From Planctomycetota bacterium (GTDB taxonomy: Bacteria > Planctomycetota > B15-G4 > SIAN01), in assembly GCA_016872815.1 (NCBI GenBank), contig VGYY01000003.1:1-47244 (forward strand): DNA of 47,244 nt, given 5' to 3'. Below are positions 1 through 47,244 of the stretch, piece by piece; the stretch's first letter is position 1, and the number at the start of each line of letters is the position of its first letter. The translations under genes and the position numbers were made by a program. Under the pieces are notes generated by a model, which had not been told where the DNA came from, did no database searches, and saw only the letters and a list, made by a program, of their open reading frames with translations.

Positions 1-81
1 CTGCGCCGCCGCTGCGCCCGCGGCAGCGGCCACCAGCGCCGCCGCCAGCGCCGCCGTCCGCCACCGTCGCCGCGCGGTCAC
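1..81 (-). CDS. Exported protein, N-terminal fragment (signal peptide only)
   Basis: The reading frame runs off the left edge of the window, so only the first 27 codons are visible. They give a GTG start, a short basic stretch (T-A-R-R-R-W-R) and then an unbroken Ala/Leu/Val core ending A-A-A-A-Q, which is a classical Sec signal peptide or signal anchor. The start codon overlaps the stop of the upstream adaptor gene in a GTGA arrangement (4 nt), so the two are almost certainly co-transcribed and translationally coupled. Partners of HlyD-like adaptors are often further adaptor subunits or ABC-transporter components, but nothing in this fragment identifies the product. Confidence 0.6.
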   Translation of the reverse strand, partial: MTARRRWRTAALAAALVAAAAGAAAAQ

Positions 82-1307
82 GATCCGGTCCGCGGCGCGG
101 TCTCGATCACCACCTTGCAGCGCATCCCCGGCACGAACGCCGGCGGCAGCGTGCCGTCGAGCTCGACCGTCGCGTCGTAGCTGTTCTCCGGCCCGCCCGC
201 GCTCTTCGGATCGGGGAAGCGGTCGAACCGGAGCCGGCCGACCAGCGTCTTCGCCGCGTCCGCGGCCGGCACCACCTTGACCGCGACGTTCTGCTCGAGC
301 TTCAGCAGCTGCGACTCCGGCAGGTCGAGCGCCACCGCCATCACGCCGGGTCGCGCCACCGTGAACAGCACCGCGCCGCCGCTGGCGCTGCCGCGCACCG
401 CGTGCCGTGCCGCGCCGCGCCCCGGCTCATAGTCGGCGATCGCGCCGTGCAGCGCCATGCCGTCCCGCGCCGCCCGCACCACCAGCCGCTCGCGGTCTCG
501 GCGCAGCTTCGCCACCCGCTCACGCGCGTCGCGGAACTCCGGATCGAGCTTCAGCAGCCCGTCCTCCCGCGTCCGCCGCTCCATCTCCTGCTGGCGGACC
601 AGCCGATCGCGGCCGCTCCTGGCGTCGCGCACCGCCTTCTCCTTGCCCTTCGCGTTCAACGGCTCGGTCACCTCCTCGTCGATCCGCCGGCGCGCCTGCT
701 GCAGCTCGTACGAGGTGAGCGACCGCGCCATCTGGCGGCGCGACCGCTTCAGCACGATCTCCTCGGTGGCGTCGGTCAGCTCGTCCGCCGTGTACATCTT
801 CTCGAGCTGCGCGAGCTCGTCCTTCTGGTCCTCGATGTTGTCCTTCGAGTAGCCGTCCGACAGCTCGATGCCGCGGCGCTTCAGGTCGAGCTCGACCTTC
901 CGGTAGAGATCCAGCGCCGCTTCCGCCTGCTGCAGCGCGTCATTGGCGTCGACCAGCCGCACGTCGCCGGCCTCCTGCTCCAGTCGTGCCGTCTCGCGCT
1001 GGTTCTGGTGGCGGATCTCGGTCGAGCGCAGGTCGCGCTCGGCCGCCTCGATCGCCAGGTCGACCGCCTCGAGCTTGAAGCGCGCCAGCACGTCGCCGAG
1101 CCGCACCGCGGTGCCGTGCGCCACCACCTCGGTGAACTCGAGCGGGCCGGAGTAGCTCTCGAGCTCGAGCTTGTGCTCCACCGCGTCGGCCGGCACCAGC
1201 GTGCCGGCGCGCTCGATCGGCGCGGCGGCGTCCTGCGTCGGTGCGGCGGCGAGACAGACGGCCAGCGCGGCGACCAGCGCGGCGCTCTTCCAACGGGTCA
1301 CGGACAC
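78..1307 (-). CDS. HlyD/RND-type periplasmic adaptor-like protein (membrane fusion protein)
   Basis: Start chosen at GTG 1307: an AGGAGG ribosome-binding site lies at 1315-1320 and the protein then begins with a clean signal peptide (TRWKSAALVAALAVCLAAAP). The first 25 codons of the longer frame have no such features. The 409-residue product has a beta-rich N-terminal part with a biotinyl-lipoyl-like stretch (around V-V-A-H-G-T-A-V-R-L-G-D-V-L-A), a long charged alpha-helical hairpin rich in Glu/Arg/Gln (about residues 75-280, coiled-coil-like), then a second lipoyl-like half (A-R-D-G-M-A-L-H-G) and a C-terminal beta-barrel region. That order (lipoyl half, helical hairpin, lipoyl half, barrel) is the membrane-fusion-protein architecture. 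Such proteins bridge an inner-membrane pump and the outer membrane. No pump gene is in view. Family assignment is by architecture, not by a diagnostic motif. Confidence 0.7.
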   Translation of the reverse strand: MSVTRWKSAALVAALAVCLAAAPTQDAAAPIERAGTLVPADAVEHKLELESYSGPLEFTEVVAHGTAVRLGDVLARFKLEAVDLAIEAAERDLRSTEIRHQNQRETARLEQEAGDVRLVDANDALQQAEAALDLYRKVELDLKRRGIELSDGYSKDNIEDQKDELAQLEKMYTADELTDATEEIVLKRSRRQMARSLTSYELQQARRRIDEEVTEPLNAKGKEKAVRDARSGRDRLVRQQEMERRTREDGLLKLDPEFRDARERVAKLRRDRERLVVRAARDGMALHGAIADYEPGRGAARHAVRGSASGGAVLFTVARPGVMAVALDLPESQLLKLEQNVAVKVVPAADAAKTLVGRLRFDRFPDPKSAGGPENSYDATVELDGTLPPAFVPGMRCKVVIETAPRTGS

Positions 1308-1450
1308 GGCGGTTCCTCCTGTCGTGAGGGGTTCGGTGCGACGCGTGGCGCCGCGATCGTTCCATACGAGCGACGACGGCATGCGTTGCCGCCCGGGCGC
1401 GCGAACGGCCCGGTATGGTACGCCGCCCCCTCGATCCGGGAGGAGCTGAC

Positions 1451-2428
1451 GTGCGATCCGTGATCCTCGCGCAGTGCGCCGCGTCTCTCCTCGCCGCCCT
1501 GGCGACCGGCTGCATCAGCGTCGTCGAGCCGGTCGGCGACGAGGCGCTGGCGGCGACGCCCGGCTGGGAGGCGCTCGCGGCCGACCCGACCACGGCGTCC
1601 TCTGCCGCTCCCTTCACCGGTCTCGAACTCGCGGAAGAACTCGCAGGCGGGCTCGATGCGCTCGAGTTCCTGCCGGGGCTGCGGGTCGCGGCGGTGGTGG
1701 CCGGCTCGCCGGCGGAGGGGGCGGGGATCGCCCCAGGCGATCGCGCGTTGCGCGTTGACGGCGTCGAGCTGCGCTCGCTCGAACAGTGGCACGCGCTGCT
1801 CGAGGCGGCGGCGCCGGCGGCTCGCCTCGCGCTGGAACTGGAGCGCGGTGGCGCGTTGGCGCACACCGACGTCGCCGTGGTGCGGCGTTCCTCCGCGGCG
1901 CTGCGCCCGGCCGACCGCTTCGTCGAGCGTCGTCGCCTCGATTGCATCGCGCGCACCGTGATGGCCGGCGCGGCACCGGGCGGGGTCGGCGTCAGGCTCG
2001 AGGAGATCGGCGCGCGATCGGTGCTGCGCGGGGCCGGACTGCGTGCAGGCGACGTGCTGGTCGAGCTCGACGCGCTGCCGCTCGCCGGCGTGCAGGACCT
2101 GTTTCGGCGGGTCGCCGCGGCGCCGGCCGGCGCGACGCTGCAGTTCACGCTGCTCGAGCCCGATGGCGCGCGCCGCGCCGCCGTGGTGCAGTTGCCGCGG
2201 CCGGAACGCCACCTCACCGAGATCTCGCTCTGGCCGCTCTTCTCTTGGAGCGAGACACCGGACGAGCGGAAGGGCGAAGTGGTGATCGGCGACCTGTGGC
2301 TGATCTGGTTGTTCCGCCGCGAACACGACGGCGACGCGTATCGCACCAGCATCCTGCGCTTCCTGTCGTGGGAGAGCGGCGTCGGGGCGCTGGATGAGGA
2401 AGCCGCCACCGGCGAGGGCGGGCGATGA
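1451..2428 (+). CDS. Lipoprotein with two PDZ-like domains
   Basis: Start chosen at GTG 1451, preceded by GGGAGGAG at 1438-1445; the longer frame beginning at 1415 has no signal sequence. Residues 1-21 form a lipoprotein signal peptide with a candidate lipidated Cys at 21 (A-L-A-T-G-C). Two PDZ-like segments follow: one near residues 60-140 (V-A-A-V-V-A-G-S-P-A-E-G-A-G-I-A-P-G-D) and one near 165-245 (S-V-L-R-G-A-G-L-R-A-G-D-V-L-V-E-L-D). No Ser-protease catalytic domain is present, so this is a PDZ-only scaffold or substrate-binding lipoprotein. It overlaps the next gene by 4 nt (ATGA), which places it first in a three-gene coupled unit with two FG-GAP proteins. It is divergent from the adaptor gene, so the 143-bp gap (1308-1450) should hold both promoters. 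Confidence 0.75.
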   Translation: MRSVILAQCAASLLAALATGCISVVEPVGDEALAATPGWEALAADPTTASSAAPFTGLELAEELAGGLDALEFLPGLRVAAVVAGSPAEGAGIAPGDRALRVDGVELRSLEQWHALLEAAAPAARLALELERGGALAHTDVAVVRRSSAALRPADRFVERRRLDCIARTVMAGAAPGGVGVRLEEIGARSVLRGAGLRAGDVLVELDALPLAGVQDLFRRVAAAPAGATLQFTLLEPDGARRAAVVQLPRPERHLTEISLWPLFSWSETPDERKGEVVIGDLWLIWLFRREHDGDAYRTSILRFLSWESGVGALDEEAATGEGGR

Positions 2429-3987
2429 CGCTTGCCGCGGCCGTGGCCGTCGTCGCCGCCGCCGGGATGGGCGAGCTGCCGCAGTTCACCGAGTCGCGCA
2501 TCGCCGTCGGCGCCGAACCGTTCGAGTACCAGCTCTCCGACGTCGACCTCGACCTGCGCGTCGATCTGCTGGTGTCGTCGGTGGCCGGTGGCGAGCGGAC
2601 GCTGCGCCTGTGGCGCCAGCGCGCCGACGCGTCCTTCCCGCCGACGGCCGACTGGTCGCTGGCCGTGCCGCCCGACGTGATCAGCTGGTCGTTGCTCGAC
2701 CTGCGGCCCGACCCCGGACGCGAGGTCGTCCTGCTGACGCGCGGCGGCGTCCACTCGCTGACCACCACCCGCGCCGGCCTGAAGGAAAACCTTCGCCGCG
2801 AGCTCGCCGCGCCGCTCATGCCCGACCTCGCCGATCCGCGGCGCCTGCCGGCCTGGCAGCTGACGCAGGACGTCGACGGCGACGGACGCGAGGAGTTGCT
2901 GCTGGTGGTCGAGGAAGAGCTGCGGATCCTCGGCGTGGCGGCCGACGCGGCGGCGGGCAGCGCGTTGGTGGAGCTCGGTCGGTTGCCGGTCGCGCCGCGG
3001 ACGACGCGGGTGAGCGAGCGCGGCAGCTTCACCTTCGGCAGCTCCGGGATGCGCGGCCGCGGGCCGGCGGGCGGCACGTCGTTCTTCCGCCTGGCGCGCA
3101 CGTCGCAGCCGGTGCTCTTCGGCGAGAAGCTGCTCGACCGTCGGCGCACGCTCGAACTGCCGCGACTGCTCGATTTCGGCGGCGATGCCGCGCTGGAACG
3201 CGTCGAGCGCGAGAACGGCCACTGGCGGGTCACGCCGCTGCCGCTGGGCGGCGGGCCGGCGCCGATGCCGGCCAGGTTCGAGTTGCCCGAGGCGGCCCGC
3301 GACGCCACCTCCACCGAGTGGACCGACCTCGACGGCGACGGCCGGCGCGAGCTGGTGGTCTTCCGCAGCGACGACGATGACAAGGTGGCGCTGGTGTTCA
3401 CCGCGCGCGTCGACCCCGCTCAACCGTTCGGAGCGCTCATCGACGCCGCGCCCAGCGCGCGGATCAAGCTGGCCGGGATGGGCGTCCGGTACTGGCTGAC
3501 CGACGTCGATCGCGACGGCCGCCAGGACCTTACGGCGCGCGTCTTCGACGTGCCGACCGGCTTGTCGACGCTGGCGACGGTGCGGCTCGACACGGCGTTC
3601 CACGTCTTCCGCGGTCGACCCGGCGCCACCTGGTCGCGCGCGCCCGACCTGAGCTTCGAGCGCAGCTTCCGGCCCGAGCAACTGACCCGCGTGCAGGAGT
3701 CGCTGCTGATCAACGTCGGCGGCGATTTCGACGGCGATGGCTGCAACGACCTCGTGACCACGCAGCTCGACGGGCGGGTCGAGATCCGCCGCATCACGGC
3801 CGGCGAATCGCTGCAGCTCGAAGCGAAGCCGGTGGTGTCGTTCGCGCCCACGACGGAGGTCGAGCGGCTCGAGACGTGGGATCTGAGTCGCGACGGAGTC
3901 GCCGACCTGACGTTGCGCCACGAGCAGGGGCTGACGCTCTTCGTCTCGCGCGGCATGCCGCGCCCGCCACCGGAGCAGCGCCGATGA
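2425..3987 (+). CDS. Secreted FG-GAP/VCBS-repeat protein (first of pair)
   Basis: 520 residues starting at an ATGA overlap with the PDZ lipoprotein gene. A short hydrophobic N-terminus (T-L-A-A-A-V-A-V-V-A-A-A-G) is compatible with export. The body carries at least six calcium-loop motifs of the FG-GAP/VCBS type: DVDLDLRVDLL, DVDGDGREELL, DLDGDGRRELV, DVDRDGRQDLT, DFDGDGCNDLV and DLSRDGVADLT. These D-x-D-x-D-G-x-x-(D/E)-L loops mark blades of an integrin-alpha-like beta-propeller. No enzymatic motif is visible. It is coupled on both sides by 4-nt overlaps, upstream to the PDZ lipoprotein and downstream to a second FG-GAP protein, so the three probably form one cell-surface assembly. The ligand is unknown. 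Confidence 0.85.
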   Translation: MTLAAAVAVVAAAGMGELPQFTESRIAVGAEPFEYQLSDVDLDLRVDLLVSSVAGGERTLRLWRQRADASFPPTADWSLAVPPDVISWSLLDLRPDPGREVVLLTRGGVHSLTTTRAGLKENLRRELAAPLMPDLADPRRLPAWQLTQDVDGDGREELLLVVEEELRILGVAADAAAGSALVELGRLPVAPRTTRVSERGSFTFGSSGMRGRGPAGGTSFFRLARTSQPVLFGEKLLDRRRTLELPRLLDFGGDAALERVERENGHWRVTPLPLGGGPAPMPARFELPEAARDATSTEWTDLDGDGRRELVVFRSDDDDKVALVFTARVDPAQPFGALIDAAPSARIKLAGMGVRYWLTDVDRDGRQDLTARVFDVPTGLSTLATVRLDTAFHVFRGRPGATWSRAPDLSFERSFRPEQLTRVQESLLINVGGDFDGDGCNDLVTTQLDGRVEIRRITAGESLQLEAKPVVSFAPTTEVERLETWDLSRDGVADLTLRHEQGLTLFVSRGMPRPPPEQRR

Positions 3988-5645
3988 GCGCCCTCCCCGG
4001 CTGCGCCGCTCTGGTCGCGTCGCTTGCGGCCGGCGACGTCTCGATCGCGCTGCCCGATGGGCTGACCGGCCTCGAGTTGCTCGACTGGGAGGGTGACTCG
4101 CGCCTCGAGCTGCTGCTGGTGGCGGATGCGGGGCTCACCGTCGCCGCCATCGAGGACGACGGCCGCCTCACGCCGCGCGCGCGAGTGGAGCGCGGCGCGG
4201 CGCGGACGCTCGCCTGGTGTCTCGCGCCCGTCGCCGGCACGTCGCGGCAGGAGCTGCTGGCGCTGCGCGAGGACGGCGTGCTGCAGCGCCACGCGGCGGG
4301 CGCGGCGGCGCCGGCGGAAGTGGCGCGGATCACCGGCCTGGCGCTGCCGAGCGGCGTCTTCGCCTTCCCGTTCGCGCGCGACCTCGACGGCGACGGCGAC
4401 GCCGACCTCGCATTGCCGGCCGCCGGAGGGCTCTCCCTCTGGTGGGTCGGCGCCGATGGCAAGGCGACGCGCGGGCCGCTGGTGCGCCACCGGATCGACG
4501 TCGGCCTCACCCTGCCGGCGCCCGAGGACGACGGCCCGGAGGTCGGCGTCTCGCTCTCGATCCCGAGCTTCGAGGTGGTCGACCAGAACGGCGATGGTCG
4601 CCCCGACCTGGTGTTCGAGTCGGACGACCACCTGCAGTTCTTCTGGACCGGGTCGAACGGCGCGTTGCCGGAGCAGCCGACGCTCGAAGTCGACCTGGCG
4701 GAACTGAAGGCGAAGCTCGCGCCGGCCGGCGGCAGCGTGCTCGACCCGGCCAACCTGTTCAAGGCGCTGGCCTCGCGGGTGTCGGCCGACGTGCGCGACT
4801 TCGACGGCGATCGCCGCGCCGACCTGCTGCTGCGCCAGGGCTCGAAGGTGTCGCTCTTCCCCGGCACGCCGGCCGGCATCGATCGCGCGAAGGCGGCGCA
4901 GGTGCTGAAGGTGTCGGGCAACCTGCTCGACGCCTTCGCGTTCGACGACGACCGGGACGGCAAGGACGACCTCTGCCTGCTGCAGGTGGCCGACGTCTCG
5001 TTCGGACAGCTGCTGCTCTGGGTCATCGTCGGCGGCGAGCTCGAGTTCGACCTCTTCACCTATCGCCAGGAGGCGACGCTGCGCTTCGGCAAGAGCCCGG
5101 CGAAGCGCCGCCGGCTGCGGGTCGAGCTGCCGGCGCTGCTCGGCATCGCCGACGAGTTCGAGGACAGCAAGGCGATCGAGCGGCTCGGCGACGAGTTCGC
5201 CCGCCAGCCGATCGGGCTCGATCTCGATGGCGACGGCCAGCGCGGCGACGTGGCACAGTTGCGGCGCGACGGGACGGTGGCGGTGTGGCGCGGCAAGGCG
5301 GCCCTGCCCGAGGCGCACGCAGCGGAGCTCGCCGAACTGCGCCGCGGCCTGCTGGCGCGCTTCGACGCTGCCGCCGCCGGCAAGGACGCGGTGAAGATCG
5401 GCCTGCTCGACCTGGTGGAGTGGGTCCCGACGCCGGGCGCGGCCATGCGCGCCGCCGTCGCCGGCCGCGAACCCGACACGCTCCTCGCGACCAGGGACCC
5501 GAGCGCCGACCGCAAGGATGCCGACGCTGCCGACCGCCAGACCGACCGCCTCCTGATCGCCGCCGACCTCGACGGCGACGGCAAGGACGAACTGCTGCTG
5601 CTCGATGTTCAGCCGCTGATGCTGTGGCGGCTGGCGGGCGGATAG
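3984..5645 (+). CDS. FG-GAP/VCBS-repeat protein (second of pair)
   Basis: Start set at ATG 3984, which overlaps the previous stop (ATGA). The longer frame from 3876 only reads through the upstream gene. The 553-residue product has a weak, Ala/Leu-rich N-terminus (M-S-A-L-P-G-C-A-A-L-V-A-S-L-A-A-G) that could be a short signal or lipoprotein peptide, but it is not a convincing one. About seven calcium-loop motifs are seen: DWEGDSRLELL, DLDGDGDADLA, DQNGDGRPDLV, DFDGDRRADLL, DDDRDGKDDLC, DLDGDGQRGDV and DLDGDGKDELL. A propeller fold is expected. It ends 10 bp before the stop of the convergent LanC-like remnant. The function is unknown; a surface-binding role is inferred from the family. Confidence 0.85.
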   Translation: MSALPGCAALVASLAAGDVSIALPDGLTGLELLDWEGDSRLELLLVADAGLTVAAIEDDGRLTPRARVERGAARTLAWCLAPVAGTSRQELLALREDGVLQRHAAGAAAPAEVARITGLALPSGVFAFPFARDLDGDGDADLALPAAGGLSLWWVGADGKATRGPLVRHRIDVGLTLPAPEDDGPEVGVSLSIPSFEVVDQNGDGRPDLVFESDDHLQFFWTGSNGALPEQPTLEVDLAELKAKLAPAGGSVLDPANLFKALASRVSADVRDFDGDRRADLLLRQGSKVSLFPGTPAGIDRAKAAQVLKVSGNLLDAFAFDDDRDGKDDLCLLQVADVSFGQLLLWVIVGGELEFDLFTYRQEATLRFGKSPAKRRRLRVELPALLGIADEFEDSKAIERLGDEFARQPIGLDLDGDGQRGDVAQLRRDGTVAVWRGKAALPEAHAAELAELRRGLLARFDAAAAGKDAVKIGLLDLVEWVPTPGAAMRAAVAGREPDTLLATRDPSADRKDADAADRQTDRLLIAADLDGDGKDELLLLDVQPLMLWRLAGG

Positions 5646-5655
5646 CGCAGCCGCT

Positions 5656-6373
5656 TCAGCGAACAGCGCGATCGGGCAGGTGGCGCACCGGGTCGAGCGG
5701 TTCGTGGAGCGTCGCGAGCCGCAGGAGCGCCAGCGCCTCGCCGGCGGCGCCGAGCATGAGGTCGACGCTCTCGGCGCCGGCGTTGGCCGGGTCGTGCGTC
5801 GCGCCGCGCAGCCACTTGACGCCTTCGCCGTCGGCGACCGCCGCGCGGCAGAGGAATTCGCCGGCGCGAGCCGCGAACTCGGCGTGCTCGGCGTCGCCGG
5901 TCGCGCGATGGAGGTCGCAGAAGAAGTCGAGCACGCCGGCGACGCCGCAGCAGAACGACGGCGGGAAGGCGGCGGCCGCAGCGTTCGGCGCATCGGCCGG
6001 CGCCTGCGCCATCACGAAGCGTGCGCCCGCCAGCGCGGCGTCGAGGTAGCGCGGCTCGCCGCTCTGCGCGTGGAGCAGCAGGAAGAGACGCGCCGTGCCG
6101 GGCGGTCCATGGCACCAGCCGCCGAGGCATTGGTCGGCACCGGCGATCACCGGCCAGCCGAGGCCGTCACCCTGCGGCCGCGCCTGTTCGAGCAACCGCT
6201 TCGCGGCGTCGCGGGCGGCGCTCGCGCACGCCTCGTCTCCGGTGACGGCGGCGACACGGGCGAGGGCGTAGGCGACGCCGGCCGTCCCGTGGCTGAAGTT
6301 GGTGTAGGGCTGGTTCCCCGCGAGCTGCCAGACCCAGTGAAGCGGCCACTCGCGGTCGCTTGCCCTATGCTCC
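5656..6373 (-). pseudogene. LanC-like lanthionine synthetase cyclase, C-terminal half only
   Basis: The minus strand encodes about 239 residues of a LanC-family zinc cyclase. The three hallmark motifs are in order: N-F-S-H-G-T-A-G (near 6285-6300, the His of the cyclase site), G-W-C-H-G-P-P-G-T (near 6103-6125, first Zn ligand Cys) and F-C-C-G-V-A-G (near 5945-5960, the other two Zn ligands). LanC enzymes close thioether rings in lanthipeptides; related LANCL proteins add glutathione. In the gene direction, a TGA at 6374-6376 stops the frame just upstream of the first motif. No ATG or GTG start lies between it and the motif, and the N-terminal half of the alpha-toroid, which normally includes a catalytic Asp, is absent. 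The C-terminus looks complete. The third motif is C-C-G rather than the usual C-H-G, giving a three-Cys zinc site. No precursor peptide or dehydratase is nearby. Probably a truncated relic. Confidence 0.75.
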
Positions 6374-6541
6374 CGTCAGCCCGCTTGACGCATGAGCCCC
6401 GTCGCAAGGCGACGGAATGTTGGCGCAGGACGAGGCGGGAGATCGCGGTGGTCCGTCGTCTGTCGGGTACAGGCAATCGATGGAGCCCGCAGCTCGCAAC
6501 GCGGTTCACGCAGGATCGGGCGGGCGCGAGGATGTGATTCG

Positions 6542-7324
6542 ATGGGGGTGATCTCGGGGACGCTGGTCGCGTGGGTCTTGCTGCTGCCGGCCGCGCCGCC
6601 GGCCGCCGCGGCGTTCAAGTGCGTGACGGGCAGCGCGCCGGTCGTCGCCGCCGATCCCGGCGAGGAACTCGCCGAGTTCGGCAGCGCGCTCGACGCGAAG
6701 GAGTGGAACCGTGCGATCGAGCGGGTCGCGGCGCCGGCGAAGCAGACGCGCGCGACGGTTGAACTGCACGCGAGCGTGCTCGCCGCCGCCGTGAAGGCCG
6801 GGGCCGAGGGCGAGAAGTTCGTGGTGCGAGCGCTCGAGTGGAAGCACATCACCGACGCGGAGCAGCCGCTCGCCGCGGCGCTTGGCGCGCTCGGGGCGCG
6901 GCCGGAGCCGAAGCGGATCGAGCTCTACGGGGAGTACCTGAACGACCTGCGCATCCCGGTCGCGCGCGCCGCGATCATCGCGATGGGGAACTTCTTCGGC
7001 GAGAAGGAGGCACTGCGCAAGAAGGTCGTCGCGCAGCTGGTGCGCGCCTACGACGGCACCGGCATGGGCGGCGAGGGCAGCGGCCGGCAGCGCAACGATC
7101 CGAAGAGCGCGCTCGGCCAGCCCGGCGATCGGATGGCCGTCCGCCACGATTTCCAGTACCAGCTGGCGCGCCTCACCGGCGGTGTGCATTTCTCCGATGC
7201 CAACGACTGGGTCGCCTGGTTCGGCGCGAACGACAAGACGAAGTGGCGCGACGGCGTCGACAAGCCCGACATCAAGCTCGACGGTTTGAAGAGTGGGCCC
7301 GCGCCGGGTTCGGGCGGTCGCTGA
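6542..7324 (+). CDS. Secreted alpha-helical protein of unknown function
   Basis: The longest frame begins at 6392, but ATG 6542 starts a signal peptide (M-G-V-I-S-G-T-L-V-A-W-V-L-L-L-P-A-A), so 6542 is preferred; the ribosome-binding site is weak. The 260-residue product is Ala/Glu/Lys-rich and helical. Its first two thirds look like HEAT-type solenoid helices (for example A-R-A-A-I-I-A-M-G-N-F-F-G). Near the C-terminus a W-V-A-W-F-G-A-N stretch precedes a Lys/Asp-rich tail. That region resembles the end of HEAT-like exported proteins in which damage or fragmentation counters are typical, but no specific family can be named. It lies 30 bp upstream of the esterase gene on the same strand, so the two may share a transcript. 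Confidence 0.7.
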   Translation: MGVISGTLVAWVLLLPAAPPAAAAFKCVTGSAPVVAADPGEELAEFGSALDAKEWNRAIERVAAPAKQTRATVELHASVLAAAVKAGAEGEKFVVRALEWKHITDAEQPLAAALGALGARPEPKRIELYGEYLNDLRIPVARAAIIAMGNFFGEKEALRKKVVAQLVRAYDGTGMGGEGSGRQRNDPKSALGQPGDRMAVRHDFQYQLARLTGGVHFSDANDWVAWFGANDKTKWRDGVDKPDIKLDGLKSGPAPGSGGR

Positions 7325-7354
7325 TCGCCGTCATCCCGCCAGGAGACTGCGCCG

Positions 7355-9304
7355 ATGATTCGCCGCTCGATCCGTCCGCTCGCCGCGATGGCGGGCTTGA
7401 TCGCCTTCGCGAGCGGCTGCGGTTCGCGTCCGCCGGACCACGGTGAACGCGACGCCTCACTGCAGGTCGCGCGCGCCGCGCGCCATCCCGGCGCGACGTG
7501 GAGCGAGCGGCTCGACCGCGCCGCGCAGAGCGACGAGTCCTGGCGCGCGCGCAGCGACGAGATCCGCACGCAGATCCTTGTCGCGTCCGGACTCTGGCCC
7601 GAGCCGGAGCGCCCGCCGGTCCATGCCCGCCTCTCCGGCCGTGTCGAGCGCGACGGCTACAGCGTCGAGCGCGTCGAGATCGAGACGCTGCCCGGCTTCA
7701 TGCTCACCGGCACGCTCTACCGGCCGCGCGACGGCGGCGGCGCGCGACACCCCGCGATCGCCACGCCGCACGGCCACTGGGCCGACGGCCGCTTCACCGA
7801 TCACGATCGCTGCTCGATCCCCGGCCGCTCGATCCAGTTCGCGAAACTCGGCATCGTGACGATCGCCTACGACATGGTCGGCTACGGCGACTTGAAGGCG
7901 CTCGGGCACGACTTCGGCGACGCGCCGTGGGGCTTCAGCCTGCAGGGGCTCCAGCTCTGGAACTCGATCCGCGTCGTCGACTTCCTCTGCTCGCTCCCCG
8001 ACGTCGATCCGGAGCGGATCGGCGCGACCGGGGCGTCGGGCGGCGGCACGCAGACCTTCCTGCTTGCGGCGGTCGACCCGCGGGTGAAGGTCGCGGCGCC
8101 GGTGAACATGGTCGCCGCCGGGTTCCAGGGCGGCTGCCTCTGCGAGAACGCTCCGTTGCTGCGCCTCGACCTCAACAACGTCGAGATCGCCGCCGCGATC
8201 GCGCCGCGGCCGCTGCTGCTGATCTCGTGCACCGGCGACTGGACCCATGGGAACCTCGAGCTCGAGGCGCCCGCGCTCGCCCGGGTCTATGCCGCGCGCG
8301 GCGCGCCGGAGCGGTTCCGTGCCGCGCAGGTCGATGCCGGCCACAACTACAACCAGGACACCCGCGAGATCGCCTACGCCTGGTTCGCGCAGTGGCTGCT
8401 CGGCGCGCCGCCGGCTGAGCGGATCGCCGAGGCGCCGTTCGTCGCCGAGCCGCGCGAGTCGATGGCGCTGCCGCTCACCGGCACGCTCGAGTCGATCGCG
8501 GCGCAGTGGCGCGACCAGGCGCGCGGACGCTTCGAGTCGGCGCAGCCGATGGACGAGGCGACGCTCGCGGAGTACCGGCGGCTCTATCGCGTCGCGTGGG
8601 AGCGGACCCTCGGCGCGCGACTGCCGGCGCCGGAGGACGTGTCGATCGAGCTCGTCTCCGCCGCCACGGCGGCGGGCGCCGGGATGGTCGGCAGCGTGCG
8701 CGCCGCCATCGTGCCGTTCGCCGGCGCGGTCGAGCTCGCGAACGACGCGAGCGGCGACCCGGCGCGGTTGGAGGTCGTGCTCGATGGCGATGATTCGCCG
8801 GCGGCGACGACGGAGCGCGACGCGGCGTCGAGTCGCGCCGGCTGGCGCCTGCTCCTCCGCGCCCATGACGCCGAGCCGGCCTGCAACGCCGGCGTCGCGC
8901 TCGACGACGACGTGCTGCCGCAGCAGCGGCGCTTCCCCGCGACCTATCACCGCAGCGAGCTCGCCCGCCGGGTGCAGGACGTGTTGAGCGCGCTCGCCGT
9001 GCTCTCCGTCCGCTCCGGCATCGGGCCGGAGCGCGTCGAGCTGGTCGCGCGCGGCGACGCCGCGGCGGTGGCGCTCCTCGCCCGCGCGCTCGCGCCTGGG
9101 CCGTGCGATCTCGACTTCCGCGGCCTCGACGAAGCCGGGCTCGCCGCGCAGCCGAACTACCTTGCTCTGGGCGGTCTCGAAGGCGCGGCGCTGCTCGTCG
9201 CTCCGGCGCGCGCCACGCTGTGCGCGCCGCCGTTCCCGACCGCGGCGATCGAGCGGGCGTGGGGGATCGGCGGGAGGGGAGGCGCGCTGCGAATCGTGCG
9301 GTGA
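7355..9304 (+). CDS. Lipoprotein alpha/beta-hydrolase, acetyl-xylan-esterase-like
   Basis: CAGGAG lies 10 bp before ATG 7355. The N-terminus is a lipoprotein signal (candidate lipidated Cys22 in F-A-S-G-C). Residues 95-350 form an alpha/beta-hydrolase of the acetyl-xylan-esterase/dienelactone type seen widely in Planctomycetota. It has an R-H-P-A-I-A-T-P-H-G-H oxyanion-side strand, nucleophile Ser228 in G-A-S-G-G-G-T, a probable acid Asp295 (C-T-G-D-W-T) and catalytic His330 (D-A-G-H-N-Y-N). About 300 further residues follow (350-649) that belong to no domain I recognise and lack catalytic motifs; this makes the protein roughly twice the size of a simple esterase. Expected action: cleavage of acyl esters on polysaccharide at the cell surface. 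The substrate is inferred, not seen. Confidence 0.8.
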   Translation: MIRRSIRPLAAMAGLIAFASGCGSRPPDHGERDASLQVARAARHPGATWSERLDRAAQSDESWRARSDEIRTQILVASGLWPEPERPPVHARLSGRVERDGYSVERVEIETLPGFMLTGTLYRPRDGGGARHPAIATPHGHWADGRFTDHDRCSIPGRSIQFAKLGIVTIAYDMVGYGDLKALGHDFGDAPWGFSLQGLQLWNSIRVVDFLCSLPDVDPERIGATGASGGGTQTFLLAAVDPRVKVAAPVNMVAAGFQGGCLCENAPLLRLDLNNVEIAAAIAPRPLLLISCTGDWTHGNLELEAPALARVYAARGAPERFRAAQVDAGHNYNQDTREIAYAWFAQWLLGAPPAERIAEAPFVAEPRESMALPLTGTLESIAAQWRDQARGRFESAQPMDEATLAEYRRLYRVAWERTLGARLPAPEDVSIELVSAATAAGAGMVGSVRAAIVPFAGAVELANDASGDPARLEVVLDGDDSPAATTERDAASSRAGWRLLLRAHDAEPACNAGVALDDDVLPQQRRFPATYHRSELARRVQDVLSALAVLSVRSGIGPERVELVARGDAAAVALLARALAPGPCDLDFRGLDEAGLAAQPNYLALGGLEGAALLVAPARATLCAPPFPTAAIERAWGIGGRGGALRIVR

Positions 9305-9904
9305 TGCGGCGAAGCCCATCGAAGTCGGTCAGCACCGGACGGTCGCTTCTCGATCCTCAACTGTCCGCCGGCGACGGCGTTGACGCTCATCGCGAGGGGC
9401 AGGGGGATCGAAGAGCAGACGCGGCGCGACATCGACCCGGCCGCCGGCCCGCTGGTGGTGGAGGTTCGCCAGACGCTGACCGCTTCGGCGCGAGTCGTGG
9501 GCATTCTCGTGGGTCCCGATGGCAAGCCGGTGGCCAATGCGCATGTCGCGGCGGCGCGGCTCGGGGACCGCTAAGGAGGCGAGTCCTGGACCAGCGCCAA
9601 CGATGGGCGGTTCGAGGTCGGGCCGCTCGTGCCGGGATCGTGGTGGCTCACCGTCCGGTCCCGCGAGTGGCCGCGGTTCGTCGGCGTGCCGTTCGAACTC
9701 GCCGCTGAGGCGACGCGGGACGTCGGCACGATCACGCTCGCGTTGGGCGGGAGGGCGCGCATCGAGATCGGCGGCGACCGTCAGCGAGCCGCTCGCGCCC
9801 GGCGACTACGTGCTGGCCGCCTCCGCTGGGAGCGCTTCAGGAACGATCGAGTTCACCGTCGCTGCGCAGCCGGGTCGGTCGTGCGGCTCGAACTCGAGAA
9901 GTGA
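9305..9904 (+). pseudogene. Degraded carboxypeptidase-regulatory-like repeat protein
   Basis: Directly after the esterase stop, frame 2 reads about 80 codons with two carboxypeptidase-regulatory-like (transthyretin/Cna-B-type) beta-sandwich pieces: D-G-R-F-S-I-L-N-C-P-P-A-T near 9337 and V-V-G-I-L-V-G-P-D-G-K-P-V-A-N-A-H-V near 9497. A TAA at 9572-9574 interrupts it. The same frame then continues in family style (D-G-R-F-E-V-G-P-L-V-P-G-S-W-W-L-T-V). Near 9775 the sense moves to another frame (E-P-L-A-P-G-D-Y-V-L-A-A), and it returns to frame 2 for the last codons (V-V-R-L-E-L-E-K). One stop and at least two frameshifts make an intact product impossible. The 5' part is also missing, cut at the esterase gene. 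Probable origin: a secreted adhesin or repeat protein. Confidence 0.7.
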
Positions 9905-9928
9905 CCGCTCGCGAGCGCCGACCGCGCG

Positions 9929-10927
9929 TCAGCTGCGCGGCAGCTCGCGTGCCCACGCGCGCACGAGCGGAGCGATCGCAGCGCCGTCGCGCTTCGTCGA
10001 CCCGCGCACGTAGATCCACGCGCCGGCGATCTGCGTCGGCTTGATTCCCGACTCGCGCCAGCCGGCAGCGATCTCAGGATCCTGCGTGATCGCCTTCGCC
10101 GAGTCGGTGAGGCGCCACGCCTCTCCCGTGCCGAATGGCTGCGCGGGATCGAGCACGCGCGGGTTCGCGTCGTCGACGCCGCCGTCGTCGTTCGGGTGGA
10201 GGAGCAGGTAGTGCGAGGCGACGGTGTCGTCGTACGTGCCGGTCTTGAGCAGCACGACGAACGCCGTCCGCTGCGCGGGCGCGAGGCTGCGGTAGGCGCG
10301 AACGAGTGCCGACGTGTTCGCGAAGACCTTCGGCCACCCGGTCATGCCCGGCAGGTACTCCTCCTTCAGCGCGAGCTGCACGGCGCCCTCGGTCACGTCC
10401 GAGACGAAGTCCGAGTTCAGCGTCGTCATCGAGAGTCCGCACGGCGTGTAGTAGTAGTACGCGTGCGCCAGCTCGTTCAGCGCCTTCGGCGTCCACGCCG
10501 GCGTCCGCGGCACGAGCAGCTCCAGCACCATCGCCATCGCCGTGAGCAGACACCCTTCATTCGCGATGTTGTTCCCGTCGGGGAACTCGCGCATGAGCTC
10601 CTGCGCCTGCGCGAGCGGCGCACCGTTCAGCTCGTGATCCGCGCGGATGACGAGGTTCCGATCCCACATCCGCTCCTTGCCCCACGCCGGATCGTCCTGC
10701 CGAAACGGCATCCCGGAGCCGGCCGGATCGTGGAGCGCCGCCGTCGGCTCAGGTGGAGTCGGCGACCAGGCGTTCGCGGCGGTCGCTGGGGGCGGCGTTG
10801 CGGCGGACGCCGTGGAAGCGCCGACGAAGCTTGCGCCGAGGGTCGCGCCGGTTCCAAGCGCGGTGCGAAGGAAGGCGCGCCGGGAGGTGTCGTGGTTGGC
10901 GGCGGCGTTCGAGTGCTTCGGTGTCAT
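9929..10927 (-). CDS. Tat-exported C39-like cysteine peptidase family protein
   Basis: 332 residues. The N-terminus holds a twin-arginine signal, S-R-R-A-F-L-R-T-A, followed by a weakly hydrophobic region ending A-S-A-A (about residue 42), so the folded protein is exported by Tat. The mature part has the layout of C39-like (papain-fold) domains: a D-P-A-W-G start near residue 79, a candidate nucleophile Cys126 in N-E-G-C-L-L-T-A-M-A-M, His239 in V-A-S-H-Y-L-L-L-H, and Asp260 in R-V-L-D-P. In this family such proteins either cleave peptides or bind them without cleavage. The order Cys-His-Asp supports an active enzyme, but no substrate gene is adjacent. Start ATG 10927 is used because it supplies the complete Tat motif. 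Both neighbours are broken genes. Confidence 0.7.
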   Translation of the reverse strand: MTPKHSNAAANHDTSRRAFLRTALGTGATLGASFVGASTASAATPPPATAANAWSPTPPEPTAALHDPAGSGMPFRQDDPAWGKERMWDRNLVIRADHELNGAPLAQAQELMREFPDGNNIANEGCLLTAMAMVLELLVPRTPAWTPKALNELAHAYYYYTPCGLSMTTLNSDFVSDVTEGAVQLALKEEYLPGMTGWPKVFANTSALVRAYRSLAPAQRTAFVVLLKTGTYDDTVASHYLLLHPNDDGGVDDANPRVLDPAQPFGTGEAWRLTDSAKAITQDPEIAAGWRESGIKPTQIAGAWIYVRGSTKRDGAAIAPLVRAWARELPRS

Positions 10928-11068
10928 CGGTGCTGTCCCAGTTCTCGGCCAAACCGTCGCTCGGCCGATGGGCCACGGTTCTGGTAGCGACGGTTGGTCG
11001 CAGGGGTGATGGCAAGGTGAGACGAGAAGGGGGCGAGGATATACGGCTCGGGTATCGACACGTGCCCG

Positions 11069-11341
11069 CTACGGGCAGGCCTGTTGTGTGAGCGCCGCTA
11101 CACGCGGCGTGATCACCCTCATCCCTCGCGCCGCCTCCCCTCCTCGCCACCACCCTGGATCAAACGTGAACGCATGCAACGCGAGCATGCCGCAGGTGAG
11201 ATCGGCGAAATCGACCAGCACCAGCAGCGACGCGTGCATCGCGACGGCGCTGGCCCAGAGCCACTTTCGCGCGGATGGCAGCGCGGCGAGCGGCGCGAAG
11301 GCGAGTTCGAGGGCGAGCGCGCCCCATGTCGCCAGTTGTAG
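11069..11341 (-). pseudogene. C-terminal fragment of an HTTM/DoxX-like membrane protein
   Basis: About 90 codons on the minus strand read as the end of an HTTM-type (vitamin-K-carboxylase-like) membrane protein: L-Q-L-A-T-W-G-A-L-A-L-E-L-A-F-A-P-L, then W-L-W-A-S-A-V-A-M-H-A-S-L-L-V-L-V-D-F-A-D-L-T-C-G-M-L, then H-A-F-T-F-D-P-G-W-W. Two hydrophobic helices and the D-F-A-D-L-T / F-T-F-D-P-x-W-W signature are recognisable. Upstream in the gene direction this frame degenerates into Arg/Pro-rich text. A different frame (11547 down to about 11370) looks more protein-like (N-C-L-V-R-V-A-P-L-Q-P-A-E-F-V), but I cannot assign it. The first two thirds of the expected protein are missing, so this is a remnant. 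Confidence 0.5.
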
Positions 11342-11632
11342 GGCGGGCGGCGGCAGCGCACCCGGCGGCGGTCGTCGCGCGCGGCGAGGCGATGCGACTC
11401 GGCGAGCTGCTGGCCAATGCGGAAGCTCACGAACTCGGCGGGCTGCAGCGGCGCGACGCGGACCAGGCAGTTCAGCCGCCCGTCGTCGAGGTCGTTCGGC
11501 GTCATCATCGAGCGGTCGCACCGTCGCAGTCGCGGATCCTGAGTCATCTTTTCTCCGCGAGTCGCGCGGCGCGGTCAGTTCGAGGACGACCGCGTGTGCC
11601 GGCCTTCGGCATCGAGGTTCACCGACAGGGCG

Positions 11633-11878
11633 ATGCTCCCGGTCCCCTCGCCGAACCGCGCGCTCGGCGAGACCGCGCTGCAGTTCGACGCGGGCGGCGA
11701 TCGATACGGGGGAGCGGTCGGCGTCCGTTTCGCCTGGCTCTTCCAGCCGCTTCCGGTGCGGAATGAGGAGCTGATCGCCGTCAACCTCGTCGCGGTCATG
11801 ATGAGCATCGTGTTCTGGAACGGCGTGGCGCTGACCTCCGCGCTCCGCTACCCGCTGTCCCGGCGAAGCCTGGCGTGA
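11633..11878 (+). CDS. Small putative membrane protein, possibly a fragment
   Basis: The plus strand carries an 81-codon frame from ATG 11633. Its second half reads like real protein: F-D-A-G-G-D-R-Y-G-G-A-V-G-V-R-F-A-W-L-F-Q-P-L, then a hydrophobic helix V-N-L-V-A-V-M-M-S-I-V-F-W-N-G-V-A-L-T. No ribosome-binding site supports 11633, and the first 20 residues are poor, so the 5' end may be missing. The next frame begins 36 bp after its stop. No family is recognised. It lies in a stretch where most genes are broken, so it may itself be a relic. Confidence 0.3.
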   Translation: MLPVPSPNRALGETALQFDAGGDRYGGAVGVRFAWLFQPLPVRNEELIAVNLVAVMMSIVFWNGVALTSALRYPLSRRSLA

Positions 11879-11914
11879 GTCGGGTGGCTCAAGACGCAGC
11901 TGGAGGAAGCTGCC

Positions 11915-12222
11915 GTGTTCATCGGCATGCTTGCCGGCTTCGCGGCACTGGGATTCGCCGCCGCATGCGGAGGCTCGAGCCGGCGGCCGAGATGCAGGAT
12001 CCATCGATCCTGGCGGCCTACGCGCTCTCGGTCAGCGTCCTCGTGGGCGGCGCGGTGCTGCTCACGAATGTGTGGGAGGAGGGCACACGCCACCTCCGCG
12101 CCGGGACCGCAGGTCTGCGGCACATCTGGATTCCGCTGCTCGCGCTCGCGCTGACCGGTCTCCTCCGGTGGTTCTGGCTGGTCAAACTGCGGAACTACTA
12201 CCGTCGCAGCGACCTCGTGTGA
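11915..12222 (+). pseudogene. Small multi-helix membrane protein with a probable frameshift
   Basis: A strong ribosome-binding site (GGAGG at 11902-11906) sits 8 bp before GTG 11915, which opens a hydrophobic helix (V-F-I-G-M-L-A-G-F-A-A-L-G-F-A-A-A-C-G). This frame then becomes Arg-rich. In another frame from about 11975 the sequence resumes as a membrane protein: D-P-S-I-L-A-A-Y-A-L-S-V-S-V-L-V-G-G-A-V-L-L, later W-I-P-L-L-A-L-A-L-T-G-L-L-R-W-F-W-L-V, ending at 12222. The simplest explanation is one three-helix protein broken by a frameshift between about 11962 and 11992. Alternatively an independent 76-residue protein starts at ATG 11992, but nothing resembling a ribosome-binding site precedes it. 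Family unknown. Confidence 0.4.
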
Positions 12223-12234
12223 GCGCGGCCGCGG

Positions 12235-15123
<2,889 letters not shown>

Positions 15124-15415
15124 GGATCCCGATCCGGTTCGGACTTCACGGCTGGAACACGGTGTATAGACAAGCGTTGCGCTCGCCGCGGTGGTGGCGG
15201 GTGAGAGGGGATCGGCAGGCGGGGCGAGCGCCCTCAAGCCGGGTTCGATCGGCCCCTCCCCAAGAGTCCGTCGCCAACGTTAGCCCCGCTTCGAGGCGAC
15301 CGGGCGCTGGTGAGCATGCCGCGGCAGCAGGTCGAATGCCGCAGCCGTCGAGCCGTCGGAGCAGCGTGAGGCGGTGAGCCACCACCGTGCGAACGCACGG
15401 ACGCTGCGGACTTGC

Positions 15416-16513
15416 CTACTCCGGTTGCTGCTGCGTCACGCAGTGTAACATTCCGCCGGCCCGGTAGAGGTTGCGGCAGTCGATGCCGATGACCTGGCGC
15501 TCCTCGAACAGGTCCTGCAGCAGGTCGAGCGCGACCGCGTCGTTCGCATCGGCGTAGGTGGGCACCAGCACCACGGTGTTGGCGACATAGAAGTTGACGT
15601 ACGAGCCCCGGTAGCCGAGGTCGAGCCCGTAGGTGGTGACGACGTCCTCGGCCGTCAGCGGCAGATCGAGCCGGCGGTACTCGCGGCCGTCGACGTCGTC
15701 CGCGGCCGCGATCGTCGCGATGTCGCTCTCGGACAGGCCCCAGTAGCGCAGGTCGTCGTCGCCCATGGTGACGATCGTCCGCGGATCGGCGAAGCGCAGG
15801 AACCCGTCGACGTGCATGTCGGTGATGTCGAACTTCCCGCCCGGCGCGCCGTCGAGCCAGATCACCTTGTCGATGCCGAGGTTGCGCGCGAGACGGTTGT
15901 CGAGCTCCTCCTCGCTCAGGCCGGGGTTGCGCTTGTCCTCGAGGATCGAGCTGCGGGTGGCGATGAGGACGCCGCGTCCGTCCACCTCGATGGCGCCGCC
16001 TTCGAGCACGGTGCCGCCGCGATCGAGGCGCGGCAGCCCGAGCGCCGTCGCCACTGCCTGCGGCACGGTGTCGTCGCGCGCGAATGGAGCGTCGTCGCCC
16101 CAGCCATCGAAGCCCCAGTCGAGCACGTGGAGCGCGCCCTTCGCGTCCTCCACGAAGAGCGGGCCGTTGTCGCGCACCCAGCAGTCATCGGTCCGGCGCA
16201 GCAAGAAGTCGACCTGGTCGAGCGCGATGCCGTTCGCCGTCAGCAGCGACTCGATCCGCGCCTGCTCGGTGGCGTCGAAGGCGACGATGTGGACTCTCTC
16301 GCTGCCGACCAGCGCGCGGGTCATCTCGATCCACGTCGGCTCGATCCGGTTGCGGTACGTCCTGCCGTACGTGTGGTGGTGCGGCCACTGCAGCCAGGTG
16401 CCCTCGTGCCGAGCGGACTCGTCGGGCAGTCGCCACCGCTCGCCGCCAGGTGATGGGGCGATGCAAGCGAGCGCGGCAAACGGCAGGAAGCGGGCGGGAA
16501 GGCGCATGCCCAT
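15416..16513 (-). CDS. Exported agmatine deiminase / peptidyl-arginine deiminase family protein
   Basis: 365 residues of the guanidino-group-modifying (PAD_porph/agmatine deiminase) fold. Motifs seen in order: W-L-Q-W-P near residue 40, W-V-R-D-N-G-P-L-F (112-120) with the substrate Asp, L-E-G-G-A-I-E (170-176), D-I-T-D-M-H-V-D-G (229-237) with the catalytic His, and the nucleophile Cys358 in G-G-M-L-H-C-V-T-Q-Q. The expected chemistry is hydrolysis of a guanidine to a ureido group plus ammonia (agmatine to N-carbamoylputrescine, or peptidyl-arginine to citrulline). Unlike cytosolic agmatine deiminases, it begins with an export signal (M-R-L-P-A-R-F-L-P-F-A-A-L-A-C), so it acts outside the cytoplasm. 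That favours a peptidyl-arginine or scavenging role. ATG 16507 is an equally possible start. Confidence 0.88.
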   Translation of the reverse strand: MGMRLPARFLPFAALACIAPSPGGERWRLPDESARHEGTWLQWPHHHTYGRTYRNRIEPTWIEMTRALVGSERVHIVAFDATEQARIESLLTANGIALDQVDFLLRRTDDCWVRDNGPLFVEDAKGALHVLDWGFDGWGDDAPFARDDTVPQAVATALGLPRLDRGGTVLEGGAIEVDGRGVLIATRSSILEDKRNPGLSEEELDNRLARNLGIDKVIWLDGAPGGKFDITDMHVDGFLRFADPRTIVTMGDDDLRYWGLSESDIATIAAADDVDGREYRRLDLPLTAEDVVTTYGLDLGYRGSYVNFYVANTVVLVPTYADANDAVALDLLQDLFEERQVIGIDCRNLYRAGGMLHCVTQQQPE

Positions 16514-16611
16514 CCCTATAGCCCCGGAGCATCGCGACGGAAGTCGCCGAGCGTGGCGCGGTGGCGACGCTCCGGGGTGCGTGTCGTCCCCGGGGTGCCG
16601 CCCTCAGTCGA

Positions 16612-17619
16612 TCACGGCAACTCGAGGTTGCCGTTGTTGGTGTTGCAGTTGTCGAAGTTGTTGTTGAAGACGTCCAGCGCGCTGTTCAGGTTGCTGAACG
16701 TGACGTCGCCGATCGAGTCGCCGTCGACGTCGAAGGGACCCGCGCCGAGCTCGCAGGCGATCGCCTGGTCGGCAAGGCCGATCAGGTCGCGCACCGTCCA
16801 GCCGATCAACTTGGAGTGGACGCCGGCGACGAAGACGAGGTCGCACAGCTTCAGGTCGATGCGGCACTTGCCGCTGTCGAAGACGCCGGCGTCATCGAAC
16901 GCGCAGTTGAGCTTCGCGGCGACGAGCTGGCCGGCGAAGACGCAAGCCGGCAGGGTGGTCGGATTGATCGCGTCATAGGTCAGCGGGCCGGGACCGCCAC
17001 CGATCGGCAGGAACGTCTGGACCGCGGCGGCGGTGTCCCAGCGCGCGGCCCAGAGACCGCTCTCGCCGTCATTGATGCCGCCCTGATCGCCGATCAGCAG
17101 GCCGTTCGGGAACAGCGTGGTGAACCAGGTGTCGAGCAGGCAACCGGGGTTGTTGCCGTTGCAGTTCGTCCCCCAGCCGCCTTGCGTGTAGGTGCAGAGA
17201 TCGCCGGCGTGGATCGCATCGATGAAGGTCGTGGCGACCTGGTTCGAGATGCCGACGTTCGGCCGACAGGTGATGAACTGCGAGTAGACGGTGATCCCGA
17301 CCAGCGTCGGGTCGCAATCGACGTCGAAGGCGTGATGCCCGGTCGCATCGAGCGTGAAGTGGACTTCCGTCAGCAGCGGGAAGTCGAGGCAGATCGTGCC
17401 GTACCTGCGGCTCTGGATCGGGCCCTGACCGGCGGAGATCATCAGCAGTCCCATCTCGTTCGCCGGTCCGACGAGGTCGACGGTGACCGTGCTGCCGATC
17501 TCCACTTCATCGGGGATGGTGAGGACCCACCCGGCCTTGCCGCCGCAGCCTTGGGCCTCTGCGAGGCCGGGCGCTGACGCCAGCAGGCCGGCCGCCATGA
17601 GGACGAGACGCAGGTTCAT
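16612..17619 (-). CDS. Secreted cysteine-rich protein with a T-Q-G-G-W-G motif
   Basis: Start set at ATG 17619, which begins a clear signal peptide (M-N-L-R-L-V-L-M-A-A-G-L-L-A-S-A-P) cleaved near A-E-A-Q; the longer frame upstream is unlike protein. The mature part (about 310 residues) has an N-terminal beta-sandwich-like section (residues 25-130) and then a Cys-rich block. That block starts C-T-Y-T-Q-G-G-W-G-T-N-C-N-G-N-N-P-G-C-L-L and continues with F-P-N-G-L-L-I-G, T-F-L-P-I-G-G-G, N-P-T-T-L-P-A-C-V-F-A-G-Q-L-V-A-A-K-L-N and F-D-D-A-G. This pattern occurs in secreted proteins of several soil and marine phyla, where its role is unknown. The C-terminus is Asn-rich. Twelve or more Cys suggest disulphide-stabilised extracellular use. 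No enzyme motif seen. Confidence 0.75.
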   Translation of the reverse strand: MNLRLVLMAAGLLASAPGLAEAQGCGGKAGWVLTIPDEVEIGSTVTVDLVGPANEMGLLMISAGQGPIQSRRYGTICLDFPLLTEVHFTLDATGHHAFDVDCDPTLVGITVYSQFITCRPNVGISNQVATTFIDAIHAGDLCTYTQGGWGTNCNGNNPGCLLDTWFTTLFPNGLLIGDQGGINDGESGLWAARWDTAAAVQTFLPIGGGPGPLTYDAINPTTLPACVFAGQLVAAKLNCAFDDAGVFDSGKCRIDLKLCDLVFVAGVHSKLIGWTVRDLIGLADQAIACELGAGPFDVDGDSIGDVTFSNLNSALDVFNNNFDNCNTNNGNLELP

Positions 17620-17810
17620 GGATGTCGTGCTCCGTGAGAGGGGGGAGCGGCAGCGCCGCGACACGGTCGCGAACGCACCGGCAGCCCGCATGCCACGGTG
17701 GCCAGGAAGCTGCGGACGAGTGGTAACAGCAGTCGCGCGCAGCGCCCGGTGGAACCGGTCCCTGGAGAAGACGTTTTGCGATCGCGGGGCGGGAGGCTCG
17801 CTCGAGTCGC

Positions 17811-18053
17811 GCCTCCGCCGGCCCGCAGCGCGGCATCGAGATGCGTCGCGAGCGCACTGAACTCGGCTGCCGTGATCTTCATCCCCGTGTGCAGCGGCTT
17901 CATGTGCGCCACCTGCCCGTCGGAGGGCTTCCACTCCTGGAAACCGGGCACGTCCTTGCGGAAGAAGTCGACCGCGGGTGCGGGTGCGGCTTCCGCGACG
18001 AAGTCATCCACCACGCGGCGCACGTTCGCCTCGCCGCCGAGCCGACGCTTGTC
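17811..18053 (-). pseudogene. Group 1 truncated haemoglobin remnant with internal deletion
   Basis: The minus strand reads R-L-G-G-E-A-N-V-R-R-V-V-D-D-F-V-A, then F-F-R-K-D-V-P-G-F-Q-E-W-K-P-S-D-G-Q-V-A-H, then directly M-K-P-L-H-T-G-M-K-I-T-A-A-E-F-S-A-L-A-T-H-L. The first part is the A-B-C helix region of 2/2 (truncated group 1) globins, and the last is the F-helix region with the proximal haem-ligand His. The 25-30 residues that normally lie between V-A-H and M-K (E helix, including the A-T-G-G-P region) are missing without a frameshift. Upstream in the gene direction the expected Y-D-R-L-G-G start is altered (D-K-R-R-L-G-G), and an exported N-terminus, if any, is in other frames. This is a deletion derivative, unlikely to bind haem. 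The 17620-17810 and 18054-18221 flanks hold nothing else I can support. Confidence 0.65.
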
Positions 18054-18221
18054 GGAGTGGCGACCACCCGCTTGCCGCCTGTCGCCGCACCTCTGGCACC
18101 AGCCCAGCAGCCGAGTGCCAGATTGGCGACGTCGCAGCGTTGCGCTATCACCGAGCGCCACGGCGGAAGGGCTGATCCCGTCGTCGAGGCGACGCAGACT
18201 TCGGTCGACAGGAGAAAGGCG

Positions 18222-19640
18222 ATGACCCGAGCAATCCCGGCCGGCGGAATCTGGCTCCTTCTGCTCGGCAGTTGTGCCGTGGATCCGCGCGCCTCGATCG
18301 ACGCCGATTCCTCGCCCGAGCGGCGCCCGAAGGCGCGCTTCACTCCTGCCGCTGGCGCGGCGTTCTCGGCGCTGATCGCCCAAGGGCGGCCGTCGACCGG
18401 AGGCGCCGCGACACCGCCCGGCGCGACCGCCGGCGGCGCCGCGACCTTCGACACCCAGTTGCCGTGGTCGGGCTTCACCGATTGGGAGCCCACGGTCGCC
18501 TGCAGCCGCGACGGCCGCTACGTGTATCAGGCCACCACGCGCCACGGCGACCCGAACTCATTCTCGCAGCCGCACGTCGCATTGCGTGTCTCGATCGACG
18601 GCGGCGCCACCTGGCTGCCCGACCAGTTCGTCGAGAACACGCGTCGCTGGGAGGCCGATCCGCAGATCGCGGTGTCCGACGACGGCACCGTCTTCGTCGT
18701 CTGGCTCAGCCTGTTCACGCCCGGCGTGAGCTTCAAGAAGTCGACCGATCACGGGAAGACCTGGAGCACGCCGATCGCGCTGGCGCCGCCAGGAGCGAGT
18801 TTCCCGCCGGGATGGTCCGACAAACCGTGGCTGACCGTCCACCCGAACGGTCAGGACCTCTTCGTCGGTTTCAACGCCTCCGATCCCTACGTCGTCGTCT
18901 CGCACGACGGCGGCGTCACCTGGACGAAACCGCGCCGCACCGCCAACAACGGTCGCTACTGGTACCACACCGGCGGCTGCGTCACGCCGACGGGCGAGAT
19001 CCACTTCGCCACCGCGGACTACAGGACGAACTACCTCGGGAAGACCTACCTGAACGTCACGTCCTCGACGGACAACGGCAAGAGCTGGCAGAACACGCGG
19101 GTCGACACGAGCGAGGAGATGCCCGACTGCGCCGGCGTGGCGGGCTGCTACTTCGGCTTTCTCGGCCCGCAGTCGGCCATCGCGTGCGATTCGGCCGGGA
19201 CGCTGGCGTACGTCTGGAACGCCGGCCGCAGCAAGAACGCGCCGCAGCAACTCTGGTTCGCCACGTCGACGGATGGCGTCACCTGGTCGACGCCGCAGCA
19301 GATCTCGGTGGCGAACGCCGCGGTCGGCAACGGCTTCCCGCAGATCACCGCGGGCCCGACGCCCGGCGACTTCCGCGTCACCTGGCAGGACGACCGCGAC
19401 GGCGGGCTCTGGAACACCTGGTTCAAGCGCACCCTCGACGGCGGTGCGACCTGGAGCGCCGACGTCCGTCTGTCGAACATGGCGTCGACCGGCGCCTACA
19501 AGCAGGTCGGCAGCTACGACTTCGTCTTCGGCGACTACAACGGGATGGCGGTCGATCAGTGGGGCACCAACCACGTGATCTGGGGCGAGGGCTACAGCTA
19601 CAACGGCCCCGGCAACACCTGGTACACGAAGGGCTGGTGA
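18222..19640 (+). CDS. Lipoprotein with Asp-box (BNR) repeats, sialidase-like beta-propeller
   Basis: ATG 18222 follows AGGAGAAAGGCG and begins a lipoprotein signal peptide (I-W-L-L-L-L-G-S-C, Cys18 lipidated). The longer upstream frame has no protein-like features. The 472-residue protein contains six Asp-box motifs (S-x-D-x-G-x-T-W type): SIDGGATW, STDHGKTW, SHDGGVTW, STDNGKSW, STDGVTW and TLDGGATW. They are spread over the whole mature part, indicating a sialidase-like six-bladed beta-propeller. The N-terminal 70 residues after the lipid anchor are a Gly/Ala/Pro-rich linker. The Arg-Ile-Pro motif and the Arg triad of true sialidases are not obvious, so a non-catalytic or different exo-glycosidase/binding role is as likely. 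Cell-surface location is inferred from the lipobox. Confidence 0.85.
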   Translation: MTRAIPAGGIWLLLLGSCAVDPRASIDADSSPERRPKARFTPAAGAAFSALIAQGRPSTGGAATPPGATAGGAATFDTQLPWSGFTDWEPTVACSRDGRYVYQATTRHGDPNSFSQPHVALRVSIDGGATWLPDQFVENTRRWEADPQIAVSDDGTVFVVWLSLFTPGVSFKKSTDHGKTWSTPIALAPPGASFPPGWSDKPWLTVHPNGQDLFVGFNASDPYVVVSHDGGVTWTKPRRTANNGRYWYHTGGCVTPTGEIHFATADYRTNYLGKTYLNVTSSTDNGKSWQNTRVDTSEEMPDCAGVAGCYFGFLGPQSAIACDSAGTLAYVWNAGRSKNAPQQLWFATSTDGVTWSTPQQISVANAAVGNGFPQITAGPTPGDFRVTWQDDRDGGLWNTWFKRTLDGGATWSADVRLSNMASTGAYKQVGSYDFVFGDYNGMAVDQWGTNHVIWGEGYSYNGPGNTWYTKGW

Positions 19641-19827
19641 GCCGGCCGGCGGCGGGCGGCCCGCACCCCGCTGCCGCCGCGTTCGCGCCGGTCCTGCGAC
19701 CTCACTCCGCTCCCGCGAACGTCCCCGCCAGCTCCGCGACTTCGCGCCAGGTCGAGCGCGATGTCCTGTGACCGAAGTTCGCAAAGCATGTTCTGTGGAG
19801 CGCCGAAGTAGCCTCATCCAGGCTGCC

Positions 19828-20904
19828 ATGGCACGACCCAGCATCGATGATCCCGAGGTCACGAGCGCGGAGCGCACGGCGCTCGAGGGCTACTGACAGC
19901 GTCGCAAGACGGGCCAGGCGTTGGCTTTGCGCTCGCGCATCGTCCTCCACCGCGCGGTCGGGCGCGCGGACCAAGATGTTGCGGACGAGCTTGGCGTCAG
20001 CCGCCTCACGGTCGGCAAGTGGCGTCGGCGCTTCCTCGTGAAGCACCTCGACGGCCTGCTCGACGAGCCGCGCTCGGGCACGCCGCGGAAGACCAAGGAC
20101 CATCAGATCGAGCGCGTGATTACGACCACGCTCGAAAGCCTGCCGAAAGATGCGACTCATTGGAGCACTCGCGGCCTCGCCAAGCAGCTCGGTCTCAGCC
20201 ACATGACCATCGCTCGCATCTGGCGTGCGTTCGGTCTCAAACCGCATCTCGCCGAGACGTTCAAGCTCTCGATCGATCCGCTGTTCATCGAGAAGGTCCG
20301 CGACATCGTCGGCCTCTGCCTGGCGCCGCCCGATCGCGCCCGCGTGCTCTGCGTCGATGAGAAATCGAAGATCCAGGCACTCGATCGCACGCAGCCCCTG
20401 CTTCCGATGCGCCCCGGGCAGGTAGAGCGACGCACTCACGACTACGTGCGTCACGGCACCACGTCGCTCTTCGCTGCACTCGACATCGCCACGGGCACCG
20501 TGATCGGCAAGTGCCGCCGCCGCCATCGCTCCAAGGAGTTCCGCGACTTCCTGGATCTGATCGACCGAGAAGTGCCGCCGAAGCTCGACGTGCACCTCGT
20601 GATCGACAACGCCAGCACCCACAAGACGCCGCTCATCCATCGCTGGCTGCTGCGCCATCCGCGGTTCCGACTGCACTTCACCCCAACCAGCTCGTTCTGG
20701 ATCAACCAGGTCGAACGCTTCTTCGTCACGCTCACCGAAAAACAGATCCGCAGAGGTGTCCATCGCAGCACCATCGCTCTCGAACAGGCCATCGAGAGCC
20801 ATCTCGCTACCTACAACCGCGACCCTCGGCCGTTTCGATGGACCAGGACCGCCGACCTCGGCCAGGACGTGTGGGGTGCTCGTGCGCCACGCGGATCGTG
20901 GTGA
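19828..20904 (+). pseudogene. IS630-family transposase with premature TGA
   Basis: From ATG 19828 the frame reads A-R-P-S-I-D-D-P-E-V-T-S-A-E-R-T-A-L-E-G-Y, meets TGA at 19894-19896, and continues in the same frame as [18 protein letters not shown], the typical IS630 N-terminus. Homologues usually carry Trp or another aromatic at the stop. After it come the helix-turn-helix ([17 protein letters not shown]), a second one ([14 protein letters not shown]) and the DDE catalytic core: V-L-C-V-D-E-K-S-K (first Asp), [11 protein letters not shown] (second Asp) and [13 protein letters not shown] (Glu). The C-terminus after W-T-R-T-A-D is atypical. A product started downstream (from about 19921) would lack 31 residues of the N-terminal domain. 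Confidence 0.85.
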
Positions 20905-21233
20905 AGATCAGCGCCACGCGCTACCTCAGCTTGGCGACGTTGGCGGCGAGCACCATCCGCTTCGCCATGCGCTTCTTCGCGCCGCTCAGCGGCGCCGGGT
21001 CGATGGCGCCGGCATCCGCGGTCGCGATCCCTTTCGAGCGCTGTGCGACGCCTGCTCTGCCATCCCCTCGTCGAAGCAGCCGGGGGGGCCATGCTCCGAC
21101 GCCCGCGCCCGCCGCGACTCCTGGAGCGCGTCGGCTCAGTTCGACGACTGGCTGCGCTCCGGCGAGCCCACTGGGTGCTCCATCGTCCTCGGCTCGCAGA
21201 GACCGAAACCCGAGACCGAGCGCGGGGTTCCTT

Positions 21234-21273
21234 GATGTCCTGACTCCGAAGCAAAGTTCAGAATCAGGACATC
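21234..21273. repeat. Inverted repeat (hairpin) before the thioredoxin-like gene
   Basis: A 13-nt arm at 21234-21246 (GATGTCCTGACTC) pairs with 21261-21273 (GAATCAGGACATC) at 12 of 13 positions around a 14-nt loop. The outer 9 bp recur at 19760 on the other side of the IS630 gene. It could be a transposon end, or a terminator-like or operator structure in front of the next gene, whose ribosome-binding site begins 5 bp later. No T-tract follows. Confidence 0.6.
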
Positions 21274-21287
21274 AGCCGGAGGATGCG

Positions 21288-22304
21288 ATGCCGATCCCCA
21301 TCCGACTCACCGTTGCGCTGCTGTGCGCGATGTGCGCCTGCGGCGCGCCGCTCGCGGCGCAGGAAGGCGCACCGCACTCGCGCGCCGGCGCGCGCCCGCC
21401 GGGACCGCTCCCCATCCACGAGGAACCGGCGGAGCCCGGCATCGCCTGGTTCGGCACATGGTCGGAGGCGCTCGCGGAAGCCGAGCGCACCGGGCGTCCG
21501 CTGCTGTTCATGTCAGCCGCACCCCAGTGCTCGCGCGTACCCGGCGTGTGGTGACCGGGTTACCAGCAGACCGACAGGAGTTTCCTGTCGCAACCGCAAG
21601 TGGTGGCCGCCTCACGTGCGTTCGTGTGCGTGCGCCCGCAGACCTACGAGGACGCCGAGGAGGCCAAGATCCTGAGCTACGTCTTCGCTGGCCGCAGCGG
21701 GCTCGAGAACACCTCGTTCGCGCTGCTCGACCCTGCCGGCAAGAAGCTCACGGCGGGCTCACGCTCACCGAGCATGAGCTACGGTGAGGTCGAGCGCTTC
21801 GTTGCGGCACTCGACTCGACAGCGGCCAAGTACACCGAGAAGGCCAAGCCGATCGAGGCGCTGCCGACTCTGCGCAACCTCCGCCTCGCGCTCAACGTCG
21901 CCGCAGCGGACATGCGTCCGCTCGTCATCGTTCGCGGCAAGGACGAGGCTGCTGCGCAGACACTCGCGCGCAAGGTCGCCAAGCTCGCGTGGAGCGAGGA
22001 ACAGGTCGGCGAAGCGCACTATGTCGTGCTTCAAGAACCGATCGAGTTCGAAGCGCTTGCACCGGAACTCGGCACGAGCGTGGTGCAGCCCGATCCTTAC
22101 GGTCTCGGTGGCAAGGTGCTCGTCCACGTGAAGCCCGAGGCCGACGCGAAAGAGCTTGCCAGGGCACTCGTGAGCGGCTTCAAGCAGCACAAGGTCAAGG
22201 CCCGCGAGCACGACGCGCACGTGCGCGAGGCGCGCCGCCGCGGCATCGAGTGGGAAAGTCTGCTCCCCGTGTCCGATCCACAGGTGCCCGAGCGTCGAAA
22301 CTGA
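21288..22304 (+). CDS. Exported thioredoxin-like protein, probable selenoprotein (TGA = Sec89)
   Basis: GGAGG at 21278-21282 lies 5 bp before ATG 21288. The frame then gives a signal peptide (M-P-I-P-I-R-L-T-V-A-L-L-C-A-M) and a thioredoxin-like domain: G-I-A-W-F-G-T-W-S-E-A-L-A-E-A-E-R-T-G-R-P-L-L-F-M-S-A-A-P-Q-C81. It meets one in-frame TGA (21552-21554) in the context V-P-G-V-W-TGA-P-G-Y. The same frame stays open for 250 more codons with no shift and clear fold continuity (S-F-L-S-Q-P-Q-V-V-A-A-S-R-A-F-V-C-V-R, F-A-L-L-D-P-A-G-K-K-L). A perfect hairpin follows the TGA at bacterial SECIS distance, and the codons in it are unusually AGG-AGT. I therefore read the TGA as selenocysteine at residue 89, with Cys81 as a possible redox partner. 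The alternative is a nonsense mutation, which is credible because neighbours are pseudogenes. The 338-residue protein would be an extracytoplasmic redox enzyme. No selA/B/C/D gene is in the window. Confidence 0.65.
21572..21590 (+). promoter_or_regulatory. Candidate bacterial SECIS hairpin
   Basis: CGACAGG (21572-21578) pairs perfectly with CCTGTCG (21584-21590). The loop is AGTTT, or GTT if the A-T pair closes, so a G-U lies at the loop apex. The apical loop begins 24 nt after the TGA, inside the range known for bacterial SECIS elements, and it has a G in the first two loop positions as those elements require. It lies within the coding sequence, where the translated codons include AGG and AGT, both scarce in this genome. 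Confidence 0.6.
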
Positions 22305-22455
22305 GCGGCGCGCGGCACATGGCCTCAGCCTGAAGCACGACCCGAGGGCCGCGCGCGGGCCGACCGAGGTCTGGCCGGGCGTCTGGACGAGCCAGTCGCG
22401 CGCCTCGACGGAAGTGCCGGCGGCCGGCGATCCGGTGCGGCTGCGACGCTCGCAC

Positions 22456-22812
22456 CAGTACCTGCGCCTTTGCCGAAGTCCTCGGGATCCAGCGCCCACG
22501 CATTCACATCGAGCAGCCCGAGCGGCTTGCTCCGCCGCGCGCGTCAGCGGCGCCGGCACCGGCTCGACGCCTGGTGTCCTGGAAGCGCCGATCGAGGGGA
22601 CGGACGAAGACCCGCTTCACCGCCACCCGTCGCTCGTGACGAGCCTCCAGTCGCCCACGGCCGCGCGTGACGCCGAACTCGATCCAGTTGGCAGCGCGAT
22701 CGCTCGCGCCGTCAAGGCGCTCGCGACCGACGATGCTCTCGACCAGGAGCGGGCGCTGACCTCTTGAATCCTCCCAGTCCGCGGCGACCCGTCGCAGCAG
22801 GATCGACTGCAC
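22456..22812 (-). pseudogene. DUF4338 (DruA-like) plus IS4-type transposase relic
   Basis: On the minus strand the frame from 22812 reads S-I-L-L-R-R-V-A-A-D-W, R-P-L-L-V-E-S-I-V, R-A-A-N-W-I-E-F-G-V-T-R-G-R-G-R and V-K-R-V-F-V-R-P-L, the conserved C-terminal part of DUF4338 domains. In a different frame, immediately after (22507-22460), comes P-L-G-L-L-D-V-N-A-W-A-L-D-P-E-D-F-G-K, the start of an IS4/Tn5-like DDE domain. Genes with DUF4338 fused to an IS4-type DDE domain exist as transposases. Here both pieces are short, out of frame with each other and lack the DDE residues. A TGA also interrupts the upstream part (near 22819). The rest of the gap to 23029 (22813-23029) may include more of the decayed N-terminus but is not readable. 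Confidence 0.6.
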
Positions 22813-23029
22813 CCGTCACGTGAGATTCGGGGCGCGATGCCCCATGCAGAGGCGGCTCTGCGCGATCACGTGCGAGCGATGGTGTCGCCCCGGCGATCTC
22901 CACTCGATCAGGATCTGCCGATCGGAGGGCGCCGTGTTCAGCGGGGGAGCTGTGGATCCTGCTCAGCCGCCGCCGTACGGACGTGGTCGCCGCTGCCGCT
23001 GAGTCGCCTCTGCGAACTCGCTTCGACGG

Positions 23030-23902
23030 TCAGGTCGCAGCGCGCACCAGCCAGGCCGCGAGGCACGCGACGATCGGCCCGACGCCCACGATCAGCCACC
23101 CCTTCCGGCCACCGCCGCTCCCGGCCGGGAGCACGACGCTGGCGCAGACGACGAGCAGCAGTGCCGTCGACAGGCCGCCCAGATGGCGCGCACCCCACGC
23201 GTAGGCGAGAAGGCTCACCAGCGCCATCACCACGACGGCGAAGCTCGAGCGCGCGGTCGGGGCGGAGCGGTGGGCGAGGCCGAGGAGGAGCGCGACCGAG
23301 AGGACCGCCACCAGTCCGCCGGCGCAGCGAGCGAGTCGGTCCGACTGCTCCGCGAGCAGGACGACGGAGGTGGCGGCGGCGAGCCAATGCGGCAGCAGCC
23401 AGCGCCAGGCGGGAGCCGAGGCGGCGCAGCGCTCGCCGAGCAGCAACAGCAGCAGCAGCGCGAGGCCGCCGCCGATCCAGACGATCTGCGCCTCGAGCGG
23501 GCTCCAGTCGCGGGCGCGGCCGGAAGGGCGGACCAGCCACCAGGCGATCGCGACCACCAGCGCCAGATGGAGCAGGAAGCGCAGCACCGAGGCGATGCCG
23601 TGCGCCTCCTCGAACCAGAGCAGCAACAGGGTCGCCGGCACCAGCCACGCGCACCACTGCCAGCGCTCCGCCGGCGGCAGGCCGGGCATTCCCGGCACCA
23701 CCGTCATCACGCCGGCGGTGAAGCCAAGCGCCAGCGCGATGGCGGTGGCGCCCCCGCTCTTCGCCATTCCGCCGCCGCCCAGCACGGCGACGACCTGCAG
23801 CAGGAGCGCGACGCCGGCCGCCCAGGCCAGCGTCGCAAGCCAGGCCGCGACGATCGGCTCCTCGAGCCAGGCGCGCAGCCAGTCGGGCAGCAGCTCGATC
23901 AT
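23030..23902 (-). CDS. Multi-pass inner-membrane protein of unknown family
   Basis: 290 residues, overwhelmingly hydrophobic, with about eight or nine predicted transmembrane helices (for example A-A-W-L-A-T-L-A-W-A-A-G-V-A-L-L-L, A-I-A-L-A-L-G-F-T-A-G-V-M-T-V-V, L-V-P-A-T-L-L-L-L-W-F, I-G-G-G-L-A-L-L-L-L-L-L-L-G, W-L-I-V-G-V-G-P-I-V-A-C-L-A-A-W-L). Charged residues sit in short loops, and no cofactor or catalytic motif stands out. It begins 13 bp after the YceI stop, so the two were probably one transcription unit (YceI-type genes often neighbour cytochrome b561-type membrane genes). However, this protein lacks the paired His of b561, so it is not called that. No good ribosome-binding site is seen. 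Confidence 0.7.
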   Translation of the reverse strand: MIELLPDWLRAWLEEPIVAAWLATLAWAAGVALLLQVVAVLGGGGMAKSGGATAIALALGFTAGVMTVVPGMPGLPPAERWQWCAWLVPATLLLLWFEEAHGIASVLRFLLHLALVVAIAWWLVRPSGRARDWSPLEAQIVWIGGGLALLLLLLLGERCAASAPAWRWLLPHWLAAATSVVLLAEQSDRLARCAGGLVAVLSVALLLGLAHRSAPTARSSFAVVVMALVSLLAYAWGARHLGGLSTALLLVVCASVVLPAGSGGGRKGWLIVGVGPIVACLAAWLVRAAT

Positions 23903-23915
23903 GGGCGGTCGGACC

Positions 23916-24396
23916 TCAGCGTTTCCGTGCCTCGATCGACACCAGCACGGTGACCTCGGTCCCGAGCAACTCGACGGCGTAGGTCATGCCGAAATCGCGC
24001 CGATGGAGGACGAACTTCGCCTCGAAGCCGACCACCGTCCCGAACTGCGGACCGCTGCTGGCGCCGATGTACTCGCCGGTGGCCGTGACGCTCTTCGTCA
24101 CGCCGTGCAGGGTGAGGTCGCCGCTGATCTCGAGCTTGCCGGCCCCCAGGTCGACCACCTTGGTCGACTCGAACTCGATGGTCGGGAACTCCTCGACGTT
24201 GAAGAAGTCGGCGTTGCGCAGGTGCGTGTCGCGCGCGTCCTTCGCCCCGGCCTCCACGCCGGTCTCGTCGTTGGTGTCGATGTCGTAACGGCCGCTCGCG
24301 GGGCGCCTTCGCATCGGCGGCAGGGGCCGACTGCGGCGCGGGCGCCAGCGCCAGCGCGTCGAACGTGGCGGCGGCGAGGATCAGCTTCGACAGCAT
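23916..24396 (-). pseudogene. YceI-family secreted lipid-binding protein, broken
   Basis: ATG 24396 opens a signal peptide (M-L-S-K-L-I-L-A-A-A-T-F-D-A-L-A-L-A-P-A) ending near A-D-A-K-A-P. The frame then loses sense. In another frame the YceI beta-barrel follows: Y-D-I-D-T-N-D-E-T-G-V-E-A-G-A-K-D-A-R-D-T-H-L-R-N-A-D-F-F-N-V-E-E-F-P-T-I-E-F, D-L-T-L-H-G-V-T-K-S-V, F-E-A-K-F-V-L-H-R-R-D-F-G-M, ending E-A-R-K-R. About 45 residues normally at the domain start (Y-x-x-D-x-x-H-S...GxF) are absent as well. So there is both a deletion of roughly 130 bp and a frameshift at the junction near 24310. YceI proteins bind polyprenyl-like lipids in the periplasm; this copy should be inactive unless the defect is an assembly error. 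Confidence 0.75.
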
Positions 24397-24546
24397 CGGG
24401 GGCTCCCGCGATCGATGGGTGGGTCGGCCGTGAGGTCGGCGTTCCGTGGGGGCGGGGCGATGGTAGCGGCCGCCCGACTCGCTCCGCCGTCACGCGACGC
24501 AACCGTGCCATTTCCCGCGATTGCGACCACCGCTAGCTTCGCCTCC

Positions 24547-26217
24547 ATGAATCCCACGCACGTCTTCGCCGCCGCCGCGCTGCTCTTCGCACCGGCCGTG
24601 ACCCCGACCGCTCGCGCCGCGCCGCAGGACGACCGCGCCGGCCGCCGTGGCGTCTCGCCGACCGATGTCGCCACCGCGCGTCAGGCGTTGCTCGACGCCG
24701 CCACGCCGCAGGAGCGCGAGTTCGATTCGCTGATCCGCGCTGCGTTCCGCGAGGCGACCGCGCGCAAGCTCGCCTCGGTCATGGACAACCCCGAGGCGCA
24801 GTACGAACCCGAGCACCTGGCCCTGCGCGAGGAGATCTACGGCGAGTTGCGCAACCGCCCGGCGTTGCGTGAATTCCTGCGCACCACCGCGCGCCGGACG
24901 CCGAACGGCGCCTTCGACTTCGTGGCGACGACGGCCGCGCTGGTGCTGGCGGACGCGCCGGTGGCCGACGATCTGCCCGCGCTGCTCGACGGCTATCGCG
25001 CGACACCCGCCGAGTCGCGCGCCGGCATCGCCCGGCAGCTCGGGCGGGCGCTGGCCGTGCTGCGGACGGCGAACCCGCCGCCGCCGACGGTGGCCGAGGC
25101 GCTCGAACTGCTGCGCGCCGACGCCGGCGAGGGCAAGGCCGTTGCGCGCGGCGCGGCGATCGAGGGTCTCTTCCGGGCCGGCTGCGAGGACGAGGCGCTC
25201 GCCATCCTGAAGCCGCTGCTGATCGAAGGGGCGGATCCCTACCAGACCGTGACGCTGCTGTCGGCGTGCTCGCGCTTCTTCCGCCGGCCGAACCTCGATC
25301 CGTTGCTGAAGGCGCGCGCGCTGGCTGCGACCGCGGCGGTCTTCAACGACCTCCTCGACTCGAACGAGCCGACCTCGACCACCGGCGTGATCTCGGGCAA
25401 GGGGCGCTCGCTGCGGGCCGCCATCACCTTCCTCCAGGAGGTGGGGGGCGACGCCGAGTTCGAGCTGCTGCTGCGCTGCCTGACCGAGCCGAACGGCTTC
25501 CGCCTGCTCGGGATGGACGGCCTGCAGAACCTGCGCTTCGCGCTGCAGGGGAAGCGCGGCAAGGTGGCACCCGAGCTCGGGGCGCGCGTCGACGAGCATT
25601 ACCTCGGCGTGGTGCTCGAAGCCGGGCAGCGGCTGTTCGACCTCGAGGAGGCGCCGTTCGATCAGGACGAGAAGGAGCAGTTCTTCCTCGCCCGCGACCT
25701 GCGTTACAACGCGCTCTCCTACCTGGTCGACCAGTTCTTCCGCAACGCGGCGCTGAAGGAACGGATCGGTCGCGAGGGCGACCTGCCGGCGCTGCTGGTG
25801 GCGCTGGCGCAGTCGCGCGAGGACATCCGCGAGGACCCGACCGACGCGCAGTCGCCGTACGTCGTGGTGCTGGAGAAGACCGAGAACCGGACGCTGGCGC
25901 TGCAGCTGCTGGCGCTGATCGAGCGCGAGTGGAATCGCCGGCCGGGCCTCGACGTGTTCGCCGAGGCGTACGGCCTGCTGTGCCTCGAGATCCAAGCGCC
26001 GCTGCAGCCGATCGCCGAGGTCGTCGCGTTCCGCAAGGCGCGCGCGCCCGGCCTCGAGCTGACCATCCCGGTCCGTCGCACGCCCGACGATCCATGGATC
26101 CGCGGCGCCTGCTGTCAGGCGATCGCCAACCTCGGGTACATCGTCCACACCGAGCCGACGCGCATCCGCATCGAGGTCGACGCCGCGAACCCATGGCCCT
26201 GGGCCGAGCAGGGCTGA
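24547..26217 (+). CDS. Exported alpha-helical solenoid-like protein, unknown function
   Basis: Start chosen at ATG 24547, where a signal peptide begins (M-N-P-T-H-V-F-A-A-A-A-L-L-F-A-P-A) with likely cleavage near A-R-A-A-P; the longer frame adds residues with no export signal. The 556-residue protein is almost entirely helical and Ala/Leu/Glu-rich. It is divided into helix pairs like HEAT/TPR solenoids (L-R-T-T-A-R-R-T-P, A-A-I-E-G-L-F-R-A-G-C-E-D-E-A-L-A-I-L, F-L-A-R-D-L-R-Y-N-A-L-S-Y-L-V-D-Q-F-F). The last 60 residues (T-P-D-D-P-W-I-R-G-A-C-C...H-T-E-P-T-R-I-R-I-E-V-D) may form a small beta element. No catalytic motif recognised. The 150 bp to the divergent YceI gene should hold its promoter. 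Confidence 0.75.
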   Translation: MNPTHVFAAAALLFAPAVTPTARAAPQDDRAGRRGVSPTDVATARQALLDAATPQEREFDSLIRAAFREATARKLASVMDNPEAQYEPEHLALREEIYGELRNRPALREFLRTTARRTPNGAFDFVATTAALVLADAPVADDLPALLDGYRATPAESRAGIARQLGRALAVLRTANPPPPTVAEALELLRADAGEGKAVARGAAIEGLFRAGCEDEALAILKPLLIEGADPYQTVTLLSACSRFFRRPNLDPLLKARALAATAAVFNDLLDSNEPTSTTGVISGKGRSLRAAITFLQEVGGDAEFELLLRCLTEPNGFRLLGMDGLQNLRFALQGKRGKVAPELGARVDEHYLGVVLEAGQRLFDLEEAPFDQDEKEQFFLARDLRYNALSYLVDQFFRNAALKERIGREGDLPALLVALAQSREDIREDPTDAQSPYVVVLEKTENRTLALQLLALIEREWNRRPGLDVFAEAYGLLCLEIQAPLQPIAEVVAFRKARAPGLELTIPVRRTPDDPWIRGACCQAIANLGYIVHTEPTRIRIEVDAANPWPWAEQG

Positions 26218-26298
26218 CGCGCACGCGATGAGCAGCGTTCCGGCGGCGGGAATGGGCGCCGCCGCGGCATGATGCGCTGCGTTCGAGGGGAGCACGGC

Positions 26299-27753
26299 TT
26301 GGCCAGGGCAAGCAGCCCGTTCCTGCGCGGCGGCAACCTGAAGGACAGCCTCGGCACCACGCTGAACGGCCTGCTGCAGCAGGTCCCGCCCGAGGAGTTG
26401 CGGGAGCTCAAGCGGCGCGTGCGCGAGGAGGGGCTCGCGCGCGGCGTGGTCTACGAGGACGACGACGGTCGCCCGCAGCCGACGCCGATCCTGATGCGGC
26501 CGCGCGTGCTCGGCGGCAACCAGCGCAACTACCTCCACCAGATCTGCCGCGTGATGGAGGGAGCGTGGGCGAAGCTCTGGCGGCTGTGGCGTGAGGACGC
26601 GGCGGCCCGGCTGCTCCTGCCGATGACGCCGCGCGAGGAGAAGTGGCTGGCGGAACTCGGCGGGGCCGACGGCGGCGGCAGCGGTGCCGACGTCCTGTTC
26701 GGCCGCTGGGACGCCACCAGCGACTTCGGCAGCAAGGACTGGCTGAAGAGCACGCAGTTCTTCGAATACAACCCGCTCGGGGCCGGCGGCACCTACCTCG
26801 CGCCGACGGTCGACGAGATCATCCTGAAGACGGTGGTGCCGGCGCTGCGCAAGCATGCGCCGACGCTGCTGCTCGAGATGAACGATGATCCGCGCCGCGT
26901 GCTGCTCGAGGTGCTGGCCGACCATGCGCGCAGCCTGAAGCTGCGCCGCTTCAACGTGGCGCTCTGCCAGTACAAGGGACTCCAGGGCGGCGTCGAGGAG
27001 TTCCCGTACAACGTCCGCTTCTTCCGCGAGCTCGGCGTCAACTGCTGGCACGTCGATCCACGCGAGCTCCGGGTGCGCGACGGCGAACTCTGGTGCACCG
27101 AGGACGGCGTCGATCACCCGATCGACCTGGTCTATCGCGACCACGAGATCAACGACCTCGCCGCACAGGAGGAGGCGGGCGTCGACCTGAGCGGCATCCG
27201 GCACGCGCTCAGGACCGGGCGGGCGGTGAGCTCGCTGGCCGGCGAGTTCGACCACAAGAGCGCGTTCCAGGTCTTCACCGAGGCGCGTTTCGCCGGCGCG
27301 TTCACCGCCGAGGAGCGGCGCGTCTTCAAGGCGCATGTGCCGTGGACGCGACTGATCGCGGACGAGCGGACGGCGGGGCCGGACGGCGGCGAGATCGACC
27401 TGCTGGCATGGCTGATGGCGCATCGCGAGGGGCTGCTGCTCAAACCCAACCGCAGCTACGGCGGCGCCGGGATCCTGCTCGGGCGCGACTGCTCGGAGCG
27501 GGCGTGGTCGCAGGCGATCGAGCGCGGCGTGAAGAATCCGGGCACGTGGGTCGTGCAGGGTTTCCGGCCGCTGGCCGAGAAGGACTTCCCCGTCATCGAC
27601 GAGGAGGGCAACGTCGGGCTCGCCGAATACTTCACCGTGCTCGGCCTCTACGCCAGCGAACAGCGGCTCGGCTTGCTCGGCCGCGGCAGCCGGCGCCGCG
27701 TGGTCAACGTCGCGCAGAAGGGCGGGCTGGTGTCGGTGCTGCGGCTGCTGTAG
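26299..27753 (+). CDS. Circularly permuted ATP-grasp-like protein
   Basis: The frame is open from 26269, but the only strong ribosome-binding site (GAGGGGAG, 26285-26292) precedes TTG 26299, so that start is preferred; ATG 26269 or 26272 would add 9-10 residues. About 484 residues. The nucleotide-binding core is recognisable near the C-terminus: L-L-L-K-P-N-R-S-Y-G-G-A-G-I-L-L-G, followed by W-V-V-Q-G-F (a Val-Val-Gln-Gly strand) and a Y-F-T-V-L-G-L-Y block. An N-terminal half carries F-F-E-Y-N-P-L-G-A-G-G-T-Y and the helix-rich leader. This order (metal/ATP-loop region last) is that of circularly permuted ATP-grasp enzymes. They ligate carboxylates to amines or thiols using ATP. The usual operon partners (transglutaminase-like, alpha-E and peptidase-like genes) are absent here, so the substrate is unknown. 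Confidence 0.75.
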   Translation: MARASSPFLRGGNLKDSLGTTLNGLLQQVPPEELRELKRRVREEGLARGVVYEDDDGRPQPTPILMRPRVLGGNQRNYLHQICRVMEGAWAKLWRLWREDAAARLLLPMTPREEKWLAELGGADGGGSGADVLFGRWDATSDFGSKDWLKSTQFFEYNPLGAGGTYLAPTVDEIILKTVVPALRKHAPTLLLEMNDDPRRVLLEVLADHARSLKLRRFNVALCQYKGLQGGVEEFPYNVRFFRELGVNCWHVDPRELRVRDGELWCTEDGVDHPIDLVYRDHEINDLAAQEEAGVDLSGIRHALRTGRAVSSLAGEFDHKSAFQVFTEARFAGAFTAEERRVFKAHVPWTRLIADERTAGPDGGEIDLLAWLMAHREGLLLKPNRSYGGAGILLGRDCSERAWSQAIERGVKNPGTWVVQGFRPLAEKDFPVIDEEGNVGLAEYFTVLGLYASEQRLGLLGRGSRRRVVNVAQKGGLVSVLRLL

Positions 27754-27789
27754 GGCGGGACGGCGGAGCGTCCGCCGCGCCGACCGCGC

Positions 27790-28164
27790 TCAGCGCTGGA
27801 ACACGGCTTCGCGCTCGACCCGGGCGACGCGAGTGGCGAACGCGTGATACCAGCGGGCGCGCCCGGCTCGCTGCGCGGCCTCGTGCTCGGCGACCGCCTT
27901 CCACGCGGCGATCGCCTCGAGGCTCGACCAGTAGGAGACGGTCACGCCGAGTCCGTCGCTGCCGCGCGCGCTCTCGAGGCCGAGGAACCCGGGCTGGCGC
28001 GAGCCGAGCTCCACCATCCGGTCGGCGGTCTGCCCGTAGCCGTCACCCGGCCGTTCGTCGCGCAGCGAGGTGAAGATCACGGCCCAATAGGGGGGCTGCG
28101 GGGTGGCGGCCAGCGCCGGCGCCGGGGCGGAATGGGGTGCGGAGTTCGGTGCAGGGGGAGGCAT
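27790..28164 (-). CDS. Antibiotic-biosynthesis-monooxygenase-like (ABM fold) protein
   Basis: 124 residues. After a Pro/Ala-rich 20-residue leader, the protein has a single ABM ferredoxin-like domain: Y-W-A-V-I-F-T-S-L-R (first strand), a helix with R-M-V-E-L-G-S-R-Q-P-G-F-L-G-L-E-S-A (the Q-P-G-F-L-G motif of the family), V-S-Y-W-S-S-L-E-A-I-A-A-W-K (Y-W strand and helix) and a final E-H-E-A-A-Q-R-A-G-R-A-R-W-Y-H strand region. ABM proteins are small dimers that oxygenate quinones or degrade haem in different members, but many are uncharacterised. It sits convergent to the ATP-grasp gene and divergent from the YheT-like gene. The N-terminal leader could include a mis-called start. Confidence 0.8.
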   Translation of the reverse strand: MPPPAPNSAPHSAPAPALAATPQPPYWAVIFTSLRDERPGDGYGQTADRMVELGSRQPGFLGLESARGSDGLGVTVSYWSSLEAIAAWKAVAEHEAAQRAGRARWYHAFATRVARVEREAVFQR

Positions 28165-28261
28165 CGGCGACTCGCTGCGGCAGAGTGGTGGGGCGTGGCC
28201 GCAGATTCTGGCGACGGCGGTGACGAACTGGAGCGGGCGGCCAGGGGGGCGGCTGGTGGCG

Positions 28262-29344
28262 ATGATCGATCCAGCACCGTGGTTCCGGCCGCCGCGCTGG
28301 GCGAGCGGGCCGCATGGGCAGACGCTCGCCGGTCACCTGCTGCGCCGGAGCGGCGGGCTCGCGGTGCGGCGCGAACGGTTCGAGCTGCCGGACGGCGACT
28401 TCGTCGACCTCGACTGGTTCGCGGCGATGCCCATGCCTGCGGGAGTGGCGGGGACGAGCGCGGAAAGCGACGGGCGGTGCGGCGCGCCGCTCGTGCTGCT
28501 GCTGCATGGGCTCGAGGGGTCGGCGCGGTCCGGTTACATCCGGTCGGTGGCGCGAGCGGTGCTGGCGGCGGGCGGCGCGGCGGTGGCGCTCAACTTCCGC
28601 GGGTGCAGCGGCGAGCCGAACCGGTTGCCGCGCGCCTATCACGCCGGCGAGATCGGCGATCTCGACCAGGTCGTGGCGGAACTTCGGCGGCGCGAGAGTG
28701 CGCGAGTTGCGGCGAATCGCGCGGGGGACGCGCTGCCGCGACTGTCGGTCGTCGGCTTCTCGCTCGGCGGCAACGTGTTGCTGCGATGGCTTGGAGAGCA
28801 CTGCGCCGCGGCGCGGGAGCAGATCGCCGCGGCGGCGGCGGTGTCGGTGCCGTTCGACCTCGCGGCGGGGGCCGACTGGACGGCCGTCGGTCCGGGGCGG
28901 CTCTACGCCGTGCGCCTGCTGCGCGAGTTGCGGCGCAAGGTGGGGCGGAAAGCGGGGCAACTCGCGGCGGCGGCGGCGCGGGACGAGCGTGCGGCCCGGG
29001 TCGACCTGGCGCGCGCGCTGCGGGCGCGGACGTTTCGCGAGTTCGACGAGGCGTACACCGCGCCGGTGCACGGCTTCCGCGATGCCGACGACTACTACGC
29101 CCGGTCGAGCAGTGCGGGGGTGCTGGCGCGGATCGCCGTGCCCACGCTGGTGGTGCACGCGCTCGACGATCCATTCCTGCCGGCGCCGGCCGTTCCGTTC
29201 GCGGCGCTCGCGGCAAACCCGAGCCTGCAGGCGTGGGTCGCCCCGACCGGTGGCCACGTCGGCTTCGTCACGGGCCGGCCCTGGGCGCCGCGATTCGCCG
29301 CCGACCAGGCTGTCGCCGAGTACGTGGTTCCGCGCGGCCGCTGA
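28262..29344 (+). CDS. YheT-family alpha/beta-hydrolase
   Basis: ATG 28262 is chosen because the domain begins immediately (P-P-R-W-A-S-G-P-H-G-Q-T-L, the typical YheT opening); the frame from 28103 adds only Gly/Ala/Arg text. About 360 residues. Signature stretches: L-L-L-H-G-L-E-G-S (oxyanion region), V-A-L-N-F-R-G-C-S-G-E-P-N, the nucleophile Ser167 in V-V-G-F-S-L-G-G-N-V-L-L-R, the acid Asp in V-V-H-A-L-D-D-P-F-L, and the catalytic His in P-T-G-G-H-V-G-F-V. Family members are esterases/hydrolases acting on small acyl esters, but the natural substrate is unclear. Cytoplasmic (no signal). Transcription is divergent from the ABM gene. Confidence 0.88.
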   Translation: MIDPAPWFRPPRWASGPHGQTLAGHLLRRSGGLAVRRERFELPDGDFVDLDWFAAMPMPAGVAGTSAESDGRCGAPLVLLLHGLEGSARSGYIRSVARAVLAAGGAAVALNFRGCSGEPNRLPRAYHAGEIGDLDQVVAELRRRESARVAANRAGDALPRLSVVGFSLGGNVLLRWLGEHCAAAREQIAAAAAVSVPFDLAAGADWTAVGPGRLYAVRLLRELRRKVGRKAGQLAAAAARDERAARVDLARALRARTFREFDEAYTAPVHGFRDADDYYARSSSAGVLARIAVPTLVVHALDDPFLPAPAVPFAALAANPSLQAWVAPTGGHVGFVTGRPWAPRFAADQAVAEYVVPRGR

Positions 29345-29354
29345 CCCCGTCCCG

Positions 29355-31916
29355 TCAGGAGGTCGGCGGCGGCGTGGTGGCGTCGGTGGCGGGGCGCTTC
29401 GGCTTCCTCGCGGCGACGAGATAGAGGATCGCCGCCAGCGCCAGGAAGCAGCCGAGCCCCCACCAGTTGTGGTCGTTCAGGAACGACCGGGCGTTCATCG
29501 CCAGCGAGCTCTCGTCGTAGAGCGTCGTCACGACCTTCGACTCGAGGTCGATGCCCGTCGATTGCAGCAACTGTCCGACCGTCTCGTCCGGTCCGGCGAG
29601 CCGGTTGGCGAGGTTGAGGTCGATGCGCTCGCCGCCGAACAGCCGCAGGTCCTCGCCCCAGGTGGTGTCGACCGGCACCTTCTGCAGCAGCGGCTGACCC
29701 GCCGCGTCCTTCATCTCGACGCCCGCCGCATCCTTCACCGGCTTGTCCAGCAGCACCGTCTTCGGCGTCAGCAGTGCGCAGGTCAGGATCGCGATCAGGG
29801 CGCCGCCCGCGATCATCCCGGAGCTGAACAGCACGCCCGGCGAGCTCTCCTGCTCGGCCTCGGTCAGCTGGGTCCGCTTGTCGGCCCACTTGCGCACGAG
29901 GCCGCCGAGGAAGATCGACGAGCTGGTCGAGATCGGCAGGTAGACGCCGACCGCGAACGCCAGCGCCGGCACGCCGCACAGCTCCATCATGATCGCGATG
30001 AAGACGCCGATCAGGACCAGTTCCCACGGCAGCGTCCCTTCGAGCACGCCGTCGATGATCATCTGGAACAGGCGCGCCTTGGGCGCGTCGAGCTTCGAGC
30101 CGAACTCCCGTTCGGGCGTGATGCCGTCCTCGGCGTACTGCACCTTCTCGGTGCCGCAGACGCCCGGATCCTCGCGGTAGGCGATCGCGCCGTCGGCCAC
30201 CAGGTAGCGCCCCACCGGCACCGCGACGCGGGCCGGATCGGCCGGGTCCATCTGCGCCCGCCGCACGAACAGCACGTCCCACTGCTTGCCGCGGAACTCG
30301 CGGTGCGCCTTCTCGATCTTGAGTTCGTCCTTGCGCCCGCCCGCTTCGTACTGCGCGACCGTCGCTTCGCTGGCAGCGAAGCCGCGGGAGTCGAACTTGT
30401 GGTAGCTCGTGTAGTTGTCGTTCAGGAACATCAGGGTGAAGCCGATCACGGCGGCGCTGGTGATGACGCCCCACGTGATGGCGAGCTGCTGCTTGCGCGG
30501 CGTGCCGCCGAGCAGGTGGCCGGTCTTCAGCGCCTGCGACGTGGTGCCACCGTTGCTGGCGGCGACGCAGACCAGCGCGGCGGTGCAGAGCGCCATCTCC
30601 TTGTAGGAGATGCCGGTCCACTTGACCGCCACGAACAGCAGGCAGGTGATCAGCAGCGTCGCCACCGTCATGCCGGAGATCGGGTTGCTCGAGCTGCCGA
30701 TCTCGCCGGTGATTCGGCTCGACACCGTGGTGAAGAAGAAGCCGAAGACGACGATCAGGATCGCCGACAGCCAGTTGATGCCGAGGATGTCGCGCTCGAT
30801 CAGCCCGCGGGTGAAGGCGAAGTTCGGCGCCCAGATGGCCAGCACCAGCGCGACGCAGCCGACCAGCACGAGGCCCATCGGCAGGTCGCGTTCGGTCCGG
30901 CGCGCGACGGCGCCGCGCGCGCCGCCGAGGCCGCCGAGTCCGCGGAAGAAGGCGCCGAGGATCGTCGGCATCGCCTTGGCCAGCGAGATCAGCCCGCCGG
31001 CCGCCACCGCGCCCGCGCCGATGTAGAGGATGAAGGCGTTGCGGATCTGCCCGGGCGACATGTCGCCGGCCCTGATCAGCTCGCCCTTCGCGTCGGTGAC
31101 GAGCGGCGACGTCATCTGGCCGCCGAAGAACTGCACGGCCGGGATCAGCACCAGGAACGACAGCACGCCGCCGGCCAGCATCACGAACGAGGTGCGCCAG
31201 CCGATGATGAAGCCGGTGCCGAGCAGCACCGGGTTGGTCTCGAAGCTGATCGAGCCGCCCTTGAACAGGGCGACCATCTTCCCCTTCCACGGGACCTGCG
31301 AGAGGATCCACTCCGGAGCCTCGGCGAAGAGCTTCCCGATCCGGCCGAGGTAGGCCCAGAGCACGCCGAAGAAGAGGCCGCCGAACAGCGCGCGCGCGCT
31401 CGACCCGCCCTTCTCGCCGACGATCAGCACCTGGGCGCAGGCCGTGCCCTCGGGGTAGAGCAGCTTGCCGTGCTCGCGCACGATCAGGCTCTGGCGCAGC
31501 GGGATCATCATCAGCGTGCCGAGGATGCCGCCGAGCAGCGCGATCATGGTGATGCGCAGCGCGTCCATCTCGAAGCCCATCAGGAGCAGCGAGGGGAGCG
31601 TGAAGGCGACGCCGGCGGCCAGCGACTCGCCGGCCGAGCCGGTGGTCTGGACGATGTTGTTCTTCAGGATCGTCGACTTGCCGAACGCCTTCAGGATCGT
31701 GATCGACAGCACGCCGATCGGGATCGAGGCGGAGGTCGTGAGGCCGACCTTGAGGCCGGCGTAGACCGAGGCGGCGGCGAAGACGATCCCGAGGATCGAG
31801 CCGAGGACGATCGCCCCGATCGTCGACTCGGTCATCTCCGTCTCATCGGAGACGTAGGGCTTGAACGTGGACGACGCGCCCGCCGCGTCGCCCGGAGTAC
31901 CCGGATTCGAGTTCAT
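29355..31916 (-). CDS. OPT-family oligopeptide transporter
   Basis: Start at ATG 31916, the third codon region after a short non-conserved leader; the earlier ATG 31955 is less likely. 853 residues of an integral membrane protein with roughly fifteen hydrophobic helices. Family features: G-L-K-V-G-L-T-T-S-A-S-I-P-I-G near residue 68, Q-T-T-G-S-A-G-E-S, L-Y-P-E-G-T-A-C, N-P-I-S-G-M-T (residues 412-418), A-A-S-N-G-G-T-T-S-Q-A-L-K-T-G-H-L-L-G-G-T-P and D-A-P-K-A-R-L-F-Q-M. Prokaryotic members usually have about 600-700 residues; this one carries an extra soluble insertion (about residues 499-612) and another near the C-terminus (about 745-830). Such transporters import small peptides, peptide-metal complexes or siderophores; the substrate cannot be told from sequence. 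It is separated by about 60 bp from the glycosidase gene. Confidence 0.88.
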   Translation of the reverse strand: MNSNPGTPGDAAGASSTFKPYVSDETEMTESTIGAIVLGSILGIVFAAASVYAGLKVGLTTSASIPIGVLSITILKAFGKSTILKNNIVQTTGSAGESLAAGVAFTLPSLLLMGFEMDALRITMIALLGGILGTLMMIPLRQSLIVREHGKLLYPEGTACAQVLIVGEKGGSSARALFGGLFFGVLWAYLGRIGKLFAEAPEWILSQVPWKGKMVALFKGGSISFETNPVLLGTGFIIGWRTSFVMLAGGVLSFLVLIPAVQFFGGQMTSPLVTDAKGELIRAGDMSPGQIRNAFILYIGAGAVAAGGLISLAKAMPTILGAFFRGLGGLGGARGAVARRTERDLPMGLVLVGCVALVLAIWAPNFAFTRGLIERDILGINWLSAILIVVFGFFFTTVSSRITGEIGSSSNPISGMTVATLLITCLLFVAVKWTGISYKEMALCTAALVCVAASNGGTTSQALKTGHLLGGTPRKQQLAITWGVITSAAVIGFTLMFLNDNYTSYHKFDSRGFAASEATVAQYEAGGRKDELKIEKAHREFRGKQWDVLFVRRAQMDPADPARVAVPVGRYLVADGAIAYREDPGVCGTEKVQYAEDGITPEREFGSKLDAPKARLFQMIIDGVLEGTLPWELVLIGVFIAIMMELCGVPALAFAVGVYLPISTSSSIFLGGLVRKWADKRTQLTEAEQESSPGVLFSSGMIAGGALIAILTCALLTPKTVLLDKPVKDAAGVEMKDAAGQPLLQKVPVDTTWGEDLRLFGGERIDLNLANRLAGPDETVGQLLQSTGIDLESKVVTTLYDESSLAMNARSFLNDHNWWGLGCFLALAAILYLVAARKPKRPATDATTPPPTS

Positions 31917-31982
31917 GGGGGCGGCATCATGCCGGCGGTTCCCCGGGAAGAACATCGCGCGCCCGCGGCGCCGCGGGCGCCG

Positions 31983-33644
31983 TCACTCGCGCTGCAGCAC
32001 CAGCACCCAATCCTGCGGCGACGGAACCGGCGGCGTGACGAAGCGCTCGACTCCGGTGACCGTGCCGAGCGGGAACCGGCGGCCCGCCGCCGGGTCGAAC
32101 CAGAACGCCGTGTGGCGGACGGTCGGCTGCAGGCCGCGCAGCTCGAACCCGCTCCAGTCGTAGATCCGGCGCTTCGGCAGATAGGCGACCACCAGTTCGC
32201 CGCGAATGCCGGCGGCGAAGAGGCCGGCATCGACCCACTCCGGGTGCGGTTCCATCCGCTGCCACGGGAGCTCGAGGAGCAGTCGCTTGCCGAGTCCGAG
32301 CTGAGTCGCCCCCGGAAACGCCATCCCCTCGCGCCAGGGGGTCCAGTCGTAGACCGGCGTGATCCCCGGATCGCCGGCGACGCTGGCGTGCCAGATCCCG
32401 GCGGCGCCGTAGGTGTGGCCGGCCGCCCCCGACAGGACGAGCGTCCAGAACAGGTGGCGCTGGAGGTCCTCGAAATTCGACTGCATGTGGCGCTCGTAGC
32501 ACGCCTCGCCGCACAGCGCGGGACGAGTCGGCGACTGCGATCGCGTTCGACGCAGCAGCTCGAGCGTCGCCTGCGCAGTGCCGAAGCCGTCGTGGCCGAT
32601 CGCGATCAGGTCGAAGTCGAAGCGGTCGTTGCCGGCGGCGATGGCGGTGCGCGGATCGGCGGGCGCGTGGTAGGTGAGCGGGCGGTCGAACGGGTCGAGG
32701 GCGCGCACTTCCTCGGCGAGCGCGGCCCACGGACCGTTGCCGTCGCTCGCCTCGCCGCCGAGGATCCAGACCACCGGCCACGAGCCGAACCGCGCGATGA
32801 GATGGCGCCAGTGCCGCCGGTAGCCGTCGAGCCCGACCTGGTCGATCGTCGAGCGGCCGCCCTCCTGCGGCCGGCCCCAGCCGCCAACGATCGCCGGCAC
32901 GATCCCGTGGTCGAGCAGTTGCGCGAGTCGTCGCTCGGCGGCGTCGAAGTAGGCCGGGTTCACCGCGCGGAAGTCGGCCGCCGCGTAGGGCAGTCCCGCT
33001 TCGTTCGCCGAGCGCGGATCGAGCAGCTCCTCGTCGGGATAGGGACCGCAGACGATCTGCACCACGTTGAACCCCTTCGCCGCGCGGTCGGCGCAGAGTT
33101 CCCGGAAGCCGTCGGCATCGAGCCGCTTGCACAGTCCCTTCCACCAGGTGTCGCCGAGCCAGAAGAACGGTGTTCCATCGGCGTGCTCGAAACGGCGCCG
33201 GTCGGCGGCGATCCGCAGCGGGCCGTGGCGCCAGAGCGGATTCGCGCCGGTCGCCGGCGTCACCTCGAACGACCCGACTCGTCCATGCAGGCCGGCGTCA
33301 TCTGGGACGCTGCACTCGCTGCGCCAGCGATGGACGCCGACCTGCGGCGAGGCGTAGCGCGCCTTCCACGTCACCCCGCCGGCGAAGAAGGCGGGCACAC
33401 GCAGCCGCGAGCCGTCGGGCGCTTCGACGACGATCTCGAGCTCGACGGCCGCGAACGGCTCGGGGTGCTCCCTCTCGGCGACGAACGCGAGCTCGATCGG
33501 CCGATGGGAAGCGATCCGCGGCACGTCGCCATGGCCGGCGATCGCGGCGCTGGCGGACCCCGCGACGCCGAGCGAATAGAGAGTGACGATGCGCGCCGCA
33601 CCCGCGCCCAACCGGAACAACTGTTCCTGGAGCAATTGTTCCAC
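31983..33644 (-). CDS. DUF4038 glycoside-hydrolase (apiosidase-like, with DUF5060-like N-domain)
   Basis: 553 residues from GTG 33644. The start is uncertain (TTG 33620 or 33611, or GTG 33524, are alternatives). A weak export-like stretch (L-G-V-A-G-S-A-S-A-A-I-A-G) precedes a beta-sandwich of the DUF5060 type (I-E-L-A-F-V-A-E...V-T-W-K-A-R-Y-A-S-P, residues 45-130). Then comes the catalytic (beta/alpha)8 DUF4038 barrel beginning T-P-F-F-W-L-G-D-T-W-W-K-G-L-C (about 157-171), with N-V-V-Q-I-V-C-G-P-Y-P, P-V-V-W-I-L-G-G-E-A and R-P-A-L-C-G-E-A-C-Y-E. The C-terminal beta-domain contains A-F-W-F-D-P-A-A-G-R. The two Glu in the W-I-L-G-G-E and L-C-G-E motifs are the candidate acid/base and nucleophile. 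GH140-type members cleave apiose or related sugars. It follows the HtrA-like gene by about 15 bp in the same direction. Confidence 0.82.
   Translation of the reverse strand: MEQLLQEQLFRLGAGAARIVTLYSLGVAGSASAAIAGHGDVPRIASHRPIELAFVAEREHPEPFAAVELEIVVEAPDGSRLRVPAFFAGGVTWKARYASPQVGVHRWRSECSVPDDAGLHGRVGSFEVTPATGANPLWRHGPLRIAADRRRFEHADGTPFFWLGDTWWKGLCKRLDADGFRELCADRAAKGFNVVQIVCGPYPDEELLDPRSANEAGLPYAAADFRAVNPAYFDAAERRLAQLLDHGIVPAIVGGWGRPQEGGRSTIDQVGLDGYRRHWRHLIARFGSWPVVWILGGEASDGNGPWAALAEEVRALDPFDRPLTYHAPADPRTAIAAGNDRFDFDLIAIGHDGFGTAQATLELLRRTRSQSPTRPALCGEACYERHMQSNFEDLQRHLFWTLVLSGAAGHTYGAAGIWHASVAGDPGITPVYDWTPWREGMAFPGATQLGLGKRLLLELPWQRMEPHPEWVDAGLFAAGIRGELVVAYLPKRRIYDWSGFELRGLQPTVRHTAFWFDPAAGRRFPLGTVTGVERFVTPPVPSPQDWVLVLQRE
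33614..33642. promoter_or_regulatory. Tandem near-palindromes at the DUF4038 gene start (possible operator)
   Basis: Two 14-bp near-palindromes occur in tandem with one base between them: GGAACAACTGTTCC (33614-33627) and GGAGCAATTGTTCC (33629-33642). Each shows GGAxCA-N2-TGTTCC symmetry; the first fits GAAC-N4-GTTC exactly. Repeat spacing is 15 bp. This AT-rich block stands out in a roughly 70% GC neighbourhood. It overlaps the 5' end of the DUF4038 gene, which bears on the uncertain start. No T-tract, so a terminator is unlikely. Confidence 0.35.
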
Positions 33645-33659
33645 TTCGTCGCCGGGGGG

Positions 33660-34643
33660 CTACTGCTCGGCCTTCGGCTTCTCGCCCTTGGTCGGCGGCG
33701 GCAGATAACGGCGGCCGTTGTTGGGGTTGTCGCGGTCGAAGGCGAAGGCGTCGCGGTTGTCGAGGAAGTGCTGCACGTAGTTGATCGGGATGGCGAAGTT
33801 GAGCCCCTCGCTGAAGAGGAGCTTCCACGCCACCACGCCGACCACCTCGCCGTTCTTGTTGAAGAGCGGGCCGCCGCTGTTGCCCGGGTTCACCTGCGCG
33901 GTGGTCTGGATGTAGACGAGGCCCTCGCGCTCGCGATTCGTCGTCGAGACAATCCCCTCCGACACGCTGCGCTCGAGCCCCTCCGGCGCGCCGACGGCGA
34001 AGACCGCCTGCCCCTGGCGCACGGAGTCGATGTCGCCGAGGTAGACCTTGGTCAGCTTGGTGTCGCCGAGCTCCTCCGGCTCGATCTTGAGCAGCGCGAG
34101 GTCGACCTGCGGGTTGATCGCCATGATCTTCACCCGCTCGTAGACCTTCCGCTCGATCTGCGCGCCGGCCTTCTTGTAGACCGTGACCGTGACCTCGGTC
34201 TCGCCCTGCACGACGTGGGCGTTGGTCACGATCCAGCCGTCCTCGCTGACGATGAAGCCCGAGCCGAGCGAACTCGGGTTCTTGATCAGCACGACGCCCT
34301 CGCCGAAGGTGTCGACCGCCTCGCGCACCGAGATCTCGGGCAGCGCCTTCTTCGCGTAGATGCCGCGCCGCGTCTCGGCGCCCGCCGCCGCACCCGCCGC
34401 GTCCGCGTCGTCGGTGCGCCGATCGAGGATCTGCGCGCGCGGCACCGTCAGCACCGTGAAGCCGAGATCGACGTGCAGCGCGTCGGCCGTCTCCTTCAGG
34501 ATCGGCCCCTTCACGATCGCGCCGCCCGACAGCACCAGCTCGTCGCCCCGCGCCGGGACGGCGAGCGTCAGCGCGAGCAGCGCCGGCAGCGCGCCGCGGC
34601 GGAGCCGCGATCCGACCGGTGCGAGGAACGGGATTCGTGACAT
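33660..34643 (-). CDS. HtrA/DegP-like (S1C) exported serine protease without PDZ
   Basis: Start at ATG 34643, with GGAGAGG 10 bp upstream and a following signal peptide (G-A-L-P-A-L-L-A-L-T-L-A-V-P-A-R-G); the longer frame covers the shadow of the FG-GAP gene. 327 residues. A short beta leader (residues 34-75) precedes the trypsin-like domain, with catalytic triad His143 (V-T-N-A-H-V-V), Asp181 (V-D-L-A-L-L-K-I) and Ser256 (P-G-N-S-G-G-P-L). F-A-V-G-A-P-E-G and L-N-F-A-I-P-I-N-Y-V are further family marks. No PDZ domain follows; the protein ends with a charged tail (K-G-E-K-P-K-A-E-Q). It degrades or refolds exported proteins. It is transcribed before the glycosidase gene and divergent from the FG-GAP gene, whose promoters share the gap 34644-34761. 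Confidence 0.9.
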   Translation of the reverse strand: MSRIPFLAPVGSRLRRGALPALLALTLAVPARGDELVLSGGAIVKGPILKETADALHVDLGFTVLTVPRAQILDRRTDDADAAGAAAGAETRRGIYAKKALPEISVREAVDTFGEGVVLIKNPSSLGSGFIVSEDGWIVTNAHVVQGETEVTVTVYKKAGAQIERKVYERVKIMAINPQVDLALLKIEPEELGDTKLTKVYLGDIDSVRQGQAVFAVGAPEGLERSVSEGIVSTTNREREGLVYIQTTAQVNPGNSGGPLFNKNGEVVGVVAWKLLFSEGLNFAIPINYVQHFLDNRDAFAFDRDNPNNGRRYLPPPTKGEKPKAEQ

Positions 34644-34761
34644 GGGGCCTCTCCGGCCCGCGTCCGTGCGACGCGGGTCGGCGGCAAGGGTACAGTGCCG
34701 CCCCCCTTCCGATCCGCGTGCACCGTTCGCTGCGGTCGCCGCTGCCCGCCGGAGTCCGCTG

Positions 34762-37113
34762 ATGCCCGCCTTCCCGCGCCGACCGTTCGCGCTGGCCCTC
34801 GCGCCGCTGCTGCTGCCCGCCGCTGCACCGGCGCCCGCGGTCCGCGGCGTCCCGCGCGCCGAGGAGTACGGCTGGACCGGGCTGATCAACTCGCGGCTCA
34901 ACGACGGCTGCTTCCGGCTGCTGGCGGCCGACGTCGATTCCGATGGCGACACCGACCTCGCGCTCATCAACAACCCGAAGGCGCGGCTCGACTTCCTGCT
35001 GCAGCGACAGCCCGGCGAGGCGCTGCGCGCGTCGCAGGCGACCGAGGCGGGCGACGGCGCCAACGACTTCCCCGACGAGGTCCACTTCGAGCGCGAGTCG
35101 TTCCCGACCGACCAGAAGGTCAGCTCGCTGGCGATCGGCGACCTGAACGGCGACGGCCGCAACGACCTCGCCTTCGTCGGCGACTCGCAGAAGCTGACGG
35201 TCGCCTTCCGCGGCGCGAAGGGCGGCTTCGGCGAGCGCGTCCGCTTCGATCTCGACGAGCTGTCGAACGTGCCGCAGTCCCTGCGGCTCGGCGACCTCGA
35301 CGGCGACGGCCGCGCCGACGTGCTGGTGCTGGGCAAGAAGAAGACGCAGCTCTTCCTCCAGGGCGCCGACGGCCGGCTGGCCGAGGCGGCCGAGCTGCTG
35401 AACGCCACCGCCTCGCCGGACGGCTTCGCCATCTGCGATCTCGACGGCGACCGCAGGAATGACCTGCTCTACGTCAAGGCCGAGGCGGACGCGCCGCTGC
35501 GCTTCCGCCTCAATCGCGGCGGCGGCGAGCTGGGCCCCGAGCGGCTCTTTCCCTTCACCGAGATCCGCCAGTACGCCGTGACCGACCTCGACGCCGACGG
35601 CCGCGTCGACATCGCGGCGGTGCGACGGCGCAGCGGGCGCGTCGCGCTGCTCGAACTGGCGGCGGCCGGCGCGGCGCCGAAGGCGGGCGAGATCGCGCTG
35701 TCGTCGCCCCGGCTGGTCGCCTACGCGACGCAGAAGGACGAGAAGGCGCGCGACGAGCTGCTGGCCGACCTCGACGGCGACGGCCGGCCGGAGCTGCTGG
35801 TCTGCGAGCCCTCGGCGGCGCGTCTCGTGCTGCATCGCGGCGATCCGGACGGGCTCGCGAGCCGCGGCGAGGCGTGCGCGAACCTGGTCGGCGCGCGCCA
35901 GCCGCGGCTGGTCGATCTCGACGGTGACGGTCGTCCCGAGCTGGTGGTGGCCGCGCCGGAGGAGGGATCGTTCGGAGTGGCGGTGCTCGACGCGACCGGC
36001 CGGCCGGGCTTCCCGGAGACGCGGGGTTACAAGGGGGAGACGTTGCTGGCGCTGGATGCCGCCGACCTCGACGGCGGTGGCCGGAGCAGCCTGGTGGGGC
36101 TGGTGGCGACCGGAAAGGCGGCGGCGAAGAAGTGGTCGGTGCAGCTGCTCGCGGGCGGTTCGGCGCAGGTGCTGCCGGCGCAGGTCGAGCTGCCGAGGCT
36201 CCCGACCGACCCGAACGATCTCTGGCTGATCGACCTGAACCGCGACGGCCTGCGCGACGCCTTCGTCTCGATCCCGACCGAGCTGCCGAAGGTGCTGCTT
36301 GGCGCGCGGTCCGCCGAGGGCGCGTTCAGCTTCGTCGCCGCCGAGACCGGCGACGCGGCCGGGCTCGGGGTGGTGAAGGGGGTCGCGCGCTCGGCGATGT
36401 GGCATGGCGATGCCGACGGCGATGGGGCCGTCGAGCTGCTGGTGCCCGGCCCCAACTTCGCGCGGGCGCTGACGTTCGACGACAAGGGGGCGCCGAAGGT
36501 CGTGGCGCAGTGGAACCTCGAGGAACCGAGCGCGAAGGTCGGTGCGGTGGCGGCGGGCGACCTCGACGGCGACGGCAAGCCCGAGGTGATCGTCCACGAC
36601 CGGTCGACCCGCTCGCTGCGCGTGCTGCGGCAGGTCGACGGCACGGCGAAGACGGTCGCGCGGGTGGAACTCGGTGACGTCGAGCCCCGGGCGCTGCGCG
36701 TGGCCGACCTCGACGGCAACGGCCGCCAGGACATCGTGCTGCTCTGCGCCGACCGGTTCGCCGTGGTGCAGGCGGGCGTCGCCGACGCCTCGTTCGTCGA
36801 GACCGACGATTTCGAGAGCCCGCTGAAGAACGCCTTCCTCGACCAGCTGGCGTTCGGGGACGTGAACGGCGACGGGATCACCGACGCCGTGATGACCGAT
36901 TCGAACAAGCACCTGATCACCGTCGCCGCCCATGTCGACGGCGAGCTCGCGCACGTGCTGCAGTTCCCCGTCTACGAGGAGAGCATCTTCGAGCGGGACG
37001 GCGGCGGCGGGCGCGAGCCGAGAGAGGTGGTGATCGCCGACGTGACCGGCGATCGGAAGCCGGACCTCGCGATCCTGGTGCATGACCGCGTGATCGTCTA
37101 CCCGCAGGAGTGA
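34762..37113 (+). CDS. Large secreted FG-GAP/VCBS-repeat protein
   Basis: ATG 34762 begins a signal peptide (M-P-A-F-P-R-R-P-F-A-L-A-L-A-P-L-L-L-P-A). The 783-residue protein carries about fourteen D-x-(D/N)-x-D-G-x-x-(D/E)-(L/V) calcium loops, for example DVDSDGDTDLA, DLNGDGRNDLA, DLDGDGRADVL, DLDGDGRPELL, DLNRDGLRDAF, DLDGDGKPEVI, DVNGDGITDAV and DVTGDRKPDLA. They are spaced about 50-60 residues apart, which corresponds to two seven-blade propellers or one with extra blades. The blades have no catalytic features. It is coupled to the next gene (stop at 37111-37113 overlaps ATG 37113). A surface adhesion or ligand-binding role is inferred; nothing specific can be said about the ligand. Confidence 0.9.
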   Translation: MPAFPRRPFALALAPLLLPAAAPAPAVRGVPRAEEYGWTGLINSRLNDGCFRLLAADVDSDGDTDLALINNPKARLDFLLQRQPGEALRASQATEAGDGANDFPDEVHFERESFPTDQKVSSLAIGDLNGDGRNDLAFVGDSQKLTVAFRGAKGGFGERVRFDLDELSNVPQSLRLGDLDGDGRADVLVLGKKKTQLFLQGADGRLAEAAELLNATASPDGFAICDLDGDRRNDLLYVKAEADAPLRFRLNRGGGELGPERLFPFTEIRQYAVTDLDADGRVDIAAVRRRSGRVALLELAAAGAAPKAGEIALSSPRLVAYATQKDEKARDELLADLDGDGRPELLVCEPSAARLVLHRGDPDGLASRGEACANLVGARQPRLVDLDGDGRPELVVAAPEEGSFGVAVLDATGRPGFPETRGYKGETLLALDAADLDGGGRSSLVGLVATGKAAAKKWSVQLLAGGSAQVLPAQVELPRLPTDPNDLWLIDLNRDGLRDAFVSIPTELPKVLLGARSAEGAFSFVAAETGDAAGLGVVKGVARSAMWHGDADGDGAVELLVPGPNFARALTFDDKGAPKVVAQWNLEEPSAKVGAVAAGDLDGDGKPEVIVHDRSTRSLRVLRQVDGTAKTVARVELGDVEPRALRVADLDGNGRQDIVLLCADRFAVVQAGVADASFVETDDFESPLKNAFLDQLAFGDVNGDGITDAVMTDSNKHLITVAAHVDGELAHVLQFPVYEESIFERDGGGGREPREVVIADVTGDRKPDLAILVHDRVIVYPQE

Positions 37114-37118
37114 TGTCG

Positions 37119-39023
37119 ATGGCGTCGCGAAACCGGTTGGCGTTGCTGCCGTGGCTCTGCGTGGCGGTGGCGCCGGCGCCGGCGCAGGAGAGCGGAGCCG
37201 CGGACGCGCAGGACGCGGCGGCGCCGGCGGCAGCCGCGCCCGCGGTGGCTGGCTACGAGCACTCGGTGCCGGGCAACGTGCTGCTGTACGCCGGCGTCGA
37301 CTCGTTCGACCAGTTGCTGGCCGACTTGGCAGCCTCGGCGTACGGGCGGCTGCTGCAGGACGAGGCGGCGAAGCCGGTGCGTGACGCGTTCGCGCGGTTC
37401 CTCGAATCGCTGGCGGCCGCCTCGAAGGAGGAGAGCGGATTCGACTTCGTCGACGCCACCAGGAGGATCGACGGGCGGATCGGCTGGTCGCTGAGCGGCG
37501 ACCTCGACCGGGTGCAAGACACCGAGATGGTGGTGGCGCTCGAGTCGAGCGAGCACGCCGCCGAGCTCCATGCCCTGGCGATGGCGGCGGTCAACACGCA
37601 TGTCGAGCGCGGCGACGCGATCTTCAAGAGCGAGGCGATCGGCACGCGCGAGGTGGTGCAGCTCACGCCGATGGACAGCGCGGACAAGGGGCGCTTCCGG
37701 ATGGGCGTGGTCGGATCGACGATGGCGCTCGGCATCGCGACCGGCGCTGCCGTCGACGGCGATCAGTACATGCGCTTCGTCCAGGCCCTCGACGGCGAGG
37801 GCGGCGAGTCGCTCGCGATGCGTCACGACTTCGCGCAGTCGCTGGCGGCGCGGGCCGGCGGCGTGAAGTTCTGGCTCGACACCGGCCGGGCGGTGCGTGA
37901 GCAGATGACGCCGCCGGCGGCCGATGGCGCGGAGTCGCCCGACACGCGGCTGACGCGGGCGCTCGGGCTCGACCAGCTCGGCGCGCTGTCGGCGCGATTG
38001 CAGCTCGATGCGTCGGAGATGCGGCTCGACGCACAGCAGACGTGGACGCCGGTCGGTCTGGCCAAGGTGCTGACGGCATTCCTGTCGGGGGGCGAGCACG
38101 CGCTGCTGACGCTGGTGCCGGCGGAGGCCGCGACCGCGATCTCGCTGCGGCTCGACCTGCCGGCGGGGCTCGACGCGGCGGAGGCGCTGGCGAAGGAGGC
38201 GGGGCTCGGGTCGCTGTTCGGCGAGCCGGCGGCGGAGGGGGCGGCGCCGGGCGCCGAGGCCGAGGAGTTCCATCCGCGGCGCGACCTGCTCGATCACCTC
38301 GACGGGCGCCTCGCGCTGAGCGTGGTCGAGGTTCCGGAGGACGAGTCGCTGATGGGCATCGGGATGCAGGGCGGGCCGTCGGTGAACACCGCCTTCATCC
38401 TCGGCGTGCGCGACGCGACCGCGCTGGCGGCCTCGCTCGACCGGATGTTGCGCAAGCAGGGCATGCACGCGGCGCGGCGCAAGAGCGAGTTCGAGGGGTA
38501 CGTCGTCTACTCGCTGCCGCTCGGCATCCTGACCGTCAACTACGCGATCGTGGACGACTTCATGGTGGTGTCGCCGTCGCCGACGCTGCTGCAGGACGTT
38601 CTGCGCCGGAAGAGCAACCGTGAGCTGCCGAGCCTCAGGACGTCACCGGCGTTCATGGCGAGCTTCGACGCGCTCGCGGCGGCGCCGGCCCTCGCCGTGT
38701 GGAGCAGCACGACCAGCGACGTCATGGAGGGGTTGCGCGGGGCGATGCTCGGTGAGGGGATCGACCCGGCCTACGTCGAGGGCGACGAGGAGGGCGGGGC
38801 GTTCGGCGGCGAGCCGGGCGGCGATGAGGCCGACCCCGTCGGCGCGCTCGAGCCGGACGAGCGCGGCTCGTCGGGCGGCAACCTCGAGTCGCACGCCATG
38901 GCGATGATCGACGCCTTCAGCGCCCTCGATCCGAAGCTGCTGCTCAAGTACCTCCCGGCCGGCCAGCTGCTCGCGCTCCGCTGCGACCAGGCCGGCGCCC
39001 ACTTCGAGATCGTCGCGCGCTGA
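37119..39023 (+). CDS. Secreted DUF3352-like protein
   Basis: GGAG at 37107-37110 lies 8 bp before ATG 37119, so this is preferred to ATG 37113 (overlapping the previous stop) or GTG 37110. The 634-residue protein starts with a signal peptide (M-A-S-R-N-R-L-A-L-L-P-W-L-C-V-A-V-A). It has an Ala/Pro-rich linker and then a long mixed alpha/beta part. Features typical of DUF3352-like exported proteins: V-P-G-N-V-L-L-Y-A-G-V-D near the start, G-R-I-G-W-S-L-S-G-D-L, and a late segment G-Y-V-V-Y-S-L-P-L-G-I-L-T-V-N-Y-A-I-V-D-D-F. An acidic Gly/Glu-rich loop (E-G-D-E-E-G-G-A-F-G-G-E-P-G-G-D-E) sits near residue 560. No catalytic residues recognised. Probably co-transcribed with the FG-GAP protein. 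Confidence 0.75.
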   Translation: MASRNRLALLPWLCVAVAPAPAQESGAADAQDAAAPAAAAPAVAGYEHSVPGNVLLYAGVDSFDQLLADLAASAYGRLLQDEAAKPVRDAFARFLESLAAASKEESGFDFVDATRRIDGRIGWSLSGDLDRVQDTEMVVALESSEHAAELHALAMAAVNTHVERGDAIFKSEAIGTREVVQLTPMDSADKGRFRMGVVGSTMALGIATGAAVDGDQYMRFVQALDGEGGESLAMRHDFAQSLAARAGGVKFWLDTGRAVREQMTPPAADGAESPDTRLTRALGLDQLGALSARLQLDASEMRLDAQQTWTPVGLAKVLTAFLSGGEHALLTLVPAEAATAISLRLDLPAGLDAAEALAKEAGLGSLFGEPAAEGAAPGAEAEEFHPRRDLLDHLDGRLALSVVEVPEDESLMGIGMQGGPSVNTAFILGVRDATALAASLDRMLRKQGMHAARRKSEFEGYVVYSLPLGILTVNYAIVDDFMVVSPSPTLLQDVLRRKSNRELPSLRTSPAFMASFDALAAAPALAVWSSTTSDVMEGLRGAMLGEGIDPAYVEGDEEGGAFGGEPGGDEADPVGALEPDERGSSGGNLESHAMAMIDAFSALDPKLLLKYLPAGQLLALRCDQAGAHFEIVAR

Positions 39024-39027
39024 ACGG

Positions 39028-40431
39028 TCACGCCACCCGCGGGCCGGTCGCGACGGCCGGCCGCCGCGACTCCGCGCCGAAGGTGACGCCGGCGGCGCGC
39101 AGCAGCTCGAACGGCGGCGTGCCGCCGGCGAAGACGAGCACGTGGTCGTTCGGCAGCGACAGCGGGCGCTCGCCGCCGTCGATGGCGACTCGCAGCTCGA
39201 CGCGGTCCGGCTCGATCGCGACGACTTCGCTGCCGAACAGCACCCGCACGCCACCGGATCGCTCCGCCGCGACGATGCGCTGCTCGTTGCGCGGCTTGAG
39301 CCGGAAGAACGCCTCCTTCCGGTAGGAGAGGGTCACGCGGTTCCCCGGTTGCGCCGCCAGCGCCAGCGCCGCTTCCACCGCGCTGTCGCCGCCGCCGACC
39401 ACCAGCAGATCCTCGCCGCGGTGGAGCGCCGCATCGACCAGGCGGTACGCGACCTTCGGCAGCTCCTCGCCCGGCACGCCGAGCTTGCGCGGAGTGCCGC
39501 GCCGCCCCAGCGCCAGCACCACTGCCCGCGCCCGCAACTCGCCGCTCCCCCCCGCATCGCGCCAGCGCACCGCGAAGTCGCCGCCCGCCTCGGCGCGTGA
39601 CACGGTCTCGACGCGGGTCCGCGTCTTCAGCCGAAGGGGGAATCGCCGCGCCGCCTCGTGGAACAGCTCGACCAACTCCTCTTTCCGGTACTCGCTCCTC
39701 GTCAATCGGCCGAGCAGCGGCAGCTCGACCGGCTGCGTCATCACCAGCTTGGCGCGCGGGTAGTGGAGGATGGTCCCGCCGAGCTCTTCCTGTTCGATCA
39801 GCACGTGCGATCGCTTGCGCTCGATGCAACGCAACGCCGCCGCCAGCCCCGCCGGTCCGGCGCCGACGATCGCGACGTCGACGCTGCCGTCGTCAAGGCG
39901 TGCTGCGCCCGGCCTGACCGGCGCCGCGCCGCGGCCGCCGTCCCGTGCCGCGATCGCGTCGATCGCGGTCGTCGCCTGCGCCACCGCATGACGGATCAGC
40001 GCGATCCCCGACAGCTCGCCGGCCAGGTAGAGCCCCGGCACGACCGACTCCTGGGTCGGCGACAGCACCGGCACGTCGTCGCGCTCCGCGAGGGAGCCGA
40101 GCCCGACGGCGATCGCGCCGACGGGGCATGCCGTCTCGCAGCGACCGTGGCCGACGCAGCGCGAGCCATGCACGACGCGCGCGATGCCTTCCAGCACCGC
40201 CAGCACCCCTTCCTCCGGGCAGGCCTTCACGCACAATCCGCAGCCGACGCACTGCAGCGGATCGATCTGCGGATGCTGCGCCAGCGGGCGATGCGAGCCG
40301 CGCGTGCGCGCCTCCTCGAGGTCCGCGACCGCCGCCAGCTCGAGCCGCCGCGCCGCGCGCCGCTCGAGCCATGCGATCAGCGCCAGCAGCGGCACCAGCA
40401 CCGCGATGAACCCGAGGATCGTCGTGCCCAC
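39028..40431 (-). CDS. Membrane-anchored ferredoxin/FAD/NAD(P) oxidoreductase
   Basis: 467 residues. One N-terminal helix (T-T-I-L-G-F-I-A-V-L-V-P-L-L-A-L-I-A-W) anchors it in the membrane. A 2[4Fe-4S]-ferredoxin-like module follows: C61-x2-C-x2-C-x3-C-P (C-V-G-C-G-L-C-V-K-A-C-P), then C92-V-G-H-G-R-C-E-T-A-C-P, where the second ligand position is His95 instead of Cys. After a G-L-Y-L-A-G-E-L-S-G strand comes an FAD Rossmann fold (V-D-V-A-I-V-G-A-G-P-A-G-L-A-A-A-L, about residues 184-200) and an NAD(P) fold (L-L-V-V-G-G-G-D-S-A-V-E-A-A). No redox-active Cys pair is present in the flavin domain. It would pass electrons between NAD(P)H and iron-sulphur centres or a membrane carrier. It lies last in the cytochrome cluster, 12 bp after the barrel gene, suggesting a cytoplasmic entry or exit point for the pathway. 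Confidence 0.85.
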   Translation of the reverse strand: MGTTILGFIAVLVPLLALIAWLERRAARRLELAAVADLEEARTRGSHRPLAQHPQIDPLQCVGCGLCVKACPEEGVLAVLEGIARVVHGSRCVGHGRCETACPVGAIAVGLGSLAERDDVPVLSPTQESVVPGLYLAGELSGIALIRHAVAQATTAIDAIAARDGGRGAAPVRPGAARLDDGSVDVAIVGAGPAGLAAALRCIERKRSHVLIEQEELGGTILHYPRAKLVMTQPVELPLLGRLTRSEYRKEELVELFHEAARRFPLRLKTRTRVETVSRAEAGGDFAVRWRDAGGSGELRARAVVLALGRRGTPRKLGVPGEELPKVAYRLVDAALHRGEDLLVVGGGDSAVEAALALAAQPGNRVTLSYRKEAFFRLKPRNEQRIVAAERSGGVRVLFGSEVVAIEPDRVELRVAIDGGERPLSLPNDHVLVFAGGTPPFELLRAAGVTFGAESRRPAVATGPRVA

Positions 40432-40443
40432 TGCGGATCGCCC

Positions 40444-42228
40444 TCAGAAGCGCCAGGTGAGTCCGAGGTCGAGACCGGTGGTGTCCTGCCGGTCGCCGAA
40501 ACCCTTCGCCGCGCGCGCCCACGCCGTCGTGCGGACGCCGGCCTGCCACGTCGCGAACAGCGACAGCGTGTTCGAGAGGAAGGATTCGCCGCCGTCGATC
40601 TCGAGCGAGGTCGTGTCCCAGCCGAAGCGCAGCAGCCACGCCGCCGCCGGCATCCAGGTGACCCCGGCGCTGGCGCCGAGCCCGTCCTGGTCGACGCCGA
40701 CCAGGTTGAACAGCGCCAGGTCGCCGCCGAACGCGGCGCTCGAGAGCAGCGTCGCATCGCGCCCGCGCAGGGTGACTTGCAACTCGCCGGGCGTGCCGTC
40801 GCCGGTCAGCCACGCCGCCTCCTGCTCGAGCGCCGCGCCGCCGCCGAACGACTCCACGGCGGCCAGTGCCGCGCGCGTCCGCCCGCGTCCGTAGCTCGCG
40901 TCGTTCGGCGCGACCGCGCGCAGCGACTCCGTGTCGGGGTTCTGCCAATGCGACCACGACGGCCGCAACGCCAGGAGCTCGCTCGCGCGCCACCAGCCGG
41001 TGACGTGGAGCCGCGTCACGCCCACTCCGCTGCGCCCCGCGTCGCCATCCCCGTCGGCGTCGAGCTGCGTCGAGGCGCGCAGCCAGTGGCCGCCGCTGAA
41101 GTTCGCCCCCAGGTCCGCCAGCAGGGCGTGCTGATCGGCGTCGCCCTCGTACCAGCTGGCCAGCGCTCCGAGCGCGCCATTCCAGCGCGTCCCGCCGCCG
41201 GTCCGTCCGTCGAACGCGGTCCACCCCGCCGCCACCCACTCGTCGGCGCGTGGGCCGAGGTCGTCGCGATCGGGCCGCAGGCCGAGCGCGCCGCCGACGC
41301 GGACCCCGTCGCCGAGCACCCGCTCGCCGTAGCCGCCGTCGAGTCGGCCGATGCCCGGAAGCGCATGCGGCAGGAAGCGGCCGACGCCGAGCACGCTCCC
41401 GTCCTCGAAGTGGCGGCGCACCAGCAGCGTGTCGGCGCGCAACCGCCAGCGGTCCTGCTGCGAATCGTCGGCGTAGCCGTCGCCGCTGCGCCGGTTCAGG
41501 TCGAAGCGCCACTGCAGCGACCACGGGCCGTCGCCGAGCCGTTCGACTTCGCCGCTGGTGAACAGGCGCAGATTCACGTAGTCGCGGCCATTCTCGTCGT
41601 CGGCGAGCCAGCTGGTGGCGAGCCCGGCGCTGCCGTGCAGGTAGTTGCCGCGCGACTCGGCTGGCGCCGCCACGGCGGGCGCGAGCAGCGGCGTGAACGG
41701 CCGCTCGACGTCGCCCGCCGCCGCGCGGTCCGGCGTCGCCGGCGCCCGGGGCGCCGGGCGCGCTGGCGGCACGATGCCACGGAAGAGGACGCGGTCCCCG
41801 GCGGCTGGAGCGGCGTCCGCCTCGAGTCGGGTGACCACCGCGAAGCACGACGTCGCCGTCGCGTGGCGGACCTCGACCTCGCCGAGCACCCGACCGTCGC
41901 GCTCGATCGTCCCGCGCGCGCCGGGCTGCACGCCGGCATCGGTGCCGGTCGCGAGGTAGAGGCCGTCGGCGGCGACCTGCGCCACCGGAGCAGCGAGGTC
42001 GCGCGCGAAGTCCACGCCTTGCGGTGCCGAAGGTGCGGGGGACTCCTGCAGCGGCGGCGCGAGCGCACTGGCTGCCGCCGCCGGCGCCGCGGCGCACAGG
42101 TGGAGCGCGACGGGTGCGGCTGCGCCCGCAGCGAGCCCGCGCCATCGGAGAGACCGTGCGCACCGCGCTGCGCGCCCGGCGCGCGCCGCATGGCGCGTCG
42201 GTGCAGTCGCCCGTCGTCGCTCGCTCAT
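40444..42228 (-). CDS. Outer-membrane beta-barrel protein of the multihaem-cytochrome cluster
   Basis: Start at ATG 42228, overlapping the stop of the 13-haem cytochrome gene (ATGA); the longer frame is only its shadow. 594 residues. A basic and Ala-rich N-terminus serves as a signal peptide (G-A-A-A-P-V-A-L-H-L-C-A-A-A-P-A). Residues 60-150 form a small beta domain (D-G-L-Y-L-A-T-G-T-D-A-G-V-Q-P-G, G-E-V-E-V-R-H-A-T-A-T-S-C-F-A-V-V). From about residue 190 to the end runs a barrel with alternating strands (L-Q-W-R-F-D-L-N-R-R, W-R-L-R-A-D-T-L-L-V-R-R, G-A-L-A-S-W-Y, G-A-S-A-G-V-T-W). It ends G-L-T-W-R-F, the terminal Phe being the outer-membrane insertion signal. No haem motif. By context it is the candidate porin sheathing the cytochromes, as MtrB does for MtrA, but no sequence resemblance to MtrB can be claimed. 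Confidence 0.8.
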   Translation of the reverse strand: MSERRRATAPTRHAARAGRAARCARSLRWRGLAAGAAAPVALHLCAAAPAAAASALAPPLQESPAPSAPQGVDFARDLAAPVAQVAADGLYLATGTDAGVQPGARGTIERDGRVLGEVEVRHATATSCFAVVTRLEADAAPAAGDRVLFRGIVPPARPAPRAPATPDRAAAGDVERPFTPLLAPAVAAPAESRGNYLHGSAGLATSWLADDENGRDYVNLRLFTSGEVERLGDGPWSLQWRFDLNRRSGDGYADDSQQDRWRLRADTLLVRRHFEDGSVLGVGRFLPHALPGIGRLDGGYGERVLGDGVRVGGALGLRPDRDDLGPRADEWVAAGWTAFDGRTGGGTRWNGALGALASWYEGDADQHALLADLGANFSGGHWLRASTQLDADGDGDAGRSGVGVTRLHVTGWWRASELLALRPSWSHWQNPDTESLRAVAPNDASYGRGRTRAALAAVESFGGGAALEQEAAWLTGDGTPGELQVTLRGRDATLLSSAAFGGDLALFNLVGVDQDGLGASAGVTWMPAAAWLLRFGWDTTSLEIDGGESFLSNTLSLFATWQAGVRTTAWARAAKGFGDRQDTTGLDLGLTWRF

Positions 42229-43340
42229 TCCTTTCCCCGCGGATGGCAGGCGTAGCACTGCGGGCTGCTCCAGCTGTAGCCGCCGACGTCGTCGTGCTCG
42301 TCGTCCATCTCGGGCTTCGAATGGGCGTGACAGTGGGTGCAGGAGAAGGTCGGGTAGGTGCCGGTGGTGTGGCAGTCGCTGCAGTTCAGCGCGTGCGGGC
42401 CGGTCAGCGGGAAGGCGCTGCCGTGGTCGAAGCCGCCGCGGCCCCAGCCGATCGGCGTGTGGCAGTCCTCGCAGGTGGTGCCGAAACCGGCGGCGGCATG
42501 GTCGGGGTCGCTGGTCGCGGCGTAGTCGGCGGCGTGGCAGCTGAAGCAGTCGCGCGGCGTGCCGGAGTAGATGCCGCCCGCGTGGCAATCCGCGCAGGCG
42601 GCGGCTCGATGCCGGCCCTGGAGCGGCCACGAAGGATGGGAGTAGTGCGCGGCGCTCCACGCCGTCGGCGAATGGCACCGCTGGCACGAGCGGACGTCGC
42701 CGAGCGCCGCGTGATCGGGATCGCTCGCGGCGGCGAGGTCGTCCTGGTGGCAATCGACGCACTCGATCGAGGCGCCGACGAAGCGGCCGACGCGCGCCTG
42801 CTCGTGGCAGCGGTCGCAGGCCGCGGCGGCGTGGGCGCCGGAGAGCGGAAACCGGGTGCGTGCATGCTCGGCGATCCGTCCGGTCGGCTGCCAAGTGGTG
42901 GTGTCGTGGCATTGCGTGCAGTCGGCGCCGAGCGTCGCCTCGTGCGGATCGACGTGGCAGCCGCCGCAGCCGCGCACCGCGAACTCGCGCACCGGTCCGC
43001 GATCGTTGTGGCAGCGCAGGCAGGCGGCGGTCGCATGGGCGCCCTCGAGCGCGACGCCGGTCTGCGCGAGGTGGTCGAAGGCGAAGCCGGGCTTGAGCAC
43101 GTCCCAGCGCTCCGGGACATGGCACAGCGAGCAATCGCTCGGAAAGGTGTGGTGCGGCACCAGCGGCCCGAATCGCCGTTCATTCCATGCCTGCCGTGGC
43201 ACCGTTCCGATCGAGTGGCAGGCGACCAGCAGCGCGATCGCCAGCGCGACGAGCCCGCCGCGAGCGCGGATGCGAGGCCGCAGCGGATGCGGATCCGCGG
43301 GATCGGGCGATCGCGACCCGCAGGGCTCACCGTCCGGCAT
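42225..43340 (-). CDS. Exported c-type cytochrome with 13 CxxCH haem sites
   Basis: Start at ATG 43340, 14 nt inside the 3' end of the upstream cytochrome gene. 371 residues. After a basic leader there is a hydrophobic segment (G-L-V-A-L-A-I-A-L-L-V-A-C) with a candidate lipobox. Thirteen CxxCH motifs follow, in order: CSLCH, CLRCH, CGGCH, CTQCH, CDRCH, CVDCH, CQRCH, CADCH, CFSCH, CEDCH, CSDCH, CTHCH and CYACH. They are spaced about 20-30 residues apart with intervening His for axial ligation (for example F-D-H-L-A-Q-T-G-V-A-L-E-G-A-H). One haem per about 25 residues gives a long electron wire. It overlaps the barrel gene by 4 nt, so the two are made together. The location (periplasmic, in the barrel, or at the surface) cannot be told from the sequence. 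Confidence 0.92.
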   Translation of the reverse strand: MPDGEPCGSRSPDPADPHPLRPRIRARGGLVALAIALLVACHSIGTVPRQAWNERRFGPLVPHHTFPSDCSLCHVPERWDVLKPGFAFDHLAQTGVALEGAHATAACLRCHNDRGPVREFAVRGCGGCHVDPHEATLGADCTQCHDTTTWQPTGRIAEHARTRFPLSGAHAAAACDRCHEQARVGRFVGASIECVDCHQDDLAAASDPDHAALGDVRSCQRCHSPTAWSAAHYSHPSWPLQGRHRAAACADCHAGGIYSGTPRDCFSCHAADYAATSDPDHAAAGFGTTCEDCHTPIGWGRGGFDHGSAFPLTGPHALNCSDCHTTGTYPTFSCTHCHAHSKPEMDDEHDDVGGYSWSSPQCYACHPRGKE

Positions 43341-45195
43341 GGCAATCACGGCATTCGACTCCGAGCGGGACGTAGTGGATCCGTTCACGGCCGTCCGGCA
43401 GTCGCGTCCGCGGGTGGCAGGCCGCACAGGCGAGGCGGGCGTGGACGCCGTCGAGCGCGAAGCGCGCGTCGCGCGCATGGTCGAAGGTCACGGGCAGCCA
43501 GCGCTCGGCCGAGCGGTGGCACGTGTTGCAGTCGTTGCCGTGCCGGGTGAGCTGGCCGTCGTGGGGATCGGCGTGGCACGACTTGCAGGTCTGCGGGGTC
43601 GCGGCGAATCGCCGCACTCCGTTCGCATCGGGCAGGTGGCAGCGGTTGCAGGCCACGGCGAGGTGCGCGCCCTCGAGCGGAGGCCGGTGGCGCATCGCGG
43701 TGAGCCGCGACGGGGCGAAGCGCTCCTCCGTGTGGCAGGCGGCGCAGCCTTCCGGCCTGGGAGCGAACTGCCCCGCATGCGGATCGGCGTGGCAGCCGGC
43801 GCAGTCGCTGGGCGTGCCGACCCACCGCACCGGCGCTCCGGCGCCCGGTGCACGGTGGCAGTCGCTGCACCGCGCGCGCGCGTGGGCGCCGGCGAGCGGC
43901 GGATGCCGCGCCGCGAAGTCGTAGCGCGATGGCCGGAAGCAACCGGTGTCGTGGCAGGAGCTGCAGGACGGGTCGGTGGCGCGGAACTGCCCGCCGTGCG
44001 GATCGCCGTGGCAGTCGGCGCAGGCGGTGGGCGTGCCGACGAAACGGACGGCGGTCGCCGCGCCGGCCACGGCGCCGCCCGCCGCATCCGCGCGGCGATG
44101 GCAACCGCTGCAGGCGACGGCGACGTGCGCGCCGGTCAGCGGCGGGACGTGGTTCGCCGGGTCGATGCGCGAGGCGGAGAAGCTCGCGTCGTGGCAGGCG
44201 GCGCAATCGGCTTCGCGCGCCCCGAACTGGCCGCCGTGCGGCGAGCGATGGCAGGCGCTGCAGTCGCCGGCGGCGCGACCGGGAAAGCGGGCGTCGAAGG
44301 CGGCGGGCCGATCGGTGCCGGCGTGACAGCTCGCGCAGGCGAGGTCGGCATGCGGTGCGGTCAGCGGAAAGCCGGTCGCGGCGTGCGCGGCGGCGCCGAA
44401 ACGCGGCGCGGCGGCGTTCCAGTCGGCATCGATCGCGAAGTGGCAGTCGTCGCAGCGACCCGGCAGCGATGCTCGGTGCGGCGAAGCGTGGCAGTCGGCG
44501 CAGCGAGTCCCCCGCACCGAGGCGAAGTCGAGCTCGGCGCCGCGCGGGTGGCAGTCGCTGCAACCGGCTTCCGCGTGCGGCCCGAGCAGCGGGAAGCGGC
44601 GCGAGTGCTCGAAGCGGGCGGCCGGGATGAAGGCCTCCTGCGCGTGGCACGCGGCGCAGTCGTCGCTCATGGCGCTGCCGTGCGGGTCGGCATGGCAGGT
44701 GGCGCACTCCTGTGCCAGCCCGAGGAAGGAGGTCGCCGCGCGTTGCTCGTGGCAATCCGCGCAATCGAGGGCGGCGTGTGCGCCGGCCAGGGCGAAGGCG
44801 ACGTGCCGGTGGGCGGAGGCGAAGTCGGGCGGTGTCCCGCCCCAGGAGAGGACGTTCACCAGCGGGAAGTCGGCGCCCCAATGCTCGCCGTGGCAGCGGT
44901 CGCAGTCGCGCACGCCTTCGGCGAGGCGCGCGCCGTGCCAGCCGGTCGCGCTCCTGAGCTGCGCCGCGATCTCGACGTGGCAACCGCCGCAGCCGTCCGC
45001 GAGGCCGGTGGCGGTGTGGCAGCGTTCGCAGCCGGCGAGGCCTTCGAGCTCCGGCAGTCGCGCATGCGCCGCGGCCAGCGGTCCGGGGCTCGGCGATTCG
45101 CGGGCCAGCTCGACCGAGAGGCCGAGCACGGCCAATGCCAGCAGCGCAGCCACCGCGGTGTGAGGCCTCAAGGCAGCAACTCGCGCAGCGACCAT
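43327..45195 (-). CDS. Giant c-type cytochrome with 23 CxxCH haem sites
   Basis: ATG 45195 gives a 622-residue protein; TTG 45171, which overlaps the upstream stop (TTGA), is an alternative start and still leaves the hydrophobic N-terminus (T-A-V-A-A-L-L-A-L-A-V-L-G-L-S-V). 23 CxxCH motifs are counted. From about residue 120 they are arranged in a repeated module: G-A-H-(A/V)...C-x-x-C-H, then G-T-P...C-A-x-C-H-x-D-P-H-x-G-Q-F, then ...C-x-x-C-H-x-x-x-x-F-x-P-S-R, so the protein probably grew by duplication. Extra His residues between motifs supply the distal ligands for bis-His c-haems. A haem roughly every 27 residues implies a molecular wire that could span most of the periplasm. It overlaps both neighbouring genes by 14-28 nt, so it is tightly coupled to the b-type cytochrome and the 13-haem protein. 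Confidence 0.92.
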   Translation of the reverse strand: MVAARVAALRPHTAVAALLALAVLGLSVELARESPSPGPLAAAHARLPELEGLAGCERCHTATGLADGCGGCHVEIAAQLRSATGWHGARLAEGVRDCDRCHGEHWGADFPLVNVLSWGGTPPDFASAHRHVAFALAGAHAALDCADCHEQRAATSFLGLAQECATCHADPHGSAMSDDCAACHAQEAFIPAARFEHSRRFPLLGPHAEAGCSDCHPRGAELDFASVRGTRCADCHASPHRASLPGRCDDCHFAIDADWNAAAPRFGAAAHAATGFPLTAPHADLACASCHAGTDRPAAFDARFPGRAAGDCSACHRSPHGGQFGAREADCAACHDASFSASRIDPANHVPPLTGAHVAVACSGCHRRADAAGGAVAGAATAVRFVGTPTACADCHGDPHGGQFRATDPSCSSCHDTGCFRPSRYDFAARHPPLAGAHARARCSDCHRAPGAGAPVRWVGTPSDCAGCHADPHAGQFAPRPEGCAACHTEERFAPSRLTAMRHRPPLEGAHLAVACNRCHLPDANGVRRFAATPQTCKSCHADPHDGQLTRHGNDCNTCHRSAERWLPVTFDHARDARFALDGVHARLACAACHPRTRLPDGRERIHYVPLGVECRDCHAGR

Positions 45196-46064
45196 TCGCG
45201 GAAGCGCAGCTCACCCCAGCGGATCGCCAGCGCGACATGGCAGAGCGCGGTGCCGACCATCACCAGCGCCAGCCAGCGATGGAGGAAACGCCAGGAGGCC
45301 ATCAGCGCGGTCAGGTCGTTGAGGCGCTCGAGGCGGTCGGCCTCGCGCAGGATCGCGGCGAGCTGCGGCAGGACGCGCGAGCGCGTGGCGGCGTCGGGCT
45401 CGGCCTGCTCGAAGCGCGCGCGCCAGGCGCGGGCGGTCGCGCGCGATGCGGCGTCGCCCAGCAGGACGCCGCGAAGCGCCCGCAGCTTCGAGCCGGTCGT
45501 GACCGGGGTTGCGGCCGGCCGTTCGAGCGGCGGGAGGCCGAGCTCGGCGAGGCGCGCGCGCAGGGTCTCGAAGCGTGCGTGCGCCTCGTCCAGCGACAGC
45601 GCGTGCCCCTCGCGCGTCCGCGGGATCTGGGCGAGGACGTAGCGGCCGATCAAGCCGGTCACGAGGACGATGCCGAGGGCGGCGCTGGCCATGGTGGCCG
45701 ACGCGCTGCGGAAATCGCCCGCGGAATGGAGCGCGACGCAGCCGCCGGCGAGAAGACCCGAGACGACGTGGAGGTCGAGCCAGCTGCGGATCGAGCCGGC
45801 CCAGCTGGCGGCGAGGAGCCGACGGCGAACGAGGTAGAGCAGGTTCAGGAGGATCAGCGCGACGGCGATGACCCCCAGCGCAAGCCCGAGGGGGCCGCTG
45901 GAGCGCAGTCGTTCATGGCGCGAATCGAGCGCCTGGACCGCGAGCGGGGCCTGGTAGTAGCTGCACTCCCGCCATGCAAGGAGTGCCAGCGCGAGCAAAC
46001 CTGACGTGAGCAGGATCGACGCCACGAGCGGCGTGCGGCGCGGTCGTTCGGGCGATGGCGGCAT
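45168..46064 (-). CDS. Di-haem b-type membrane cytochrome
   Basis: Start at ATG 46064, the first start followed closely by a membrane helix (L-V-A-S-I-L-L-T-S-G-L-L-A-L-A-L-L-A-W). 298 residues, about five helices. Two helices carry His pairs 14 apart: His99/His113 in L-H-V-V-S-G-L-L-A-G-G-C-V-A-L-H and His262/His276 in L-H-R-W-L-A-L-V-M-V-G-T-A-L-C-H. Two His-x13-His helices are the haem-binding pattern of di-haem b-type cytochromes of the ferric-reductase/NOX and related membrane families. A polar Arg/Glu-rich loop of about 100 residues separates them. It is first in the cluster, so it probably takes electrons from the quinone pool (or another membrane donor) and hands them to the periplasmic cytochromes. 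No flavin or NAD domain is attached. Confidence 0.8.
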   Translation of the reverse strand: MPPSPERPRRTPLVASILLTSGLLALALLAWRECSYYQAPLAVQALDSRHERLRSSGPLGLALGVIAVALILLNLLYLVRRRLLAASWAGSIRSWLDLHVVSGLLAGGCVALHSAGDFRSASATMASAALGIVLVTGLIGRYVLAQIPRTREGHALSLDEAHARFETLRARLAELGLPPLERPAATPVTTGSKLRALRGVLLGDAASRATARAWRARFEQAEPDAATRSRVLPQLAAILREADRLERLNDLTALMASWRFLHRWLALVMVGTALCHVALAIRWGELRFREWSLRELLP

Positions 46065-46277
46065 GCCGTTCACGGGCGGAGAAGCCCTCGGGCCCAAGAT
46101 ACGGACACGACGGTCCGGGGGAAGCGGACGCATCGCTCCCTGGTCGCGCCCGCTGGTCACGAAGCGCGCGGCGAGCCTCTTCGCAGCCCGCGTACCAAGT
46201 CGTTCCCGTGAGCGGGCGCTCTTTCCCGCAGCTGGTCCGTGCCGGTTCGCGCCGCCCGAATCAGCGGCGCGGCAGGA

Positions 46278-47244
46278 TCATCGTGGTCGCAGGCGGGCGT
46301 GGCGGATCTGGACCGAGCCGGGCGCGTCGGCGGGGAGCTCGAAGCCGATGCCGCCGGCTGCCGGGCCGTCGCGGTCCTCGTTGTCGACGGTGATCGAGCC
46401 GTTGAGGCGCACGGTGATCCGGTCGCCGCGTGCCTCGATCAGGAAGTGGTTCCAGCCGGTGCGCTCGGGCAGCGGCCACCAGATCTCCTGGCGCGGCTGG
46501 ACGATCACGCCGCGGCCGCCGAGGTCGCGCAGCCGACCCCACGCGCTGCGGCCGCCGTCGACGGCATAGCCGCGCGTCCCCTGCCCCTGCGCACCCGCAT
46601 CGCTCCGGAACCAGCAGGAGTAGAGCTGCTCCTTGTCGCCGAGGCGCGCCTCGAACTCGAAGGCGAAGTCGGCCGGAGCGCTGATCACGGCGGCGCCGCC
46701 CGCGGTCGCCGGGAGCGCCTGCCACGCCGCCGCCTTCGCCGGCTCGACGATCTTCGGCGCCAAGAGCCAAGCGGTGAGGTCGGCGATCTGCTCGTAGCTC
46801 AGCGCGTCGAGCAGCCCCTCCGGCATCACCGACTTGGTGGCCGGCCGGCGCCGCTCGATCTGCTCCGCCTTGAGGTCGACCTGCTCGCCGCGCAGGTCGA
46901 CGAGCAGCACGTGGCGCTCGTCCGCGACCAGCGGCATGCCGGAGACGATGTCGCCGTTCTTCAGGATCACGTTCAGGCCGCGGTACTGGTCGGAGATCGT
47001 GCGCGACGGCGCGAGGATCGACTCGAGCAGGTCGCGCGGCCCGAAGCGCGCGCCGATCGTGGTGAGGTCGGGTCCGACCGCCTTGCCCCACGACCCGCGC
47101 AGGTGGCACTTCGAGCAGAGCTCCTGGAACAGGAGTCCGCCGTCGGGCAGCGAGCGGTGCGGCGCGTCCAGCGTCCGCTCGACGAAGGTCAGCACCCGGT
47201 CGAACTCGCGCGGCTCTGCCGCCGCCGCCGGCGCCGCGGCCGCC
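46278..47244 (-). CDS. PVC-type c-haem protein with DUF1080-like C-domain (partial, 5' end off the window)
   Basis: The frame is open to the right edge (residues A-A-A-A-P-A-A-A-A-E-P-R-E-F), so the N-terminus is missing; what appears to be a GTG start at 47195 is internal. The visible part has a C-S-K-C-H haem-binding site inside the PVC-type domain (G-G-L-L-F-Q-E-L-C-S-K-C-H, then G-P-D-L-T-T-I-G-A-R-F, L-L-E-S-I-L-A-P-S-R, I-V-S-G-M, S-V-M-P-E-G-L). After a short linker comes a beta-sandwich of the DUF1080 (3-keto-disaccharide hydrolase) type: D-F-A-F-E-F-E-A-R-L, W-F-R-S-D-A, G-R-S-A-W-G-R-L, G-W-N-H-F-L-I-E-A-R-G-D-R-I-T-V-R-L-N-G. Such haem-plus-carbohydrate-domain proteins are typical of Planctomycetota and Verrucomicrobiota and are often the C-terminal part of much longer secreted dehydrogenases. 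The 213 bp to the b-cytochrome gene (46065-46277) hold no gene. Confidence 0.85.
   Translation of the reverse strand, partial: AAAAPAAAAEPREFDRVLTFVERTLDAPHRSLPDGGLLFQELCSKCHLRGSWGKAVGPDLTTIGARFGPRDLLESILAPSRTISDQYRGLNVILKNGDIVSGMPLVADERHVLLVDLRGEQVDLKAEQIERRRPATKSVMPEGLLDALSYEQIADLTAWLLAPKIVEPAKAAAWQALPATAGGAAVISAPADFAFEFEARLGDKEQLYSCWFRSDAGAQGQGTRGYAVDGGRSAWGRLRDLGGRGVIVQPRQEIWWPLPERTGWNHFLIEARGDRITVRLNGSITVDNEDRDGPAAGGIGFELPADAPGSVQIRHARLRPR

Follow-up and report, generated by a model that had tools for sequence, protein, structure and literature searches.

A thioredoxin-like gene with an in-frame TGA codon

The window analysed here, a stretch of 47,244 nucleotides, lies on contig C3 of a Planctomycetota assembly of 4.2 Mb in 470 contigs. 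A gene for a putative selenoprotein of 338 residues occupies positions 21288–22304 of the forward strand, which carries all of the features of the gene described below; its extent was read from the sequence and is consistent with full-length homologues. Translation would start at an ATG at 21288, preceded at a distance of 5 nt by a ribosome-binding site (GGAGG, 21278–21282), and the frame contains a single internal TGA at 21552–21554 (codon 89) before it closes at a TGA stop at 22302–22304. The start, ribosome-binding site, internal TGA, open frame and downstream hairpin all lie where the first-pass annotation of this DNA had placed them. The first 25 residues (MPIPIRLTVALLCAMCACGAPLAAQ, 21288–21362) form a probable signal peptide, which had also been claimed; this leader was judged by eye, and homologues carry similar hydrophobic leaders. 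As the gene itself terminates with TGA, this codon is also an ordinary stop in the organism.

The TGA codon is conserved throughout the family

We collected 111 homologous loci (86 distinct), mainly from Planctomycetota, of which 31 came from whole genomes and 80 from the GTDB collection, where 84,980 species genomes were scanned and the best 80 of 105 relatives were taken. Judged by title, most of these 80 loci come from Planctomycetota; others carry the label Verrucomicrobiota, Eremiobacterota, Actinomycetota or Proteobacteria. The codon at position 89 is TGA in all 111 loci (31/31 and 80/80), and neither Cys nor any other residue was found at this position in the 31 whole-genome loci and the best 80 of the 105 GTDB relatives. 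One of the two scan patterns held W-C-P-G and was expected to catch Cys forms; none appeared among the best 80 of 105. All of the profile matches that span the site have TGA, and the matches without it begin past the site or are partial. Position 89 thus reads as selenocysteine (TGA) throughout the homologues compared, which supports the Sec inferred in the first-pass annotation, and recurrence of the codon in more than 80 assemblies rules out a sequencing error.

The coding sequence is conserved on both sides of the TGA across the homologues. Sampling 392 Planctomycetota genomes evenly, we found the family in 51 by protein search or 52 by profile search, about 13%. The window genome holds a paralogue on contig C68 that is 42% identical to the window protein, with an aligned TGA and an identical 18-nt hairpin. 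No relative was found in the viral contigs and plasmids searched.

A hairpin downstream of the TGA is under selection

The TGA is followed by a candidate SECIS hairpin at 21572–21590 (CGACAGG-AGUUU-CCUGUCG), in which the two arms of the stem, 21572–21578 and 21584–21590, pair perfectly over 7 bp, or 8 bp if an A-U pair closes the loop (AGUUU, 21579–21583). The hairpin starts 17 nt and its apical loop 24 nt past the UGA, with a G at loop position 2. This agrees with the perfect stem of 7–8 bp, with its loop 24 nt past the TGA, that had been described from the sequence. Folded alone, the hairpin has a free energy of -11.7 kcal/mol, and none of 200 shuffled sequences folds equally well; when the protein was held fixed and codons were redrawn from family usage, a stem of this length arose in 0.36% of trials. 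Both results disfavor a chance origin.

The published model of the bacterial SECIS element places the loop 16–37 nt past the UGA, with a G at loop position 1 or 2, a stem of 4–16 bp and a free energy of -7.5 kcal/mol or lower (PMC13188914). The window hairpin agrees with this model in every respect (24 nt, a loop of AGUUU or GUU, 7–8 bp and -11.7 kcal/mol), and the model is satisfied by 72 of the 86 distinct family members versus 4.1% of codon-redrawn controls.

Codon choice in the stem region is also constrained. Of the distinct genes with Ser at the ninth position past the TGA, all 72 use AGT for it, and the Arg codon preceding that Ser is AGG in 50 of 52; elsewhere in the same genes these codons account for 8.4% of Ser and 6% of Arg, which bears out the rarity of AGG and AGT that had been remarked upon. 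When 31 sequences are aligned without gaps, 94.5% of the cells at the seven stem pairs are paired, and pairing falls to 56% or less once the 3' side is slid by one to three bases. In the same alignment both sides of a pair are altered in 19 cells versus 4.5 in shuffles, a signature of compensatory change, and the stem is preserved under peptides as different as DRSFLS, EESFFS, DQSLWS and ESGLLS. Comparison of the sequences indicates that selection acts on both the hairpin RNA and the protein. A scan of the window against Rfam returned nothing at gathering scores, and so lends the hairpin no support. A few loci (L034, L045 with L088/L102, L069 and L076) retain the TGA and have no clean standard SECIS hairpin; these perhaps use another SECIS class.

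The host genome encodes the selenocysteine machinery

All four components of the selenocysteine pathway, selA, selB, selC and selD, are found in the window genome. The tRNA-Sec scores 76.9 bits and has the anticodon TCA, SelB scores 336 bits, SelA is encoded, and SelD is of the Sec type with the motif CAGUAAK. Across the phylum sample 49 of 51 carrier genomes encode SelB versus 186 of 341 non-carriers (Fisher p 7e-10, with relatedness not corrected for), as do six of six additional carrier genomes, four of which are labelled as other phyla. A genome of the same genus (G214) has neither SelB nor the selenoprotein family; this fits joint loss, yet the assembly is only 84% complete.

Other recognizable selenoprotein genes are present in the same genome. 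Contig C7 carries a member of the Trx7/PDZ selenoprotein family NF041199 (L006, 1432–2685) with the motif CERUPDC and a score of 357 bits, above the cut-off. A fused MsrB/MsrA gene on contig C33 (L005, 949–1971) has Sec at the MsrA active site (GGUFWG). On contig C90, an exported two-domain thioredoxin-like protein resembling TsoB/DsbD (L004, 1432–2217) has an in-frame TGA in the context DGUPPC; it passes no NCBIfam cut-off and is possibly another unnamed selenoprotein.

The conserved TGA, the covarying hairpin and the sel machinery support the earlier proposal of a selenoprotein with Sec at residue 89, and every refuting condition named with that proposal (another residue in homologues, missing machinery, a misread codon) was checked and came out in its favor. 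On this body of sequence evidence, we regard insertion of selenocysteine at this position as almost certain.

Predicted fold and active site

An AlphaFold2 model built on the 31-sequence alignment has a pLDDT of 92.5. When the whole model was submitted to Foldseek it matched two-domain fragments of PDI and QSOX1, and domain 1 alone matched DsbD-gamma, AGR2 and ERp18/19; a sequence search of the PDB gave matches at chance level only. Domain 1 (residues 52–185, 21441–21842) contains the active site, and its assignment as thioredoxin-like draws on the model, the fold matches and the Pfam family Thioredoxin_7 (PF13899), against which the window protein scores 20.8 bits (E 4e-4), below the gathering threshold of 27 bits, with relatives reaching E 1.4e-7. 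Moderate evidence, from the secondary structure of the model and the two-domain PDI and QSOX matches, points to a second thioredoxin-like domain at about residues 198–301 (21879–22190), which has no conserved redox pair.

With residue numbers given as alignment position plus 51, Pro79, Cys81, Gly86, Trp88, Sec89, Gly91, Ser101, Cys114, Arg116, Glu121, Glu125 and Asn141 are invariant in the 31 sequences, as are a few more residues downstream; in the larger set one weaker homologue (L123) has Ala instead of Gly91. The active-site motif is VPGxW-Sec-PG[KY], and together with Cys81 (21528–21530), eight residues upstream of the Sec, it gives a C-x7-U layout. A profile alignment to ERp18 from the PDB sequence search, a weak match that the fold also supports, pairs the Sec with the first Cys of WCGACK and the Lys/Tyr with the second. 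Because this alignment and the fold both place the Sec on the first Cys, Sec89 corresponds to the nucleophile of thioredoxin. The nucleophile lies at the N-terminus of helix 2 in the model, in the Foldseek matches and in the ERp18 alignment, and by this criterion the protein belongs to the thioredoxin-fold superfamily.

The classical CxxC or UxxC pair is absent from the 31-sequence alignment, which reads UPG[KY] at this point, and the segment that would hold the cis-Pro has no conserved Pro and reads L-x-N-[TS]. Since the usual resolving Cys is gone, Cys81 is the obvious replacement partner; in the weak ERp18 profile match it falls within a loop inserted directly before the Sec that ERp18 does not have. 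The alternative is Cys114 (21627–21629), which lies in a predicted beta strand. Cys81 had been put forward as a possible partner in the first-pass annotation and is invariant in 31 of 31 rows; the equally invariant Cys114 went unmentioned there.

Proposed mechanism and alternative readings

We consider it very probable, on the sequence evidence, that the window gene encodes a true bacterial selenoprotein, an exported thioredoxin-fold protein in which Sec89 would be resolved by Cys81. SelB with Sec-tRNA would decode the UGA at codon 89, the hairpin acting as the SECIS element, and for this step the sequence support is good. The product would then be exported; as the leaders of nearly all members look like signal peptides, we infer a probable site of action outside the cytoplasm. 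In the folded protein Sec89 is predicted to sit at the start of helix 2 of domain 1, where a CxxC motif would have its N-terminal, nucleophilic Cys. The selenol of Sec is ionized at neutral pH; in the periplasm, that of Sec89 could attack either a disulfide, in reduction or isomerization, or an oxidant of the peroxide type. Cys81 would resolve the mixed intermediate, freeing the product through a Sec89-Cys81 selenenylsulfide, and a periplasmic thiol system would subsequently reduce the Sec-Cys81 bond. That the protein is a thioredoxin-type redox enzyme is likely, and from the fold and the invariance of these residues we infer that the product is most likely a periplasmic Sec-dependent thiol/disulfide or peroxide oxidoreductase. 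The pairing of Cys81 with Sec89 is only modestly favored.

The missing resolving Cys and the missing conserved cis-Pro would be unusual in a disulfide exchange enzyme and count against one. They suit a different selenoprotein, a one-selenol enzyme of the glutaredoxin or peroxidase kind or a binder of a metal or metalloid, in which Sec89 would work alone or with Cys114, and Cys81 would be structural. The invariance of Cys114, which matches that of Cys81, is also consistent with this reading, as is the fact that many selenoproteins are redox- or metal-related (PMC13188914). However, Cys81 is itself invariant and sits in a loop inserted right before the Sec and absent in ERp18, which suits the role of partner, and we judge the one-selenol or metal-binding alternative unlikely, though it deserves to be kept in mind.

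Selenocysteine insertion itself faces much weaker competition. TGA is reassigned in some bacteria, and the codon could in principle be decoded as another amino acid, through a code change to Trp or Gly or through untargeted read-through. But the gene ends in TGA, a tRNA-Sec with the anticodon TCA accompanies SelA, SelB and SelD in the genome, and the site aligns with a catalytic Cys; a code change was rejected on the TGA stop and the Sec machinery, and decoding as another residue appears very improbable. Least probable of all is that the TGA is a genuine stop, whether a nonsense mutation or sequencing error that splits a thioredoxin-like gene or the boundary of two overlapping genes: a GTG at 21600 does start a 234-residue frame past the TGA, but a TGA shared by 111 loci across the phylum, with coding conservation on both sides, a covarying hairpin and the Sec machinery, practically refutes a split gene or pseudogene.

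A further possibility is that Sec is obligatory in this family. It is conceivable, although we hold this only tentatively, that there is no Cys orthologue, that Sec, SECIS and machinery have been selected together across the phylum, and that the C-x7-U site performs chemistry in which Cys could not replace Sec. Taken loosely, the thioredoxin superfamily does supply remote Cys relatives.

Relationship to known selenoprotein families

No curated model covers the window protein. Neither NCBIfam nor Pfam has a model that it matches at cut-off, the best NCBIfam matches among the 31 members being Trx7/PDZ (E 2.4e-5) and VPGUxxT type 2 (E 0.0013). A list of 119 selenoprotein families from 2026 (PMC13188914) contains no C-x7-U or WUPG motif, and the text of the motif had no match in the literature searched; a 2016 study lists selenoproteins of two planctomycetes in a supplement, and earlier notice of the family there is conceivable. 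The earlier suggestion that the protein may be new therefore stands within the family libraries and literature searched. Within the same bounds, it apparently represents a new family of thioredoxin-fold selenoproteins in bacteria, with its active-site residues in an unusual arrangement.

The nearest named families, VPGUxxT and Trx7/PDZ, are relatives of a different architecture. Like the window family, the VPGUxxT type 2 family (NF041383, OS_HP5) occurs in Planctomycetota and has an exported domain of the thioredoxin_7 kind, in which VPG precedes the active site and Sec takes the nucleophile position. It was rejected as a home for the window protein, whose score of 12 bits lies below the cut-off of 275. 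Its members read EVPGU-xx-C, keep the second Cys, have no Cys eight residues before the Sec and include Cys forms; they are fused to an MsrA-like domain that often has its own Sec, whereas the window family has no MsrA domain and its VPG does not directly precede the Sec. Four VPGUxxT type 2 loci (L136, L138, L139 and L146) have a second in-frame TGA in the MsrA-like domain (M[AST]UFWVG) and are double selenoproteins; one Sec is listed for the family (PMC13188914).

Trx7/PDZ (NF041199) likewise has a Thioredoxin_7 domain and Sec, and shows weak similarity to 15 of the 31 members (at best the E 2.4e-5 given above). It differs in its CxxU motif and its PDZ domains, and a true member, L006, is found elsewhere in the window genome; the window protein does not reach the cut-off of 300 bits and has no PDZ match, and this assignment was also rejected. 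DsbD-gamma, AGR2, ERp18/TXNDC12 and PDI resemble the window protein in fold, in extracytoplasmic location and in the first Cys of WCxxC, which aligns with the Sec. Unlike it, they use Cys and have no Cys-bearing insertion, and the active ones have the second Cys and the cis-Pro.

Searches for Cys/TGA pairs account for the discovery of most prokaryotic selenoproteins. If a family has no Cys relatives, such pair-based searches will miss it, and annotation cuts its genes in two. The selenoprotein A of glycine reductase, GrdA, is an unrelated protein that was long thought to have no Cys homologues (PMC1794560), as the present family seems to have none; those of GrdA have since been reported, and by the same account Cys homologues now seem to exist for every known selenoprotein (PMC12013277, 2025). 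If the present family truly has no Cys orthologues it would be an exception to that statement. The family is common in Planctomycetota and offers a new active-site layout, with a Cys eight residues before the Sec and no CxxC. It could also provide a direct test of why evolution keeps selenocysteine, since in nature the family appears to tolerate no exchange of Sec for Cys.

Phylogeny and genomic neighborhood

The neighborhoods of the 80 GTDB loci have no widely common partner gene, the commonest neighbor cluster occurring in 11 of 80, and give no pointer to a substrate. A tree of 89 proteins resolves two clades: one with WUPG-Y/F, to which the window gene belongs, and one with mostly WUPG-K that contains the paralogue. 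The other known carriers in the clade of the window gene belong to another family of Planctomycetota. This placement may reflect horizontal acquisition, differential loss or a contig assigned to the wrong bin; the conclusion on selenocysteine is unaffected by any of them. A gene for a DDE_3 transposase lies shortly upstream of the selenoprotein gene, at 19921–20904 of the window.
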